Assembly: GCF_003675325.1 (NCBI RefSeq)
Contig: NZ_CP033073.1
Span: 1,736,001-1,800,000 of the forward strand
Reading direction: 5' to 3'
From: Streptomyces dangxiongensis
GTDB lineage: Bacteria > Actinomycetota > Actinomycetes > Streptomycetales > Streptomycetaceae
DNA: 64,000 nt
Each line of letters opens with the position of its first letter. The first letter of the stretch is position 1. The notes under the pieces are model-generated. The model was not told the origin of the DNA, made no database searches, and saw only the letters and a program-made list of their open reading frames with translations. Positions 1-64,000 of this stretch are shown piece after piece. Both the position numbers and the translations under genes were made by a program.

Positions 1-1036
1 GTCCGCGGTCATCTCGGTGGGGTGGTGGGCGTAGGAGTCGATCACCTGGACGCCGGCCGCCTCGCCCTTGAGCTGGAGGCGCCGCTTGACGCCGGTGTAG
101 GCGGCGAGCGCGGTCGCCAGCTCCGCGGCCGGGACGCCGAGGGCGGCGCCGGCGGCGAGCGCGGCCACGGCGTTGAGGGCGTAGTGCCGGCCCGGCACGG
201 AGACGGCGAAGGTCAGCTCCCCGCCCGTCGAGCACCGCGGTCACCTCGCTCTTCAGCCCCTGCGGGACGATCCTCAGGACACGTACGTCGGCGTCCGCGG
301 CCTCGCCGTAGGTGACGATCCGCACGTGGCGCTCCCGGACCCGCCGGGTCAGCTCGCGGGCGCCCTCGTGGTCGGCGGACACGACCAGGGTGCCGCCGTC
401 GGTGACACGGTCCACGAACGTCTCGAACGACTCGTAGATCTCGTCCATGGACGCGTAATTGGCGTGGTGGTCCAGCTCGACGTTGAGGACGATGGCGACC
501 TCGGGGGCGTACTTGTGGAAGCTGCGGTCCGACTCGTCGGCCTCGGCGACGAAGATGTCGCCCTCGCCGTGCAGCGCGTTGGAACCGGGGGCGTCCAGGT
601 CGCCGCCGATGGCGTACGACGGCCGCAGGCCCAGCTCGGTCAGGGAGACCGCCAGCATGGAGGTGGTGGTCGTCTTGCCGTGGGTACCGGCCACGGCGAT
701 CGGGCGCAGCCCCTGCATCAGCGCGGCGAGCGCGTCGGAGCGGTGCACCACCGGGATGCCCAGCTCGGCGGCGCGGGCCAGCTCCGGGTTGTCCGTGCGG
801 ATCGCCGACGACACGACGACGCAGCTCGCGTCGTCCGCGAGGTGCCCGGCGGCGTGTCCGGTGTGCACGGTGACACCGAGCGCCCGCAGCGCCCGCGCGG
901 TCGCCGAGTCCTTGGCGTCACTGCCGGCCACCCGTGCCCCGCGCTGCGCGAGGATCTTGGCGATACCCGACATTCCGGCGCCGCCGATGCCGATGAAGTG
1001 CGGTCGGTCCATGGCGGTAGGAAGGCCGGGTGCCAT
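1..1036 (-). CDS. murC: UDP-N-acetylmuramate--L-alanine ligase (MurC), 3' end outside window, apparent frameshift
   Basis: MurC adds L-alanine to UDP-MurNAc in the cytoplasm, the first peptide step of peptidoglycan precursor synthesis. The protein starts at ATG 1036 and shows the N-terminal Rossmann motif HFIGIGGAGMSGIA, then the ATP loop AGTHGKTTTTSML and the Mur-ligase motif EADESD. The reading frame is clean down to about position 226 (LKSEVTAVLDG), but the expected continuation ELTFAVSVPGRHYALN is found one base out of frame. From there the second frame stays open to position 1 and reads VIDSYAHHPTEM, the conserved end of this region. One extra base lies within about 217-226, in a GGGCGGGG context on the coding strand. 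MurC is normally essential, so I treat it as a functional gene with a probable sequence error, though a real lesion cannot be excluded. The C-terminal domain lies beyond the window. Confidence 0.9.
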   Translation of the reverse strand, partial: MAPGLPTAMDRPHFIGIGGAGMSGIAKILAQRGARVAGSDAKDSATARALRALGVTVHTGHAAGHLADDASCVVVSSAIRTDNPELARAAELGIPVVHRSDALAALMQGLRPIAVAGTHGKTTTTSMLAVSLTELGLRPSYAIGGDLDAPGSNALHGEGDIFVAEADESDRSFHKYAPEVAIVLNVELDHHANYASMDEIYESFETFVDRVTDGGTLVVSADHEGARELTRRVRERHVRIVTYGEAADADVRVLRIVPQGLKSEVTAVLDGRGADLRRLRAGPALRPQRRGRARRRRRPRRPGRGAGDRARRLHRRQAAPPAQGRGGRRPGDRLLRPPPHRDDRG

Positions 1037-1136
1037 GCGTTTCTCCCCAGAGACGGTACGAGCCAGAGCAGGCCTAGCCTATGCGCTGGAGCACCGGGTG
1101 CCGCGCAGGGAGGCGGCCGGCCCTCCCCCGCTCCGC

Positions 1137-1610
1137 CTACGCCTTGCTGTGCGAGAACAGCTTCAGCACCGGCACGCCCACCTTGTGCCGGGCCCGGGAG
1201 GCCCAGTCCCGGTGGAAGAACTCCTCGACGTAGTGCGGATCGGTGAGCACGATCACCTCGTCGGCGTTCACCTCGGCCACGACCCCCTTCAGCGCGTCCA
1301 GCGGATGGTCCTCGACCAGCCGGCCCTCCGCCGTGCTGCTCGCCGAGCGCAGCGCCTGGAGCGACACGTCGAGGGCCCGCCGGCCGACGCTTCTCGCGTC
1401 CTGCCCCTCCGGGGTCTCTCCCTCCCGCACCGCCTCGTCGAGTTCGCCGAGCGCGATGTCGTCGATGGCCCGCAGCAGGCGGTCCGCCTGGTCGCCGCGC
1501 GGCTGGAGCAGCACATGGAAGGAGACGGGCTCGTCCCCGTGCAAGGTGGTGACGAACTCCACGTCGGCGGACGTCAGGGCTTTCTCGATCATCAGAACGC
1601 TTGTGAACAC
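1137..1610 (-). CDS. conserved actinobacterial protein of unknown function
   Basis: The product is 157 aa and soluble, with no signal peptide or membrane segment. The GTG start at 1610 is supported by an AGGAGA-type ribosome site just upstream. The sequence mixes an alpha/beta start (SVLMIEKALTSADVEFV), a charged helical middle, and a C-terminal part with EVIVLTDPHYVEEFFHRDW, which suggests a small nucleotide-binding-like fold. I recall similar Streptomyces proteins carrying the label indole-3-glycerol phosphate synthase, but nothing here resembles the TrpC barrel, so I do not adopt it. It lies 100 bp upstream of murC on the same strand and could share transcription with it. Its role is unknown. 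Confidence 0.8.
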   Translation of the reverse strand: MFTSVLMIEKALTSADVEFVTTLHGDEPVSFHVLLQPRGDQADRLLRAIDDIALGELDEAVREGETPEGQDARSVGRRALDVSLQALRSASSTAEGRLVEDHPLDALKGVVAEVNADEVIVLTDPHYVEEFFHRDWASRARHKVGVPVLKLFSHSKA

Positions 1611-1788
1611 CAGGCGCCTCTTCTCCTGCGAGGGCCCGCGGGGCCCGCTGTGCCGCGGGGCCCGGCAGGACCCCTGCGGAAACCATCCTTCCCCGTGATC
1701 GCACGGGTACTGCCGACAAAGTCTGCCCGCCGAGTCAAACGGAACAGCAGATTCCGTCGATGTCGGGGCCGATGCCAGGGGGGCGGCG

Positions 1789-2682
1789 TCAGGGCCGACG
1801 GTAACGGCCGAACAGGAACCCGTCCTCCTCCAGCAGGGACGCGAGCACGAACCGGTGCGGGACGGCGACCGCCGGTCCCCCGGCGATGCGTTGCGCGCCC
1901 CCCGCGGTGAGCGTGGGTGACACGGTCAGGCACAGCTCGTCGAGCACCTCGGCGGCGATCAGTTGGCCCAGGAGCCGGGGGCCGCCCTCGGTCAGCAGCC
2001 GGGTGTGGCCGAGGTCGGCGAGGGCCCGTACCGCGCGTGCGGGCTCGACGTCCGTGCCGTCCCCGGCGACCACCACCCGGGCGCCGGCCTTCTCCGCGGC
2101 GGCGACACGGTCGGGGGCCGCCGAGGCCCCGGTCAGGACCAGCGTGGGCACCAGGGGGGAGGTGAACAGCGGGAGCGTGAAGTCCAGTTCCAGACTCGCG
2201 CTGACGATCGCGATCGCCGGGACCGGGTCCTGACCGGCCGCCGCGCGGGCCCCGGCGAACTCCGCGCGCACGCGTGCCGGGCGGTACCCCTCCTGCCGTA
2301 CCGTCTCCGCGCCCACGAGGACGACGTCCGCGAGCGCCCGCAGCGTGCCGAAGACGCGCATGTCGGTGGCGCTGGAGATGGGCTGGGAGCGGCCCTCGTG
2401 CTGGGCGGCGCCGTCCAGGGAGGAGACCATGTTGGCCCGCAGCCAGGGCCGCGGGGCGCCCGGTCCGGGCTCCGGGTAGGCGTACGCGGCGGCCAGCTCG
2501 GCGAGGCTCCACTCGCGGTCCACGGCCGCGGGGGCGCCATGGGCCGCGGGGGCGCCATGGGCCGCGGGGGCGCCCGCACGGGCCGCCCCCACCTCCCCTT
2601 CCGGTCCCCGGCTCGCGGCCTCCGCGCCGGTGCCGGGGGCCTGGGCTGCTGTTTCGTCGGTCACAGGGAACAGGCGTCGCAT
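1789..2682 (-). CDS. pyrimidine reductase family protein (RibD C-terminal / dihydrofolate-reductase-like fold)
   Basis: The 297-aa cytoplasmic protein belongs to the RibD C-terminal reductase family, which reduces a ribosylamino-pyrimidine with NADPH in riboflavin synthesis, or related substrates. Family signatures are WLRANMVSSLDGAA near residue 85, the substrate loop FGTLRALADVVLVGAETVR, and the NADPH-side motif LLTEGGPRLLGQLIAAEVLDEL near the C-terminus. There is no deaminase domain, so it is not a full RibD. The ATG at 2682 is the first sensible start after the divergent zapE region, with 37 bp separating the two genes. Residues about 37-53 are an Ala/Gly/Pro/His low-complexity segment encoded by an 18-bp tandem repeat. 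Its true substrate is unproven. Confidence 0.85.
   Translation of the reverse strand: MRRLFPVTDETAAQAPGTGAEAASRGPEGEVGAARAGAPAAHGAPAAHGAPAAVDREWSLAELAAAYAYPEPGPGAPRPWLRANMVSSLDGAAQHEGRSQPISSATDMRVFGTLRALADVVLVGAETVRQEGYRPARVRAEFAGARAAAGQDPVPAIAIVSASLELDFTLPLFTSPLVPTLVLTGASAAPDRVAAAEKAGARVVVAGDGTDVEPARAVRALADLGHTRLLTEGGPRLLGQLIAAEVLDELCLTVSPTLTAGGAQRIAGGPAVAVPHRFVLASLLEEDGFLFGRYRRP
2524..2574. repeat. 18-bp tandem repeat, about 2.8 copies, inside the reductase gene
   Basis: The unit ggccgcgggggcgccatg occurs twice exactly and a third time over 15 bases. On the minus strand it encodes the repeated residues HGAPAA in the N-terminal linker of the reductase. The unit is a multiple of three, so copy-number changes would keep the frame. 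It is a likely length-polymorphic site. Confidence 0.85.
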
Positions 2683-2719
2683 GTCGTGCAGTGTGGCACG
2701 GCGCTTAGCATGAAGAACT

Positions 2720-3823
2720 GTGTCGTCCTCCACCACCGCCCCCAAATCCAGCCCTGTGCCGGACGCGGGCCCCGTGTCCCTGTGCGCCCGTGAGCCGCGC
2801 GTTCCCGCCGACCGTCTGGTCGCGGAGATGGTGCCGCCCCCGCGCTTCGACTCGGTCCGCTTCGCCACGTACATCCCGGACCCCGGGCAGCCCAGCCAGA
2901 CCGAGGCCGTCCAGGTCCTGGAAGGCTTCGCGGCCGGACTCGGCGGCGCGCCCGCCAAGGGCGCCGGCCGGCGCGGCCTGTTCGGCTTCGGCCGGTCCAA
3001 GGCGCCCAAGGCCCCGGCGGGCCCGCGCGGTGTGTACCTGGACGGCGGCTACGGCGTCGGCAAGACCCATCTGCTCGCCTCCCTGTGGCACGCCGCTCCC
3101 GCCGACGCCTCCCGCAAGGCCTTCGGCACCTTCGTGGAACTGACGAACCTGGTCGGCGCCCTGGGTTTCCAGCAGACCGTGCAGACGCTGTCCGGGCACA
3201 GCCTGCTGTGCATCGACGAGTTCGAACTGGACGACCCCGGCGACACGGTCCTCGTCTCGACGCTGCTGGGCAAGCTGGTCGAGGCGGGGGTGGCGCTCGC
3301 CGCCACCTCCAACACGCTGCCCGGCAAGCTGGGCGAGGGACGGTTCGCCGCCGCCGACTTCCTGCGCGAGATCCAGGGCCTGTCGGCCCACTTCCGCGCC
3401 CTGCGCATCGACGGCGAGGACTACCGCCACCGCGGCCTGCCCGAAGCACCGGCGCCGCTGCCCGACGAGGAGGTCACGAAGACCGCCTTCGCCACCGAGG
3501 GCGCCTCGCTGGACGACTTCGCGGGCCTGCTGGAGCACCTGGCGCGAGTGCATCCGAGCCGGTACGGCGCGCTGACCGACGGGGTCCGGGCGGTGTGCCT
3601 GACCGGCGTGCGGCCCGTGCCGGACCAGTCGACGGCTCTGCGCCTGGTGGTGCTCGCCGACCGCCTCTACGACCGGGAGGTACCGGTGCTGGCCTCGGGG
3701 CTGCCGTTCGACAGGCTGTTCAGCGAGGAGATGCTGAACGGCGGCTACCGCAAGAAGTACTTCCGCGCGATATCCCGGCTCACCGCGCTGGCCCGGGACG
3801 CGAAGGGACTGGTCGGCGGCTAG
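2720..3823 (+). CDS. zapE: cell division protein ZapE / AFG1-like ATPase
   Basis: The 367-aa protein is a P-loop AAA-type ATPase of the AFG1/ZapE family. In proteobacteria ZapE acts on the FtsZ ring; its role in Streptomyces is not established. Visible motifs are the Walker A loop GGYGVGKTHL (about residues 113-122), Walker B LLCIDEFELDD (about 160-170), an AATSNTLPGKL sensor-like segment and the family C-terminal block GLPFDRLFSEEML followed by a basic tail. A linker rich in Gly/Lys/Pro (residues about 70-100) precedes the ATPase core. Translation starts at GTG 2720, and the gene is divergent from the reductase gene. Family assignment is strong. Confidence 0.9.
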   Translation: MSSSTTAPKSSPVPDAGPVSLCAREPRVPADRLVAEMVPPPRFDSVRFATYIPDPGQPSQTEAVQVLEGFAAGLGGAPAKGAGRRGLFGFGRSKAPKAPAGPRGVYLDGGYGVGKTHLLASLWHAAPADASRKAFGTFVELTNLVGALGFQQTVQTLSGHSLLCIDEFELDDPGDTVLVSTLLGKLVEAGVALAATSNTLPGKLGEGRFAAADFLREIQGLSAHFRALRIDGEDYRHRGLPEAPAPLPDEEVTKTAFATEGASLDDFAGLLEHLARVHPSRYGALTDGVRAVCLTGVRPVPDQSTALRLVVLADRLYDREVPVLASGLPFDRLFSEEMLNGGYRKKYFRAISRLTALARDAKGLVGG

Positions 3824-3932
3824 TCGGCGCACCTCCCCGGTCCTCCGGCAGCGGCCGGACGGCCGTGGGCGAGAGGCGGATTCGCGCCACGTCACCCACG
3901 GTTTTCACGCTCTCTCGGGCGTGTAACGCGCT

Positions 3933-3964
3933 GTTAACCCTGCAAAGGCCTTTGCAGGGTTAAC
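3933..3964. repeat. perfect 32-bp palindrome between zapE and a secreted-protein gene
   Basis: The left half gttaaccctgcaaagg is followed directly by its exact reverse complement, with no spacer. It lies 109 bp after the zapE stop and about 70 bp before the next start. As RNA it would fold into a stem of about 14 bp with a 4-nt loop, followed by only a weak T-rich stretch (gtgtttctt), so it could end zapE transcription. The core TGCAAAGGCCTTTGCA also looks like a dimeric repressor operator of the LacI/ROK type. The sequence alone does not decide. Confidence 0.85.
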
Positions 3965-3971
3965 GTGTTTC

Positions 3972-4007
3972 TTGACCAACCATTGACCAGTGCTTGGTCT
4001 GGACAAG
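3972..4007 (+). promoter_or_regulatory. repeat-rich promoter region with a weak DasR-like (dre) match
   Basis: TTGACCA occurs at 3972 and again at 3983, one helical turn apart. GACCA and TGGTC (3985-3999) form a short inverted repeat. Positions 3993-4008 match about 11 of 16 bases of the dre consensus I remember for DasR (ACTGGTCTAGACCACT). The region lies just upstream of a secreted-protein gene and downstream of the 32-bp palindrome. It is probably a regulated promoter; the DasR link is tentative. Confidence 0.35.
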
Positions 4008-4034
4008 AGACGTGATCGCAGCGGAGGGGGGCTC

Positions 4035-4430
4035 ATGTTCCGAGGTACGACGCCCCGGACCCTGCTCGCCCTTCTCGGCGTCGCACTGCTCGCGTTCCAG
4101 CTCTTCATCCCCGCCGGAACCTTCGCATCCGCGCACACGGGCGGTCAGGCGCTGGCCAAGACCGAGACCGGAACCCACCTCTCCGCACTACCGGCGTACG
4201 ACGGTGCGGACACGGTCCGCACCCCGGACCGCCCGGGCAGGCCCGCGAGCGTCCCGCAGGTGCGTGACCGGCATCGCGGCCCGGCCTCCGCCTCTGCGCA
4301 GGAGCGCCCCCTCATATCCGGCCGGACGGCCGGCACGGCCCCGCACGACCCCTGCGGCGCCCGGCACCGCCACGCACCCGGAGCCTCCAGAGCGCACACC
4401 CCGGCGGCCCTCCAGGTCTTCCGCTGCTGA
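4035..4430 (+). CDS. small secreted protein of unknown function
   Basis: The product is 131 aa. It starts at ATG 4035 behind a strong purine-rich ribosome site (GGAGGGGGG). The N-terminus is a clear export signal: basic FRGTTPRTL, then the hydrophobic segment LLALLGVALLAFQLFIPAG, and a likely cleavage site near TFASA. The mature part is rich in Pro, Arg and Ala, has no recognisable domain and ends in ALQVFRC; it contains two cysteines, one of them the last residue. It precedes the carbonic anhydrase gene on the same strand by 89 bp. Base composition matches its neighbours. The function cannot be inferred. Confidence 0.65.
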   Translation: MFRGTTPRTLLALLGVALLAFQLFIPAGTFASAHTGGQALAKTETGTHLSALPAYDGADTVRTPDRPGRPASVPQVRDRHRGPASASAQERPLISGRTAGTAPHDPCGARHRHAPGASRAHTPAALQVFRC

Positions 4431-4519
4431 GAGCCGGGGCCACCCGCTCCCCCTCACGACCCCCACAACCGTTGTTCGAGCCCGACGCGCCAGGCAGGCG
4501 CGCCAGGAGGACCACATAC

Positions 4520-5098
4520 ATGCAGCCCCTCATCGACAACGCCCGTACCTTCGGACAGCGCCCTGAGGAGTTCGCCAAGCTCGCCGAAGGCCAGTCCCCG
4601 CAGGTGCTCTTCATCACCTGCTCCGACTCCCGGGTCGTCCCGGCCCTGATCACGGGCGCACGCCCCGGCGAGCTGTTCGAGCTGCGCACCGCGGGCAACA
4701 TCGTTCCGCCGTACGCCTCCGCGCACCCCACCAGCGAGGCCGCCACCATCGAGTACGCCGTGGAGGTGCTCGGCGTCCGCGACATCGTGGTCTGCGGGCA
4801 CTCGCACTGCGGGGCCGTCGGCGCCCTGGTGCGCGGCGACGACCTGACCGCCGTACCGGCCGTGCGCGACTGGCTGGCGCACGCCACCCCGCGCCCGGCC
4901 GGCGCGGCCGAGGACCCGGAGGTCGCCGAGGGCGTGCAGAGCCACGTCCTGACCCAGCTACTGCGGCTGCGCTCGTACCCCTGCGTCGAGCGGGGGCTGG
5001 CGGAGGGCCGGCTCGGCCTGCACGCCTGGTACTACGAGGTGCACACCGGCGCCGTACGGACGCACCGCCCGCGGACCGACACCTTCGAGGCCCTGTGA
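4520..5098 (+). CDS. beta-class carbonic anhydrase
   Basis: The enzyme interconverts carbon dioxide and bicarbonate using zinc. Over its 192 residues it carries the beta-class signatures: Cys34, Asp36 and Arg38 in TCSDSR, and His94 and Cys97 in VCGHSHCGAV. The zinc ligands are therefore Cys34, His94 and Cys97, with the Asp-Arg dyad intact. The start at ATG 4520 has AGGAGG nine bases upstream. The stop overlaps the GTG start of the SulP transporter gene by four bases (GTGA), so the two are translationally coupled. This argues for a joint task in bicarbonate supply or pH control. No signal peptide is present, so it acts in the cytoplasm. Confidence 0.93.
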   Translation: MQPLIDNARTFGQRPEEFAKLAEGQSPQVLFITCSDSRVVPALITGARPGELFELRTAGNIVPPYASAHPTSEAATIEYAVEVLGVRDIVVCGHSHCGAVGALVRGDDLTAVPAVRDWLAHATPRPAGAAEDPEVAEGVQSHVLTQLLRLRSYPCVERGLAEGRLGLHAWYYEVHTGAVRTHRPRTDTFEAL

Positions 5099-6603
5099 GC
5101 GCGCCGATGACCGACAACCGCACCCTCCTGTCCCGCATGACCCGCCTGTCCCGGTCCCCGCACCTGCGGCAGGACTTCGCCGCCTCGCTCGTCGTCTTCC
5201 TGGTCGCGTTGCCGCTGTGCGTGGGCGTGGCCGTCGCCTCCGGTGTCCCGGCCGAACTCGGCCTGATCACCGGCATCGTGGGCGGTCTCGTCACCGGGCT
5301 GATGCGCGGCAGCAGCCTCCAGGTGTCTGGCCCGGCGGCCGGCATGACCGTGCTCGTCTTCGAGGCGGTCAAGGAGTTCGGGCTGCCGGTGCTCGGCGTG
5401 ATCGTGCTCACCGCCGGGCTGCTCCAGGTGGCCATGGGCCTGCTGCGCCTCGGCCGTTACTTCCGCGCCATCTCGGTCTCCGTCGTCGAGGGCATGCTGG
5501 CCGGGATCGGCCTGGTGATCATCGCCGGGCAGCTCTATCCGGCGCTGGCGGCGAAGGCCCCCGACTCCGGCCTGAGCAAGATCACCGGGCTGCCCGGCGC
5601 GTTCCTGGACGCCTTCGGCGACAGCGGAGCGCTGGCCTCGCTCGCGGTGTGCGCGGGCACCGTCGCGGTGCTGCTGCTGTGGAGGCACACCCCCGCGAAA
5701 CTGCGGGCGGTGCCCGGTCCGCTCGCCGCGGTCGGGCTCGCCACCCTGGCCGCGCTCGCGCTGAACCTGCCCGTGGCCACCGTGGAGGTGCGGGGTCTGC
5801 TCGGCTCGGTGCAGCCGCCGCCGCTGAGCGCCTTCGGCGAACTGGCCGGCGTCGGGCTGCTGGGCACGATCGTCGCCTTCACCCTCATCGCGTCCGCCGA
5901 GTCGCTGTTCAGCGCGGCGGCCGTGGACCGGCTGCACTCCGGGCCGCGCACCCAGTACAACCGGGAGCTCCTCGCCCAGGGCGCGGGCAACGCGGTGTGC
6001 GGCCTCCTCGGCGCGCTGCCGATGACCGCGGTGATCGTGCGCAGCGCGGCCAACGTCCAGGCCGGGGCCCGTACCAAGGCCTCCCGGGTACTGCACGGCG
6101 TCTGGCTGCTGCTGTTCGCGGCGCTGCTGCCGGGCGTGCTCGCCTACATCCCCATCCCGGCCCTCGCGGGCATCCTCGTCCACGCGGGTGCCAAGCTGAT
6201 CCCGGTCCGGGCGCTGGCCGGGCTGTGGCGCGAGCACCGCGGGGAGGCGCTGGTCCTCGCCGTCACGGCCGTCTCCATCGTGACGGTCAGCATGTTCGAG
6301 GGCGTGCTCATCGGTCTCGCCCTGGCGGTGGTGAAGACCGCCTGGGAGGCCTCGCACATCCGGCTGGAGGTCACGGACGAGGGCGCGGGCCCCGTCGAGG
6401 GGCACCTGTCGGGCAACGCGACCTTCCTGCGGCTGCCGAAGATCCTGGACACCCTGGAGTCACTCCCCCAGGACCGCCCGGTCCGGCTCGACCTGTCCGG
6501 GCTGCACCACCTGGACCACGCCTGCCACACGGCCCTGGAGAACTGGGCCGCACGGCACAGCGCGGCCGGCACGGAGCCGGTGCAGCTCGTCAGGGCGGCG
6601 TGA
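5095..6603 (+). CDS. SulP family anion transporter, likely bicarbonate or sulfate
   Basis: The 502-aa integral membrane protein has about ten to twelve hydrophobic segments, beginning LVVFLVALPLCVGVAVASG, and the SulP motif LQVSGPAAGMTVLVFEAV. A reduced STAS-like domain closes the protein (about residues 430-495, with PVRLDLSGLHHLDHACHTAL), shorter than in classical sulfate permeases. Coupling to a carbonic anhydrase by a GTGA overlap is the main pointer to bicarbonate as substrate, as in BicA-type SulP proteins of cyanobacteria. The sequence alone does not rule out sulfate. Translation starts at GTG 5095; the internal ATG four codons later is possible but would remove the coupling. Confidence 0.88.
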   Translation: MSAPMTDNRTLLSRMTRLSRSPHLRQDFAASLVVFLVALPLCVGVAVASGVPAELGLITGIVGGLVTGLMRGSSLQVSGPAAGMTVLVFEAVKEFGLPVLGVIVLTAGLLQVAMGLLRLGRYFRAISVSVVEGMLAGIGLVIIAGQLYPALAAKAPDSGLSKITGLPGAFLDAFGDSGALASLAVCAGTVAVLLLWRHTPAKLRAVPGPLAAVGLATLAALALNLPVATVEVRGLLGSVQPPPLSAFGELAGVGLLGTIVAFTLIASAESLFSAAAVDRLHSGPRTQYNRELLAQGAGNAVCGLLGALPMTAVIVRSAANVQAGARTKASRVLHGVWLLLFAALLPGVLAYIPIPALAGILVHAGAKLIPVRALAGLWREHRGEALVLAVTAVSIVTVSMFEGVLIGLALAVVKTAWEASHIRLEVTDEGAGPVEGHLSGNATFLRLPKILDTLESLPQDRPVRLDLSGLHHLDHACHTALENWAARHSAAGTEPVQLVRAA

Positions 6604-6706
6604 GGGCCCGCCCGTGAGGCCGGGGCGCCGGAACTCTCGGCATCCCGGCCTTACGGGCCTATCGTGGCAACAGCAGACAAACCCGACCTCTGGCGAGGAG
6701 GTCACC

Positions 6707-7639
6707 ATGGTCGAGGTGCTTGTGGTGGCCGTGGTGGTGGCGTGTGCCGCCGCACTGGTCTACCTGGCGATGGCAGCGCGGGTGGTCAAACAGTACGAGC
6801 GGGGTGTGCTTCTCCGGCTCGGCCGGGTCGCCAAGGAGGTACGGGCGCCGGGCCTGAACCTGATCATCCCCATCGTGGACCGGCTGCAGAAGGTCAACAT
6901 GCAGATCGTGACGATGCCGGTCCCGGCCCAGGAGGGCATCACCCGCGACAACGTCACCGTCCGGGTGGACGCGGTGGTCTACTTCCGGGTGGTCGACGCG
7001 GTGAGCGCCCTGGTGAAGGTCGAGGACTACAAGTTCGCGGTGTCCCAGATGGCGCAGACCTCTCTGCGGTCGATCATCGGCAAGAGCGAGCTGGACGACC
7101 TGCTCGCCGACCGCGAGAAGCTCAACCAGGGCCTGGAGCTGATGATCGACAGCCCGGCCGTCGGCTGGGGCGTGCAGGTCGACCGGGTCGAGATCAAGGA
7201 CGTCTCCCTGCCGGACACGATGAAGCGGTCCATGGCCCGCCAGGCGGAGGCGGACCGCGAGCGCCGGGCCCGGATCATCAACGCCGACGCCGAACTCCAG
7301 GCGTCCCGGAAGCTCGCCGAGGCCGCCCAGCAGATGGCCGAGACCCCGACCGCGCTCCAGTTGCGGCTGCTCCAGACGGTGATGGCGGTGGCGGCCGAGA
7401 AGAACTCCACGCTGGTCCTGCCCATACCGGTGGAGCTGCTGCACTTCCTGGAGCGGGCCGGACAGCCGCAGCCCCCGCAGCAGCAGGTTCCGCAGCGGAT
7501 CCCGGAGACGGCCCCGCGGCAGGTCGCGCAGCCCGTACCGGAAACCACCCCGCGGCAGGTCCCGGAGACGGCACCGCCGGCGCCCGTGTCCCGCACCGAC
7601 GGCGGGCCCCACGGCGACGGCGGACCCCACCCCGGCTAG
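6707..7639 (+). CDS. SPFH/Band 7 (stomatin/prohibitin-like) membrane protein
   Basis: The 310-aa protein has one N-terminal membrane anchor (VLVVAVVVACAAALVYLAM), then the Band 7 domain starting VKQYERGVLLRLGRVAKEVRAPG. The family core continues through VTVRVDAVVYFRVVDA, and RQAEADRERRARIINADAELQAS forms a coiled coil. The C-terminal 55 residues are Pro/Gln-rich, with three imperfect copies of a P-E-T-(A/T)-P-R-Q-V pattern. Such proteins scaffold membrane microdomains and protease complexes. The ATG at 6707 is chosen over upstream codons because GAGGAGG lies just before it and the membrane anchor starts at once. A downstream NfeD partner, common in this family, is absent. Confidence 0.9.
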   Translation: MVEVLVVAVVVACAAALVYLAMAARVVKQYERGVLLRLGRVAKEVRAPGLNLIIPIVDRLQKVNMQIVTMPVPAQEGITRDNVTVRVDAVVYFRVVDAVSALVKVEDYKFAVSQMAQTSLRSIIGKSELDDLLADREKLNQGLELMIDSPAVGWGVQVDRVEIKDVSLPDTMKRSMARQAEADRERRARIINADAELQASRKLAEAAQQMAETPTALQLRLLQTVMAVAAEKNSTLVLPIPVELLHFLERAGQPQPPQQQVPQRIPETAPRQVAQPVPETTPRQVPETAPPAPVSRTDGGPHGDGGPHPG

Positions 7640-7753
7640 CGCCCGCGCCCCGCACCCCGGAGGGCGACGGCCCGGCACCGCACCCCGCGGGGTCACGACC
7701 CGCCCCGCACCCGAAGAGCCACGACCCGCCCCGGACGGAAGGACCGAGCACCT

Positions 7754-8623
7754 GTGCCGAAGCACCCGACCAGGAAGAAGGACGAGGCCCTCCGGGACCT
7801 GCTGCGCCTCCCGCCGGGCGAGGTCGTGGATCTGGCCGGGTACGACGCCCGGGCCACCCCCGGCGCCCCGGGCGGCAAGCAGGCGGGGCTCGCGGACACC
7901 GCCCGGACCGGCCGGCGCCTGGCCCGGCTCCAGGAGCGGCTGTGGGCGGCGGGCACGGCGGGCGACCGGCGCCGGGTGCTGCTGGTGCTCCAGGGCATGG
8001 ACACCAGCGGCAAGGGCGGCACGGTCAAGCACGTCATCGGCCAGCTCAACCCGACGGGCTGTCGGATCAAGGCGTTCAAGGCACCCACCGAGGAGGAGCG
8101 GCGGCACGACTTCCTGTGGCGGGTGCGGCGCGCGCTGCCCGAGCCCGGCGAGATCGGCATCTTCGACCGCTCGCACTACGAGGACGTGCTCATCGCCCGC
8201 GTCCGGCACCTCGCCCGGCCCGCCGAGATCGGCAGCCGGTACGGCCTGATCCACGACTTCGAACGCTCCCTCGCCGAGGACGGCGTCACCCTCGTCAAGT
8301 GCTTCCTCCACGTCTCCCCCGAGGAGCAGAAGCGCCGTCTGCTGCGCCGTCTGGACCGCCCCGACAAACGCTGGAAGTTCGACCCCGCCGACATCGACGA
8401 ACGCGCCCTGTGGCCCGCCTACCAGGAGGCGTACGAGCTGGCACTGGCGCGCTGCTCGGCGCCGTACGCACCCTGGTACCTGGTCCCGGCGGACCGCAGG
8501 TGGTACCGCAACTGGGCGATCAGCCGGCTGCTCCTGGAGCATCTGCGGGAGCTGGATCCGCGGTATCCGGAGGGCGAGTTCGACGTGGCGGAGTGCCGGG
8601 AGCGGCTGCTGAAGCAGACGTGA
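7754..8623 (+). CDS. ppk2: polyphosphate kinase 2 family protein (PPK2)
   Basis: The protein is 289 aa. PPK2 enzymes transfer phosphate between polyphosphate and nucleotides in the cytoplasm. The Walker A-type loop LVLQGMDTSGKGGTVKHV (about residues 75-92) with its catalytic Asp, the Walker B-type motif GIFDRSHYEDVL, the lid region with RRLDRPDKRWKF and the motif APWYLVPADRRWYRNWAIS are all present. The single-domain length and the GMDTSGKGG form fit the class I-III single-domain family; nucleotide preference cannot be read from the sequence. Translation starts at GTG 7754. The preceding 114-bp gap has a short direct repeat (cacgacccgccccg) but no clear hairpin. Confidence 0.92.
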   Translation: MPKHPTRKKDEALRDLLRLPPGEVVDLAGYDARATPGAPGGKQAGLADTARTGRRLARLQERLWAAGTAGDRRRVLLVLQGMDTSGKGGTVKHVIGQLNPTGCRIKAFKAPTEEERRHDFLWRVRRALPEPGEIGIFDRSHYEDVLIARVRHLARPAEIGSRYGLIHDFERSLAEDGVTLVKCFLHVSPEEQKRRLLRRLDRPDKRWKFDPADIDERALWPAYQEAYELALARCSAPYAPWYLVPADRRWYRNWAISRLLLEHLRELDPRYPEGEFDVAECRERLLKQT

Positions 8624-8651
8624 GCCGGACGGGCCGGGGTACCCGGCGGGC

Positions 8652-10217
8652 ATGCACGAGCAGCGAAGGGTCACCGATTCGTACTGGCTGCGGACCGCCC
8701 CCGGGCCGGACCACCCCACCCTGACCGGTGACGGCGACGTCGACGTCGCCGTCGTCGGCGCGGGGATCGCCGGGCTCAGCACCGCCCATGAGCTGGCCCG
8801 GGCCGGGCTGCGGGTGGCCGTGCTGGAGGCCGGGCGGGCCGCGGCCGGCGTCACCGGCCGCACCACCGCCAAGCTGACCGCCCAGCACACCCTGGTCTAC
8901 GACCGGCTCCGGCGTACCCGCGGCCCCGGGGGAGCCCGGCTGTACGCCCGCTCGCAGACCGAGGCGATCGAGCACGCGGCGGCGCTGGTGGCCGAGTTGG
9001 GCATCGAGTGCGAGTGGGAGACCAGGGACGCGTACACCTACGTCCGGGACCCGTCGCGGGCGGACGAGGTGCGCGCGGAGGCGGAGGCCGCCCGGGAGGC
9101 GGGTCTGCCGGCCGCGTTCACCACGGAGACCGGGCTGCCGTTCCCGGTGGCGGGCGCGGTCCGGGTGGGCGGACAGGCACAGTTCCACCCGGTCAAGTAC
9201 CTGCGGGCGATCACCGCCGACCTCATCGCGCACGGCGGCCAGGTGTACGAGCACACACGGGTCACCGGCCTTACGGAGGGCGAGCCGTGCCGGCTGACGA
9301 CCGAGGGCGGCGCCATCGTGACCGCCCGGGACGTCGTGGTCGCCACCCACTACCCGGTGTTCGACCGGGCCCTGCTGTTCAGCCGGCTGTCCCCGCGCCG
9401 GGAACTGGTCGTCGCCGGTCCGCTGGGCCCCGGCCCCGACCCGGACGGCATGTACATCACGCCGGACGAGAACACCCGCTCGGTGCGCACGGCACCCTAC
9501 GGCCCGGACGGGCAGCGGATGCTCGTCGTCACCGGGGAGCACTTCACGCCCGGCACCGGTGATCCGGAGGCTGGTTTCGCACGGCTCGCCGCCTGGGCCG
9601 AGGAGCACTTCCCCGGGGTGAGCCTGGACCACGCCTGGGCCACGCAGGACAACGAGTCCACCGACACGGTCCCGCTGGTCGGCCCCTTCCACCCGGGCGC
9701 CCGGCACACGTACGTCGCCACCGGGTTCGGCGGCTGGGGACTGAGCGGCGGCATCATGGCCGGGCTGCTGCTGACCGCCCTGATCACCGGCCGGGACTGC
9801 GCCTGGCGGGGGCTGTACGACCCGCGCCGGCTGAAGTCGGTGGTCCGCGAGGCGCCGTCGCTGCTGAAGACACAGGCGGAGGTGGCCCGGCACTTCGTCG
9901 GCGACCGGCTGAAACCGCCGGCCTCGGTGGACGAGCTGGCCCCCGGCGACGGCGCGCTGGTCCGGTCCGGCGGCGAACGGGTCGCCGTCCACCGCGACGA
10001 CGAGGGCACCCTGCACGCCGTGTCGGCGCGCTGCACCCACATGGGCTGCCTGGTCTCCTTCAACCGTGCCGAACGCGCCTGGGAGTGCCCCTGCCACGGG
10101 TCCCGCTTCGACGTGGACGGCGCGGTGATCGAGGGACCGGCGGTCAACCCGCTGGAGCGGCGCGACCTCGACGGCTCCCCGACGGACGCGCACCGACCGG
10201 CGCCGCCGCGCGGGTGA
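8652..10217 (+). CDS. FAD-dependent oxidoreductase with C-terminal Rieske [2Fe-2S] domain
   Basis: The 521-aa protein fuses a DAO-type FAD domain to a Rieske ferredoxin domain. The FAD-binding start is VDVAVVGAGIAGLSTAHELA (residues about 30-49). The flavoprotein ends near residue 430 with YVATGFGGWGLSGGIMAGLL upstream. The Rieske cluster ligands are CTHMGC (about 464-469) and CPCHGSRF (about 484-491), giving the Cys-His/Cys-His set. The substrate is unknown; by domain order it resembles the many actinobacterial glycine-oxidase/Rieske fusions. It lies 28 bp after ppk2 on the same strand and may be cotranscribed. Confidence 0.92.
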   Translation: MHEQRRVTDSYWLRTAPGPDHPTLTGDGDVDVAVVGAGIAGLSTAHELARAGLRVAVLEAGRAAAGVTGRTTAKLTAQHTLVYDRLRRTRGPGGARLYARSQTEAIEHAAALVAELGIECEWETRDAYTYVRDPSRADEVRAEAEAAREAGLPAAFTTETGLPFPVAGAVRVGGQAQFHPVKYLRAITADLIAHGGQVYEHTRVTGLTEGEPCRLTTEGGAIVTARDVVVATHYPVFDRALLFSRLSPRRELVVAGPLGPGPDPDGMYITPDENTRSVRTAPYGPDGQRMLVVTGEHFTPGTGDPEAGFARLAAWAEEHFPGVSLDHAWATQDNESTDTVPLVGPFHPGARHTYVATGFGGWGLSGGIMAGLLLTALITGRDCAWRGLYDPRRLKSVVREAPSLLKTQAEVARHFVGDRLKPPASVDELAPGDGALVRSGGERVAVHRDDEGTLHAVSARCTHMGCLVSFNRAERAWECPCHGSRFDVDGAVIEGPAVNPLERRDLDGSPTDAHRPAPPRG

Positions 10218-10232
10218 CCGTACCGCCGCGCC

Positions 10233-11129
10233 ATGAGTCATATCACCGTACGAACGGACATCGCACCCTACGTTCGTACGGTGATCCCACACCTACGTCG
10301 TATCACCGCCGTCTGCGCCGTCCTGGCCGCGGCGCTCACCGCCTGCGGTACCACGGACGGTGAGCGCCCCGCCCCGGCCGTCTCCCCCGTCTCCGCGTCC
10401 CCCTCCTCCACCCGTCCGCCCGTGCTCGCGCCGGGCCCCGGCGGGCTGACCCCGGTCTTCGAGCACGGCCCCCGCACCCGGGACAAGACGGTGGCGTTCA
10501 CCTTCGATGCCGACATGACCGCCGACCAGGGGCCCCGCGCGGCCTCCGGCGAGCACTTCGACAACCCGGGCCTGATCAGCGCCCTGCGCGCGCTGAAGGT
10601 GCCGGCGACCGTCTTCATGACCGGCCGGTGGGCGGACCAGTACCCGGCCGAGGCCCGCAGCCTCGGCCATGACCCGCGGTTCGAGGTCGCCAACCACTCC
10701 TGGAGCCACTACGCGTTCACCGCCGACTGCTACGGCCTGCCGACCGTCGACGCCGACGGGATGCGGGCGGACGTCGAGCGGGCGTACGCCTCGCTGCGCA
10801 CGGCCGGCGTGCCGCACGCGATGCCGTACTTCCGCTTCCCCGGCGGCTGTTACGACCAGCGGGCCCTGCGGGCGCTGAGCGGGCTCGGGGTGACCGCGGT
10901 GCAGTGGGACGTGGTGAGCGGCGACGCGTTCGCGACGGACGCCGACGCGGTGACCCGGCAGGTGCTCGACGGGGTGAAGCCGGGCTCGGTGGTCGTCATG
11001 CACTGCACCCGCAGCGCCGCCCCGACCACCGAGCAGGTCGTCCGCACGGTCGTACCGGAGCTGCGCCGGCGGGGCTACCGGTTCGTGAAGGTCTCCGAGC
11101 TGATCGGCCGGAGCGGCGGACACCGCTGA
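10233..11129 (+). CDS. polysaccharide deacetylase (NodB homology) lipoprotein
   Basis: The 298-aa enzyme is a predicted carbohydrate esterase family 4 deacetylase acting on cell-wall glycans or chitin oligomers outside the membrane. NodB motifs are present: FTFDADMT (motif 1, where the usual TFDDG is altered to TFDAD), NHSWSHY (motif 2, metal-binding histidines), and YFRFPGGCYD (motif 3). The export signal ends in a lipobox LTAC, so the mature protein should be lipid-anchored at the cysteine. With ATG 10233 the signal has a long 16-residue extension; starting at GTG 10281 gives a normal lipoprotein signal (IPHLRRITAVCAVLAAALTAC). I favour the shorter form but list the longer one, because neither start has a ribosome site. 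Confidence 0.85.
   Translation: MSHITVRTDIAPYVRTVIPHLRRITAVCAVLAAALTACGTTDGERPAPAVSPVSASPSSTRPPVLAPGPGGLTPVFEHGPRTRDKTVAFTFDADMTADQGPRAASGEHFDNPGLISALRALKVPATVFMTGRWADQYPAEARSLGHDPRFEVANHSWSHYAFTADCYGLPTVDADGMRADVERAYASLRTAGVPHAMPYFRFPGGCYDQRALRALSGLGVTAVQWDVVSGDAFATDADAVTRQVLDGVKPGSVVVMHCTRSAAPTTEQVVRTVVPELRRRGYRFVKVSELIGRSGGHR
10242..10285. promoter_or_regulatory. 15-bp perfect inverted repeat at the deacetylase start
   Basis: The arm atcaccgtacgaacg (10242-10256) is repeated as its exact reverse complement at 10271-10285, with a 14-bp spacer. The repeat overlaps a GTG (10281) that is in frame with the deacetylase. It looks like a TetR-type operator, or a hairpin over the translation start. 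A further partial copy (cgtatcacc) follows at about 10300. If it is an operator, the true start of the gene is probably GTG 10281 rather than ATG 10233. Confidence 0.75.
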
Positions 11130-11147
11130 CCGTCATACACTGAGGGT

Positions 11148-11330
11148 ATGAGCGACGAGGACCGCTGCACCATCGCCGACGCGACGCGGCCCGCGACGGC
11201 CGAAGGCCCGCCGTACGCGGAGTGTGTGCTGTGCCGCGAACCGACGGAGTACCCGGAGTCGTACAAGGGCATCACCCTGTGCCCCGTCTGCGAGTGGCAG
11301 GAGGCCCAGCGCACCGCCTGCTCCGGTTGA
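11148..11330 (+). CDS. small CxxC...CxxC (zinc-ribbon-like) protein
   Basis: The product is 60 aa. Two pairs of cysteines, CVLC and CPVC, are spaced about 20 residues apart, which fits a small zinc ribbon; a third pair is not present. The surrounding residues (EPTEYPESYKGITLC) include aromatic positions typical of such folds. The ATG at 11148 sits six bases after TACACT, so the mRNA is probably leaderless. It follows the deacetylase gene by 18 bp. The function is unknown. Confidence 0.75.
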   Translation: MSDEDRCTIADATRPATAEGPPYAECVLCREPTEYPESYKGITLCPVCEWQEAQRTACSG

Positions 11331-11464
11331 CGGGGCGGGGGGGGCCGGCCTCCGTGCCCCGGACGGCCGCCGACCGGGCGCGGGGGCCGGGCTCCGCGTC
11401 CGGTCGGCCGCCGACGGGCATGCGCGTTGATCGGTCCGTTCACGGCTTCGTAGGCTGGGCTGCT

Positions 11465-12205
11465 GTGAGCCACGTATCCGCCCCCAGTGCCGACAGCCCC
11501 TCCGACTCCCCGCGCGAGCCCCGCGACCTGGCCCCCCAGTTCGTCCTGCCGCTCGTCGTACGGATCGAACGAGACGCGCCGCCCGCCCGCACCGACGCGC
11601 TGGAGACGGCCGCCCGGGCCGTGCTCGTCCTGCTCGGCGACGACCGGGCCCGCGGCGACGGCGAGTGGGCCGAGGCCGTCCGGAACTGGGAGGACGCCCG
11701 CATCCGGAAGGTGGTCCGCCGGGCCCGCGGCGCCGAGTGGCGGCGCGCCGGGACCCTCCCCGGCATCACGGTGACCGGCAGGTCCGCCGAGGTCCGGGTC
11801 TTCCCGCCGATCCCGCTGGACGGCTGGCCCAAGGACCTGGCGAAGCTCCAGGTGTCGGGCACGGAACTGGACGACCCGGAGCCGCCCGTCGCCGCCGACC
11901 CGGCACAGCCCGTGCTGTGGCTGAACCCGGAGCTGGAGATGTCGGCCGGCAAGGCGATGGCCCAGACGGGCCACGGCGCCCAGTTGGCCTGGTGGGCGCT
12001 GTCCGACGCGGACCGCACCGCGTGGCGGGACGCCGGCTTCCCCCTGTCCGTCCGCACGGCCGCCCGCGCCGACTGGCCCCGCCTGACCACGAGCGGCCTC
12101 CCCCTCGTCCGGGACGCCGGCTTCACGGAGATCGCGCCGGGGCTGACTGTTGCGGTGGAGGGCGTCGATCGCGTCAGCTCACTGCCTCGCCGACAGCAGC
12201 CGTGA
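11465..12205 (+). CDS. peptidyl-tRNA hydrolase 2 (PTH2)-like protein
   Basis: The protein is 246 aa. The C-terminal half contains the PTH2-family helix motif MSAGKAMAQTGHGAQLAWWA (about residues 159-178), related to the GKxxAQxxHA signature of archaeal and eukaryotic peptidyl-tRNA hydrolases, followed by the strand region GFPLSVRTA and a C-terminal strand. The N-terminal half (QFVLPLVVRIERDAPPARTDALETAA) is specific to actinobacterial homologues and unassigned. GTG 11465 is chosen because a TAGGCT -10 box ends nine bases before it, the leaderless pattern; ATG 11420 is an alternative. Activity on peptidyl-tRNA is inferred from the family only. Confidence 0.8.
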   Translation: MSHVSAPSADSPSDSPREPRDLAPQFVLPLVVRIERDAPPARTDALETAARAVLVLLGDDRARGDGEWAEAVRNWEDARIRKVVRRARGAEWRRAGTLPGITVTGRSAEVRVFPPIPLDGWPKDLAKLQVSGTELDDPEPPVAADPAQPVLWLNPELEMSAGKAMAQTGHGAQLAWWALSDADRTAWRDAGFPLSVRTAARADWPRLTTSGLPLVRDAGFTEIAPGLTVAVEGVDRVSSLPRRQQP

Positions 12206-12355
12206 CCCTCCCTCTCGCGTCATGTTCCCCTCCTTCCCATGGGTCGGGACCCGGCGTCTCGACCGGAACTTCGCTGTGCCTGTGCTCACCGACGAACAGA
12301 TCGCGCCGAAGCCGACCGCCTATCCCCATTACGCGGACTGACGCCCCGACCACTC

Positions 12356-12487
12356 TCACTCTCGCGAAGGCCAAGCGAAGGCGAGCTGTTGGTCGGCTAC
12401 GAGCCTGCTCGCGTAGGCGAAGACGGGCCCGAACATGCTGAAGACGGTCACCCTGTCGCGGCCCTTGGCAGCTTCAGCGGTCGCCAT
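12356..12487 (-). CDS. possible small ORF, 43 aa
   Basis: ATG 12487 has a good ribosome site (CTGGGAG) nine bases upstream. The ORF encodes a 43-aa peptide with a hydrophobic middle (VTVFSMFGPVFAYAS) and a basic N-terminal part (AAKGRDR). It lies in the middle of the degraded region between the PTH2-like and MNIO genes, downstream of the glycine-rich-domain remnant on the same strand. It resembles no family I recognise. It could be a real small gene or part of the wreckage. Confidence 0.3.
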   Translation of the reverse strand: MATAEAAKGRDRVTVFSMFGPVFAYASRLVADQQLAFAWPSRE

Positions 12488-12550
12488 GAAAACTCCCAGT
12501 TTGTACTTACAAGCCCGGATCGTAACGGCTGCCACTGACAGTGGCCGGCA

Positions 12551-12854
12551 TCAGCAGCAGGGACCGTCGCCGCAGCAGGTCGGCGGGTTGCATTCGGCAG
12601 CGGTTCCTTACAGCCGGTCGTCGACCTCGAACCCCTGCGCGCGGATCTTGTCGACCGTGTTGGCCATCAGGCCGTTGGTCCGCGTCCTGCTGGTGGGCCG
12701 GTGATGCAGGAAGTAGCCGAACCGCTCCATGCACCAGGTGGCGTACTCCTCGGTGTGGAGCATGAAGGTGTGCCAGCCGCCGCTCGAACAGCGCGGGCGA
12801 CACGAGGTCCCGGCCGCGGCGCAGAGCGGCCGGCCTTTCAGGAGCCACTGTCAT
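12551..12854 (-). pseudogene. remnant of a glycine-rich-domain-type protein with Cys-rich tail
   Basis: From ATG 12854 the frame reads TVAPERPAALRRGRDLVSPALFER, then breaks. One base out of frame it resumes as WHTFMLHTEEYATWCMERF, a block I associate with actinobacterial proteins annotated as glycine-rich domain-containing. The normally intervening 50-60 residues are missing, so an internal deletion caused the shift. Downstream, an in-frame TAA (12608-12610) interrupts the gene just before its cysteine-rich end ECNPPTCCGDGPCC, which stays in frame and terminates at 12551. A deletion, a frameshift and a stop together make this a decayed gene. The original function is unknown. Confidence 0.6.
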
Positions 12855-13041
12855 TTCGCAGTCTTTCCGGCAGGAACAGGTCGCCGGCCCGGTGCTCCGG
12901 GCACGGCCGCAGCCGCGGGTACGCGGCGGGTGCACATCGGCTGGGTGGGCTTTGACGATGTGCCTGGCCACGAAGCAGTCCGGCGATCGCCCTCATGACT
13001 GCTCGCGGACCGGGACCTCGCCGTCGAGCTTCTCGCAGTGG

Positions 13042-13362
13042 TCACACAGGGCGTTGACGCTGCGGGCGAGCTTGCGCGCCACGCAGGGCGGCGAGGGCGG
13101 GGCGCACGTCGTCGTACAGGTCGGTCTCGTCGAGGTGCTCACCGCGGCCTGCGGCCTCGCGCGCCTCATACTCGGCGGCGACGTCGATGTCCGGCCGGAG
13201 GAGCCGCAGCGCGTCAGCGTTGTCACGGCCCTCGGCAACGACGGCACCAACAAGCGCGGACAGGGTATGGCGAGGGACGCCGAGCCAGTCCGCCCACGAT
13301 GCCCAGTACCGGTCGTCACGGGTGAGCGTCTCGCCGACATCGAACACGATGGTGTCAATCAC
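13042..13362 (-). pseudogene. truncated HAD-family hydrolase remnant
   Basis: GTG 13362 begins VIDTIVFDVGETLTRDD, the first HAD motif with the nucleophile Asp (DxGET variant). It continues as a normal cap domain through LYDDVRPALAALR. After about position 13080 the expected second motif is absent; the frame runs into unrelated QARPQRQRPV and stops at 13042. In another frame the same DNA reads ARKLARSVNALCDHCEKL and ends near 12993, which looks like the tail of a different protein. The HAD gene therefore seems to have been cut and joined to foreign sequence. HAD motifs 2 to 4 are missing, so activity is not expected. Confidence 0.6.
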
Positions 13363-13544
13363 GCAGCGGAGCCTACGGTGCCTCACCGGGATCCTCGCGG
13401 GCCGGGCGTCGGAGCGGCGGCAGGCCCGGGGCCGAACCTCAAATGTTGCTCTGAACGCGGCGGGGAGGGGGTTCGCGGCCCGTCGGCGGGGCCAAACTTC
13501 CCTCACTCGACGTGCGAACGCCGGCCGAGGAGGGGGAACGCATC

Positions 13545-14876
13545 ATGGGGCGACTGGGGACCGGGATCGGGTGGCGGCCGGAGATCGCGGAGGCCGTGGA
13601 GGGGATGCCGGGCATCGACTGGGTGGAGGTCGTGGCGGAGAACGTCTGCCCCGGTCATCTCCCGGAGTCGCTGCTGCGGCTGCGCGAGCGCGGAGTGACG
13701 GTGATCCCGCACGGCGTCTCCCTCGGTCTCGGCGGCGCGGACCGTCCCGACGAGGGGCGGCTGGCGGCGCTCGCCGAGCGGGCGGAGGCGCTGGGGGCAC
13801 CCCTGGTCACGGAGCACATCGCCTTCGTCCGGGCGGGCGGGGCGCTCACCGCGTCCCCGCCCCTGGAGGCCGGGCACCTGCTGCCCGTGCCGCGCACCCG
13901 GGACGCCCTGGACGTGCTGTGCGAGAACGTCCGCATCGCCCAGGACGCACTGCCGGTGCCGCTGGCGCTGGAGAACATCGCCGCGCTGTTCTCCTGGCCG
14001 GGCGAGGAACTGACCGAGGGGCAGTTCCTGTCCGAGCTGGTCGAGCGAACCGGCGTGCGCCTGCTCATCGATGTGGCCAACCTGCACACCAACCGCGTCA
14101 ACCGGGGCGAGGACCCGGCCGAGGCACTGGCCGCGCTGCCGCTGGAGGCGATCGCCTACGTCCATGTCGCGGGCGGCTTCGAGCGCGACGGCGTCTGGCA
14201 CGACAGCCACGCGCACCCCGTACCGCGCCCGGTGCTCGACATCCTGACCGGCCTCGCCACCCGCGTCGCACCACCCGGGGTGCTGCTGGAACGGGACGAC
14301 GACTTCCCCGGACCGGCCGAACTGGAGCGGGAGTTGCACACCATCCGGGATGCGGTGGCGGCCGGGCGGTCCCGCTCGGCGGGCGGTACGACGCCGACGG
14401 GTACGGCGACGGGGGGAGCCGTCGGCACGGGGGCCGGGGGCGTCGGTGTCCTGGCGCCGCCCGTGGCCGGGGTCCGTGAGCGGCTCGGGGTGGCCCAGAC
14501 CGCCGTGCTGTCCTCACTGGTCGCGGGGACGCCGGTGCCGGAGGGGTTCGACCGGGCGCGGATGCGGGTGCAGGCGCGGGCCCTGGCGGCGAAGCGGGCG
14601 GACGTGGTGGCGAAGGTGGCGCCCGAGCTGCCGGTGATCCTGGGGGCGGAGTACCGGGAGGCGTTCCTGGCGTACGCACGGCAGCGGCCGATGACCGCCG
14701 GATACCGGCGCGACGCGCTGGATTTCGCGGGCCACCTGCTGAAGCTGGGCCGCCCGGGGAACGCGGGGACACGGCGCAGACTGCGGCAGTGGTGGCTGGA
14801 CCGAGCGGGCCCGGCCCCGCGGCGCCCCTCACCGACGACCAGGGCACTACGGGCACTGCTACGACGCCGAGCCTGA
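13545..14876 (+). CDS. multinuclear non-heme iron oxidase (MNIO, DUF692) fused to a HvfC/MbnC-like partner domain
   Basis: The product is 443 aa. Residues 1-275 form the DUF692 TIM-barrel-like oxidase of the MbnB/TglH family, which modifies cysteines of peptides using two or three iron ions. Candidate metal ligands are all present: His56 (HGVSLGLGG), Glu90-His91 (TEHIAF), Glu143-Asn144 (ALENI), Asp176, Asn179 and His181 ([11 protein letters not shown]), His207 (YVHVAGG), Asp220, His222 and His224 (HDSHAHPV), and Glu249 (ERDDDFP). A Gly/Thr linker (275-305) leads to residues 306-400, whose pattern ([40 protein letters not shown]) resembles the HvfC/BufC/MbnC partner that is usually a separate protein. 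The start at ATG 13545 has GAGGAGGGGG upstream. DUF4142 and TIGR04222 genes follow. No Cys-rich substrate peptide is visible nearby. Confidence 0.88.
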
Positions 14877-15220
14877 CGAGACGCCGGGCCCGACGGGAGA
14901 CCAAGCCTGACGAGCGGCTCACCGACGGCACAGCCGATACCGGGGGACCACGACGGCGCCGAAACCAGCGACAGGACCGCCCACGACCCCCCGACACCTC
15001 CCGGCCCGAGGCCACCACCGACTCCCCAGGGGCGCGGGGACCTGCGCGACCGGCCACCCCACCACGCGCACCCCAGCACCCACCCCGCCCACGACGGCGC
15101 CAGGGACCGACCACCCCGCCCCTCACCGGCGCCGCGGACGGCGTCCCTCCGCCTCGCAGTAATATGCCAAGCCCGCAGCCACCCCCCAAGCACACCACGG
15201 CGTGCGGTGCAGGAGGCAGC
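14877..15220 (+). other. 344-bp intergenic stretch with C-rich plus strand and a candidate promoter
   Basis: No convincing gene is present; the open frames through here lack ribosome sites and have poor codon bias. The plus strand is strongly enriched in C over G, mostly as CCACC and CCGAC runs. Near the 3' end TAATAT (15161-15166) is a good -10 for the DUF4142 gene, so DUF4142 probably has its own promoter rather than depending only on the MNIO gene. Confidence 0.5.
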
Positions 15221-15991
15221 ATGCGACCGCGACCCCCGATCGAGGGCCGAGGCATATTCAGCGGCACCGGACTCGTCGTCGCCGCTCTGGCGGCGACGGT
15301 CGTCGCGCTGCTCGTCCCGCTCTGGTCGTACGCCGGCCGGCAGGACCCGGCGAGCGCGAACGTGCTGAGTGCGGCGACGGTGACGACCCCGTACGGTCCG
15401 CTGTCCGCGCGGGACCGGGACTTCGTCACCAAGGTGCGGCTGGCCGGACTGTGGGAGCTGCCCGCCGGGGAGCTGGCGCAGCGCAAGGGCACGACGCCGG
15501 CGGTCCGCACGGCGGGACGGCACCTCGTCGACGGCCACACCTCGCTGGACGCGCACGTGCGGACCGTCGCCACCCAGCTCGGCGTGGCCTTGCCCAACGA
15601 ACCCAACGCCCAGCAGAAGCAGTGGCTGGCCACCCTGGACGCGGCGCGGGGCCAGGACTTCGACCGCCAGTTCGCCGGCCTTCTGCGGCTCGCGCACGGC
15701 CGGGTGTTCTCCCTGGTCGCAGAGGTGCGGGCGGGTACGCAGAACTCCCTCGTCCGTGATCTCGCCGACGACGCCAACACCACCGTGCTGGACCACATCA
15801 AGATCCTGGAGGCGACGGGGTACGTCGACTTCTCGGCGCTGGCCCGGGACCTGGCGAGCCCGGCGTCCCCGGTGCCGACGCCGCCGGAGGCCGACCCCGG
15901 TGCCGCGGTGCCGGTCACGCCGTCGCCGGGTGAGACGTACGCCCTGCCGCCGGCCACCGCCGGCCCGCCGCCGGCGGCGAGCGGTCCCTGA
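15221..15991 (+). CDS. DUF4142 domain protein, membrane-anchored/secreted
   Basis: The 256-aa protein has an N-terminal signal-anchor (LVVAALAATVVALLVPLWSY), so it is exported or anchored outside the membrane. The DUF4142 domain, a ferritin-like helical bundle, covers about residues 60-210: SARDRDFVTKVRLAGLWEL, then ELAQRKGTTPAVRTAGRHLV and HTSLDAHVRTVATQLGV. The tail is Pro/Ala-rich. The start at ATG 15221 has AGGAGG four bases upstream. It lies between the MNIO fusion and the TIGR04222 gene on the same strand. DUF4142 proteins have no settled biochemical role. Confidence 0.88.
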   Translation: MRPRPPIEGRGIFSGTGLVVAALAATVVALLVPLWSYAGRQDPASANVLSAATVTTPYGPLSARDRDFVTKVRLAGLWELPAGELAQRKGTTPAVRTAGRHLVDGHTSLDAHVRTVATQLGVALPNEPNAQQKQWLATLDAARGQDFDRQFAGLLRLAHGRVFSLVAEVRAGTQNSLVRDLADDANTTVLDHIKILEATGYVDFSALARDLASPASPVPTPPEADPGAAVPVTPSPGETYALPPATAGPPPAASGP

Positions 15992-16117
15992 CGGCGGCCG
16001 GCCCGCCCGGGAAACGGAGCGCGTCACACGAAACGGAACGTCACATACCGGCGACACTGTGTCCGGATCGTGAACAGGGCATGGCGTCCGCCCGGGGCCC
16101 TGGCATAGAAACAGCTC

Positions 16118-16897
16118 ATGTTCTGGGTCCTTCTCCTGCTCCTGGCCTGGGCTTTCGCCGGTACGGCCTGCGCCCTGCTGTGCCTGGCGGCCCTCCGCGC
16201 GGCGACCGCGGAAGCGCGTGACGCGTCGACGGACCGGGAGCGCGGTCTGTCGCTGTACGAGGCGGCCTTCCTGTCCGGCGGCCCCGCGCGGGTCGCCGAC
16301 GTCACCCTGGTGTCCATGGCCCGCCAGCGGCGGCTGCTGCTCGCGCACACCGGCTGGGCGACGGTCGTCGACCCGCGGGGCCGCGACGAGATGGAGCGGT
16401 CGGTCATAGGGGCCATAGGGCCCGAGGGCCAGTCACGGATCGCGCCGGTGCGGGCACAGGCCGCCGGCGCCGAGGCGGTGCGCCGGCTGGCCGACGGGCT
16501 GGAGCGCGCGGGGCTCGCGGTGCCGGAGGGCACGGGGGTCACCGTGGGGGCCGCCGTCCGCCGGGTGCGGGCCGCCGCGGTGGCCGTGCCGGCGCTGGGC
16601 GCGACCGCGCTGCTGCTGCCCGTCCAGACCGGGACGCCGCGCCTGCTCGTGGGCCTGTGGTTCGCCCTGCCCCTGACGCTGTCGCTGAGCTGCCTGGCCA
16701 TCGCCCGGTTCGAGGTGCATCCGTACTCGCGCTGGGCCTCCCCGGCCGGGCAGCGGCTGCTGGGCGCGCTGGCCGGCAGGCGGGACGGTGACGAGCGGTC
16801 GTTCCTCACGTCCGTCGCCGTACGCGGCATCCGCGCGATCGGCGAACCGGAGCTGCGCGCGGCCTTCACCCACCGCGACCAGCCCTGGCGGGAATGA
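16118..16897 (+). CDS. TIGR04222 domain-containing membrane protein
   Basis: The 259-aa protein has a membrane segment at the N-terminus (VLLLLLAWAFAGTACALLCLAAL as one hydrophobic block) and two more at about residues 150-190. The TIGR04222 signature is GLSLYEAAFLSGGPARVADV, followed by LVSMARQRRLLLAHTGW. Relatives in other Streptomyces often end in a Gly/Cys-rich tail; this one ends in FTHRDQPWRE with no such tail, and its only cysteines are in membrane segments. From memory, TIGR04222 genes are frequently next to DUF692 genes, as here. A functional link is likely, but its nature is unknown. Confidence 0.88.
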   Translation: MFWVLLLLLAWAFAGTACALLCLAALRAATAEARDASTDRERGLSLYEAAFLSGGPARVADVTLVSMARQRRLLLAHTGWATVVDPRGRDEMERSVIGAIGPEGQSRIAPVRAQAAGAEAVRRLADGLERAGLAVPEGTGVTVGAAVRRVRAAAVAVPALGATALLLPVQTGTPRLLVGLWFALPLTLSLSCLAIARFEVHPYSRWASPAGQRLLGALAGRRDGDERSFLTSVAVRGIRAIGEPELRAAFTHRDQPWRE

Positions 16898-17067
16898 GGC
16901 CTCCTCCCCCGGAGTGGAGGCTCCTTCCGGGGGGCGCACGGGGGGCATTGCCGCCGACACCGGCCGGTCGGTGCTTGCCTTCGCCGGCAGCCGGCCGAAG
17001 CATCCCTTGTGACGTCGCCGGGCCGTGGCAGCCGTGCCATCGCCGCCGCGCACCGAAGGGACACGCG

Positions 17068-18738
17068 ATGAAAGCTGCCGCCCTCTACTCGGCCGCCGGG
17101 TCCTTGCTGCTGACCAGCCTGGCCGCGGCCCCGGCGGGCGGCGCGCCCGGCAGCCCCGGCGCCTTCGGCGCTCCCGGCGCGGCCGAGCTGCGCGGGACCG
17201 CGGTGGCGGTGGCCCGGGCCCGGGCGGCCGGTATCGCCTTCGGCCCGTGCGCGGCGGCGGACGTGCCGCAGGCCCCGGCCGAGCTACGGTGCGGCACGGT
17301 CACCGTCCCGCTGGACTACGCCCACCCCGACGGCAGGAAGATCGAACTGACGGTCAGCCGGACCCGGGCCACCCAGAAGGACCCGCACAACAGCAAGCGG
17401 AAGGTCCCCCGGCAGGGCGCCCTCGTCTACAACCCCGGCGGTCCGGGCGCCTCCAGCATGTACTTCCCGCTGATCGGCAAGATCCCGCAGTGGAAGCGGA
17501 CCGCCGCCGCCTACGACCTGGTCGGTTACGCCCCGCGCGGGGTGGGCCGTTCGGCGCCGCTGTCCTGCGAGGACCCGAAGCACTTCTTCAAGGCGCCCAC
17601 CGCGTCACCGGCGTTCCCGTCGCAGGCGTTCAAGCGGCAGCGCGTCGCGCAGGCGAAGGCGTACGCGCGCGGCTGCGCCCAGCGGTCCGGGAGCGGGCTG
17701 CGGTTCTACACCTCCCTCGCCAACGCCCGGGACCTGGACGTCCTGCGGGCCGCGCTGGGCGAGGACCGGCTGACGTTCATGGGCGCGTCGTACGGCACCT
17801 ACTTCGGCGCGCTCTACGCGACGATGTTCCCCTCGCACGTGCGGCGCATGGTGCTGGACTCGGCGGTGAACCCGGACCCGGAGAAGGTCTGGTACCGCAA
17901 CAACCTCGACCAGTCGGCCGCCTTCGAGGAGCGCTGGGCGGACTTCCGCGAGTGGATCGCCCGGCACGACGACGTGTACGGGCTCGGTGACACGCCCGCG
18001 AAGGTGCAGCGCGCCTACGACACCGCGCGTGAGCGGCTGGCCGGGAAGGCGGCGGGCGGCAGGGTCGGCCCGGGGCAGCTACAGAACGCGTTCCTGTCGG
18101 CCGGGTACTACGACGACTTCTGGCCGAGCCGGGCCGAGGCCCTCGCGGCGTTCCTGCGCGGCGACCCGGAGCCGCTGGTGCGGCTGGCCGCGCCGAGCCC
18201 GGACACGGCCGTGGAGGCGGAGAACGGCAGAGCGGTGTACACGGCCGTCGAGTGCAACGACGCGCCGTGGCCGACGCGGTGGAAGGTCTGGGACCGGGAC
18301 AACACGCGGCTCGCCCGGGTGGCGCCCTTCGAGACCTGGGACAACGCGTGGATGAACCTGCCGTGCGCCTACTGGCCGGCGCCCCGGCAGCGTCCGCTGG
18401 ACGTGCGGACCGCTCCGGGCGAGCTGCCGCCGGTGCTGATCCTGGCGGCCCAGCGGGACGCCGCGGCGCCCTACCAGGGGGCCCTGGAGACGAACCGGCG
18501 GCTGGCTGGGTCGGTGCTGGTGACCGAGCGGGACGCGGGCACGCACGGCGTCGGGGGCGGCCCCAACCCGTGCGTCAACGCGTACCTGGACGCGTATCTG
18601 CTCCAGGGCCGCCTTCCGGCGCGGCACACGTCCTGCGCACCGCGCCCGGAACCGGAGCCGGACACCCCGGCCGCCGGCGCCCCCGCTCCCGGCTCGACCT
18701 CGCGGGACGCCGTGAAGGGCAGGGCCGCCGGGCGCTAG
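17068..18738 (+). CDS. secreted alpha/beta hydrolase, tripeptidyl aminopeptidase type
   Basis: The 556-aa exported serine peptidase is of the Streptomyces tripeptidyl aminopeptidase/SlpD-E type (family S33). The signal peptide is KAAALYSAAGSLLLTSLAAAPAGGA. The N-terminal domain has CGTVTVPLDYAHPDG, and YNPGGPGASS supplies the oxyanion region. The nucleophile is the Ser of GASYGTYFG; the acid is probably the Asp of AAQRDAAAPY and the base the His of DAGTHGVGG. Two pairs of cysteines could form disulfides, and the tail is Pro/Ala-rich. ATG 17068 has GAAGGGA upstream. It would release N-terminal tripeptides outside the cell. Confidence 0.9.
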   Translation: MKAAALYSAAGSLLLTSLAAAPAGGAPGSPGAFGAPGAAELRGTAVAVARARAAGIAFGPCAAADVPQAPAELRCGTVTVPLDYAHPDGRKIELTVSRTRATQKDPHNSKRKVPRQGALVYNPGGPGASSMYFPLIGKIPQWKRTAAAYDLVGYAPRGVGRSAPLSCEDPKHFFKAPTASPAFPSQAFKRQRVAQAKAYARGCAQRSGSGLRFYTSLANARDLDVLRAALGEDRLTFMGASYGTYFGALYATMFPSHVRRMVLDSAVNPDPEKVWYRNNLDQSAAFEERWADFREWIARHDDVYGLGDTPAKVQRAYDTARERLAGKAAGGRVGPGQLQNAFLSAGYYDDFWPSRAEALAAFLRGDPEPLVRLAAPSPDTAVEAENGRAVYTAVECNDAPWPTRWKVWDRDNTRLARVAPFETWDNAWMNLPCAYWPAPRQRPLDVRTAPGELPPVLILAAQRDAAAPYQGALETNRRLAGSVLVTERDAGTHGVGGGPNPCVNAYLDAYLLQGRLPARHTSCAPRPEPEPDTPAAGAPAPGSTSRDAVKGRAAGR

Positions 18739-18791
18739 GCGTTCCGGGCGGGCCGCGCCGGGCACTGGGCGTTCCGGGCGGACGCCGGCCG

Positions 18792-19523
18792 TCAGGCCAG
18801 GCCGGCGACCAGGTCGGCGACGTCCTTGCGGCGGCCCGTGTAGAACGGGACCTCCTCGCGGACGTGCATCCGGGCCTCGGAGGCGCGCAGGTGACGCATG
18901 AGGTCGACGATGCGGTACAGCTCGTCGGCCTCGAAGGCCAGGATCCACTCGTAGTCGCCGAGGGAGAACGAGGCGACGGTGTTGGCGCGCACGTCGGGGT
19001 AGCCGCGGGCCATCTTGCCGTGGTCGGCGAGCATGCGGCGGCGGTCCTCGTCGGGCAGCAGGTACCAGTCGTAGGAGCGCACGAACGGGTAGACGCTGAC
19101 GTAGTCGCGGGGCGTCTCGTCGGCGAGGAACGCCGGGATGTGCGAGCGGTTGAACTCGGCGGGGCGGTGCAGCGCCATGTTCGACCACACCGGCTCCAGC
19201 GCGCGGCCCAGCCGGGTGCGGCGGAAGAGGTTGTACGCCTCCTGGAGCTGTTCACTGGTCTCGGCGTGCCACCAGACCATGACGTCGGCGTCGGCGCGCA
19301 GGCCGGAGACGTCGTAGGTGCCGCGGACCGTGACGTCCTTCGCGGCGAGCTGGTCGAACAGCTCCTGGACCTCGTCGGCGTATCCCGTGCGGTCCTCCGG
19401 CAGCACGTCCTTCAGCCGGAACACCGACCACAGGGTGTAGCGGATGACCTCGTTCAGGTCCTTGGCCAGCTTGCCCTTGTTCGGGACCCTGCCGGACTCG
19501 ATGATGGGGGCGTCGTCACTCAT
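18792..19523 (-). CDS. hemQ: coproheme decarboxylase HemQ (chlorite dismutase family)
   Basis: The 243-aa enzyme performs the last step of the coproporphyrin-dependent haem route of Gram-positive bacteria, decarboxylating coproheme to haem b. The chlorite-dismutase-family blocks are seen: [53 protein letters not shown] with the conserved tyrosines, and [23 protein letters not shown] 19523 is five bases after the hemG stop, so the two are an operon. The reading end at 18792 leaves a 53-bp convergent gap to the peptidase gene. Confidence 0.95.
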
Positions 19524-19528
19524 GGTCC

Positions 19529-21061
19529 CTATTCTCCCGCTCCGCCGTGCAGGCTCTGCACCGGGTCGGCGGTCAGCTCGGCGACGCCGCTCGGGTCGCC
19601 GTCGAGCTGGTCGACCGCGGCGTAGGCGCTCGCGATGCACGCGGGGATGCCGACCCCGTCGTACTGGGCGCCGCACACCGCGAGGCCCGGGAGCCGGGCG
19701 ACGTGTTCGCGGATGCGGGCCACGCGCGCGTGGTGCCCGACGGGGTACTGCGGCAGGCCGTCGGTCCAGCGGGTGACCCGGGTCTCCAGGGGCTCGGCGT
19801 CCAGGCCGGTCGCCTCGCGCAGGTCGTGCCGGGAGATCTCCACGAGGGCGGCGTCGTCCCGGTCGAGCACCCGCGTCTCGCCGTGGCGGCCCACGGAGGT
19901 GCGCAGCACGACCACGCCCGGTTCCTGCTCGGCGATCCACCCCCACTTCTGGGAGGCGAACGTGGCGGCCTTGACGGTGCGGCCGTCGACGGGCGGCACC
20001 AGGAAGCCGCTGCCCTCGGGCAGGCGCAGTCCGGCGCGCCGGTAGGCGAGGGTGATCAGGGCCATCGAGGCGTACTCCACGGCGGCCAGCTCGGCGGCGG
20101 CCCCGGGGGACTCGGCGCGCAGCAGGTCGGCGGCCGGGCGGGCGGGGACGGCTAGGACGACGGCGTCGGCGTGCAGCACCCGGTCACCGGCCACGACGCG
20201 CCAGGCGCCGTCTCCCCCGGCCGTGTCTCCGGCCGCGCGGGCCTGCGCCGAGCCGGTGACGTCCGGTCGTGCCGGGCCGCCGCGGCGCAGCTCCCGCACG
20301 GGCGTGCCGGTGAGGATCTCGCCTCCGCGGGCCCGCACCGAGTCGGCGACCGCGAGCGGCAGCGAGCCCACGCCGCCCTCGATGCCGAGGAACACCGGTC
20401 CGGTCTGCCGGGCCGCCGCCGCTTCCGCCTGGATCCCGCGGACCGCCTCCGTCAGGGAGTCGTGGGTCTGGGCGGCCCGGAAGAGCTGCGGGACGGCCGA
20501 ACGCATGGAGATCCGGTACGCGTCGCCCGCGTAGACCCCGCCGAGGAGGGGCTCCACCAGGCGGTCCACGACCTCGCGGCCGAGCCGGGCCGCCACGTAC
20601 TCCCCCACGGCGATGTCGTCGCCGGTCTCCGTGCGGGGCAGGTCGGTGTCGCGTCCGATGCGGGCCAGGCCCTCGTCGGACAGGACGCCCGCGAGCGCGG
20701 CGGCGGTGCCGGGGACGCCCATCACATGGCCCTTGGGCATGGGCCGCAGGGCGCCGCGGGTCCAGATCGCGGCGGTCGCCGTGGCCGGCGGCCGGAGCCG
20801 GTCGCCGAGGCCGGCCTCGCGGGCGAGCGTCGCCGCCTCGGGGCGGCGGGCGAGCATGGACTCGGCACCCAGGTCGACGCGTACGCCGGCGATGTCGCCG
20901 GGCAGCAGCTTGCCGCCGACCCGGTCGCCTGCCTCCAGGACGGTCACGCGCGCGCCGCGCTCCAGCAGCCGGTGCGCGGCGGCCAGCCCGGCGACACCGG
21001 CCCCGATGACGACGACGTGTCCCAGGCTCCCGCCCGTCGCACCGTTACGCGTTGTGCTCAT
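19529..21061 (-). CDS. hemG: protoporphyrinogen/coproporphyrinogen III oxidase (HemY-type, FAD)
   Basis: The 510-aa FAD enzyme oxidises coproporphyrinogen III (or protoporphyrinogen IX) in the haem pathway. The FAD motif [19 protein letters not shown] (residues about 16-34) is followed by [15 protein letters not shown] and the family motif [18 protein letters not shown]. The C-terminus has [16 protein letters not shown] and [19 protein letters not shown]. With hemQ directly downstream it fits the coproporphyrin route, so the CgoX role is more likely than the classical one. Databases in actinomycetes use hemG or hemY for it. ATG 21061 precedes the FAD motif by the usual short tail. Confidence 0.93.
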
Positions 21062-21230
21062 GCCCCCCACTCTCTCAGACCCTGCCGACACTCCCGCCGG
21101 GCCCCGGTGTCCGGCCCGGGTCCGGACCGTGACCGGACCGTGACCGCACCGGGACCGGCGACGCCGAACGTTCCCGCCGGACCCGCCGTCCAAGGAGCGC
21201 CACAGACCACAGCCCATGGGAGTACCGCCG

Positions 21231-22202
21231 ATGCGCACACCACACGTCACCCGCTCCGTCCGGTCCGCGCGGGTTCTGGCCGGGGCGCTGCTCGCCGCCT
21301 CCCTCGCGCTCGCCGGGTGCGGCGGCGCGGACGACACGGGCGGTGGCTCGGCGAGGTCCGCGGCGGACGCCGCGGTGCGGCCTTCGGGCGCCGCCGGCGG
21401 CAGGGCGGACGGCGCGAAGGCCGTCCGGGGCACACCCCGGCTCGCCCGGGACGCGATCATCCGCACCGCGTCCCTCACCGTCGAGGTCCAGGACGTGTCC
21501 AAGGCCCTGGAGGCGGCCCGTACGGCCGCCGGGGACGCGGGCGGTCACGTCGGCACGGAGAACACCGGCCGGGACCGCGACGGCCACGAGCACACCCGGG
21601 TCGTGCTGCGCGTGCCCACCGAGAAGTACGACGAGGTCCTCGCCGGCCTCCAGGGCACGGGCCGGGTGGTCCACCGCACGGCCAAGGCCGTCGACGTCAC
21701 CGACCAGGTCGTGGACGTGAAGAGCCGGATCACCTCGCAGCGGGCCAGCGTGGCCCGGATCCGGGCACTGATGGACAAGGCGGACAGGCTGAGCGACGTC
21801 GTCACGCTGGAGGGCGAGCTGAGCAGCCGTCAGGCCGACCTGGAGGCTCTGCTCGCCCGGCAGGCGTCCCTCGGGGACCGCACGAGCCTGGCCACCATCA
21901 CCCTGTCGCTGTCGCGGACGCCGGTGCGGGCGGCGTCCGGTGACGGCTCGCCGGGTTTCGCCGACGCGCTGGCGGGCGGCTGGCACGCGTTCGTCACCGT
22001 ACTGCGCTGGATCGCCCTCGCGCTGGGCGCCGTCCTGCCGTTCGCGGCGCTCGCCGCGCTGCTCACGCTGGTGTGGCTGCGCGTCGTACGCCCCCGGCTG
22101 CCGCGCCGGGCGGTGCCCGCGCCGGCGACGGCCGCGCCCGGCCCGCTGCCGTCGGCCCGCCCGGTGGAGGCCGGGGAGGCCGGGGAGGCCGGGCGCAGGT
22201 GA
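21231..22202 (+). CDS. DUF4349 lipoprotein
   Basis: The 323-aa protein begins with a lipoprotein signal (SVRSARVLAGALLAASLALAGC), so it is anchored on the outer face of the membrane. A low-complexity Ala/Gly segment is followed by the DUF4349 domain: IIRTASLTVEVQDVSKALEA, VVLRVPTEKYDEVLAGLQ and a coiled-coil (VDVKSRITSQRASVARIRAL, EGELSSRQADLEALLARQ). A membrane segment near residue 270 (VLRWIALALGAVLPFAALAAL) closes the protein. ATG 21231 is preferred because GGGAG lies eight bases before it; ATG 21216 is also in frame. It is divergent from hemG. Confidence 0.88.
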   Translation: MRTPHVTRSVRSARVLAGALLAASLALAGCGGADDTGGGSARSAADAAVRPSGAAGGRADGAKAVRGTPRLARDAIIRTASLTVEVQDVSKALEAARTAAGDAGGHVGTENTGRDRDGHEHTRVVLRVPTEKYDEVLAGLQGTGRVVHRTAKAVDVTDQVVDVKSRITSQRASVARIRALMDKADRLSDVVTLEGELSSRQADLEALLARQASLGDRTSLATITLSLSRTPVRAASGDGSPGFADALAGGWHAFVTVLRWIALALGAVLPFAALAALLTLVWLRVVRPRLPRRAVPAPATAAPGPLPSARPVEAGEAGEAGRR

Positions 22203-22230
22203 AGTACCCGTGCCCCGTAGCGTGTTCCCC

Positions 22231-23634
22231 ATGAGCATGAGCGAGGCGCGCGGCGACGGCGGCAGGGAACGGCTGGTCGTGATCGGTGGCGACGCCGCGG
22301 GCATGTCCGCGGCGTCGCAGGCGCGGCGGCTGCGGGGCCCGGACGAGCTGGACATCGTGGCCTTCGAGCGCGGCCACTTCACCTCGTACTCGGCGTGCGG
22401 CATCCCGTACTGGGTGGGCGGTGAGGTCGCCGAGCGCGATCAGCTCGTCGCCCGTACGCCCGAGGAGCACCGGGCGCGGGGGATCGACCTGCGGCTGCGT
22501 ACGGAGGTCACGGAGATCGACGTGGCCGGTCAGCGGGTACGAGCGCGTGACGTCGATTCCGGTGCCGAGTCCTGGACGTCGTACGACAAGCTGGTGATCG
22601 CCACCGGGGCCCGCCCGGTCCGCCCGGACCTGTCCGGCACGGACGCCCTCGGGGTGCACGGTGTGCAGACCCTGGACGACGGCCAGGCCCTGCTGGACAC
22701 GCTGGCGGGCGTGCATGGCCGCCGCGCGGTCGTGGTGGGCGCCGGCTACATCGGCGTGGAGATGGCCGAGGCGCTGATCAACCGGGGTTTCGAGGTGACG
22801 GTCGTCAACCGCGGCAAGGAGCCCATGTCGACGCTCGACCCGGACATGGGCCGGCTGGTGCACCGGGCGATGGAGGGCCTCGGCATCACGATGGTGAACG
22901 ACACCGAGGTCACCGGGCTGCTCACCGGCCGGGACGGCCGGGTGAGGGCGGTGGCGACGCGGGACGCCGAGCACCCCGCGGACCTGGTGGTCCTCGGCAT
23001 CGGCGTCCGCCCGGAGACCGGCCTCGCCGGGGCGGCCGGCCTCCCGCTCGGCGCGCACGGCGGTCTGCTCACCGACCTGGCGATGCGGGTGCGCGGCCAC
23101 GGGAACATCTGGGCGGGCGGCGACTGCGTGGAGGTGCTGAACCTGGTCTCTGGGCAGGAGCAGTACGTCCCGCTGGGCACGCACGCCAACAAGCACGGCC
23201 AGGTCATCGGCACCAACGCCGGCGGCGGCTACGCCACCTTCCCCGGGGTCGTCGGCACGGCGGTCAGCAAGGTCTGTGACCTGGAGATCGCCCGTACCGG
23301 GCTGCGCGAGAAGGACGCGCGCCGGGTGGGCCTGCGGTTCGAGACGGTCACCGTGGAGTCGACCAGCCGCGCCGGCTACTACCCCGGCGCGGCCCCCATG
23401 ACGGTCAAGATGCTCGCGGAACACCGTACGGGCCGGCTGCTCGGTGTGCAGATCGTCGGCCGGGAGGGCGCCGCCAAGCGGGTCGACATAGCGGTGGTGG
23501 CGCTGACCGCGCGGATGACGGTGGAGCAGATGACGGCCCTGGACCTGGGCTACGCCCCGCCCTTCTCACCGGTGTGGGACCCCGTGCTGGTGGCGGCGAG
23601 AAAGGCGACGGCGAGGGTGCGGGCGGCGGCCTAG
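22231..23634 (+). CDS. FAD-dependent pyridine nucleotide-disulfide oxidoreductase, CoA-disulfide reductase-like
   Basis: The 467-aa enzyme has the class III flavoprotein disulfide reductase layout: FAD loop LVVIGGDAAGMSAASQARR, single redox cysteine in YSACGIPYWVGG (about residue 58), NAD(P)H loop VVVGAGYIGVEMAEALI, and the dimerisation domain (ending LDLGYAPPFSPVWDPVLVAA). The single cysteine, rather than a CxxxxC pair, fits CoA-disulfide reductase or NADH oxidase. ATG 22231 stands eight bases after TAGCGT, so the message is probably leaderless. Its 3' end overlaps the next, opposite-strand gene by four bases. Confidence 0.9.
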   Translation: MSMSEARGDGGRERLVVIGGDAAGMSAASQARRLRGPDELDIVAFERGHFTSYSACGIPYWVGGEVAERDQLVARTPEEHRARGIDLRLRTEVTEIDVAGQRVRARDVDSGAESWTSYDKLVIATGARPVRPDLSGTDALGVHGVQTLDDGQALLDTLAGVHGRRAVVVGAGYIGVEMAEALINRGFEVTVVNRGKEPMSTLDPDMGRLVHRAMEGLGITMVNDTEVTGLLTGRDGRVRAVATRDAEHPADLVVLGIGVRPETGLAGAAGLPLGAHGGLLTDLAMRVRGHGNIWAGGDCVEVLNLVSGQEQYVPLGTHANKHGQVIGTNAGGGYATFPGVVGTAVSKVCDLEIARTGLREKDARRVGLRFETVTVESTSRAGYYPGAAPMTVKMLAEHRTGRLLGVQIVGREGAAKRVDIAVVALTARMTVEQMTALDLGYAPPFSPVWDPVLVAARKATARVRAAA

Positions 23635-23921
23635 GCGGTCCCGCTGATGCGGGGCAGGGAGGTGACGGCCGCGCCGGGGGTCACGGGCGTGGGCTGCTCG
23701 CCGGCGGGCTTGGCGTGGGAGGCCGGCGGCCGGGTGGACCGCAGCCGGTAGCTCACCGCCTCGTCCAGCGTGACCGGCCGCTGCATCTGGGAGGCGAGCC
23801 GCCCGGCCTCCTGGCCGAGCCGCGCGACGTCCTCCCAGGGCAGCCGTAGCACCAAGGACAGCTCGGCCTCGCCGTCGGGCAGGGCATGCATCGCCGGTAC
23901 CTGCGGAGCGTTCGCACTCAT
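23631..23921 (-). CDS. small conserved protein of unknown function
   Basis: The product is 96 aa. ATG 23921 has GAGGATCAGG just upstream. The protein has a predicted amphipathic helical core (LPWEDVARLGQEAGRLASQM) and a segment PVTLDEAVSYRLRS; no signal peptide or membrane segment is present. The C-terminal third is Pro/Thr-rich. It overlaps the preceding gene tail-to-tail by four bases. I do not recognise the family. Confidence 0.7.
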   Translation of the reverse strand: MSANAPQVPAMHALPDGEAELSLVLRLPWEDVARLGQEAGRLASQMQRPVTLDEAVSYRLRSTRPPASHAKPAGEQPTPVTPGAAVTSLPRISGTA

Positions 23922-24013
23922 CGCCTGATCCTCACGTCGGTTGTGAGGGGATACGCACGCACGCCCCGCGGTGTTCACCGGTTCACCGACCGCATCGCGG
24001 GCACTACTCCTGT

Positions 24014-24838
24014 GTGGTCATACCCGTCCATGACGTGAATCCGGTGCGCCGCACCCCCTGGGTGACGTACGCCCTCATCGCCGCCGACGTGCTGGTGTTC
24101 CTCACCACGCCCGGCATCGCCGGTGCCGTGGCGGGCGGCAGCGATCTGGTGCGGCTGTGTCATCTCCAGGCCTTCATGGACCACTACGCGGCGGTCCCCC
24201 GGGAACTGATCCACCATCAGATGCCCCGTGTCGTGCCGACCGGGAGCGTCGGTGTGGGCCCGCACGGTCCGGGCTGCGTCGTGGCGCCGCCCGGTTACGA
24301 CAAGTCCCCGGCGCTGTCGGTGTTCACGGCTATGTTCCTGCACGGCGGCTGGCTGCACCTGCTCGGCAACATGCTGTTCCTGCTGATCTTCGGCAACAAC
24401 GTCGAGGACCGGATGGGCCACATCCGCTACTTCCTCTTCTACGTCGTCTGCGGCTACGCGGCCGGCTACGGCTTCGCCCTGCTCAACGCCGGCTCCACCG
24501 ACCCGCTGATCGGCGCGTCGGGCGCGATCGCCGGGGTGCTCGGCGCCTATCTGGTGCTGTACCCGAGGGCCAGGGTGTGGGTGCTGGTGCCGTTCCTGGT
24601 CTTCCTGCCGCTGCGGCTGCCCGCCTGGCTGGTGCTGGGCTTCTGGTTCGCGCTGCAGGCGGTGTACTCCTCCGGGCACGGCATGTCCGGCGCCGGCACG
24701 GTGGCGTACGCGGCGCACGTGGTCGGCTTCGTGGCGGGCATGCTGCTCGCCTGGCCGCTCAAGCCCGGCACCCCGCCCCCGCCGGAGCCGCCCGGCCTGC
24801 TGTTCGGCAGGCGGGCACGGCCCCACTACTCGTGGTGA
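24014..24838 (+). CDS. rhomboid family intramembrane serine protease
   Basis: The 274-aa membrane protein has six or seven hydrophobic segments. The rhomboid features are: the L1-loop and first segments (FLHGGWLHLLGNMLFLLIFGNN), the catalytic Ser in GASGAIAGVLGAYLV, and the catalytic His in AAHVVGFVAGMLLAW. The N-terminal part contains an insertion of about 60 hydrophilic residues between the first and second segments. Translation starts at GTG 24014. It converges on hemE with one base between the stop codons and no visible terminator. Confidence 0.92.
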   Translation: MVIPVHDVNPVRRTPWVTYALIAADVLVFLTTPGIAGAVAGGSDLVRLCHLQAFMDHYAAVPRELIHHQMPRVVPTGSVGVGPHGPGCVVAPPGYDKSPALSVFTAMFLHGGWLHLLGNMLFLLIFGNNVEDRMGHIRYFLFYVVCGYAAGYGFALLNAGSTDPLIGASGAIAGVLGAYLVLYPRARVWVLVPFLVFLPLRLPAWLVLGFWFALQAVYSSGHGMSGAGTVAYAAHVVGFVAGMLLAWPLKPGTPPPPEPPGLLFGRRARPHYSW

Positions 24839-24839
24839 G

Positions 24840-25907
24840 TCAGCTTGCGGTCGCGGTGTGCACGTACTCCACGAGCCGGGTCAGCGCGTCCGGGTCGGTG
24901 TTCGGCGGGACGCCGTGACCGAGGTTGAAGACGTGCCCCTCCAGGCCGGCGGCGGCGTCGAGCACCTCGCGGGCCTTGGCGGCGACGGTGTCCTTGTCGG
25001 TGAACAGGACCGTCGGGTCGAGGTTGCCCTGGAGCGCCTTGCCGGGGCCGACCCGGCGCGCGGCCTCGTCCAACGGCACGCGCCAGTCGACGCCGACGAC
25101 GTCCGCGCCGGCCTCGCCCATGAGCCGCAGCAGCTCGCCGGTGCCGACGCCGAAGTGGATGCGCGGGACGCCGTACCCGGCGACGGCGTCGAAGACCTTC
25201 ACGGAGGCCGGCATGACCGACGCCCGGTAGTCCGCGGGGGCCAGCGCGCCGGCCCAGGAGTCGAAGAGCTGGACGGCGCTGGCGCCGGCCTCGATCTGGA
25301 CCTTGAGGAAGGCGGCCGTGATGTCGGCGAGGCGGTCGAGCAGGTCGGCCCAGAGTTCGGGGTCGCCGTACATCATCGCCTTGGCGTTCTCGTACGTGCG
25401 GGACGGGCCGCCCTCGACCAGATAGCTCGCGAGGGTGAACGGCGCGCCCGCGAAACCGATCAGCGGGGTGCGGCCCAGTTCGCCGGTGAGCTGGCCGATG
25501 GCCTCGGTGACGTACGGGACGTCCTCGGGGGTGAGGTCGCGCAGCCGGGCCAGGTCGGCGCGGGTGCGGACGGGCTGCTCGACGACCGGGCCGACGCCGG
25601 GCCTGATGTCCAGATCGATGCCGATGGCCTTCAGCGGGACGACGATGTCGCTGAAGTAGATCGCCGCGTCGACATCGTGCCGGCGCACCGGCTGGAGGGT
25701 GATCTCGGTGACCAGTTCGGGCCGCATGCAGGACTCCAGCATGGGCACACCCTCGCGCACCTTGCGGTACTCGGGCAGGGAGCGGCCGGCCTGGCGCATG
25801 AACCACACGGGGGTGTGCGGCACGGGCTCGCGCCTGCACGCCCGGAGGAAGGCGCTGTCGTACGTCGCTGCGGGCTGCCGGCCCGTGGGGATGTCGTTGG
25901 CGGTCAC
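24840..25907 (-). CDS. hemE: uroporphyrinogen decarboxylase
   Basis: HemE converts uroporphyrinogen III to coproporphyrinogen III by four decarboxylations in the cytoplasm, feeding the HemG-HemQ branch located 4 kb away. Its 355 residues show the family signatures [20 protein letters not shown] (substrate-binding Arg) and [17 protein letters not shown], with the invariant Asp in [15 protein letters not shown]. The end is [22 protein letters not shown] 25907 is chosen because GAGACT lies six bases before it (leaderless pattern) and homologues begin with about ANDIP; ATG 25928 is an alternative. Confidence 0.95.
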
Positions 25908-25993
25908 GGGGCAAGTCTCGCATGACATCGGTCACCGGCGGCGCGGGGTGTCTTGCCCCGCACCGGGCCCCGCTTCCCCTTACTCTTCCCCGC

Positions 25994-26665
25994 ATGGCTG
26001 CGGCTCAGGGACGACTGTCGGACGGCGCTGACGGAATGGACGACGCGGAGGACACCGCGCAGGGGCGGACGGGCAGCGGGCTGCCCCAGGCGTTCCGGGC
26101 CGCGGTCGACGCGCTGCGCACCGCGCGGGTACGGCCGCAGGTCGAGGTGGAGCCGACGCCCGCCCCGCAGCGGCTCGCCCCGCACGCGTACGCGCTGGAG
26201 GCCGTGGTGGCCGACGGCGAGCAGGAGCTGGCCGACGGCCGGCTGGTGCTGCCGCACGATCCGGCCGGGCACGAGGCCTGGCAGGGCACCTTCCGGCTGG
26301 TGACGCTGGTGCGCGCGGAGCTGGAGGCCGAGATGGCGGCCGATCCGCTGCTGCCCGAGGTGTGCTGGTCGTGGCTGACGGGGGCGCTCCAGGCGCGCGG
26401 GCTCGGGTACGGCGAGCCGAGCGGCACGATCACGCGGGCCGGTTCGCACTACTTCGGCGGGCTGGCCGAGCGGCCGGCCGCCTCGCAGATCGAGATCCGG
26501 GCGTCGTGGACGCCCCGTGAGGGCCGCGGCGGGGTGCCGGACACCGCCGCCCATCTGGCGGCCTGGTGCGATCTGCTGGCGCAGGTCGCGGGCCTGCCGC
26601 CGGCCGGTGCGGGCGACGCGTCGGTGGTGACGCTGCCGCAGCGCCGGGGGCCGCAGTCCCGGTGA
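25994..26665 (+). CDS. DUF3000 protein
   Basis: The product is 223 aa, with no signal or membrane segment. The DUF3000 domain spans most of it: LPQAFRAAVDALRTARVRP, then RLAPHAYALEAVVADGE, LVTLVRAELEAEMAADPLL, the conserved WSWLTGALQARG, and SHYFGGLAERPAASQIEIRA. ATG 25994 follows TACTCT by seven bases, so the message is probably leaderless. It lies between hemE (divergent) and whiI, its usual place in Streptomyces from memory. The function is unknown. Confidence 0.9.
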   Translation: MAAAQGRLSDGADGMDDAEDTAQGRTGSGLPQAFRAAVDALRTARVRPQVEVEPTPAPQRLAPHAYALEAVVADGEQELADGRLVLPHDPAGHEAWQGTFRLVTLVRAELEAEMAADPLLPEVCWSWLTGALQARGLGYGEPSGTITRAGSHYFGGLAERPAASQIEIRASWTPREGRGGVPDTAAHLAAWCDLLAQVAGLPPAGAGDASVVTLPQRRGPQSR

Positions 26666-26747
26666 CGTGACGCCGCCGTCCGGACCGCGTCACCCGTGTG
26701 GGCGTCCGATTGACCATGTCTTTGTCGATACGGCCACTTTCTGTACT

Positions 26748-26774
26748 CGAATCGCATCCGCTCGAACCGATTCG
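26748..26774. repeat. 7-bp inverted repeat in the whiI upstream region
   Basis: CGAATCG (26748-26754) and CGATTCG (26768-26774) are inverted repeats separated by 13 bp. They lie in an unusually AT-rich 200-bp stretch upstream of whiI, together with several GATC-containing half sites. This is a possible regulator site; the protein is not identifiable. Confidence 0.45.
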
Positions 26775-26841
26775 ATCTTCGGATGATCGATCGCGTGTCC
26801 GAATTGCACGGATTGTTACTCACTAGATCGTGATCATTCTC

Positions 26842-26869
26842 TAAAGGCGGACAGGTTTGCTGCCGAAGA
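26842..26869 (+). promoter_or_regulatory. candidate sigma-WhiG promoter of whiI
   Basis: TAAA (26842-26845), a 16-bp gap and GCCGAAGA (26862-26869) match the WhiG/FliA-type consensus TAAA-N15-GCCGATAA at all four -35 bases and six of eight -10 bases. The -10 ends 79 bp before the whiI start. whiI is known to depend on sigma-WhiG in S. coelicolor, so the site agrees with the biology. Confidence 0.7.
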
Positions 26870-26948
26870 CGACTGTGACCTTGAAAGCACGGTTCGTCCC
26901 CGGCTTCCTCCCCACAAGCCGGCCCCGTCCCCCCACCCAGGAGGCCTG

Positions 26949-27608
26949 GTGTCCGTTCTCCTCGAGCAACCCGCAAGCCTGGTCGCCTACCGCCCGAACA
27001 AGCCGACCGCCATGGTGGTCGTGGCCGACCCCCGCGTCCGCTCCACCGTCACCCGCCACCTGTGGGCGCTCGGTGTGCGCGACGTCATCGAAGCCTCGTC
27101 CATCGCGGAGGCTCGTCCCCGCATCGGCAACCCCCGCGACATCTGCGTCGCCGACGTCCACCTCCCCGACGGCTCCGGCCTCACCCTGCTGTCCGAGACC
27201 CGCGCCGCGGGCTGGCCCAACGGACTCGCGCTCTCCGCCGCCGACGACATCGGCGCCGTCCGCAACGCGCTGGCGGGCGGCGTCAAGGGTTACGTCGTCA
27301 CCGGCACCCGCACCAACATCGGACTCCCCTCCCGGCCCGGCGCAACTCCCCTCGGTGCCGCCGCCCGGATGCACCGCCGCCCCCCGGGTGCCCCGAGCCA
27401 CCCGGGCGGCTACCGGGAGCTGTCCGGACGGGAGGTCGAGGTGCTGAGGCTGGTCGCGGAGGGCCAGTCGAACAAGGCGATCGGCGTCTCCATGGGCCTG
27501 TCCGCCCTCACCGTCAAGAGCCACCTCGCCCGCATCGCCCGCAAGCTGGGCACCGGCGACCGGGCCGGCATGGTGGCCGTCGCCCTGCGCACCGGCATCA
27601 TCCACTGA
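26949..27608 (+). CDS. whiI: orphan response regulator WhiI, LuxR-type
   Basis: The 219-aa sporulation regulator has a receiver-like domain (residues 20-118) and a NarL/LuxR-type helix-turn-helix (155-219, with LSGREVEVLRLVAEGQSNKAI and LTVKSHLARIARKLG). The receiver pocket is degenerate: the acidic pair is reduced to Ala26-Asp27 in VVADPRV, and the conserved lysine after GY is replaced (GYVVTGT). Asp69 (VADVHLP) remains. This fits WhiI, which in S. coelicolor works by pairing with BldM rather than by normal phosphorylation. The GTG start has AGGAGG upstream. Its place between DUF3000 and RNase D is the whiI locus as I remember it. Confidence 0.87.
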   Translation: MSVLLEQPASLVAYRPNKPTAMVVVADPRVRSTVTRHLWALGVRDVIEASSIAEARPRIGNPRDICVADVHLPDGSGLTLLSETRAAGWPNGLALSAADDIGAVRNALAGGVKGYVVTGTRTNIGLPSRPGATPLGAAARMHRRPPGAPSHPGGYRELSGREVEVLRLVAEGQSNKAIGVSMGLSALTVKSHLARIARKLGTGDRAGMVAVALRTGIIH

Positions 27609-27753
27609 GCCCTCCGGATCCCCCCTCCGGAGGTTCCCCGTTCCCCCTGGCGAACCCCGTGCCGCCCCAGGGTGACTGGTTTACGCCCCTTCAGCGCCCG
27701 TCGGCGGAACGTTCCGTCGACGGGCGCCGTCCACACACGGATACCCTTGACAG

Positions 27754-29043
27754 GTGACCGACGCCCAAGACACCGCAGCAGACGGCTCCCTGCGCATCAC
27801 CGGAGGGACGCCTCCGGACGATGCCGGATCTTCTGTCACGGGGGCGCCGTCCCCACTGCTCGAACCCCGCGAGGGCATTCCGCCCGTGATCACCGACGAG
27901 GCAGCCCTCGCCGAGGTGACCGCCGCCTTCGCCGCCGGCTCCGGGCCGGTCGCCGTGGACGCCGAGCGCGCCTCCGGTTACCGCTACGGACAGCGCGCCT
28001 ACCTGGTGCAACTGCGCCGCGAGGGCGCCGGCAGCGCGCTGATCGACCCCGTCGCCTGCCCGGACCTGTCCGGCCTCGGCGAGGCCCTTTCCGGCGTCGA
28101 GTGGGTGCTGCACGCGGCCACCCAGGACCTGCCCTGCCTGCGCGAGATAGGCATGGTGCCGACCCGCCTGTTCGACACCGAGCTGGCCGGCCGGCTCGCC
28201 GGGTTCCCCCGGGTCGGCCTCGGCGCCATGGTGGAGGGCGTCCTCGGGTACGTGCTGGAGAAGGGCCACTCCGCCGTCGACTGGTCGACCCGGCCGCTGC
28301 CCGAGCCCTGGCTGCGCTACGCCGCGCTGGACGTGGAGCTGCTCGTCGACCTGCGGGACGCCCTGGAGAAGGAGCTGGACCGGCAGGGCAAGCTGGACTG
28401 GGCGCACCAGGAGTTCGACGCGATCGCCGCCGCGCCGCCGGCCGAGCCCCGCAAGGACCCCTGGCGCCGCACCTCCGGCATGCACAAGGTGCGCCGGCGC
28501 CGGCAGCTAGCCGTCGTACGGGAGCTGTGGGAGACCCGGGACCGGATCGCGCAGCGGCGCGACGTGTCCCCCGGCAAGGTGCTGAGCGACGCGGCCGTCG
28601 TGGAGGCCGCGCTCGCCCTGCCGGCCAACGTCCACGCGCTCGCCGCGCTGAACGGGTTCGGGCACCGGACGGGCCGCCGGCAGCTCGAGCAGTGGCAGGC
28701 GGCCGTGGACCGGGCCAAGGCGCTGCCGGAGAGCGCGCTGCCGCAGCCGGGCCAGCAGGTGACCGGTCCGCCGCCGCCCCGGGCGTGGGCCGACAAGGAC
28801 CCGGTCGCCGCGGCCCGGCTGTCCGCGGCGCGGGCGGCGGTGTCCGCGCTGGCCGAGCGGCTCACCATGCCGCAGGAGAACGTGATCTCCCCGGACACCG
28901 TGCGGCGGATCTGCTGGGAGCCGCCGCAGACCGTCGACGCCGGTTCCGTGGCGACCGCGCTGGCCGGGTACGGCGCACGGCCGTGGCAGGTCGAGCTGGT
29001 GACACCGGTACTGGTGGACGCGCTCACCGCCCAGGGCGCCTAG
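27754..29043 (+). CDS. rnd: ribonuclease D-like 3'-5' exonuclease
   Basis: The 429-aa cytoplasmic protein carries a DEDD-type exonuclease domain (residues about 45-220) and an HRDC domain (about 235-310). Metal-binding residues are in VAVDAERASGYRYGQ (Asp and Glu), LHAATQDLPCLRE (Asp) and RYAALDVELLVDLRDAL (Tyr and Asp). The HRDC part reads RRQLAVVRELWETRDRIAQ through VHALAALNGFG. It trims RNA 3' ends in relatives. Translation starts at GTG 27754, with TACCCT six bases upstream, and may be leaderless. Family assignment is firm; the RNA substrates are unknown. Confidence 0.92.
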   Translation: MTDAQDTAADGSLRITGGTPPDDAGSSVTGAPSPLLEPREGIPPVITDEAALAEVTAAFAAGSGPVAVDAERASGYRYGQRAYLVQLRREGAGSALIDPVACPDLSGLGEALSGVEWVLHAATQDLPCLREIGMVPTRLFDTELAGRLAGFPRVGLGAMVEGVLGYVLEKGHSAVDWSTRPLPEPWLRYAALDVELLVDLRDALEKELDRQGKLDWAHQEFDAIAAAPPAEPRKDPWRRTSGMHKVRRRRQLAVVRELWETRDRIAQRRDVSPGKVLSDAAVVEAALALPANVHALAALNGFGHRTGRRQLEQWQAAVDRAKALPESALPQPGQQVTGPPPPRAWADKDPVAAARLSAARAAVSALAERLTMPQENVISPDTVRRICWEPPQTVDAGSVATALAGYGARPWQVELVTPVLVDALTAQGA

Positions 29044-29428
29044 GAGCCGCGGGACCGGGCCGCCGTAGCCCCCCAGGCTCCGCGGCGGCACCGCCGAAGG
29101 CGCCCGTACCGGGGCCCGCGGCCACGCACGATGCGGGAAGGCCGGGCCGGACCCGCGCACGATGCGGGAAGGCCGGGCGCCCCCGCTCCTTCCGGCGTAC
29201 TCCGGCGCGTCGCTCTTCGCGAGACGCCGGTGCGAACGTCGAGATCGCGCCAAGATCCTGGGGCGGCGAGGTGGGCCCCGTGCGGCTGCCATGCCGGCCG
29301 GCGGTGTGACGTTCACCGCTTGGGCCGGCAGGACTGTGCAGCTACGTTACTCATAAGTAGCATGGGTTCTGAGCGCGCGCTCAGCGCATCGCAGCAGTGC
29401 CATCCCGCACCCTGGAGGAGAGCCAATC
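29044..29428. other. 385-bp intergenic region before fadA with direct repeats and a promoter/operator
   Basis: No gene is seen. Two copies of a 23-bp sequence beginning cgcacgatgcgggaagg lie at 29125-29147 and 29156-29178, with a 31-bp period. Further down are TACT-CATA-AGTA (29348-29359), a TAGCAT -10-like element at 29358-29363 and the palindrome at 29369-29384. The fadA promoter is probably at about 29335-29365. Confidence 0.5.
29369..29384. promoter_or_regulatory. perfect 16-bp palindrome, candidate operator of fadAB
   Basis: CTGAGCGCGCGCTCAG is its own reverse complement and fits the GAGCG-NN-CGCTC form common for TetR-family fatty-acid regulators in actinobacteria. It lies six bases downstream of the TAGCAT -10-like element and 44 bp before the fadA start, where a bound repressor would block transcription. 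Confidence 0.55.
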
Positions 29429-30646
29429 GTGCCTCGTACCGTCAGGGACGTCGTCTTCGTCGACGGCGTCCGCACCCCGTTCGGCAAGGCGGGCCCGAAG
29501 GGGATCTACCACGAGACCCGTGCCGACGACCTCGTCGTGAAGGCGATCCGGGAGCTGCTGCGCCGCAACCCCGGCCTGGACCCGCAGAAGATCGACGAGG
29601 TCGCCATCGCCGCGACCACGCAGATCGGTGACCAGGGCCTGACCCTCGGCCGCACCGCCGGCATCCTCGCGGGCCTGCCGCAGTCCGTCCCCGGTTACTC
29701 GATCGACCGCATGTGCGCCGGCGCCCTGACCGCCGTGACGACCACCGCCGGTTCGATCGCCTTCGGCGCCTACGACGCCGTCATCGCCGGTGGCGTCGAG
29801 CACATGGGCCGCCACCCGATGGGCGAGGGCGTGGACCCGAACCCGCGGTTCGTCTCCGAGAAGCTGGTCGACGAGTCCGCCCTGTTCATGGGCATGACCG
29901 CGGAGAACCTGCACGACCGCTACCCGCACATCACCAAGCTGCGTACCGACGAGTACGCGGTGCGCTCGCAGGAGAAGGCCGCCAAGGCGTACGCCAACGG
30001 CAAGATCCAGCAGGACCTGGTGCCGATCTCGGTGCGCCGGACCAACCCCGAGGGCGGCGAGACGGGCTGGGGCCTGGTCACCGCCGACGAGCCGATGCGC
30101 CCGGGCACCACGCTGGAGAACCTGGCGGGCCTGAAGACGCCGTTCCGTGTGCACGGCCGGGTCACCGCCGGCAACGCGGCCGGTCTGAACGACGGCGCCA
30201 CCGCGTCGATCATCGCGAGCGAGGACTTCGCCCGCGAGAACAACCTGCCGGTCCGGATGCGCCTCGTCTCCTACGCCTTCGCGGGCGTGGAGCCGGAGGT
30301 CATGGGCTACGGCCCGATCCCGGCCACGGAGAAGGCCCTCGCCAAGGCGGGCCTGTCCATCTCCGACATCGGCCTGTTCGAGATCAACGAGGCCTTCGCC
30401 ATCCAGGTCCTGGCCTTCCTCGACCACTACGGCATCGCGGACGACGACGAGCGCGTCAACCAGTACGGCGGCGCCATCGCCTACGGCCACCCGCTTGCCT
30501 CCTCCGGCGTCCGTCTGATGACGCAGCTGGCCCGCCAGTTCGAGGAGCAGCCGCACGTCCGCTACGGCCTGACCACCATGTGCGTCGGCTTCGGCATGGG
30601 CGCGACGGTCGTCTGGGAGAACCCGCACTTCGAGGGGGACAAGTGA
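29429..30646 (+). CDS. fadA: acetyl-CoA C-acyltransferase (thiolase)
   Basis: The 405-aa enzyme carries out the thiolytic step of fatty-acid beta-oxidation. The acylated nucleophile is Cys96 in IDRMCAGALTAV. The other thiolase motifs are intact: LFEINEAFAIQVLAFL, YGGAIAYGHPLASSGVRL with the active His, and the second Cys in TTMCVGFGMGATVVWE. GTG 29429 has GGAGGAG upstream. The stop overlaps the fadB GTG by four bases (GTGA), so the two are coupled and probably form the two-subunit trifunctional complex. Confidence 0.94.
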   Translation: MPRTVRDVVFVDGVRTPFGKAGPKGIYHETRADDLVVKAIRELLRRNPGLDPQKIDEVAIAATTQIGDQGLTLGRTAGILAGLPQSVPGYSIDRMCAGALTAVTTTAGSIAFGAYDAVIAGGVEHMGRHPMGEGVDPNPRFVSEKLVDESALFMGMTAENLHDRYPHITKLRTDEYAVRSQEKAAKAYANGKIQQDLVPISVRRTNPEGGETGWGLVTADEPMRPGTTLENLAGLKTPFRVHGRVTAGNAAGLNDGATASIIASEDFARENNLPVRMRLVSYAFAGVEPEVMGYGPIPATEKALAKAGLSISDIGLFEINEAFAIQVLAFLDHYGIADDDERVNQYGGAIAYGHPLASSGVRLMTQLARQFEEQPHVRYGLTTMCVGFGMGATVVWENPHFEGDK

Positions 30647-32772
30647 GCACCACCACCGAGCTTCTGAAGCAGGCTTCGGAGCTGTTTCCCGACGAGGTCG
30701 TCACCAGTGCGCACGTACGCCACTTCGACCTGCCGTTCGGCGCCGGCCGCTTCGCGCTGATCACGCTGGACAACGGCCTGGACCACACCAAGCCGACCAC
30801 CTTCGGGCCCGCCTCGCTCGCGAACCTCGACACCGCGATCGACCAGGTGGAGAAGGAGGCCGCCGACGGCGAGATCGTCGGTGCCGGCATCACCGGCAAG
30901 CCGTTCATCTTCGCGGTCGGCGCCGACCTCAAGGGCGTCGAGCTGCTGAAGGAGCACGAGCACGCGCTCGCCATCGGCAAGGGCGGCCACGAGGTCTTCA
31001 AGCGCCTGTCGAAGCTGGCCGTCCCGACGTTCGCCTACTACAACGGCGCGGCGATGGGCGGCGGCGTCGAGGTGGGCCTGCACTGCACCTACCGGACCGT
31101 CTCCAAGGCGATCCCGGCGTTCTCCCTGCCCGAGGTCTTCCTCGGCCTGGTCCCCGGCTGGGGCGGCTGCACGCTGCTGCCCAACCTGATCGGCGCCGAC
31201 AAGGCCGTCTCGGTCGTCATCGAGAACTCGCTGAACCAGAACAAGCAGCTCAAGGGCGCGCAGGTCTTCGAACTGGGCATCGCCGACGCCCTGTTCGAGG
31301 GCGCCGACTTCCTGGAGCAGTCGCTGCTGTGGACCGCCCAGGTCCTCAAGGGCGACCTCACGGTCGAGCGTCCGGCGATCGACCGCGGCGAGGCCTGGGA
31401 CCAGGCGGTCGCGCGCGGCCGGTTCATCGCCGACTCCAAGGTGCACGGCGCGGCCCCGGCCGCCTACCGCGCGCTGGACATCATCGCCGCCGCGAAGAAC
31501 GGCGACCTCCAGCAGGGCTACGACGCCGAGGACCAGGCCCTCGCCGACCTGATCATGGGCGGCGAACTGCGCTCCGGCATCTACGCGTTCAACCTCGTGC
31601 AGAAGCGCGGCAAGCGTCCCGCCGGCGCCCCGGACAAGAGCCTGGCCCGCCCGGTCACCAAGGTCGGTGTCGTCGGCGCCGGTCTGATGGCCTCCCAGCT
31701 CGCCCTGCTGTTCCTGCGCCGCCTGGAGGTGCCGGTCGTCCTGACCGACATCGACCAGGAGCGCGTCGACAAGGGTGTGGGCTACGTCCACGCCGAGATC
31801 GACAAGCTGCTCGGCAAGGGCCGCGTCAACCAGGACAAGGCCAACCGCCTCAAGGCCCTGGTCACCGGTGTGCTGGACAAGGCCGAGGGCTTCTCGGACG
31901 CGGACTTCGTCATCGAGGCCGTGTTCGAGGAGATCGGGGTCAAGCAGCAGGTGTTCGCGGAGGTCGAGGCGGTCGCCCCGGCGCACGCGATCCTGGCGAC
32001 GAACACCTCGTCCCTCTCGGTCACCGAGATGGCCTCGAAGCTGAAGAACCCCGAGCGGGTCGTGGGCTTCCACTTCTTCAACCCGGTCGCGATCCTCCCG
32101 CTGCTGGAGATCGTGCGCGGCGAGCAGACCGACGACGCCTCGCTGGCCACCGCCTTCGCGGTCGCCAAGAAGCTGAAGAAGACCGCGGTGCTGGTCAAGG
32201 ACGCCCCGGCGTTCGTCGTGAACCGCATCCTGACCCGCTTCATGGGCGAGATCCAGAACGTCATCGACGAGGGCACCCCGGTCGAGGTCGCCGAGAAGGC
32301 CGTCGAGCCGCTCGGTCTGCCGATGTCCCCGCTGGTGCTGCTGGAGCTGGTCGGCCCCGCCATCGGCCTGCACGTCTCGGAGACCCTCAACCGGGCCTTC
32401 CCCGACCGCTTCACCGTCTCCCCGAACCTGAAGGCGGTCGTCGAGGCCGGCAAGCGCGGCTTCTACGTCTACGACAGCGGCAAGCCGGAGCTGGACCCCG
32501 AGGTCGCCGCGCTGCTGAAGCAGGGTGACACCGTCCTCACCGAGGAGCAGGTGCGGGCCCGGGTGCTGGACGCGGTGGCGCAGGAGATCGGGCTCATGCT
32601 CGACGAGGGTGTCGTCGCCGAGGCCCAGGACATCGACCTGTGCCTGATCACCGGCGCCGGCTGGCCCTTCCACCTGGGCGGCATCACGCCGTACCTGGAC
32701 CGTGAGGGCGTCTCGGAGCGCGTGAACGGCAAGAAGTTCCTGGCGCCGGGCGTGGCGAGCGTGCCCGCGTAA
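30643..32772 (+). CDS. fadB: multifunctional fatty-acid oxidation protein (enoyl-CoA hydratase / 3-hydroxyacyl-CoA dehydrogenase)
   Basis: The protein is 709 aa. The N-terminal crotonase domain (residues about 15-300) contains the oxyanion segment GADLKGVELL, YNGAAMGGGVEVGLHC and the Glu-bearing FSLPEVFLGLVPGWGG. The NAD-binding part starts at about 340 with VGVVGAGLMASQLALLFL, where the third Gly of the usual GxGxMG loop is Ala. DFVIEAVFEEIGVKQQVF, ILATNTSSLSVTEMA and VVGFHFFNPVAILPLLEIV (the catalytic His in HFFNP) complete the dehydrogenase. It hydrates enoyl-CoA and oxidises the product for FadA. A strong terminator follows 16 bp after the stop. Confidence 0.94.
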   Translation: MSTTTELLKQASELFPDEVVTSAHVRHFDLPFGAGRFALITLDNGLDHTKPTTFGPASLANLDTAIDQVEKEAADGEIVGAGITGKPFIFAVGADLKGVELLKEHEHALAIGKGGHEVFKRLSKLAVPTFAYYNGAAMGGGVEVGLHCTYRTVSKAIPAFSLPEVFLGLVPGWGGCTLLPNLIGADKAVSVVIENSLNQNKQLKGAQVFELGIADALFEGADFLEQSLLWTAQVLKGDLTVERPAIDRGEAWDQAVARGRFIADSKVHGAAPAAYRALDIIAAAKNGDLQQGYDAEDQALADLIMGGELRSGIYAFNLVQKRGKRPAGAPDKSLARPVTKVGVVGAGLMASQLALLFLRRLEVPVVLTDIDQERVDKGVGYVHAEIDKLLGKGRVNQDKANRLKALVTGVLDKAEGFSDADFVIEAVFEEIGVKQQVFAEVEAVAPAHAILATNTSSLSVTEMASKLKNPERVVGFHFFNPVAILPLLEIVRGEQTDDASLATAFAVAKKLKKTAVLVKDAPAFVVNRILTRFMGEIQNVIDEGTPVEVAEKAVEPLGLPMSPLVLLELVGPAIGLHVSETLNRAFPDRFTVSPNLKAVVEAGKRGFYVYDSGKPELDPEVAALLKQGDTVLTEEQVRARVLDAVAQEIGLMLDEGVVAEAQDIDLCLITGAGWPFHLGGITPYLDREGVSERVNGKKFLAPGVASVPA

Positions 32773-32787
32773 CGCCTCCCCGGTCGG

Positions 32788-32836
32788 ACGCCGGGTGCCC
32801 GTGCTCCTGAACGGAGTGCGGGCACCCGGCGTTTTT
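32788..32836 (+). terminator. rho-independent terminator of fadAB
   Basis: The 14-bp stem acgccgggtgcccg (32788-32801) pairs perfectly with cgggcacccggcgt (32819-32832), and TTTTT follows at 32832-32836. It lies directly downstream of fadB and ends the operon before the opposing gene. Confidence 0.9.
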
Positions 32837-32871
32837 CCTGCCGTCCCCGCCCGGTGGCGCGCCGGACGGGC

Positions 32872-33888
32872 TCACGCCTCCTGCCACGCCTCCAGCGCCA
32901 GTCCCGGCTCGTCCTTGCGCCGGGTCAGCAGCAGCCGCCCGGTCGACGGGGACGACGTCGCCGCGACCACCCGGTCCTCCTCGTCCGTCGCGAGGCACAC
33001 CAGCGCGTCCAGCGGGAGCTGCGGGCCCGACTCGGTCCACCAGGCGCCCGCCGGCTCCACCTCGGTCGGGTACGCGGCGAAGGCGACGCGTCCGCTCGCC
33101 GACCGCTGGGCCAACAGGGTGCAGTCGTAGCCGTCCAGCGCGCAGCGGACCGCCGCGACCGGGCCGGGGCCGGCCGCCGGGAGCAGGGTGGCCGGCGCGT
33201 CGCCGGGGCGCCAGGCGCACAGGTCGCCGGAGGTGTCGGTGTAGAAGACGGTCGTCCGGTCGGGCGAGGTGGCGAGGGCGCGCAGGGTGCCCGGACGGAC
33301 CGGGGCCCTGAGGGTCTCCCGGAGCACCGGCTGGGCGCCCGGCTCCTCCTGGCGCCAGTACACCAGGCCCTGCGGTACCGCCGCGTACAGCTCGACCCTG
33401 CCGGACTCCCCCGTGACCGCGGCCGGCCCGTCCCTCACCTCGCCGCCCTTCAGGTCCCGCCAGGGCTCCCAGCCGCCCTTCTCCTTCTGCGCGAGCAGGC
33501 TCACCCCGCCGTCGCCGTCGGGCACGAAGAGATGGGCGCGGCCCTGGGCGTCGACGGCGACCGCGGGGGTGCCCGTCCGGTCGCCCTTCTTGTGCGGGTG
33601 GCCGACCGGGTTCCAGTCCAGGGCGGCGAGGTGCGGGCGGAAGTGCGTGGAGTGCACGAGCCCGGACTCGCCCTTGACGGTGGGCCGCCAGGAGACCAGA
33701 TGGGCGTATCCGTCGGCGCCCTGACCGACCGCCAGGACGGGGTGCAGCCGCTGGTCGCCGCCCACCCGGCGCGGGGCGGACCAGGGGCCGCCGGGGCCGC
33801 GCTCCGCCCGGCACAGGACGGCGTCGCCCGATAGCTGGTAGACACTGAGCCGGCCGTCTCGGCCGCGGAGGAGCCAGTCGCCGTTCAC
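32872..33888 (-). CDS. conserved protein, probably a beta-propeller
   Basis: The 338-aa protein has no signal or membrane segment. It contains six or seven short repeats in which an aliphatic stretch is followed by Gly-Asp/Arg, a basic or Trp residue and a turn (GDWLLRGRDGRLSVYQL, GYAHLVSWRPTVKGE, GRAHLFVPDGDGGVSLL, GRVELYAAVPQGLVYWR, DRTTVFYTDTSGDLCAWR), a pattern typical of beta-propellers. No catalytic motif is evident. GTG 33888 stands six bases after TAGAGT (leaderless pattern). The function is unknown. Confidence 0.78.
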   Translation of the reverse strand: MNGDWLLRGRDGRLSVYQLSGDAVLCRAERGPGGPWSAPRRVGGDQRLHPVLAVGQGADGYAHLVSWRPTVKGESGLVHSTHFRPHLAALDWNPVGHPHKKGDRTGTPAVAVDAQGRAHLFVPDGDGGVSLLAQKEKGGWEPWRDLKGGEVRDGPAAVTGESGRVELYAAVPQGLVYWRQEEPGAQPVLRETLRAPVRPGTLRALATSPDRTTVFYTDTSGDLCAWRPGDAPATLLPAAGPGPVAAVRCALDGYDCTLLAQRSASGRVAFAAYPTEVEPAGAWWTESGPQLPLDALVCLATDEEDRVVAATSSPSTGRLLLTRRKDEPGLALEAWQEA

Positions 33889-33960
33889 CGGTTCACTCTA
33901 AGCCGCTCGGCAGCGGCCCCGGGTCCCGGGCCCCGCCCGCCGCCGTGGCACCCTTGCCGC

Positions 33961-34353
33961 ATGACCGAGCCCCTGGACGCCCCGCCTCCCCCGGCCCCGC
34001 TGCTCGTGATCGTGGACGGCGCGAACGTCGTCGGTTCGCGGCCCGACGGCTGGTGGCGGGACCGTAAGGGGGCGGCCGAGCGGCTGCGGGACCGGCTGGC
34101 GGGCCAGGGCCTGCCCGGGCGGGCGGAACCGGTGGAGATCGTGCTCGTGGTCGAGGGCGCGGCCCGTGGTGTGGCATCGGTGCCGGGCGTACGGGTGGAG
34201 GCGGCGCCGGGCAGCGGTGACGACCGGATCGTGGAGCTGGCCGCCGAGAGCGCCGGCCGGGACCGCCTGGTGATCACCGCCGACCGGGAGCTGCGGCGCC
34301 GGGTGACCGGGCTGGGCGCGCAGGTGGCGGGCCCGCGTACGGTGCCGGGCTGA
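33961..34353 (+). CDS. NYN/PIN-like nuclease domain protein
   Basis: The product is 130 aa. It has the acidic PIN/NYN signature: LVIVDGANVVGSRPDGWW (first Asp near residue 19), GSGDDRIVELAAE and RDRLVITADRELRRRV (further acidic positions). NYN domains are metal-dependent RNases in relatives such as YacP/Rae1-type proteins. No other domain is present. Its 3' end overlaps the convergent glycosyltransferase gene by 80 bp; both have normal codon bias, so the overlap is probably real. Confidence 0.8.
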   Translation: MTEPLDAPPPPAPLLVIVDGANVVGSRPDGWWRDRKGAAERLRDRLAGQGLPGRAEPVEIVLVVEGAARGVASVPGVRVEAAPGSGDDRIVELAAESAGRDRLVITADRELRRRVTGLGAQVAGPRTVPG

Positions 34354-35812
34354 GCCGCGCCCGCTGTGCCGCCGGCATCCGGGTGTACAGCACCGCCCCG
34401 TCCACCCGGCCCGCCGGGGTGTACCCCGCGGCCAGCAGCCGGCGCAGGGTGGGGACGCGGTCGGGGGCGTAGGGCCCGCCCCGCGAGTCGTCCAGGACCA
34501 GGGCCGGGGCGTGCGCGGCCAGTTCCCGGCGGAAGACCGGCCAGGTGCCGGCGACGGCGTACCTCTCGCCGACCCGGAGGCCGTCGCGGCCACCGCTGTA
34601 GTTGGTGAGCAGGCCCGCGGTGAGGTAGCGGGTGGCGGGGGTGCGGCCGGCCAGCCAGTACGTCTCAGGGTGTATGCCCCAGACGAGGACGCGGTCGGCG
34701 GGTCCGGTGCGGTGGGCGAGGAGCGCCGCGAGCCGTTCGGCGTGCCGGAGTTCGGGGCGCGGGGCGAGCAGGCCCCAGGCGACGAAGAGGGCGCAGCAGC
34801 AGGCGGAGACGCGGACGGCGGCCCGGTGCCGGTCCCGGGGCGGGACCTGGAGCGCTGCGGTCGCCAGGAGGGCGAGCGGCGGGGTGAGCTGGAGGTAGTA
34901 GTGGCCGAAGAAGTGGAAGCCGAGGGTGACGGCGGCGGCCGAGGAGGCCAGCCACAGCCACAGCTCGGGCGCCGGGGAGCGGGCGGTGCGCAGGGCCCGT
35001 ACGACGGGTGGGAGCAGGCCCGCCGACGCCCCGGCCAGGAGCGCGGTGTTGGCCGACACGCGGGCCAGGACGTGAAGTCCGGAGCCGGTCGGGGAGGCGT
35101 ACGCGGCGGAGCCGGTCACCGTCCAGAACAGGAAGCCGGCCGGACCGGTGAGCAGGGCCGCGACGGCCACCGGCAGGACGCAGCCGGCCGCGAGCCGTGC
35201 CACGTCCGCGCGCGGGGCGCCCCGGCGGTACAGCAGCCAGGCCACCGGCAGCAGCACCGCTCCCCCGGTCTGCTTGGTCAGGAACGCGGCGGCGACGGCG
35301 GTCCCGGCCGCGCCCCAGCGGCCCCGGTCGGCGCACCACACGGCCGCGGCGGTGCCGGGCAGCATGAACACCTCGAAGGTGGCGGCCTGCGCGTCCTCGG
35401 GGTTGAGGCCGACGGAGACCAGCAGGTACAGCACCCCGGCGGTGCGGCCCGCGCGGTCGCCCCAGCGGCGCCGGGCGAGGGAGGCCAGAGCCACGGCGGT
35501 CAGTAGCTGGGCGAGGACGGCGAGCACCCGCAGCGGGGTCAGCGAGCCGGATCCGCAGAGCGCGAACGCGGCCTGGTACAGCCAGGGCAGCAGCGGCGGT
35601 TTGCGGTCCACCACCGTGTCGTACAGCCGGCCTCCCTGGAGCAGCAGCCGGGCCTGTACGGCGAGATAGCCCTCGTCGGGGTTCCACACCGGCCGGACGA
35701 AGGACGGGATCCGGGTGGCGCAGGCCAGGGCCGTCAGGAGGGGCAGCAGCCGCGGCCAGTACGCCGTCCGGGTGACCTCGGTCCGTGCGGGGGCGAGCGG
35801 GGCGGCGAGCAT
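34274..35812 (-). CDS. GT39/ArnT-like membrane glycosyltransferase
   Basis: The 512-aa protein has about ten to eleven membrane segments and a C-terminal soluble tail. The first extracytoplasmic loop carries the acidic motif WNPDEGYLAVQARLLLQGG and then RKPPLLPWLYQAAF, characteristic of dolichyl/polyprenyl-phosphate-sugar-dependent glycosyltransferases (GT39/GT83 clan). It would transfer a sugar from a lipid carrier to a protein or cell-wall acceptor outside the membrane; sugar and acceptor are unknown. The start ATG 35812 lies a few residues before the first membrane segment. Confidence 0.83.
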   Translation of the reverse strand: MLAAPLAPARTEVTRTAYWPRLLPLLTALACATRIPSFVRPVWNPDEGYLAVQARLLLQGGRLYDTVVDRKPPLLPWLYQAAFALCGSGSLTPLRVLAVLAQLLTAVALASLARRRWGDRAGRTAGVLYLLVSVGLNPEDAQAATFEVFMLPGTAAAVWCADRGRWGAAGTAVAAAFLTKQTGGAVLLPVAWLLYRRGAPRADVARLAAGCVLPVAVAALLTGPAGFLFWTVTGSAAYASPTGSGLHVLARVSANTALLAGASAGLLPPVVRALRTARSPAPELWLWLASSAAAVTLGFHFFGHYYLQLTPPLALLATAALQVPPRDRHRAAVRVSACCCALFVAWGLLAPRPELRHAERLAALLAHRTGPADRVLVWGIHPETYWLAGRTPATRYLTAGLLTNYSGGRDGLRVGERYAVAGTWPVFRRELAAHAPALVLDDSRGGPYAPDRVPTLRRLLAAGYTPAGRVDGAVLYTRMPAAQRARLSPAPYAGPPPARPARSPGAAAPGRR

Positions 35813-35895
35813 GTCAGCACGCTATCCGGCCCCGCGGTCCGCGCCGGGGCGGACATACGGGGCCGGGGCGGAACGCATCCGGTCAGGCGGTGCGG

Positions 35896-37422
35896 TCAGG
35901 CGGGGTCCCCGCTCGGCGGAGGGGCGGTCCGGTCGGCCGCGGCCCTCTCCCGCAGGCCGAGACGGCTGTGCGAGCGGCCGTAGAGGAAGTAGACGACGAA
36001 GCCGATGACCATCCAGGCCGCGAAGCGCAGCCAGGTCTCGGCGGGCAGGTTCAGCATCAGCCACAGCGAGGCGCACACCGACAGGAAAGGCAGGACCGGG
36101 ACCCACGGGGTGCGGAACGCGCGGGGCAGGTCGGGGCGGGTCCTGCGGAGGATGACGACGCTGATCGCGACGACGACGAACGCGAACAGCGTGCCGATGT
36201 TCACCAGTTCGCCGAGGGTCGTCAGGCTGGTGAAGCCCGCGACGATCGCGATGATGACGCCGAGCAGGATCGTCGGCCGGTACGGCGTGCGGAAGCGGGG
36301 ATGGGTGCGCGAGAAGAACCGCGGCAGCAGCCCGTCGCGGCTCATCGCGAAGAACACCCGGGTCTGGCCGAGCAGCAGGATCATGCAGACGGTGATGAGC
36401 CCGATGGTGGCGCCGAAGCTGATGACGCCCGCGAACCAGGGGTGTCCCGTGGCTTTGAAGGCCTCCGCGAGCGGGGCCTGCACGGACAGCCTGGTGTACT
36501 TCTCCATACCGGTGACGACGATCGACACCGCCACGTAGAGCAGTGTGCAGATGATGAGGGAGCCGATGATGCCGCGGGGCATGTCGCGCTGCGGGTTGCG
36601 GGTCTCCTCGGCGGCCGTGGCCACCACGTCGAAGCCGATGAAGGCGAAGAACACGATCGAGGCGCCGGTGAAGACGCCCATCACGCCGTAGCTGGACGGT
36701 GCCCAGCCGAACATGAGCTGGATCAGGGGGGCCTTGAGGTCGCTGCCGGCCTGTGCGGGCCGCGCCGGGGGGATGTACGGGTGGTAGTTGGCCGCTTTGA
36801 CGATGAACGAGCCCGCGATGATCACGATGAGCACGACGGTCACCTTCACCGCCACGACCACCTGGGTGACGCGCGCGGACAGCTTCATGCCGACGACGAG
36901 CACGGCCGTGAGCGCCAGCACCAGAAGGGCGGCGAAGATGTCGAACCCGAAGCCGTGGGCGTTGTCCCGGCCGCCGAGCACGGCGGGGACGTGCCAGCCG
37001 ATGTTGGTGTCGAGGAACGACCGGAAATAGCCCGACCAGCCGACGGCTACCACCGCCGTGCCCAGCGCGAACTCCAGGACCAGGTCCCAGCCGATGATCC
37101 AGGCGGGCAGCTCGCCGATCGAGGCGTACGAGAAGGTGTACGCCGACCCCGCCACGGGGACGCTGGAGGCGAACTCGGCGTAGCAGAGGGCGGCGAGGGC
37201 GCAGGCGACGCCCGCGGCGACGAACGACAGGGAGATCGCGGGGCCCGCGGTCGTCTTGGCGACCGACCCGGTGTAGACGAAGATGCCGGTGCCGATGATC
37301 ACACCCACACCGAACACGGTCAGGTCCAGCGCGGACAGGGACTTCTTGAGCGCGTGCTCCGGCTCCTCGGTGTCGAGGATGGACTGCTCGACCTTCTTCG
37401 TCCTGAAGAGGGTACTGCTCAC
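35896..37422 (-). CDS. APC family amino acid permease, cationic amino acid transporter type
   Basis: The 508-aa protein has twelve or more membrane segments and an N-terminal cytoplasmic tail (TKKVEQSILDTEEPEHALKK). The APC motif LTVFGVGVIIGTGIFVYTG begins the first segment, and CYAEFASSVPVAGSAYTFSY the third. FFAFIGFDVVATAAEETRNP, with its ETRNPQRDMP tail, marks the CAT (2.A.3.3) subfamily. It is expected to import basic or other amino acids with protons. GTG 37422 has GGGAGG upstream. Confidence 0.92.
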   Translation of the reverse strand: MSSTLFRTKKVEQSILDTEEPEHALKKSLSALDLTVFGVGVIIGTGIFVYTGSVAKTTAGPAISLSFVAAGVACALAALCYAEFASSVPVAGSAYTFSYASIGELPAWIIGWDLVLEFALGTAVVAVGWSGYFRSFLDTNIGWHVPAVLGGRDNAHGFGFDIFAALLVLALTAVLVVGMKLSARVTQVVVAVKVTVVLIVIIAGSFIVKAANYHPYIPPARPAQAGSDLKAPLIQLMFGWAPSSYGVMGVFTGASIVFFAFIGFDVVATAAEETRNPQRDMPRGIIGSLIICTLLYVAVSIVVTGMEKYTRLSVQAPLAEAFKATGHPWFAGVISFGATIGLITVCMILLLGQTRVFFAMSRDGLLPRFFSRTHPRFRTPYRPTILLGVIIAIVAGFTSLTTLGELVNIGTLFAFVVVAISVVILRRTRPDLPRAFRTPWVPVLPFLSVCASLWLMLNLPAETWLRFAAWMVIGFVVYFLYGRSHSRLGLRERAAADRTAPPPSGDPA

Positions 37423-37507
37423 GGGCCTACCTCCCACACGCTTGTCGTCCTCGACATGATTCGAGAGGGCCGGGGACGCGTGTGCCCCGGCACAGGCAGG
37501 TTCACGC

Positions 37508-37548
37508 AAAAACGCCGGCTCCGCCACCTGGCGTGGCGGAACCGGCGT
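37508..37548 (-). terminator. rho-independent terminator of dxs (minus strand)
   Basis: On the minus strand, acgccggttccgccac (37548-37533) pairs with gtggcggagccggcgt (37527-37512), with one G-T wobble and a five-base loop. Five T (A at 37508-37512 on the plus strand) follow. It lies just downstream of dxs. Confidence 0.9.
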
Positions 37549-37564
37549 CCAAGAGCGCATGGTT

Positions 37565-39493
37565 CTAGTCGCGCGCGGGCTCCACGGAGTCCACCGCGTC
37601 GGCCGCGCGGTCGAACCGGCCGTCCAGCTTGGAGACCAACCCCGTGACCTGGCGGGCGATGTCCGGCGCGGTCAGCCCGATCTCGGCGAGCACCTCGGCG
37701 CGGGAGGCGTGGTCGAGGAAGCGCGGCGGGATGCCGAAGTCGCGCAGCGGCACGTCCACGCCCGCGTCGCGCAGGGCCTGGGCGATCGCGGAGCCGACAC
37801 CGCCGACGCGGCTGTTGTCCTCGACGGTGACGACGACCCGGTGCCGCTCGGCCAGCGGGGCCATGGCCTCGTCGACGGGCTTGACCCAGCGCGGGTCGAC
37901 CACGGTGGTGGAGATCCCCTGCCGGTCCAGCAGGGCCGCGATCTCCAGGCACATCGGGGCCAGGGCGCCCACGGAGACCAGTAGCACGTCCGGGCGTTCG
38001 GTGCCGGGCTCACGCAGCACGTCCATGCCGCCGACCCGGCCCACGGCCGGTACGGCGGGGCCGACGGCGCCCTTGGAGAAGCGCACCACGGTCGGCGCGT
38101 CCTCGACGGCGACGGCCTCGCGGAGCTGGGCGCGGACCTGGTCGGCGTCGCGCGGCGCGGCGAGCCGCAGCCCCGGCACGACCTGGAGGAGGGACATGTC
38201 CCACATGCCGTTGTGCGAGGCGCCGTCGGTGCCCGTGACACCGGCCCGGTCGAGCACGAAGGTCACCCCGCACCGGTGCAGGGCGACGTCCATGAGGACC
38301 TGGTCGAAGGCGCGGTTGAGGAAGGTGGCGTACACGGCGAAGACGGGGTGCAGCCCGCCGTGCGCGAGGCCCGCCGCGGAGACGGCGCCGTGCTGCTCGG
38401 CGATCCCGACGTCGTACACCCGCTCGGGGAAGCGCTTGGCGAACTTGTCCAGGCCGACAGGCTGGAGCATGGCCGCGGTGATCGCGACGATGTCCTCGCG
38501 CTCCTCGCCGAGCCGCACCATCTCCTCGCCGAACACGGAGGTCCAGTCGGCACCGGAGGAGGCGATCGGCAGCCCGGTGTCGGGGTGGATCTTGCCGACG
38601 GCGTGGAAGCGGTCGGCCTCGTCCTGGAGGGCCGGCTGGTAGCCGCGGCCCTTCTCGGTCAGGCAGTGCACGATCACCGGGCCGCCGAACCGCTTGGCCC
38701 GGGCCAGCGCCGACTCCAGCGCCTCGATGTCGTGCCCGTCGATCGGGCCGACGTACTTCAGGCCCAGGTCCTCGAACATGCCCTGCGGGGCGATGAAGTC
38801 CTTCAGCCCCTTCTTGGCGCCGTGCAGCGTCTCGTACAGCGGCCGTCCGACGACCGGGGTCCGGTCGAGGATGTCCTTCGTCCGGGCCAGGAAGCGCTCG
38901 TAGCCGTCGGTCGTGCGCAGCGTCGCCAGGTGGTTGGCGAGCCCGCCGATGGTCGGGGCGTAGGAGCGCTCGTTGTCGTTGACGACGATGACGAGCGGGC
39001 GGTCCTTGGCCTCGGCGATGTTGTTCAGCGCCTCCCAGGCCATGCCGCCGGTCAGCGCGCCGTCACCGATGACGGCGACGACCCGGCTGTCCCGCTCGCG
39101 CAACTGGTTGGCCTTGGCGATGCCGTCGGCCCAGCCGAGGACCGTGGAGGCGTGGCTGTTCTCGATGACGTCGTGCTCGGACTCGGCCTGCGAGGGGTAG
39201 CCCGACAGGCCGCCCTTCATCTTCAGCCGGGAGAAGTCCTGCCGGCCGGTGAGCAGCTTGTGCACGTAGGACTGGTGGCCGGTGTCCCACAGCACCTTGT
39301 CCTTCGGCGAGTCGAAGACCCGGTGCAGGGCGATGGTCAGCTCCACCACACCGAGGTTCGGGCCGAGGTGGCCGCCGGTCTTGGAAACCGCGTCGACGAG
39401 GAAGGTCCGGATCTCCCCTGCAAGCTGTTCCAGCTCCTCCAGGCTGAGCCGGTCCAGATCGCGCGGTCCCGTGATGCGGGTCAGCAGCGGCAC
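37565..39493 (-). CDS. dxs: 1-deoxy-D-xylulose-5-phosphate synthase
   Basis: DXS joins pyruvate and glyceraldehyde 3-phosphate to begin the MEP isoprenoid pathway. The 642-aa protein has the thiamine pyrophosphate motif [20 protein letters not shown] ending in VIVVNDNE, the conserved histidine near the N-terminus ([17 protein letters not shown]) and the pyrimidine-domain Glu and Arg blocks ([33 protein letters not shown]). GTG 39493 has AAGGAGG seven bases upstream; this rejects the in-frame upstream extension. A terminator follows. Confidence 0.96.
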
Positions 39494-39674
39494 CCGTGCC
39501 TCCTTGCAGTAGAGCTGATCGAGCTTTGCCGGGCGCGTCGAGTCTAATGTTCCGGCGTGGCGCGCGGTGCTCCTGGTCGTCGAGCGGGCCGCACTCGATC
39601 GGGCAATGTCGGCAGGGTGTCCGGTCGGCCGTGTGACTGACCTCACGCGTCACGGAAAGGGCGACTAACCACCG

Positions 39675-39700
39675 CGGTTCCGCGGCCGGCCGCGGAACCG
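39675..39700. terminator. 26-bp perfect palindrome, probable terminator/hairpin
   Basis: The left half cggttccgcggcc is followed at once by its exact reverse complement. It lies 34 bp after the end of the secreted-protein gene (minus strand) and 180 bp before dxs. No clear T-run follows, so termination is plausible but not certain. Confidence 0.5.
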
Positions 39701-39733
39701 GTGACGTCCGGCTCCGCGGCGGTCCTCCTGCTC

Positions 39734-40345
39734 CTACTCCAGGTGCATACCCAGGATGTGTGCGAAAGCCCGCCACTTCATGACGGCGAACTCCTTGTTG
39801 ACCCCGTCCGGGATGGTGGGGTGGGTGACGGTCGCATACACCTTCAGGCGCAGGAACCCCTGCTTGTCGTTGTAGAAGCGGAACCGGACCATTGAGTCCT
39901 TGCCGTCGAAGTGCCCCTTCTGCGCGAGGAAGAACCAGGTGTAGTCATAGCTTTTGCTCTTGTGGTAGCGCACCGGCGCGTTCTTGCACGCGTAGTGGCC
40001 TATACCACAAGCCTTGAGCTTGATGTACTGGTTCTCTGAGGGGAACTTCTTCGGTGCGCCGTCCACCGGGAAGCTGCAGTTGAAACAGCGGTGAAGCTCG
40101 TCCCAGGCCCTCTTGGGCTTGAGCTTCAGCTTCCGCACGTCGGTGGCGCCCACCCGCTCACCGACGAAGAAGTCGACGTCGTACAGGACACGGTCGGTGG
40201 ATTGGAGCGAGGCCTGCACCCGCGGGGCCGCCTGCTGGGCGGCCGCGGCAGGATGGCTGGCCGCGGAGGCCGCCAGCGCGGGCGTCGTCAGGAACGTGGT
40301 CATCAACAGCGCGGCAGACCCTGCGGCTGCCATGATTTTCTTCAT
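39734..40345 (-). CDS. secreted protein of unknown function with four cysteines
   Basis: The protein is 203 aa. ATG 40345 has GGGAGGATG upstream. The signal peptide is KKIMAAAGSAALLMTTFLTTPALAASA. The mature part has two cysteine pairs (RCFNCSF and ACGIGHYAC) that could form two disulfides. Many aromatic and basic residues follow (YHKSKSYDYTWFFLAQKGHF, MVRFRFYNDKQGFLRLKVYA), a beta-rich look. I do not recognise the family. It separates dxs from xylFGH and is not among the genes I remember from that position in S. coelicolor. Unusually for the window it is Lys- and Phe-rich. Confidence 0.8.
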   Translation of the reverse strand: MKKIMAAAGSAALLMTTFLTTPALAASAASHPAAAAQQAAPRVQASLQSTDRVLYDVDFFVGERVGATDVRKLKLKPKRAWDELHRCFNCSFPVDGAPKKFPSENQYIKLKACGIGHYACKNAPVRYHKSKSYDYTWFFLAQKGHFDGKDSMVRFRFYNDKQGFLRLKVYATVTHPTIPDGVNKEFAVMKWRAFAHILGMHLE

Positions 40346-40541
40346 ATCATCCTCCCCGTCCGGGTGCGAGCCGACAAACGTCCCGCACCTGGTCATATGG
40401 TCTTACAGCTCACGAAGTATCGCCGAGGACCTGACTGTTCGTCACTTCAATTCGTGGCTAGGGGAGATGGCGCCTCCGGCTCGCCGGACGGGCGGGCACA
40501 CGGTGGTCGCGCGGACCGATGCCCGTCGATGCGAACCGGGA

Positions 40542-40572
40542 CTGCCCCGGCGCCTGGAAGGCACCGGGGCAG
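40542..40572 (-). terminator. hairpin terminator downstream of xylH
   Basis: ctgccccggcgcc (40542-40554) and ggcaccggggcag (40560-40572) form a 13-bp stem with one mismatch and a five-base loop, 28 bp beyond the xylH stop. The T-run is weak, as is common in Streptomyces. Confidence 0.7.
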
Positions 40573-40600
40573 CTCTTCGTACCCGCTCGGGTTGTCCGGC

Positions 40601-41911
40601 TCAGGCGCGACCAGCGGTCTTCTGCGTCTTGCGGGTGATCGAGTCGATCACGACCGTGGTCAGCAGAACCGCCGCGGTGATCATGTACTTCACCGGCTCC
40701 GCGATGGACTCTAGCTGGAGCCCGTACTGGATCGAGACGATCACCAGCACGCCCAGCAGGGCATTCCAGGTACGGCCCCGGCCGCCGAACAGCGACGTGC
40801 CACCGATGACGGCGGCCGCGATCGCGTTCATGAGCAGGTCACCGGTACCGGCGCTCTGGTTCGCCGAGGCGATCTTCGACGCCAGGAACAGGCCGCCGAT
40901 CGCCGCGAAGCCACCGGAGATCGCGAAGACGGAGATGCGCACCGCCGTCACGTTGATACCCGCGCGCCGGGACGCCTCGACGCTGCCGCCGAGCGCGAAG
41001 ATCTTGCGACCGTACGTGGTGCGCCGCAGCACGAAGTCCGAGCCGATCAGGAACACCAGGAAGATCACGGTGGCCAGCGGCAGACCCTTGTACTGGTTGT
41101 ACATGTACGCCGCGGCGAACGAGATCACTGCCAGCAGAACGGTCCGTACGACCGTGTCGCTGAGCGGCCGGGACGGGACGCCCACGGTCTCCCGGCGCCG
41201 GTTGGCGAGGAACGAGGTGAGGAAGAACACTGCGACCACGACCACAGCGAGCCCGTACGCGGCGGCCACGTCCGAGAAGTAGTACGTGGTGAGCTTGCCG
41301 ACCAGACCGTCCGAGTCGAGGTTGATCGTGCCGTCCGCGCCCAGTACCTTCAGCATGAAGCCGAGCCAGAACAGCAGGCCGGCGAGGGTGACGGCGAAGG
41401 CGGGCGCGCCGAGCACCGCGAAGAAGAAGCCGTGCAGCGCCCCGATGGCGGCGCCGGAGACGATGGCGAGCAGTACGGCCGCCCACTCCGGCCAACCCTG
41501 GTTGACCGCGAGTACGGCCGCGAGGGCGCTGGCCGCGCCGCTGACCGAGCCGACGGACAGGTCGATCTCGCCGAGCAGCAACACGAAGACGATGCCAACC
41601 GAGATCATGCCCGTGCCGACCATCGTGATCGTGATGTCGTTGATGTTCTGCGCGGACAGGAAGTTGGAGTTCAGCACCTGGAAGATCACACAGATGATCG
41701 CCAGGCCCACGACGACGGGCATGGAGCCCAGCTCGCCGGCCTTCATTTTACGCTTGAACTCGTTCCAGTAGCCCAGCAGGCCCTGCTCGCGGACGAGGAG
41801 ACGGGGGTCAACGGCGGTGACCGCGGCGGCCGCCGCCTCGGGGTTCTCGACAACGTGCCCGTCATGCCCGGGCGTCTTGTCGAGATTCGCGGAGGTGTTG
41901 TCGACGCTCAC
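40601..41911 (-). CDS. xylH: xylose-type sugar ABC transporter permease
   Basis: The 436-aa membrane protein of the RbsC/XylH family has an N-terminal hydrophilic tail of about 55 residues and then about ten segments. The first begins MPVVVGLAIICVIFQVLN, and the family loop is VFVLLLGEIDLSVGSVSG. The signature near the C-terminus is NAIAAAVIGGTSLFGGRG, including the ATPase-coupling region. GTG 41911 overlaps the xylG stop (GTGA). With XylF and XylG it imports xylose, inferred from the adjoining rok7B7 regulator and locus order. Confidence 0.9.
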   Translation of the reverse strand: MSVDNTSANLDKTPGHDGHVVENPEAAAAAVTAVDPRLLVREQGLLGYWNEFKRKMKAGELGSMPVVVGLAIICVIFQVLNSNFLSAQNINDITITMVGTGMISVGIVFVLLLGEIDLSVGSVSGAASALAAVLAVNQGWPEWAAVLLAIVSGAAIGALHGFFFAVLGAPAFAVTLAGLLFWLGFMLKVLGADGTINLDSDGLVGKLTTYYFSDVAAAYGLAVVVVAVFFLTSFLANRRRETVGVPSRPLSDTVVRTVLLAVISFAAAYMYNQYKGLPLATVIFLVFLIGSDFVLRRTTYGRKIFALGGSVEASRRAGINVTAVRISVFAISGGFAAIGGLFLASKIASANQSAGTGDLLMNAIAAAVIGGTSLFGGRGRTWNALLGVLVIVSIQYGLQLESIAEPVKYMITAAVLLTTVVIDSITRKTQKTAGRA

Positions 41912-42699
41912 TTGGAAACCTCCCCGTTCGTGCTGGATGTGCGCGCCGCACGGCGGGTCACGGCATTGTCGGTGGCGCCGGTGATGGCGGAGATGATCTC
42001 CTCCTGCGAGGTCGTGCTGACCTTGAAGACGCCGTTGTTGCGGCCGAGGCGCAGAACGGCGACCTTGTCGGCCACCGCCTTCACGTCCGCCATGTTGTGG
42101 CTGATGAGGATGACGGCGTGGCCGCGCTCACGCAGACGCTCCACGAGGTCGAGGACCTGCGCGGTCTGCTCGACACCGAGGGCCGCGGTGGGCTCGTCGA
42201 GGATGACCAGCTTGGGCTCGCCGAGCATGGACCGGGCGATGGCCACGGTCTGGCGCTGGCCCCCGGAGAGCGAGGCGATCGGGATGCGGACGCTGGGGAT
42301 GCGGATCGACAGCGTGGTGAGCAGTTCGCGGGAGCGGCGCTCCATCTCGACCTCGTCCAGGACGCCCCACTTCTTCAGCTCACGGCCGAGGAAGAGGTTG
42401 CCGACGACATCGATGTTGTCGCACAGAGCGAGGTCCTGGTAAACCGTCGCGATGCCCAGGGCCTGGGCGTCGTGCGGCCTGTTGATGGAGACGGGCTTGC
42501 CGTCCCACTCGATGACGCCCTCATCGATGGGGTGAACGCCGGCGATCGTCTTGACCAGCGTGGACTTTCCGGCGCCGTTGTCGCCCACCAGGGCGACCAC
42601 CTCACCGGGGTGGACCTCAAGCTCTACGTCGGTGAGCGCCTGAACGGCACCGAACCGCTTGGAGACCCCGCGCAACGCCAGCACGGGCGTAGCGGACAC
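41908..42699 (-). CDS. xylG: xylose-type sugar ABC transporter ATPase, single-domain
   Basis: The 263-aa protein has the Walker A loop LVGDNGAGKSTLVKTI, signature LSGGQRQTVAIARSML and Walker B LVILDEPTAAL. Typical sugar ATPases of the RbsA/XylG type have two such domains (about 500 aa); this one has only the first. GTG 42699 is taken as start because AAGGAG lies nine bases before it; the ATG at 42708 directly abuts that sequence and is too close. It energises XylH. Confidence 0.92.
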   Translation of the reverse strand: MSATPVLALRGVSKRFGAVQALTDVELEVHPGEVVALVGDNGAGKSTLVKTIAGVHPIDEGVIEWDGKPVSINRPHDAQALGIATVYQDLALCDNIDVVGNLFLGRELKKWGVLDEVEMERRSRELLTTLSIRIPSVRIPIASLSGGQRQTVAIARSMLGEPKLVILDEPTAALGVEQTAQVLDLVERLRERGHAVILISHNMADVKAVADKVAVLRLGRNNGVFKVSTTSQEEIISAITGATDNAVTRRAARTSSTNGEVSK

Positions 42700-42898
42700 G
42701 TGAACCATCTCCTTCGCCGCCTGACCCGGCGGGAGGTTGTGCAGAAAGAATGGGGGGAGTTCCGTCCGGCGCCCCGCCTCGAGCTTGCGGGGCTGCGTGA
42801 TGTGCGCGGGGCACCGGCGGAGCCGGGGAGCAGCCGGTCGCTTTCCCGGCGGGCACTCGAAGACGAAGGCCCGCGCGGGGGAAGAGACTCCGGACTGC

Positions 42899-44014
42899 CT
42901 ACTTGAGGCCGATCTTGTCGCAGGCGGCCTTGTACTTAGTCGTGCAGATGTCGCCGACGGTGTAGATGCCGTCCTTGATGACGGTGTCCTTGATGTTGTC
43001 CTTCGTCAGGGAGACGACAGGAACGAGGACCGAGGGGACGTCCTTGGTGCTGCCACTGGAGACCTTGTCCTTGGCGATGGAGTCCAGGCTCTGCCCCTTG
43101 GCGAGCGCCACGGCCATCTGGGCGGCGATGTCCGCCTCCTGGGGGTACGACTTGTAGACGCTCATGTACTGCTCACCGGAGACGATACGCTGCACACCGG
43201 CCAGCTCGGCGTCCTGGCCCGTGACCGGGACCTTGAGGCCGGCCGCGCTGAGGGCGGTGATGATACCGCCGGCCATGCCGTCGTTGGCGGAGTAGACGCC
43301 CGCGATCTTGTTCTTGCCAACCGCGGAGATCGCCGCCTCCATCTCGGAGTTGGCGTTGTCCGGCGACCACTCCTTGGTGTCGTACTCCTTGGCGATGGTG
43401 ACCTTGCCGTCCAGGACGCTGTGGGCGCCCTTCTTGAACTGGGCCGCGTTCGGGTCGGTGACCGAGCCGTTGATCATGACGATCTTGGAGGACTTGGTGG
43501 CCTTGCCACCCAGCGCTGCCAGCAGGGCCTGGCCCTGCGTCTGGCCGACCTTCTCGTTGTCGAACGAGGTGTAGGCGCTGATCGGGCCCTCGGCGAGGCG
43601 GTCGTAGGCGACGACCTTGATGCCGGCCTGCTGGGCCTTCTGGACGGAGTTCTGGATGGCCTTGGCGTCCACCGCGTCCAGGATGAGCACGTCCACGTGG
43701 TTGGTGATCATCGTGTCGACCTGCTGGGCCTGGAGGTTCGCGTCCTGGCGGGCGTTGTTGTACTGGACGGTCGCCTTGCCGTTCGTCAGCGCGCTGATCT
43801 TCTTCTCGATCAGCGGCTTGTCGAACTTTTCGTACCGCGCGGTCTTGTTCTCCGGAAGCAGGAGACCGACCTTGATGCTGTCGCCCTTCTTGGCCGAGTC
43901 CGAGGAAGAGCTGTCGCCGCCCTTGGACTCCTTGGCACTGCCACAGGCGGCCAGCGAGACGGCCATCGCACCGGCGGCAACGGCAACGGCGGCACGACGC
44001 ATACGTGCGTTCAC
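42899..44014 (-). CDS. xylF: xylose-type sugar-binding lipoprotein
   Basis: The 371-aa periplasmic-type binding protein has a lipoprotein signal ending in AVSLAACG, then a Ser/Gly/Asp/Lys linker (KESKGGDSSSSDSAKKGDS). The type I sugar-binding fold begins IKVGLLLPENKTARYEKFDK, with VDVLILDAVDAKAIQNSVQK, and ends DICTTKYKAACDKIGLK. Two cysteines near the end could form a disulfide. GTG 44014 has GGGAGG upstream. A 199-bp gap to xylG may allow higher expression of the binding protein. A Rok7B7-type site lies 75 bp upstream. Confidence 0.93.
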   Translation of the reverse strand: MNARMRRAAVAVAAGAMAVSLAACGSAKESKGGDSSSSDSAKKGDSIKVGLLLPENKTARYEKFDKPLIEKKISALTNGKATVQYNNARQDANLQAQQVDTMITNHVDVLILDAVDAKAIQNSVQKAQQAGIKVVAYDRLAEGPISAYTSFDNEKVGQTQGQALLAALGGKATKSSKIVMINGSVTDPNAAQFKKGAHSVLDGKVTIAKEYDTKEWSPDNANSEMEAAISAVGKNKIAGVYSANDGMAGGIITALSAAGLKVPVTGQDAELAGVQRIVSGEQYMSVYKSYPQEADIAAQMAVALAKGQSLDSIAKDKVSSGSTKDVPSVLVPVVSLTKDNIKDTVIKDGIYTVGDICTTKYKAACDKIGLK

Positions 44015-44088
44015 TTGAGAAACCTCCCTGACGAGGCCGCGTCGTTGCGGCCGAGGTGGCTGGAAGTCAACTCGGCCACACGTGCGAC

Positions 44089-44101
44089 GTCAAGAAGTAA
44101 A
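44089..44101 (-). promoter_or_regulatory. candidate Rok7B7 operator upstream of xylF
   Basis: On the minus strand the 13-mer TTTACTTCTTGAC agrees at every position with TTKAMKHSTTSAV, the Rok7B7 binding consensus as I remember it. It lies 75 bp upstream of the xylF start and between xylF and the regulator's own gene. The expected chance frequency of such a match is a few per million positions. Confidence 0.6.
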
Positions 44102-44111
44102 TCCTTAACGA

Positions 44112-44129
44112 GATGGCAACGGTGCCATC
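44112..44129. promoter_or_regulatory. 7-bp perfect inverted repeat between rok7B7 and xylF
   Basis: GATGGCA-ACGG-TGCCATC lies seven bases beyond the rok7B7 stop. On the minus strand it could be a short terminator for rok7B7 (a T-containing stretch follows) or a second operator for xylF. It is too short to decide. Confidence 0.5.
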
Positions 44130-44135
44130 CGTTCT

Positions 44136-45335
44136 CTAAGTGAAGGCAGGGGTCGCCACCGGGAACGCCCCCTCCAAAAGGGTCGAATCGCCCATCTCGC
44201 TGAGAGCGAGGGCGAGTGCCCCCAGCACCTCCGCACGGCCGCCAAGTGCCCCGGGCAGCACGGACAGTTGGCGCGCCGCGCTAGGGATGGCGTAGCGGCC
44301 GACCGACTCCCTGATGGGCCCGAGGACCAGCTCACCGGCCTCGGCGAGATCACCGCCGAGGACCACCCGGCTAGGGTTCAGCAGGTTGCAGAGATTGGCC
44401 ACTCCGCTGCCGATGTGGCGGCCCACGTCGGCGACCACGCGACGGCAGCCGGGGTCACCGTCCCTGGCCAGCCGTACGACGCCCTCCATCGTCAGATCGC
44501 TGCCGTGACTCGGCTGGAGCAGCGGGAGCACGTAGCGTGCCGCCGCGAAGGTCTCCAGGCAGCCGCGGTTGCCGCAGCGGCAGACCGGACCGGACTCGTC
44601 GAGGGTGATGTGCCCGATCTCGCCCGCCGTGCCGCCGGGGCCGCGGTAGATCTTCCCGTCGATCACCAGACCGGCGCCGACACCGCTCGCGACCTTGATG
44701 TACGCCAGGTCCCGCACGCCCTTGCCGCTGCCCCAGACCAGCTCGCCGAGGGCGCCGAGGTTGGCGTCGTTGTCCACGTGCACGGGCACGCCGAGCCGTT
44801 CGCGCAGCTCCTCGGCGGGCTTGGTGCCGCCCCAGCCGGGCAGGATCGCGGTGGACCCCAGCGTCCCCGACTCCACGTCGATCGGGCCCGGCACGCCGAG
44901 TCCCACGCCGGCCACCTTGGACCGGTCCACCCCGGTCGCCGCGACCAGCCGGCTGACAAGCTGTTCGGCCCGGTCGAAGCCCTGGTCGGCGGAGGCGTCG
45001 ACGTCCAGCGGCTCCGCCTCCTCGGCCAGCACCTGGTGGGCGAGGTTCCCGATCGCGACGCGCAGATGGGTGTGACCGAAGTCGACGCCGATCACGATGC
45101 CGGCGTCCCCGCTCAGGCTGACGCTGCGGGCCCGCCGCCCGCCCGCCGAGGTGGGCGTGACCTCTACGGTTCCGCCGTCCTTCAGTTCCCGCACGATGTT
45201 GGAGACGGTCGCGGCCGACAGACCGGTCGTCCGCGCGATCTCCGCCTGCGTGAGGGACCCGGCCAGGCGCACGGCCCGGACGACCCGCTCCAGGTTGGCT
45301 CGGTGCAGTGATGACTGCGACCCTGGAGTCTCCAC
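44136..45335 (-). CDS. rok7B7: ROK family transcriptional regulator (Rok7B7 orthologue)
   Basis: The 399-aa protein has a winged HTH (residues about 8-65: NLERVVRAVRLAGSLTQAEI, LSAATVSNIVRELKDGG) and a sugar-kinase-like ROK domain. The ROK zinc motif GPVCRCGNRGCLETF and the phosphate-loop-like GVDFGHTHLRVAIGN are present. Rok7B7 in S. coelicolor is known to affect xylose uptake, carbon catabolite repression and antibiotic production. The position between xylFGH and ngcEFG matches that locus. GTG 45335 is chosen because AGGAGG lies five bases before it; an upstream ATG (45386) lacks a site. Confidence 0.92.
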   Translation of the reverse strand: METPGSQSSLHRANLERVVRAVRLAGSLTQAEIARTTGLSAATVSNIVRELKDGGTVEVTPTSAGGRRARSVSLSGDAGIVIGVDFGHTHLRVAIGNLAHQVLAEEAEPLDVDASADQGFDRAEQLVSRLVAATGVDRSKVAGVGLGVPGPIDVESGTLGSTAILPGWGGTKPAEELRERLGVPVHVDNDANLGALGELVWGSGKGVRDLAYIKVASGVGAGLVIDGKIYRGPGGTAGEIGHITLDESGPVCRCGNRGCLETFAAARYVLPLLQPSHGSDLTMEGVVRLARDGDPGCRRVVADVGRHIGSGVANLCNLLNPSRVVLGGDLAEAGELVLGPIRESVGRYAIPSAARQLSVLPGALGGRAEVLGALALALSEMGDSTLLEGAFPVATPAFT

Positions 45336-45522
45336 GACGACCTCCTGAGCGCGGGGCCGCTTCGGTGAGGCCCCGTGTATGTCCAACTAGTGAACTCTAA
45401 GCTGAGCCGTTCGGGGTGACTCCCGTCAAGAGGTTGAACCGTTTCCGGGTATCCGGACACACGCGTGCGCGCCGCCCCCGAAAGCCCGGAGCGGCGTGCA
45501 GGCGAACGGTCGCGGAGTGCGG

Positions 45523-46446
45523 TTACTTCAGGGTCGCCGAGGTCAGCCCCGCCTGCACCTGGCGCTGGAAGGACAGGTACACCACCAGCATCGGGATCAT
45601 GGCAATGGTCACACCCGCGAACAGAACCGGCAGGTCGGCGGCGTATCCCTGCTGCTGGTTCAACTGGATCAGGCCCTGGGTGAGGACGTACCGTTCGGGG
45701 TCGGAGCCGCTCTGCGGCTGCATGAGGACCGTGGGCAGGATGAACTGGTTCCACTGACCCAGCGTGTTGAAGATCCCCACACTGATCAGTCCCGGCTTGG
45801 CCATGGGCAGCATCACCTGGAAGAACGTCCGGGTGTGCGAGGCGCCGTCCAGAACGGCCGCCTCGAAGACCGCGGTGGGCAGGGTCCGGAAGAAGGCGTG
45901 CATGAAGAACACCGTGAACGGCATCGAGTAGGCGATGTAGACCAGGACCAGCCCCTGGTAGGTGTTCAGCATGTCCAGCCGTTTGACCATGAAGAACAGC
46001 GGGACCAGCGCCAGGAACACCGGGAACATCGCGCCGGCGACGAAGAAGTAGTACAGCAGCCGGCTGCCCGGGAACGGGTACCGGGCCAGCACGTACGCGG
46101 CCATCGAGCCGAGCAGCATGGTCAGCGGCACGGAGAAGACCAGGACGATCACGGTGTTCAGGAAGTAGTCGCCGATGCCCTTGCCCCAGGCGCGGGCGAA
46201 GACGTCCAGGGACCAGTGCCGGGGCCAGCCGAAGGCGGAGCCGCCGATCTGGGCGTCGGTCTTGAAGGAGCTGAGCACCAGCCACAGCAGCGGCAGCACG
46301 ATCAGCAGGGCCCACAGGGCGAGGAAGCCGTGCGAGAAGGCGTTCAGGACCACGCCCTCGCCGCGCCGGCCGCCTGCCGGCAGGGGAGTCCTGGCGACGG
46401 GCCGCCCGGCCGGCGCGGGGGCGGTTTCCTTGATGGGTGTGCTCAT
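45523..46446 (-). CDS. ngcG: chitobiose/GlcNAc ABC transporter permease
   Basis: The 307-aa membrane protein has six segments of the MalG type after a 33-residue Pro-rich cytoplasmic start. The binding-protein-dependent-permease EAA loop is EAAVLDGASHTRTFFQVMLP. It lies 15 bp downstream of ngcF, with GGGAGAG before ATG 46446. The set NgcE-F-G imports N-acetylglucosamine and chitobiose in Streptomyces; assignment here rests on locus order and on the binding protein. It must use an ATPase encoded elsewhere (MsiK in known cases). Confidence 0.9.
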   Translation of the reverse strand: MSTPIKETAPAPAGRPVARTPLPAGGRRGEGVVLNAFSHGFLALWALLIVLPLLWLVLSSFKTDAQIGGSAFGWPRHWSLDVFARAWGKGIGDYFLNTVIVLVFSVPLTMLLGSMAAYVLARYPFPGSRLLYYFFVAGAMFPVFLALVPLFFMVKRLDMLNTYQGLVLVYIAYSMPFTVFFMHAFFRTLPTAVFEAAVLDGASHTRTFFQVMLPMAKPGLISVGIFNTLGQWNQFILPTVLMQPQSGSDPERYVLTQGLIQLNQQQGYAADLPVLFAGVTIAMIPMLVVYLSFQRQVQAGLTSATLK

Positions 46447-46461
46447 CGTCGTCTCTCCCGC

Positions 46462-47412
46462 TCAGAACTCGATGCGCTCGCGGCGGGTGGCGCGCAGCGT
46501 GACCACGGACAGGACCAGCGTGAGCAGCAGCATGACGACGCCCATGGCGCAGGCGTAGCCGCTCTTGCCGTAGTAGAGGAAGTTGCGCATCATCACCGTC
46601 GACATCACGTCGCTGTGGTGGTCGGGGCCGCCGCCGTACGCGCCCATGTTCTGGGTCATGGCCGAGACCAGTACGAACATGTCCATGGCGACGATGCCGA
46701 GATAGACCCAGGCGGTCTGCACCGAGTCCCACAGCAGGGGCAGGGTGATGCGGAAGAAGGACTGGTTGCGGCTCGCCCCGTCGATCAGGGCGGCCTCGTA
46801 GATGTCCCGCGGGATCGACTGCATGGCGGCGGAGAACAGCACGAGGTAGAAGCCGACGCCGTGCCAGACCACGACCACCATCAGCGCCCAGAGCACCATG
46901 TTCGGCTCGTTGAGCCACTCCACGGGGTTGTCGGCGTCGACCAGCCCCGTCTTGATCAGCAGGCCGTTGAGCAGGCCGCCGCCGTCGCTGCGGTACACGG
47001 CGTTGAAGAGGACCGCGAGGATCGCCAGGGACAGCACCTGCGGAAAGAAGTAGAGGATCTTGTAGAACGCCGCTCCTTCGACTCCCCGCACCCCGCCGGC
47101 CCGGCTGCGCCCGCCCGCGTTCAGCATGAAGGCGAAGAACAGGGCGAGCAGAATCGTGATCACCGGGATGAAGATCAGAAAGAGGATGTTGTGCCAGACG
47201 GCCTCCAGGAAGATGTCGTCCTGGAACAGCGCCCGGTAATTGTCCAGGCCGACGAAGCGGAAGGTCTGCGACTGCCCCTTCCAGTCGGTCAGTGAATAGC
47301 CGATCGTCTGGATGTACGGCCAGATCACGAAGATCAGATAAAGCGCCACGGGGACGAGGAGAAACCCCGTGACGAACCGGTACTGCCCTTTGCGCATACC
47401 TGCCCCTGACAT
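46462..47412 (-). CDS. ngcF: chitobiose/GlcNAc ABC transporter permease
   Basis: The 316-aa MalF-type permease has six or seven membrane segments, beginning FVTGFLLVPVALYLIFVIW. The EAA loop reads EAALIDGASRNQSFFRITLP. A loop of about 20 residues with GGRSRAGGVRGVEGAAF joins segments 2 and 3. Two starts are possible, ATG 47412 and ATG 47397; neither has an ideal ribosome site, and I list the longer. It is the second gene of the ngcEFG operon, 102 bp after ngcE. Confidence 0.88.
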   Translation of the reverse strand: MSGAGMRKGQYRFVTGFLLVPVALYLIFVIWPYIQTIGYSLTDWKGQSQTFRFVGLDNYRALFQDDIFLEAVWHNILFLIFIPVITILLALFFAFMLNAGGRSRAGGVRGVEGAAFYKILYFFPQVLSLAILAVLFNAVYRSDGGGLLNGLLIKTGLVDADNPVEWLNEPNMVLWALMVVVVWHGVGFYLVLFSAAMQSIPRDIYEAALIDGASRNQSFFRITLPLLWDSVQTAWVYLGIVAMDMFVLVSAMTQNMGAYGGGPDHHSDVMSTVMMRNFLYYGKSGYACAMGVVMLLLTLVLSVVTLRATRRERIEF

Positions 47413-47514
47413 TCCGGCCCGTACCGGCACCCCGGAGGGAGTGCGGGGAACCGCGCGACACGCCGCCACCGGCATCCGCGGTCGCCTCCGCGCCCCCAAG
47501 GCGGCCCGGCGGAC

Positions 47515-48960
47515 CTAGTCCCGGTGGTTCTTCTTCGACGCGGGGTCCTTGGCCTGCTTGTCCACCGCGGCCTGACACCGTTTCAGCCACTCCTTCGGCT
47601 GGATGCGCCGGGCCATCAGCTCGTTGGACGCGGCCTCCAGGGCGGTGCCCATCTCGCCGTACCACTCGGTGTACAGGTAACGGAAGGTGTGGTCACCGGC
47701 CGCCTTGGACGCCTCGACCGTGGACTGGGTGCCCGGGCGCAGCCGGACGCCCGGGTCGACGCCGTCCTTGAGGATGGTGAGCGAGTTGGCCTGCTTGGCG
47801 AAGAGCGTCGACCACTCCTTGGAGAGCATGCGCCGCATGAACTCCTTGGCGGCCGGCAGGTTACCGGCCTTCGAGGGGATGACGAAGGGCTCGCCCGAGC
47901 CGGCCCGGATCGCCTCGAAGGGCAGGGCGCTGCCGGACAGCGGCGGCATGGGCAGGAACTTCATGTCGAAGTCCGGCGGCGTCTGCTTGAGCTGCTCGTT
48001 CTCCAGCCAGGAACCGCAGGTGATGAACGCGGCCTTGTACTGGTTCCAGCGGGTCTGCGACTCGGTGTGGGACAGGCCGTTCGTGCCGGGCATCAGATAG
48101 CCCTTCTCGACGACCTCGTAGACCGCCTCGGCGGCGGCCTGCGCGGCGTCGGAGCCGACGAACGCCTTGGGGTCCAGGTTGTCGATGGCCTTCATCGCGT
48201 CCAGACCGCCCTTCTTGGCGATCAGGTCCATGAGGGCGACGTTGATGTAGTACGGGTACTTGCCCTGGTGGGCCAGGCCGCCGATGCCCTGCGACTTGGC
48301 GTCCTTGCAGATGGCGAGGAAGTCGTCCCAGGTCTTCGGCGGCTGCCAGCCCTTCTCCTCGAAGAGCTTGCCGGAGTACCACAGGCCCCAGACCGTGTAG
48401 ATGTAGTTCAGCGCGACGATCTTGCCCTCCTGCATGCCCGGGTCGAGCGTGCCGGGGATCAGGGTGTCGCGGACCTTGCGGGCCGGGTCGTCGACCGAGG
48501 GCGCGTCCAGGACCTCGGCGAGGTCGAGGAGCTGGCCGTTCTTGTAGAGGACGTCGATGTTGATCTTCTGGGCGCCCGAGTCGTCCACGATGTCCGGCGG
48601 GTTGCCCGCGTTGAAGCGCGGCTGGAGCTTGCCGGTGATCTCCTGGGTGCCGGTGTGGCTGGAGGTGATGCCGAGCTTCTTGCCGAAGTCGGCCTCCCAC
48701 GCCCTGGCGTAGTCGTCGCCGTATCCGCCCTTGAAGACGACGACGTCGAGCTTGCTGCCCTTCTTGGCGCCGAAGGGGTTGCCCTTCGACGTCTTCCCCT
48801 CGGCGGTGCCGGCGCCGGTGTCGTCACCGCCGCCGCTGGCACACGCGGACAGGAAGCTCATCGCCGGGACACTGACCAGGCCGAGTGCGGCAGACCGCTT
48901 GATCAGCGCGCGACGGCCGACACCTGCGAAACCGTGGTCCCCCTCGGAAGTGGATCCCAT
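47515..48960 (-). CDS. ngcE: N-acetylglucosamine/chitobiose-binding lipoprotein
   Basis: The 481-aa solute-binding protein of ABC family 1 has a twin-arginine-like start (GRRALIKRSAALGLVSVPAM) and a lipobox SFLSAC, so it is lipid-anchored, perhaps after Tat export. The fold begins LDVVVFKGGYGDDYARAWEA, followed by IVDDSGAQKINIDVLYKNGQ and the aromatic-rich ALNYIYTVWGLWYSGKLFEE expected of a sugar site. The C-terminus is Lys-rich. In S. coelicolor the corresponding protein binds chitobiose. A dre-like site for DasR lies upstream, and GH92 mannosidase genes are divergent from it. Confidence 0.9.
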   Translation of the reverse strand: MGSTSEGDHGFAGVGRRALIKRSAALGLVSVPAMSFLSACASGGGDDTGAGTAEGKTSKGNPFGAKKGSKLDVVVFKGGYGDDYARAWEADFGKKLGITSSHTGTQEITGKLQPRFNAGNPPDIVDDSGAQKINIDVLYKNGQLLDLAEVLDAPSVDDPARKVRDTLIPGTLDPGMQEGKIVALNYIYTVWGLWYSGKLFEEKGWQPPKTWDDFLAICKDAKSQGIGGLAHQGKYPYYINVALMDLIAKKGGLDAMKAIDNLDPKAFVGSDAAQAAAEAVYEVVEKGYLMPGTNGLSHTESQTRWNQYKAAFITCGSWLENEQLKQTPPDFDMKFLPMPPLSGSALPFEAIRAGSGEPFVIPSKAGNLPAAKEFMRRMLSKEWSTLFAKQANSLTILKDGVDPGVRLRPGTQSTVEASKAAGDHTFRYLYTEWYGEMGTALEAASNELMARRIQPKEWLKRCQAAVDKQAKDPASKKNHRD

Positions 48961-49104
48961 GCTCAAGTCCTCGCCTTCTCCAGGACTCAGGCGGTGAACC
49001 GGAATCTGCCCGGCACCGCGGTCGGGTCGAACTGGGTGGTGCAGGAAGTGCGGGAAGTGCGGAGTACGTGTTCTGCCGGGAGTGCGATTCTGTACCGGGC
49101 GCCG

Positions 49105-49120
49105 ACAGGTATAGTCCACT
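49105..49120. promoter_or_regulatory. dre-like DasR site upstream of ngcE
   Basis: ACAGGTATAGTCCACT agrees with 13 of 16 positions of the dre consensus ACTGGTCTAGACCACT (from memory). It lies 145 bp upstream of the ngcE start. DasR, the GlcNAc-responsive GntR regulator, controls chitin and GlcNAc uptake genes in Streptomyces, so the context supports the call. Confidence 0.65.
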
Positions 49121-49311
49121 TCCCACCGGCGGAGCAAGATCGAACGCAAGGTTGGACATGGGTCTTTTCCGAGTTGAGACCTCGCGGAAATATGAGGCGC
49201 CGATGCGTGCCACGCCCGGAAAACCAGCGGCATAACGCCCTGAATGCCACAGCCAACACCCTTGACATTCCCGGCCACTTGACCACCTACTGGTTCCTGC
49301 GCCCCGTAACT

Positions 49312-49323
49312 GACAACGTTGTC
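49312..49323. promoter_or_regulatory. LacI-type operator before the first GH92 gene
   Basis: GACAACGTTGTC is a perfect 12-bp palindrome with the central CG-type step typical of LacI-family operators. It lies 30 bp before the start of the GH92 gene. Two near copies precede the second GH92 gene. Confidence 0.65.
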
Positions 49324-49353
49324 CGGAGAGGGTGCAGGAGGGGAATTCCGTAG

Positions 49354-52300
49354 ATGCAGCTCAGAACTCGGCACAGCCGGGGACCGGCGGCCGTCCTCAC
49401 GGCCGCCTTTGTCATGGCCGTCGGCGCGCAGGGCGCGGCGGTCGCCCTCCCGGCCCGGGCCGCGGCGGCCGACCGGGAGTTCGCGTCCTCGTTCGAGGCG
49501 GGGGATCCGGCGCCGGACTGGCTGAACACCGTCGACACCGGGCCGGACGGCGGCGAGCGCGCCTCGGGCGTCGACGGCGGGTACAGCACCGGCATCCCGG
49601 GCAACGTGACCGACCACGTCACCGAGGTCCGGGCCAGCGGCGAGAACACGGGCGCCGGCGAGGTGAAGGAGAACCTCGCCGACGGCGAGCCCGGCACCAA
49701 GTGGCTGACCTTCGCGCCCACCGGCTGGGTGGAGTTCGACCTGGACAAGCCCAGCAGGATAACGACGTACGCCCTCACCTCGGCCAACGACTACGCCGAG
49801 CGGGACCCCGCGGACTGGACCCTGCGGGGCTCCACCGACGGCAAGGACTGGAAGACCGTCGACACCCGCTCGGGCGAGACGTTCTCCGAACGGTTCCTCA
49901 CCAAGTCCTACGATCTCGCCGCACCGGCCGAGTACCGGCACTTCCGGCTGGAGGTGACGGGGAACCGCGGCGCCCCGGACCTCCTCCAGCTCGCCGACGT
50001 GCAGTTCTCCACCGGCGGCGGGGGCGGCCCGGTGCCGCAGGACATGCTGACCCTGACCGACCGGGGGCCGAGCGGCTCGCCGACCGCCAAGGCACGGGCC
50101 GGATTCACCGGAACGCGGGCCCTGCGCTACGCCGGACGGCACACGGCGGCCGGCCGGGCGTACTCGTACAACAAGGTCTTCGACGTGAACGTGCGGGTCG
50201 GCCGGGACACCCGGCTGTCGTACCGCGTCCTCCCCTCGATGGCCGACGGCGACCGCGACTACGACGCCACCTTCGTCTCCCTCGACCTGGCCTTCACCGA
50301 CGGCACCTATCTGAGCGGCCTGGGCGCGCTGGACCAGCACGGCTTCCCGCTCACGCCGCGCGGACAGGGCGCGTCGAAGGCTTTGTACGTCAACCAGTGG
50401 AACAACGTGAGCGCGCGGATCGGCGCGGTGGCGGCGGGCAGGACGGTCGACCGGATCCTGGTGGCGTACGACTCCCCGGCCGGCCCGGCGAAGTTCCGCG
50501 GCTGGATCGACGACGTGTCCCTGAGACCGGTGGCACCGGAGCGGCCGAAGGCGCACCTGTCGGACTACGTCCTGACCACCCGCGGCACCAACTCCAGCGG
50601 CAGCTTCTCGCGCGGCAACGACTTCCCGGCGACGGCCCTGCCGCACGGCTTCAACTTCTGGACGCCGGTCACCAACGCGTCCTCACTGAGCTGGCTGTAC
50701 GAGTACGCACGTGCGAACAACGCCGACAACCTGCCGACGATCCAGGCGTTCAGCGCGAGCCACGAGCCGAGCCCGTGGATGGGCGACCGGCAGACCTTCC
50801 AGCTCATGCCGTCGGCCGCGTCCGGCACGCCGGACACCGGGCGCGAGGCGCGGGCACTGCCCTTCCGGCACGAGAACGAGACCGCGCGGCCCTACTACTA
50901 CGGCGTCCGGTTCGACAACGGCCTCAAGGCCGAGATGACCCCGACCGACCATGCGGCCGTCCTCCGCTTCACCTACCCCGGCGACGACGCGAGCGTGCTG
51001 TTCGACAACGTCACCGAGCAGGCCGGCCTGACGCTCGACAAGGAGCACGGCACCGTCACCGGCTACTCGGACGTGAAGTCGGGGCTGTCCACGGGCGCGA
51101 CCCGGCTGTTCGTGTACGGCCGGTTCGACAGGCCGGTGACGGACGGCGGTTCGAGCGGGGTGAAGGGCTTCCTGCGCTTCGACGCGGGCGCCGACCGCAC
51201 CGTCACCCTGCGGATCGCGACCTCGCTCATCAGCGTCGACCAGGCCGAGGACAACCTGCGCCAGGAGGTCCCGGACGGCGCGTCCTTCGACACGGTCAGG
51301 GCACACGCCCAGCGCGTCTGGGACAGGCTGCTCGGCCGGGTCGAGGTGAAGGGGCGCGACCCCGGACCAGCTGACCACGCTGTACTCCGGGCTGTACCGG
51401 CTCTACCTCTACCCCAACTCCGGCTTCGAGAAGGCCGACGGCAGAAATCGGTACGCCTCCCCGTTCTCCCCCATGCCCGGCCCGGACACCCCGACGCACA
51501 CCGGCGCGAAGATCGTCGACGGCACGGTGTACGTCAACAACGGCTTCTGGGACACCTATCGCACCACCTGGCCCGCGTACTCGTTCCTGACACCCTCCCA
51601 GGCGGGCGAGATGGTCGACGGGTTCGTGCAGCAGTACAAGGACGGCGGCTGGACCTCCCGCTGGTCCTCCCCCGGCTATGCCGACCTGATGACCGGCACC
51701 TCCTCGGACGTGGCGTTCGCCGACGCCTACGTCAAGGGCGTGAAGTTCGACGCGAGAGCGGCCTACGACGCGGCCGTGAAGAACGCGACCGTCGTCCCGC
51801 CGATGCCGGGCGTGGGCCGCAAGGGCATGAGCACCTCGCCCTTCCTCGGCTACACCGGCACCGACACGCACGAGGGCCTGTCCTGGGCGATGGAGGGCTA
51901 CGTCAACGACTACGGCATCGCGAAGATGGGCGAGGCCCTCTACCGGAAGACGGGTGAGAAACGCTACCGGGAGGAGTCGGAGTACTTCCTCGACCGGGCC
52001 CGGGACTACGTGAAGCTGTTCGACCCCGAGGCCGGCTTCTTCCAGGGCCGGGACGCCAAGGGCGACTGGCGGGTGGACTCCTCGCGGTACGACCCGCGCG
52101 TGTGGGGCTACGACTACACGGAGACCAACGGCTGGGGCTACGCCTTCACCGCCCCGCAGGACAGCCGGGGCCTGGCCAACCTCTACGGCGGCCGGGACGG
52201 ACTCGCGGACAAGCTCGACACCTACTTCGCCACCCCCGAGACGGCCTCCCCCGACTACGTCGGCTCCTACGGCGGGGTCATCCACGAGATGACCGAGGCC

Positions 52301-53158
52301 CGGGACGTCCGCATGGGCATGTACGGCCACTCCAACCAGGTCGCGCACCACGTCCTGTACATGTACGACGCGGCCGGTCAGCCCTGGAAGACGCAGGCCC
52401 TCGTGCGCGAGGCGCTCTCCCGGCTCTACACCGGCAGCGAGATCGGACAGGGCTACCACGGCGACGAGGACAACGGCGAGCAGTCGGCCTGGTACCTCTT
52501 CTCCGCGCTCGGCTTCTACCCGCTGGTCATGGGCAGCGGCGAGTACTCCATCGGCTCCCCGCTGTTCAAGCAGGTCACCGTGCACCTGGAGAACGGCCGG
52601 GACCTCGTGGTCCGCGCACCCCACAACAGCGCCAGGAACGTCTACGTCCAGCGCGTCCTGTTCGACGGCCGCCCCTGGACGTCGACCTCGCTCCCCCACT
52701 CGTTGCTGTCCGAGGGCGGGGTGCTGGAGTTCGTCATGGGCGCCGAGCCCTCGACGTGGGGCACGGGGAAGGACGCGGCACCGGTCTCCGTCACCCGGGA
52801 CGACAAGGTCCCGGCGCCCCGGTCGGACGTCCTGAGGGGCGAGGGGCCGCTCTTCGACGACACCTCGGCGACGAGCACGACGCTCACCTCGGCGGACCTG
52901 CCGGTGCCGGGCGCCGTGAAGCCGGTGCAGTACACGCTGACCTCGGCGGCGGACCACACCAGGGCGCCGACCGGCTGGACCCTCCAGGGCTCCACCGACG
53001 GCACGACCTGGCGGACCCTGGACCACCGCTCCGGTGAGACGTTCGGCTGGGACCGGCAGACCCGCGCCTTCACGATCGCCGCGCCCGGCACGTACACGAG
53101 ATACCGCCTGGTCCTGGACGGCGAGTCCGTCCTGGCGGAGGTGGAGCTGCTGGCCTGA
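49354..53158 (+). pseudogene. secreted GH92 alpha-mannosidase with two F5/8C-type domains, apparent frameshift
   Basis: The signal peptide ends near ARAAA. Residues about 95-215 form an F5/8-type C (CBM32-like) domain (KWLTFAPTGWVEFDL, DPADWTLRGSTDGKDWKTVD). The GH92 N-domain starts HLSDYVLTTRGTNSSGSF and the catalytic domain ends GYHGDEDNGEQSAWYLFSAL, with the acidic active-site residues. A second F5/8C-like domain ends the protein. The frame breaks at the GGGG run 51351-51354: before it reads GRVEVKG, and only after removing one G does ATPDQLTTLYSGLYRLYLYP follow and stay open to 53158. Length 3805 is one base over a multiple of three. Without the extra base it would be 1267 aa. It may be a sequencing error rather than a dead gene. 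Confidence 0.88.
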
Positions 53159-53163
53159 CCGTC

Positions 53164-53202
53164 GGGCGCGTACGGCTGCCGGCCCGGCAGCCGTACGCGC
53201 CC
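53164..53202. terminator. 17-bp-stem hairpin after the first GH92 gene
   Basis: gggcgcgtacggctgcc (53164-53180) and ggcagccgtacgcgccc (53186-53202) pair perfectly with a five-base loop, five bases after the stop codon. There is no T-run, but hairpins alone often terminate in Streptomyces. Confidence 0.75.
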
Positions 53203-53236
53203 CCGGACGGCGCGCCACGCGGAACGGGAGGGGTGC

Positions 53237-53267
53237 GGCCCGCCCCCGGGGGGACCGGGGGCGGGCC
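53237..53267. terminator. 13-bp-stem hairpin after the second GH92 gene
   Basis: ggcccgcccccgg (53237-53249) pairs perfectly with ccgggggcgggcc (53255-53267). It lies 18 bp beyond the stop of the leftward GH92 gene. Together with the hairpin at 53164 it separates the two convergent genes. Confidence 0.7.
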
Positions 53268-53284
53268 GTCTCGGTGTGCGGGCC

Positions 53285-56200
53285 TCAGCCCGTCGCGAGG
53301 GCGAACACGTGCAGGTCCCGGTCGCGCGGCAGCGTGACGCTCCGGATCGTTCTGCCCGCCGGGGCCCGGTACGGGCTGGTGGCGAACACGTACGTCGCCA
53401 CCGGGTCCTTGTCCGCGCCCGCGACGTTGCGGTACGCGGTCCTGGCGACGACCTCGTTGCCGTACCGCACGGCGCCGCCCCCGCCGCCCACGGTCCAGTC
53501 GGTGAAGGACAGGTCGACGGTGCCGGTGGTGCCGTCGGTGTAGGTGACGGTGGCTTCGGAGCTCCGGTCTCCGTTGGCCGCGCTGCCGACGAAGGCCAGC
53601 CGCTCCGCGGGCGCCGGCAGCCGGACGGTCTGCCCGGCCGCGGAGGCGTTGTCGGGGCGGCCACCGGGTGAGTCGGGCCAGGTGAACCCCAGCCCGTCGA
53701 CGGTGCCCCGGGCGCCCCCGGTGAGCCCGGCGGCGGCGAGCGCCTGGCGTGAGTAGCTCCAGCCGCCGCCGTCGAAGTCGGCCTCGTCGCGGTCACCGGA
53801 GTCGTCGGAGACGCCGGTGCCGTCGTAGGCGGCGAGGAGCGTGCCCGGGGCGGCCACGGTGAGGGACACCGGCTGCCGGTAGGAGGCGCCGCCCGAGGTC
53901 ACCATGACCCTGACGTCGGCGAAGCCCTGCTCGGCGTTCCGGGCCGCCGTGAGCGTGATCTCCCGGGCACCGTCGGTGACCGTGCCCCGCGCGGGCGTGG
54001 CCGTGATCCCGGCCGGGGCCTCGACCCGGAAGCGCACCCGCGGGCCGGTGCCGCCGGTCAGGGACAGCGCGCGGACGCCGACCGTGGTGCTGTCGCCGGG
54101 CGCGAGAGTGGCTGCGGTGGGGCCGACACCGATCTGGTACGGCTGCTCGCCCTGCCGGAAGGACGGCGGCGGGCTGTCCACGCCCCAGGCGCGGTTCGGG
54201 GTGCGGCCCAGGGTGTAGTCGAGCCGGCCGCCGTCCCGGACGAAGGACGCGGGCAGCCAGGGGCGGTCACCGGGGCGGCCGTCGACCCGCAGGGACCTGA
54301 CGTACGGTGCGTCGGCCGCCGCTCCCGGCGCGTGCACGGAGATGTCGTTGCCGTGCGGCCGGCTGATCTCGACGCGCTCGAACAGCGGTGAGGCGAGGAC
54401 CAGTTCGGCCCTGGAGGGCACCTGCGGGTACATGCCGAGGGCCGAGAAGACGTACCAGGCCGACATCGCGCCCAGGTCGTCGTTGCCGGGGATGCCGCCG
54501 GGCCGGTCGGACCAGAGCCGCCGCATCGCCGCACGGACGGTCTCCTGCGTCCTGTAGGGGGCGCCCGCGTAGTCGTACAGGTAGGGGACGTTGATCGACG
54601 GCTCGTTGTCCAGCTCCGCCTTGGTGCCGCCACCGCCGGTGAACGCCCAGCCGCCGTCGGCGTCGTGGAAGAAGTCGTCCAGCCGGGCCAGGGCCCGGTC
54701 CCGGCCGCCGAGCGCGGCGAAGAGGCCCGCCGGGTCGTGCGGGACCATCCAGGTGTACTGGGCGGCCGTGCCCTCCACGAAGCCGCGTCCGGTGTCCGGG
54801 GTGAAGCCGGTCACCCAGCTTCCGTCGGCCCTGCGGTCGGCCATGTAGGCGCCGGAGGGGGCGGCGGCGATGTCGAGGCTGTTCTGCCACCACTGCGCGC
54901 GGCGGGCGAAGTCCGCCTCCGTGCGCCTCTCCCCCGCCGCCCGGGCGAGCTGGGAGACGGCGAAGTCCGCGGTGGACATCTCCAGGGTCTCCGCGGCCCC
55001 GCTCCAGGCGTTGGACACGCTGGGCATGTAGTGCAGCTTCAGGTACTTGTCGAGCGAGGGACGCTGGCCCACGGACAGCACGGGTCTGCCGGCCGCAGAC
55101 AGGTCCTGCGGGGTGGCCACGGTCGCAGCCCTGACCAGCGAGCGCAGGGCGCCCTTCAGGTCGAACCCGGTCCCGCCGAAGGCGTGGATGCCGGCCAGCG
55201 CGGTCGGCGCGGGGTCGCCGTTCATGACGTGGGTGCCGCTCCCGCCGTGCAGCCAGCGGTCCCAGACACCGTGGTTCTGCCGGGCAAGGGTGTGGAGCGA
55301 CCGGGCGATGTCGGAGCCGGTGTCCGGGTCGAGGAGGGTGAGGAGCTGGAGCTGGTCGCGGTAGACGTCCCAACCGGAGAAGGTGCCGTACTGGGCGTGC
55401 CGGCGGTGCCCGGACGGGTCCCGTCCGCCGGCGCCGCCGGGGCGGGCGCCGCCGACGGTGTGCACGCGGCCGTCGGCGCCGCGGTACCCGCCGTCGGTGT
55501 CGCTGATGACGTTGGGGTGCAGCGACGCGTGGTACAGCGCGGTGTAGAAGGTGGTGCGCTCGGCCTCCGTGCCGCCGCCGACCCGGACTGCGCCCAGCCG
55601 CTTCCGCCAGGCGCGCCGGGCCGCGTCGCGGACGGCGCCGAATGCGCGGCCCGGCGGATTCTCGGCGGCGAGGTTGGCCTCGGCCGCCGCCCCGCTGACG
55701 TAGGAGATGCCGACCTGGGCGTTCACCGGACCGTCGCCGGGCGCGAACTCCACGTATCCGCCGGCGCCCCTGCCCACGACGGGCCGGCCGCCGTGCGAGA
55801 AGCCGCCGGTGCCGCCGGACGCCTCCCGGGACCCGGGCCGGAGCGTGTCGTCGTGCCAGGTCCCGAGGGCCCGGAAGGCGCGGTCGAAGCGGGCGGTGAA
55901 GTGCAGGGTGTAGTAGGCGCGCCGGCCCTCGGGATCGAGATAGCCGCAGAAGTTCCCGGAGGTGACCGAGCCGGAGACGGTGCGGGCGTCCGGGTCGATC
56001 GAGACCGTCGAGTCCTCGGACCCCACCTCGGAGTCGGCGGTGCGCACGAGCAGGGAGGCGGGTGCGCCGGCCGGGAACGTGAAGCGGGCGGAGCCGGTGC
56101 GGGCGGTGGCGGTGAGGTCGGCGGTGACGCCGGAGGCCAGGGTGACCTTGTAGTGGCCGGGCTCGGCCGTCTCGTCGGCGTGGGTGAACCCGGACGCGTA

Positions 56201-56596
56201 GACGGCGTTCTTCGTGTCGCTCGCCGGGGAGGAGGTGACCTCGCCGGCGTACGGGAAGAACGGGATGTCGCCGCTGCCGCCGGCGCAGCCGGTGCCGGAC
56301 ATGTGGGTGAGGCCGAAGCCCCGGATACGGGTGGCGTCGTACTGGTAGCCGCCCGGGGCGGCCGTTCTCGTCGCGTCGCCGCGGGTGTTCTCCGGACTCC
56401 AGGAGAGCATGCCGAACGGCACGACGGCGCCCGGGAAGACGTCGCCGCCGTTGCCGGTGCCGATCAGCGGATCGACGTACGGCGTGGGGTCCTGGACGAG
56501 GCGGGGTGGCGCGGCGGGCGCCGCGACGGCGGGGGTTGCGGTGCCGGCGGTCGCCAGGAGCGCGGCCAGCAGCAGGGACGTGGGTCGTAAACGCAT
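53285..56596 (-). CDS. secreted GH92 alpha-mannosidase, multidomain
   Basis: The 1103-aa exported enzyme has the signal peptide RLRPTSLLLAALLATAGTATP. The GH92 N-domain starts PTPYVDPLIGTGNGGDVFPG and the catalytic part includes YGTFSGWDVYRDQLQLLTLL and the active-site block GNDDLGAMSAWYVFSALGMY with the catalytic acids. An Ig-like/NPCBM-associated domain (about 790-880) and a C-terminal jelly-roll-like domain (ending RDRDLHVFALATG) follow. GH92 enzymes are calcium-dependent exo-alpha-mannosidases. ATG 56596 has AGGAGGAAGG upstream. It converges on the other GH92 gene and shares its operator type. Confidence 0.93.
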   Translation of the reverse strand: MRLRPTSLLLAALLATAGTATPAVAAPAAPPRLVQDPTPYVDPLIGTGNGGDVFPGAVVPFGMLSWSPENTRGDATRTAAPGGYQYDATRIRGFGLTHMSGTGCAGGSGDIPFFPYAGEVTSSPASDTKNAVYASGFTHADETAEPGHYKVTLASGVTADLTATARTGSARFTFPAGAPASLLVRTADSEVGSEDSTVSIDPDARTVSGSVTSGNFCGYLDPEGRRAYYTLHFTARFDRAFRALGTWHDDTLRPGSREASGGTGGFSHGGRPVVGRGAGGYVEFAPGDGPVNAQVGISYVSGAAAEANLAAENPPGRAFGAVRDAARRAWRKRLGAVRVGGGTEAERTTFYTALYHASLHPNVISDTDGGYRGADGRVHTVGGARPGGAGGRDPSGHRRHAQYGTFSGWDVYRDQLQLLTLLDPDTGSDIARSLHTLARQNHGVWDRWLHGGSGTHVMNGDPAPTALAGIHAFGGTGFDLKGALRSLVRAATVATPQDLSAAGRPVLSVGQRPSLDKYLKLHYMPSVSNAWSGAAETLEMSTADFAVSQLARAAGERRTEADFARRAQWWQNSLDIAAAPSGAYMADRRADGSWVTGFTPDTGRGFVEGTAAQYTWMVPHDPAGLFAALGGRDRALARLDDFFHDADGGWAFTGGGGTKAELDNEPSINVPYLYDYAGAPYRTQETVRAAMRRLWSDRPGGIPGNDDLGAMSAWYVFSALGMYPQVPSRAELVLASPLFERVEISRPHGNDISVHAPGAAADAPYVRSLRVDGRPGDRPWLPASFVRDGGRLDYTLGRTPNRAWGVDSPPPSFRQGEQPYQIGVGPTAATLAPGDSTTVGVRALSLTGGTGPRVRFRVEAPAGITATPARGTVTDGAREITLTAARNAEQGFADVRVMVTSGGASYRQPVSLTVAAPGTLLAAYDGTGVSDDSGDRDEADFDGGGWSYSRQALAAAGLTGGARGTVDGLGFTWPDSPGGRPDNASAAGQTVRLPAPAERLAFVGSAANGDRSSEATVTYTDGTTGTVDLSFTDWTVGGGGGAVRYGNEVVARTAYRNVAGADKDPVATYVFATSPYRAPAGRTIRSVTLPRDRDLHVFALATG

Positions 56597-56746
56597 GACG
56601 CGGCCCTTCCTCCTTACGGACGGGTCGCGCACCACGGGTCGCACAAGCCGCAGGGACAGTAGCGTGGGTCACCGGTACCACGGAAGAGCGCCCGCGCCCC
56701 GGCAGGCACGCTCCCGCCCCACCCGGTCGGATCGGTCAAGTGGGTT

Positions 56747-56758
56747 GACATCGTTGTC
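56747..56758. promoter_or_regulatory. LacI-type operator copy 2
   Basis: GACATCGTTGTC differs by one base from the palindrome at 49312 (GACAACGTTGTC). It lies 150 bp upstream of the leftward GH92 start. Its centre is 44 bp from copy 3, about four helical turns. Confidence 0.6.
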
Positions 56759-56790
56759 GGTTACGGCGGTAGAGTCAGGTACGAACCTTT

Positions 56791-56802
56791 GATAACGATG
56801 TC
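56791..56802. promoter_or_regulatory. LacI-type operator copy 3
   Basis: GATAACGATGTC differs by two bases from the palindrome at 49312 and retains the GA-A-CG-TGTC framework. It is placed 44 bp from copy 2, which would suit cooperative binding by a dimer or tetramer. Confidence 0.55.
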
Positions 56803-57021
56803 GCGGCCACGTCGCGCACAAGCCACGCATTTCCCACCCCTCCGCGGGCAAGGACACACCCCGGCCCCGCCGGTCACCGTTTGAATGCCGGACGCCATGG
56901 GTGGATGCTGGACAACAGATGCCGGACACGGGTCACGGAACCCCGTTGAGACGGCATCCGGACCGTCCGACTCGTGGACGGGCCATAGCCAGACGGAAAT
57001 CACCAGTGCTACAAATGCCGC

Positions 57022-59733
57022 ATGTCGGACGCACCTGCCCGATTCAGGCGCCTCGCTTGGCGCACTGTGATCGGCAAAAGTCCCCGCAGCGTCGCCGGAC
57101 AGGTCTTCCTGCTACAGGTGGCGCTGGTGGTACTGCTCGTGCTCTGCGCCGTCCTCGCCCTCGTCCTCCAGTCGCGGCGGGACACCACCACGGAGGCCAG
57201 GCGCCGGTCCGTCGCCGTCGCCGAGACCTTCGCCCACGCTCCGGGCCTGCAGCAGGCACTGGCACTCCCTGATCCGTCCGCGGTGCTCCAGCCGCTCACC
57301 GAGGCGGCGCGCAAGGCCGCCGGCGTCGACTTCATCGTGGTCATGGACACGCACGGCATCCGGTACACCCATCCGATGCCCAGCCGGATCGGCGAGCGCT
57401 TCGTGGGCAACATCGCGCCCTCCCTGGCCGGTAAGGTGTACACCGAGAGCGTCCACGGTCCGCTGGGCCACGAGGTGCAGGCCACCGCGCCCGTCGAGGA
57501 CACCCGCGGCAAGGTGATCGCGCTCGTCTCCGCCGGGCTGAAGGTCAGGCACGTCACCAGCGAGCTGGACCGGCAGCTACCGATCATCCTGGGCGCCGGG
57601 GCCGGCGCGCTCGCGGTGTCGACCGGCGGTACGGCGCTCGTGGGCCGCAGGCTGCGGCGGCAGACCCACAGCCTGGCCCCGGACGAGATGACCCGCATGT
57701 ACGAGCACCACGACACGGTCCTGCACTCGGTGCGCGAGGGCGTGCTCATCGTGGGCCCCGACGGCCGGCTGCTGCTCGTCAACGACGAGGCCAGACGCCT
57801 GCTGGAGCTGCCCGCGGACAGCGAGGGACGCACGGTGCGAGAACTGCCCGCCCTCGAACCCGCGACGGTGGAGCTGCTCGCCTCCGGACGCGAGGCCAGC
57901 GACGAGGTGCACTTCGCCAAGGGCCGTCTGCTCGCGGTCAACCAGCGGCCCACGGACCGGGCGGGAGGCCCCGGCGGAACCGTCGTGACGCTGCGCGACT
58001 CCACCGAGCTGCAGGCGGTGTCGGGCCGCGCCGAGGCCGCCAGGGAGCGGCTGGAGCTGCTGTACGACGCGGGGCTGTGCATCGGCAGCAGCCTGGACGT
58101 GGTCCGCACGGCCGACGAACTGACCCGGGTCGCCGTACCCCGCTTCGCCGACTTCGTCACCGTCGACCTGGCCGACGCCGTACTGCACGGGGACGAACCC
58201 GCTCCGGCCAGGGACATCATGCCGGCGGCGAGGGACATGCGGCGGGTCGCGGTGAGCGGCATCCGGGACGACCACCCGCTCTACGAGGAGGGCCGGCTGA
58301 TCGACTTCCTGCCCTCCACCCCGCAGGCCCGCGGATACGGCGCCGGACGCTCCGAGCTGGTGACGGACCTGTCGGCGGCCGACGGCTGGCGGGCCCAGGA
58401 CCCGGAGCGGACCCGGCAGATCCTGGACTACGGCATCCACTCCCTCATCGCCGCCCCGATCCAGGCGCGCGGTGTCGTGCTGGGCATGGCCAACTTCTGG
58501 CGTGCCAAACGGGAGGCCTTCGACGCGGAGGAGCTGTCCCTTGCGGACGAACTGGTGGCCCGCGCCGCGGTCAGCATCGACAACGCCCGCCGTTACACCC
58601 GGGAGCACGCCCTCGCGGTCACGCTCCAGCGCAGTCTGCTGCCGCGGGCCCTGCCCGAGCAGAGCGCGCTCGACGTCGCCTACCGCTATCTGCCGGCGCA
58701 GTCCGGGGTCAGCGGGGACTGGTTCGACGTGATCCCGCTGCCGGGCGGCCGGGTGGCGCTGGCCGTCGGCGACGTGGTCGGGCACGGTCTGCACGCCGCC
58801 GCGACGATGGGCCGGCTGCGGACCGCGGTGCACAACTTCTCCACGCTCGACCTGCCGCCCGACGAGCTGCTCCATCACGTGGACGACCTGGTCGGCCGCA
58901 TCGACCAGGACGAGGCCGACGCGAACCGGACCGGGGAGATCGTCGGCGCCACCTGTCTGTACGCGATCTACGATCCCGTGACGCGGCACTGTGTCATGGC
59001 CCGGGCCGGGCATCTGGCGCCCGCGCTGGTCCACCCCGACGGCAGCGTCGTCTTCCCCGATCTGCCGGGTGGGCCGCCGCTGGGTCTGGGCGGCATGCCG
59101 TTCCGGACGGCCGAGCTGGAGCTGGCCGAGGGCAGCCAGCTCGTCCTGTACACCGACGGCCTGGTCGAGGACCGTGCGCGCGACCTGGACGAGGGGCTGG
59201 AGATGCTGCGCCGGGCGCTGGCCGGCCACCCCGAGCGGTCGCCGGAGGAGAGCTGCCGGGCGGTGCTGGAGGAGCTGCTGCCCGAGCGCCCCAAGGACGA
59301 CGTGGCCCTGCTGGTCGCCCGCACCCGGGCGCTGCCGCCCGGGCAGGTCGCCGACTGGGACGTGCCGCGCGACCCGGCCGCCGTGTCGAGGATGCGCGGT
59401 GCCGTCTCCGACCGGCTGGAGGAGTGGGGGCTGTCGGAGCTGGGATTCGGGATGGAACTCGTGCTGAGCGAGTTGATCACCAACGCCATCCGGTACGGCT
59501 CCGATCCCGTGCATGTGCGGCTCATCCGCGACCGCACGCTGATCTGCGAGGTGGCCGACGGCAGCAGCACGTCGCCGCATCTGCGGTACGCCGCGACGAC
59601 CGACGAGGGCGGCCGGGGCCTGTTCCTGGTCTCCCAGCTTGCCGAACGCTGGGGCACCCGCTACACCCCGCACGGCAAGGTGATCTGGGCCGAGCTGACA
59701 CTCCCGGATTTGTCGGGGCTCCTCGACGACTGA
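57022..59733 (+). CDS. SpoIIE-type PP2C phosphatase with CitA-like sensor, PAS, GAF and histidine-kinase-like ATPase domains
   Basis: The product is 903 aa. Two membrane segments (about 26-49 and 186-206) enclose an extracytoplasmic sensor. Its sequence HGIRYTHPMPSRIGERFVG resembles the CitA/DcuS periplasmic PAS (sCache) fold, which senses citrate or C4-dicarboxylates in relatives. Then come PAS (about 225-330), GAF (about 345-540), the SpoIIE phosphatase (about 550-765, with SGDWFDVIPLPGGRVALAVG and the Asp pair VVGHG and LVLYTDGLVEDR), and an RsbW-like ATPase (about 785-895, LVLSELITNAIRYG). Such proteins regulate anti-anti-sigma factors. It converges on acnA. ATG 57022 may be leaderless. 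Confidence 0.92.
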   Translation: MSDAPARFRRLAWRTVIGKSPRSVAGQVFLLQVALVVLLVLCAVLALVLQSRRDTTTEARRRSVAVAETFAHAPGLQQALALPDPSAVLQPLTEAARKAAGVDFIVVMDTHGIRYTHPMPSRIGERFVGNIAPSLAGKVYTESVHGPLGHEVQATAPVEDTRGKVIALVSAGLKVRHVTSELDRQLPIILGAGAGALAVSTGGTALVGRRLRRQTHSLAPDEMTRMYEHHDTVLHSVREGVLIVGPDGRLLLVNDEARRLLELPADSEGRTVRELPALEPATVELLASGREASDEVHFAKGRLLAVNQRPTDRAGGPGGTVVTLRDSTELQAVSGRAEAARERLELLYDAGLCIGSSLDVVRTADELTRVAVPRFADFVTVDLADAVLHGDEPAPARDIMPAARDMRRVAVSGIRDDHPLYEEGRLIDFLPSTPQARGYGAGRSELVTDLSAADGWRAQDPERTRQILDYGIHSLIAAPIQARGVVLGMANFWRAKREAFDAEELSLADELVARAAVSIDNARRYTREHALAVTLQRSLLPRALPEQSALDVAYRYLPAQSGVSGDWFDVIPLPGGRVALAVGDVVGHGLHAAATMGRLRTAVHNFSTLDLPPDELLHHVDDLVGRIDQDEADANRTGEIVGATCLYAIYDPVTRHCVMARAGHLAPALVHPDGSVVFPDLPGGPPLGLGGMPFRTAELELAEGSQLVLYTDGLVEDRARDLDEGLEMLRRALAGHPERSPEESCRAVLEELLPERPKDDVALLVARTRALPPGQVADWDVPRDPAAVSRMRGAVSDRLEEWGLSELGFGMELVLSELITNAIRYGSDPVHVRLIRDRTLICEVADGSSTSPHLRYAATTDEGGRGLFLVSQLAERWGTRYTPHGKVIWAELTLPDLSGLLDD

Positions 59734-59764
59734 GCGGGCGGGGGCGGGCACCCGGGGTACGGCG

Positions 59765-59798
59765 AGGGCCGCATTCCCGGTACCGGGAATGCGGCCCT
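59765..59798. terminator. 34-bp perfect palindrome between the phosphatase gene and acnA
   Basis: The half agggccgcattcccggt is followed directly by its exact reverse complement. It lies between two convergent stops (59733 and 59819) and would serve as a bidirectional terminator. As a hairpin it gives about 15 bp with a four-base loop. Confidence 0.8.
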
Positions 59799-59818
59799 GA
59801 ACGGCTTCGCCGTACCGC

Positions 59819-62611
<2,793 letters not shown>

Positions 62612-62680
62612 GACAGTCTCCTTCATTGATGTGCGCGTACCACCGTCAATCCTGCCGCCATGCCGACCGGGCCGATCCGC

Positions 62681-62699
62681 TAAGGTCAGGCTAACTTAG
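62681..62699. promoter_or_regulatory. iron-box-like site (DmdR/IdeR) upstream of acnA
   Basis: TAAGGTCAGGCTAACTTAG matches 14 of 19 positions of the DmdR/IdeR consensus TTAGGTTAGGCTCACCTAA, in either orientation because the site is palindromic. It lies 70 bp upstream of acnA. Aconitase is an iron-sulfur enzyme, so repression of its gene when iron is scarce, or the reverse, would make sense. Confidence 0.6.
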
Positions 62700-62742
62700 G
62701 TGGCCCTTACTGACGTGGCGACCGCGGTGCGCCTCGGCAGAT

Positions 62743-62758
62743 ATCTCGATGTCGAGAT
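62743..62758. promoter_or_regulatory. ATCTC-N6-GAGAT operator copy A
   Basis: The sequence ATCTCGATGTCGAGAT is a perfect inverted repeat and continues one base further on each side (T and A). It lies 132 bp upstream of acnA. Confidence 0.6.
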
Positions 62759-63035
62759 AACTCTAGTACATGGGCGCCGGATGGTCATGCCCGACCCGGC
62801 CCGGCACGCGTTCCGGACCGGCGCACAGGGCGACCACCGGTCCCGCCCGGCGGCGGTGCCGGCCGCATCCGGGGCGTCCGGGACGAGACGGCCGAAGCGT
62901 GCGCCATTTCCCCCGACACCGACCGGTTTGCCCGCATGCTCCGGATGTCGCGCGAGGACCGGGCAGCGGGGTTGACGGGACGTCACCACAGTCACCCGAA
63001 GAGGCGTCACCCGAACGGCCCCTCCAACGGGCGCC

Positions 63036-63051
63036 ATCTCATATCTGAGAT
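63036..63051. promoter_or_regulatory. ATCTC-N6-GAGAT operator copy B, abutting the HTH-MurA promoter
   Basis: ATCTCATATCTGAGAT has the same ATCTC-N6-GAGAT form as copy A. Its end overlaps the candidate -10 TAGCCT of the rightward gene, so a protein bound here would block that promoter. The HTH domain of that gene is the first candidate for the binding protein. Confidence 0.6.
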
Positions 63052-63063
63052 AGCCTCAACCTC

Positions 63064-64000
63064 ATGTCAGACGACTACCTCGTACGCATCGGCAAGCTCA
63101 TCCGTGACGCCCGGCAACACCGGGGCTGGACGCAGACGCAGCTCGCGGAGGCGCTCGGCACCAGCCAGAGCGCCGTCAACCGCATCGAGCGCGGCAACCA
63201 GAACATCAGCCTTGAGATGATCGCCCGCATCGGCGAGGCCCTCGACAGCGAGATCGTGTCACTCGGATACGCGGGCCCGATGCATCTGCGCGTGGTCGGC
63301 GGACGCCGCCTGTCCGGCGCCATCGACGTCAAGACCAGCAAGAACGCGTGCGTGGCCCTGCTGTGCGCCTCACTGCTGAACAAGGGGCGCACGGTGCTGC
63401 GCCGGGTGGCGCGGATCGAGGAGGTGTACCGCCTGCTGGAGGTCCTCAACTCCATCGGTGTGCGCACCCGCTGGATCAACGACGGCGTCGACCTGGAACT
63501 CGTCCCGCCCGCCGAGCTGGAGATGGCGGCGATCGACGCGGAGGCCGCCGTCCGCACCCGCTCGATCATCATGTTCCTCGGCCCGCTGCTGCACCGCGTG
63601 GACCACTTCAAGCTGCCCTACGCCGGCGGCTGCGACCTGGGCACCCGCACCATCGAGCCGCACATGATCGCGCTGCGCCGGTTCGGTCTGGACATCGCGG
63701 CCACCGAGGGCCAGTACCACGCGCAGGTGGACCGCACGGTCCGCCCCGACCGGCCGATCGTGCTGACCGAGCGCGGCGACACCGTGACCGAGAACGCGCT
63801 GCTGGCCGCCGCCCGGCACGACGGCGTCACCGTCATCCGCAACGCGTCCTCCAACTACATGGTCCAGGACCTGTGTTTCTTCCTGGAGGCGCTCGGCGTC
63901 AAGGTGGAGGGCATCGGCACCACCACGCTCACCGTGCACGGCGTGCCGAACATCGACACCGACGTCGACTACTCCCCCTCCGAGGACCCGGTCGAGGCGA
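63064..64000 (+). CDS. HTH (XRE) domain fused to a MurA-type UDP-GlcNAc enolpyruvyl transferase, 3' end outside window
   Basis: 312 codons are visible. Residues 6-62 form an XRE helix-turn-helix (IGKLIRDARQHRGWTQTQLA, LGTSQSAVNRIERGNQNIS). From about 72 an EPSP/MurA fold begins: LRVVGGRRLSGAIDVKTSKN (with the Lys-Asn pair) and YAGGCDLGTRTIEPH, where the catalytic Cys of the usual GGCAIG loop is kept. MurA makes the enolpyruvyl-UDP-GlcNAc for peptidoglycan. Gene order suggests this is the second MurA-like gene of Streptomyces (SCO5998 position, from memory). The ATG stands seven bases after TAGCCT and is leaderless in form. Autoregulation is possible. The stop lies beyond the window. Confidence 0.92.
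   Translation, partial: MSDDYLVRIGKLIRDARQHRGWTQTQLAEALGTSQSAVNRIERGNQNISLEMIARIGEALDSEIVSLGYAGPMHLRVVGGRRLSGAIDVKTSKNACVALLCASLLNKGRTVLRRVARIEEVYRLLEVLNSIGVRTRWINDGVDLELVPPAELEMAAIDAEAAVRTRSIIMFLGPLLHRVDHFKLPYAGGCDLGTRTIEPHMIALRRFGLDIAATEGQYHAQVDRTVRPDRPIVLTERGDTVTENALLAAARHDGVTVIRNASSNYMVQDLCFFLEALGVKVEGIGTTTLTVHGVPNIDTDVDYSPSEDPVEA

Follow-up and report, generated by a model that had tools for sequence, protein, structure and literature searches.

The MNIO gene studied here belongs to a clade of Streptomyces in which a Cys-tailed membrane protein, tightly coupled to the MNIO in related genomes, is gone from the locus, and the main interest lies in an enzyme that has been retained without its coupled substrate. 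Judging from codon comparisons, the orphaned MNIO is under strong purifying selection. We put at roughly 0.55 the probability that this is an ancestral tail-modifying enzyme, now kept for a second target, which is most likely a Cys-containing protein encoded elsewhere. The window is a stretch of 64,000 nucleotides from Streptomyces dangxiongensis, and positions are counted from its first letter.

Gene content of the locus

The preliminary description had placed genes for an MNIO, a DUF4142 protein and a TIGR04222 protein on one strand. Profile searches confirmed the arrangement, with all three proteins scoring above the respective cut-offs (Table 1). A protoporphyrinogen-oxidase (HemY) gene is also located downstream, together with the genes for the TAP-like hydrolase and HemQ. 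The genome of 8.16 Mb contained one MNIO match and one TIGR04222 match (71 of 71 candidates scored). The DUF4142 protein has an N-terminal hydrophobic segment and no Cys, and we take its fold to be ferritin-like. Going by titles and abstract openings, none of the literature found for DUF692 with DUF4142, or for DUF4142 with copper, deals with the pairing of MNIO and DUF4142.

Table 1. Coordinates of the features at the MNIO locus
Feature	Position	Strand	Remarks
Six-Cys ORF	11148-11330		60 aa; zinc-ribbon-like by eye
PTH2-like protein	11465-12205	+	PF01981, 26.5 bits (cut-off 23); "adjamnio-II" neighbour type in passages of PMC12452194
MNIO fused gene	13545-14876	+	443 aa
MNIO (DUF692/PF05114) catalytic domain	13545-14360	+	Residues 1-272; PF05114, 258 bits (cut-off 25)
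Variable linker	14361-14459	+	About residues 273-305; from dN/dS and poor conservation
C-terminal partner-type domain (PF26136, SCO6045-like C-terminal)	14460-14876	+	Residues 306-443 plus stop
Intergenic gap	14877-15220	none	Position of TIGR04222-A in related genomes; no remnant found
DUF4142 protein	15221-15991	+	256 aa; PF13628, 83 bits (cut-off 27)
TIGR04222-B membrane protein, no Cys tail	16118-16897	+	259 aa; TIGR04222, 142 bits (cut-off 43)
TAP-like alpha/beta hydrolase, syntenic	17068-18738	+	PF08386, 91.5 bits
HemQ heme synthase, syntenic	18792-19523	-	NF042928, 369 bits

A single-chain MNIO with a fused partner-type domain

Ten ligand-type residues of the catalytic domain (H56, H91, E143, D176, N179, H181, H207, D220, H222 and E249) were invariant in 96 of 96 sequences, that of the window included, in agreement with the earlier claim that all metal-ligand positions of the DUF692/MNIO family are present. 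Which positions are ligands we take from work on TglH and MbnB. The domain aligned to the TglH structures 8hci and 8hi7, to 3bww and to MbnB, with partial alignments for 8hci, 7tcr and 7dz9.

The C-terminal domain had been likened to the HvfC/BufC/MbnC partner. This reading as a fused partner is supported by its homology to a stand-alone gene that adjoins the MNIO in nine Streptomyces loci, by a faint DUF2063 signature and, more tentatively, by MbnC as its best structural match. Outside the genus, the MNIO is accompanied by a separate partner gene in 13 of 20 loci. The window's own partner domain gave no Pfam match by itself; PF26136 (SCO6045-like C-terminal domain) is carried by the 120 listed relatives of the domain and is also assigned to a precomputed entry (P0121) identical to the window protein. 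This is the same family as the window domain, and it offers a name only, with no partner function seen attached. A PDB sequence search with the partner profile returned no relevant match. The linker region (columns 273-311) displayed median pairwise dN/dS values of 1.35 and 1.26 in the groups without and with TIGR-A (defined below), respectively.

The gene is best explained as encoding an MNIO and its partner naturally joined in one chain, of the SCO6045/PF26136 type. According to passages of PMC12452194, many TIGR04222/MNIO clusters seem to have no partner genes and the way in which such MNIOs work is left open; for Streptomyces, the fusion appears to explain how they do without visible partners.

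Two TIGR04222 paralogues and their coupling to the MNIO gene

We surveyed 100 MNIO loci and the window using a simple gene caller of our own, and after exclusion of two unrelated MNIOs and three unusable loci (one with TIGR-A), 96 of the 101 loci were evaluable. Two TIGR04222 paralogues were distinguished, TIGR-A with a Ser/Gly/Cys-rich tail and the tail-less TIGR-B. Of the 50 called TIGR-A proteins, 46 have at least five Cys within their C-terminal 100 residues. Of the 66 TIGR-B proteins, 65 have fewer than five, and the remaining one (L122) is a borderline case between the two groups. The survey detected TIGR-A in 55 of 101 loci, including five that the gene caller had overlooked and tblastn recovered. 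Among the evaluable loci, 54 of 96 contained TIGR-A and 42, including the window, did not; the TAP-like hydrolase was present in 40 of these 42.

The TIGR04222 protein of the window lacks the Cys-rich low-complexity C-terminal tail of the TIGR04222 subset proposed as substrates, as the preliminary description had noted, because it is a B-type protein and thus a different paralogue from the tailed TIGR-A. We rejected the idea that TIGR-B is a shortened TIGR-A, since 29 of 54 TIGR-A loci contain both proteins, each as a distinct paralogue.

Where TIGR-A follows the MNIO, the median gap is 1.5 bp; 45 of the 48 gaps measured do not exceed 20 bp, and 20 of these are a four-base overlap. At loci without TIGR-A, the gene after the MNIO (DUF4142 in 24, TIGR-B in 14 and TAP in 2) was within 20 bp in 0 of 40 cases and never closer than 87 bp. 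The suggested grouping of MNIO, DUF4142 and TIGR04222 does recur in other genomes, but seems not to form a single tightly coupled operon, since at loci of the window's type DUF4142 or TIGR-B as the next gene was separated from the MNIO by 87 bp or more in all 38 cases measured. TIGR-B and DUF4142 are best explained as recurrent neighbours, not as the coupled substrate. The 80 nearest named MNIO loci were all from Streptomyces, and the MNIO was followed by DUF4142 in 48, TIGR-B in 17, TIGR-A in 2 and another gene or the contig end in 13. Outside the genus, a TIGR04222 gene directly precedes the MNIO in 15 of 20 loci, and 14 of these 15 proteins have at least three Cys in the last 100 residues. 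A TIGR04222 match was obtained in 131 of 150 Streptomyces genomes (17 candidates scored per genome), and three genomes (G047, G102 and G105) had such a match and no MNIO.

Positive-inside counts tentatively placed the soluble domain and tail of TIGR-A in the cytoplasm in 32 of 34 three-helix proteins, with the same orientation in 60 of 62 three-helix TIGR-B proteins, contrary to the periplasmic tail stated in a passage of PMC12452194. Of 50 TIGR-A proteins, however, 14 gave four hydrophobic segments, an arrangement that would move the tail to the opposite side, and 2 gave two. The AF2 model of TIGR-B had a pLDDT of 91.8, and a fold search with it returned generic helical bundles.

Loss of TIGR-A and selection on the retained MNIO

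The simplest account of the missing substrate is the deletion of its gene, since TIGR-A abuts or overlaps the MNIO elsewhere and the genes found in its place keep their distance. No remnant of TIGR-A was detected in the window by tblastn (E 1e-3) with the TIGR-A proteins of eight loci, and the best three hits all fell in TIGR-B. In a quickly computed tree of 100 MNIO domains, many forks of which stayed open, 40 of the 42 rows without TIGR-A, including the window, fell in one 44-row clade (SH-aLRT 98) that also holds two rows with TIGR-A (L099 and L138) and two undecided rows. The remaining two rows (L076 and L084) fall outside this clade, which means that TIGR-A was lost more than once. With the two unrelated MNIOs counted as lacking TIGR-A, the label changes six times on the tree, as compared to a mean of 32.7 for shuffled labels. 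Seven positions separate the MNIOs with and without TIGR-A, and two of them, 142 and 221, touch the ligand-type residues 143, 220 and 222.

Pairwise dN/dS was calculated by the Nei-Gojobori method for fused MNIOs only, from pairs that are not independent and with two undecided loci included in the set without TIGR-A; the median for the MNIO domain in this set was 0.145 (900 pairs), as compared to 0.166 for HemQ as a yardstick. The corresponding medians at TIGR-A loci were 0.215 and 0.132, and TIGR-A itself evolves fast (0.78). The ten ligand-type positions were intact in 42 of 42 loci without and 54 of 54 loci with TIGR-A. The disappearance of the coupled gene could mean that the MNIO is a relic in decay after the loss of its substrate; we consider this highly improbable and reject it as contradicted at the sequence level, by a dN/dS as low as that of HemQ, by the intact ligand residues and by the persistence of the MNIO across the 44-row clade. 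The clade has lost the coupled Cys-tail protein with the enzyme still selected, and it may be regarded as a natural deletion experiment that points to another target.

A profile of 32 TIGR-A tails gave no match in the S. dangxiongensis genome, but known tails likewise escaped it in five of five TIGR-A genomes (G065, G129, G038, G096 and G064), so that the negative result is worthless. Among the DNA patterns devised for Cys/Ser/Gly tails, some lacked sensitivity, recovering at most 17 of 55 loci, and the others lacked specificity, with between 355 and 10,710 hits per genome to be expected by chance. The tail profile gave three weak hits elsewhere in other genomes (E 0.04-0.34; G096, G124 and G129).

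Relation to known systems

The locus had been proposed as an undescribed system, which is too strong. The association of MNIO with TIGR04222 and the gene order of peptidyl-tRNA hydrolase, MNIO and TIGR04222 are already given in passages of Antoine et al. 2025 (PMC12452194), which list an "adjamnio-II (peptidyl-tRNA hydrolase) - MNIO - TIGR04222" arrangement, propose Cys-tailed TIGR04222 subsets as MNIO substrates and also report TIGR04222 clusters without MNIO. Those clusters, mostly from actinomycetes, share with the window the enzyme family, the membrane-protein family and the PTH-type neighbour, and the co-occurrence of the three genes in one locus matches the adjamnio-II architecture. Two short minus-strand ORFs lie between the PTH2-like gene and the MNIO/TIGR04222 genes in this adjamnio-II-type locus. 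The differences are that adjamnio-II in those passages corresponds to PF01195, whereas the window neighbour matches PF01981, and that the Cys-tailed TIGR04222 protein of the published clusters is absent from the window. Moreover, the main text of PMC12452194, as far as covered here, describes no MNIO-partner fusion and has no occurrence of DUF4142, whereas the window enzyme is fused and DUF4142 is adjacent. The system is a variant of the published MNIO/TIGR04222 kind, and its novelty lies in how the missing substrate is accounted for. Also new with respect to the passages of that paper are the close coupling of the MNIO to TIGR-A, the disappearance of TIGR-A across a clade that keeps the enzyme, and the association with DUF4142.

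Bufferin systems (BufB-BufC, DUF2282) also combine an MNIO with a DUF2063-like partner, and BufB was the top-scoring NCBIfam model for the window MNIO. The precursor of bufferin is a Sec-peptide, in place of which the window has TIGR04222. A bufferin system was rejected, as the BufB score of 176 bits is below the cut-off of 310 and a search covering the DUF2282 family gave no precursor match in the genome, with a positive control in Caulobacter vibrioides. The methanobactin enzyme MbnBC (PDB 7dz9) is also an MNIO with a helical partner, and MbnC is the top structural match of the C-terminal domain; its partner is a separate protein of 180 residues, whereas that of the window is fused, 138 residues long and distant in sequence. 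No precursor resembling MbnA was noticed.

Proposed reaction and candidate targets

We infer that the chemistry is the oxidation of peptide cysteines by an iron enzyme. The partner domain would hold the substrate beside the iron centre, and the ancestral reaction would be the O2-dependent oxidation of TIGR-A tail cysteines, with products that are probably metal ligands of the thiooxazole or oxazolone/thioamide type, as in bufferins and methanobactin. TIGR-A would then have been deleted in the window's clade with the MNIO retained, and the enzyme would now modify a second target, most likely a trans-encoded Cys-containing protein.

The present substrate might instead be TIGR-B, with Cys 18, 22 and 192 oxidized to form a membrane metal or redox site. 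These residues are conserved in 119, 123 and 123 of 134 TIGR-B proteins, respectively, and TIGR-B is present in 37 of 42 loci without TIGR-A; Val replaces Cys 22 in two MNIO-less genomes (L296 and L297), which have similar sequences and matching loci and may represent one event. However, some MNIO-bearing loci likewise miss one of the three Cys, and their location in predicted membrane helices is awkward for a soluble enzyme. The two genes also occur apart: five of the 42 loci without TIGR-A have no TIGR04222 at all, nor was one found elsewhere in these genomes (G013, G023, G045, G107 and G110; 17 candidates scored in each), and two MNIO-less genomes (G047 and G105) retain TIGR-B beside TAP and HemQ. 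Where TIGR-B follows the MNIO at loci without TIGR-A, the gap is at least 87 bp in 14 of 14 cases, and overall we regard TIGR-B as an improbable substrate. We give a similarly small probability to a small Cys-rich protein. The earlier statement that the locus has no Cys-rich short ORF was nearly right, but a conserved 60-aa ORF with six Cys is located 2.2 kb upstream of the MNIO. It gave matches in 104 of 150 Streptomyces genomes, in 0 of 268 other genomes of the class and in none of ten MNIO-less Streptomyces genomes, five of which keep the PTH2 neighbour; these counts ignore kinship, and the strains lacking an MNIO may be nothing more than lineages that lack the ORF. When the 25 largest groups of small Cys-containing ORFs from 101 loci were inspected by eye, all but this one resembled shadow ORFs. 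On the other hand, it resembles a CxxC...CxxC zinc ribbon, lies kilobases from the MNIO and often on the opposite strand, and has no match in 37 of 141 MNIO-bearing genomes.

It is unlikely, too, that the enzyme has left ribosomal peptides and cysteine behind and now acts on a small molecule or on a protein, for instance DUF4142, at a residue other than Cys. There are known MNIOs whose targets are Asp, Asn, Phe and homocitrulline (passages of PMC12452194 and PMC13174530), and the Cys-free DUF4142 adjoins the MNIO in 26 of 42 loci without TIGR-A, as compared to 18 of 54 with it. Yet the partner-type domain has been retained, and no DUF4142 was found in the fetched stretch of 15 of the 42 loci. 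The median dN/dS of DUF4142 was higher at loci without TIGR-A (0.47) than with it (0.24), in a set that used whichever copy came first at a locus and so mixed upstream and downstream ones.

A possible link to oxidative stress

The MNIO was found in 141 of 150 Streptomyces genomes, which makes the system in which to seek the second target genus-wide, probably including S. coelicolor, judging from the domain name SCO6045. A wider and more doubtful proposal, which we put forward tentatively, is that a near-universal Streptomyces MNIO with a fused partner once served a Cys-tailed membrane protein, was left without it in a large clade, and today acts within an H2O2/cysteine response on an ordinary cellular protein whose gene lies elsewhere. 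If true, this MNIO would be a general enzyme of protein modification that works independently of any biosynthetic gene cluster. From the domain name, SCO6045 is presumably this fused MNIO. According to passages of PMC4991794, H2O2 raises 28 genes in the S. coelicolor wild type, SCO6045 being one of them (3.0-fold), and no gene was up-regulated in the hbpS-senS-senR mutant. Named genes for sulfate-to-cysteine synthesis, for sulfonate transport or for methionine uptake account for twelve of the 28.

Conserved cysteines of TIGR-B and small proteins near the MNIO gene

The tail-less TIGR04222 paralogue of the window (TIGR-B) carries three cysteines at conserved positions. Residues 18, 22 and 192 were kept as Cys in 119, 123 and 123 of the 134 sequences, respectively, both at loci with and at loci without the paralogue with the Ser/Gly/Cys-rich tail (TIGR-A). 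These cysteines possibly form an intramembrane metal or redox site. TIGR-B was also found together with the TAP-like hydrolase, HemQ and HemY at two loci where MNIO is absent (L296 in G047 and L297 in G105).

The six-Cys protein encoded upstream was present in 104 of 150 Streptomyces genomes, in none of 268 genomes of the class outside the genus, and in none of ten Streptomyces genomes without MNIO. It matched no Pfam or NCBIfam profile. The short hydrolase-like ORF is perhaps a gene remnant.

Location of the features discussed
Feature	Position	Strand	Remarks
HAD-hydrolase-like ORF	13042-13362	-	weak PF00702 match; directly upstream of MNIO
60-aa protein, six Cys	11148-11330	+	CxxC...CxxC pattern; C-terminal end TACSG
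TIGR04222-B	16118-16897		Cys 18, 22, 192 in predicted membrane helices
Divergent MNIO	L134 5670-6533		Streptomyces genome
Divergent MNIO	L153 5757-6626		Streptomyces genome

Other MNIO types

In some actinomycetes (L003-L005, L163-L165), the MNIO cluster is unlike that of the window. It comprises MNIO, a DUF2063-type partner and a protein of 184–223 amino acids with 8–10 Cys, and resembles "adjamnio-I" of PMC12452194. A further protein of this cluster appeared ferritin-like by eye. Outside the genus, the MNIO of L209 (family f18) is fused to a partner-type domain, a fusion that possibly arose independently. The divergent MNIOs had neither a partner gene nor a TIGR04222 neighbour among the called genes; in L134, a weak TIGR-A-type tblastn match lies close to the MNIO gene.
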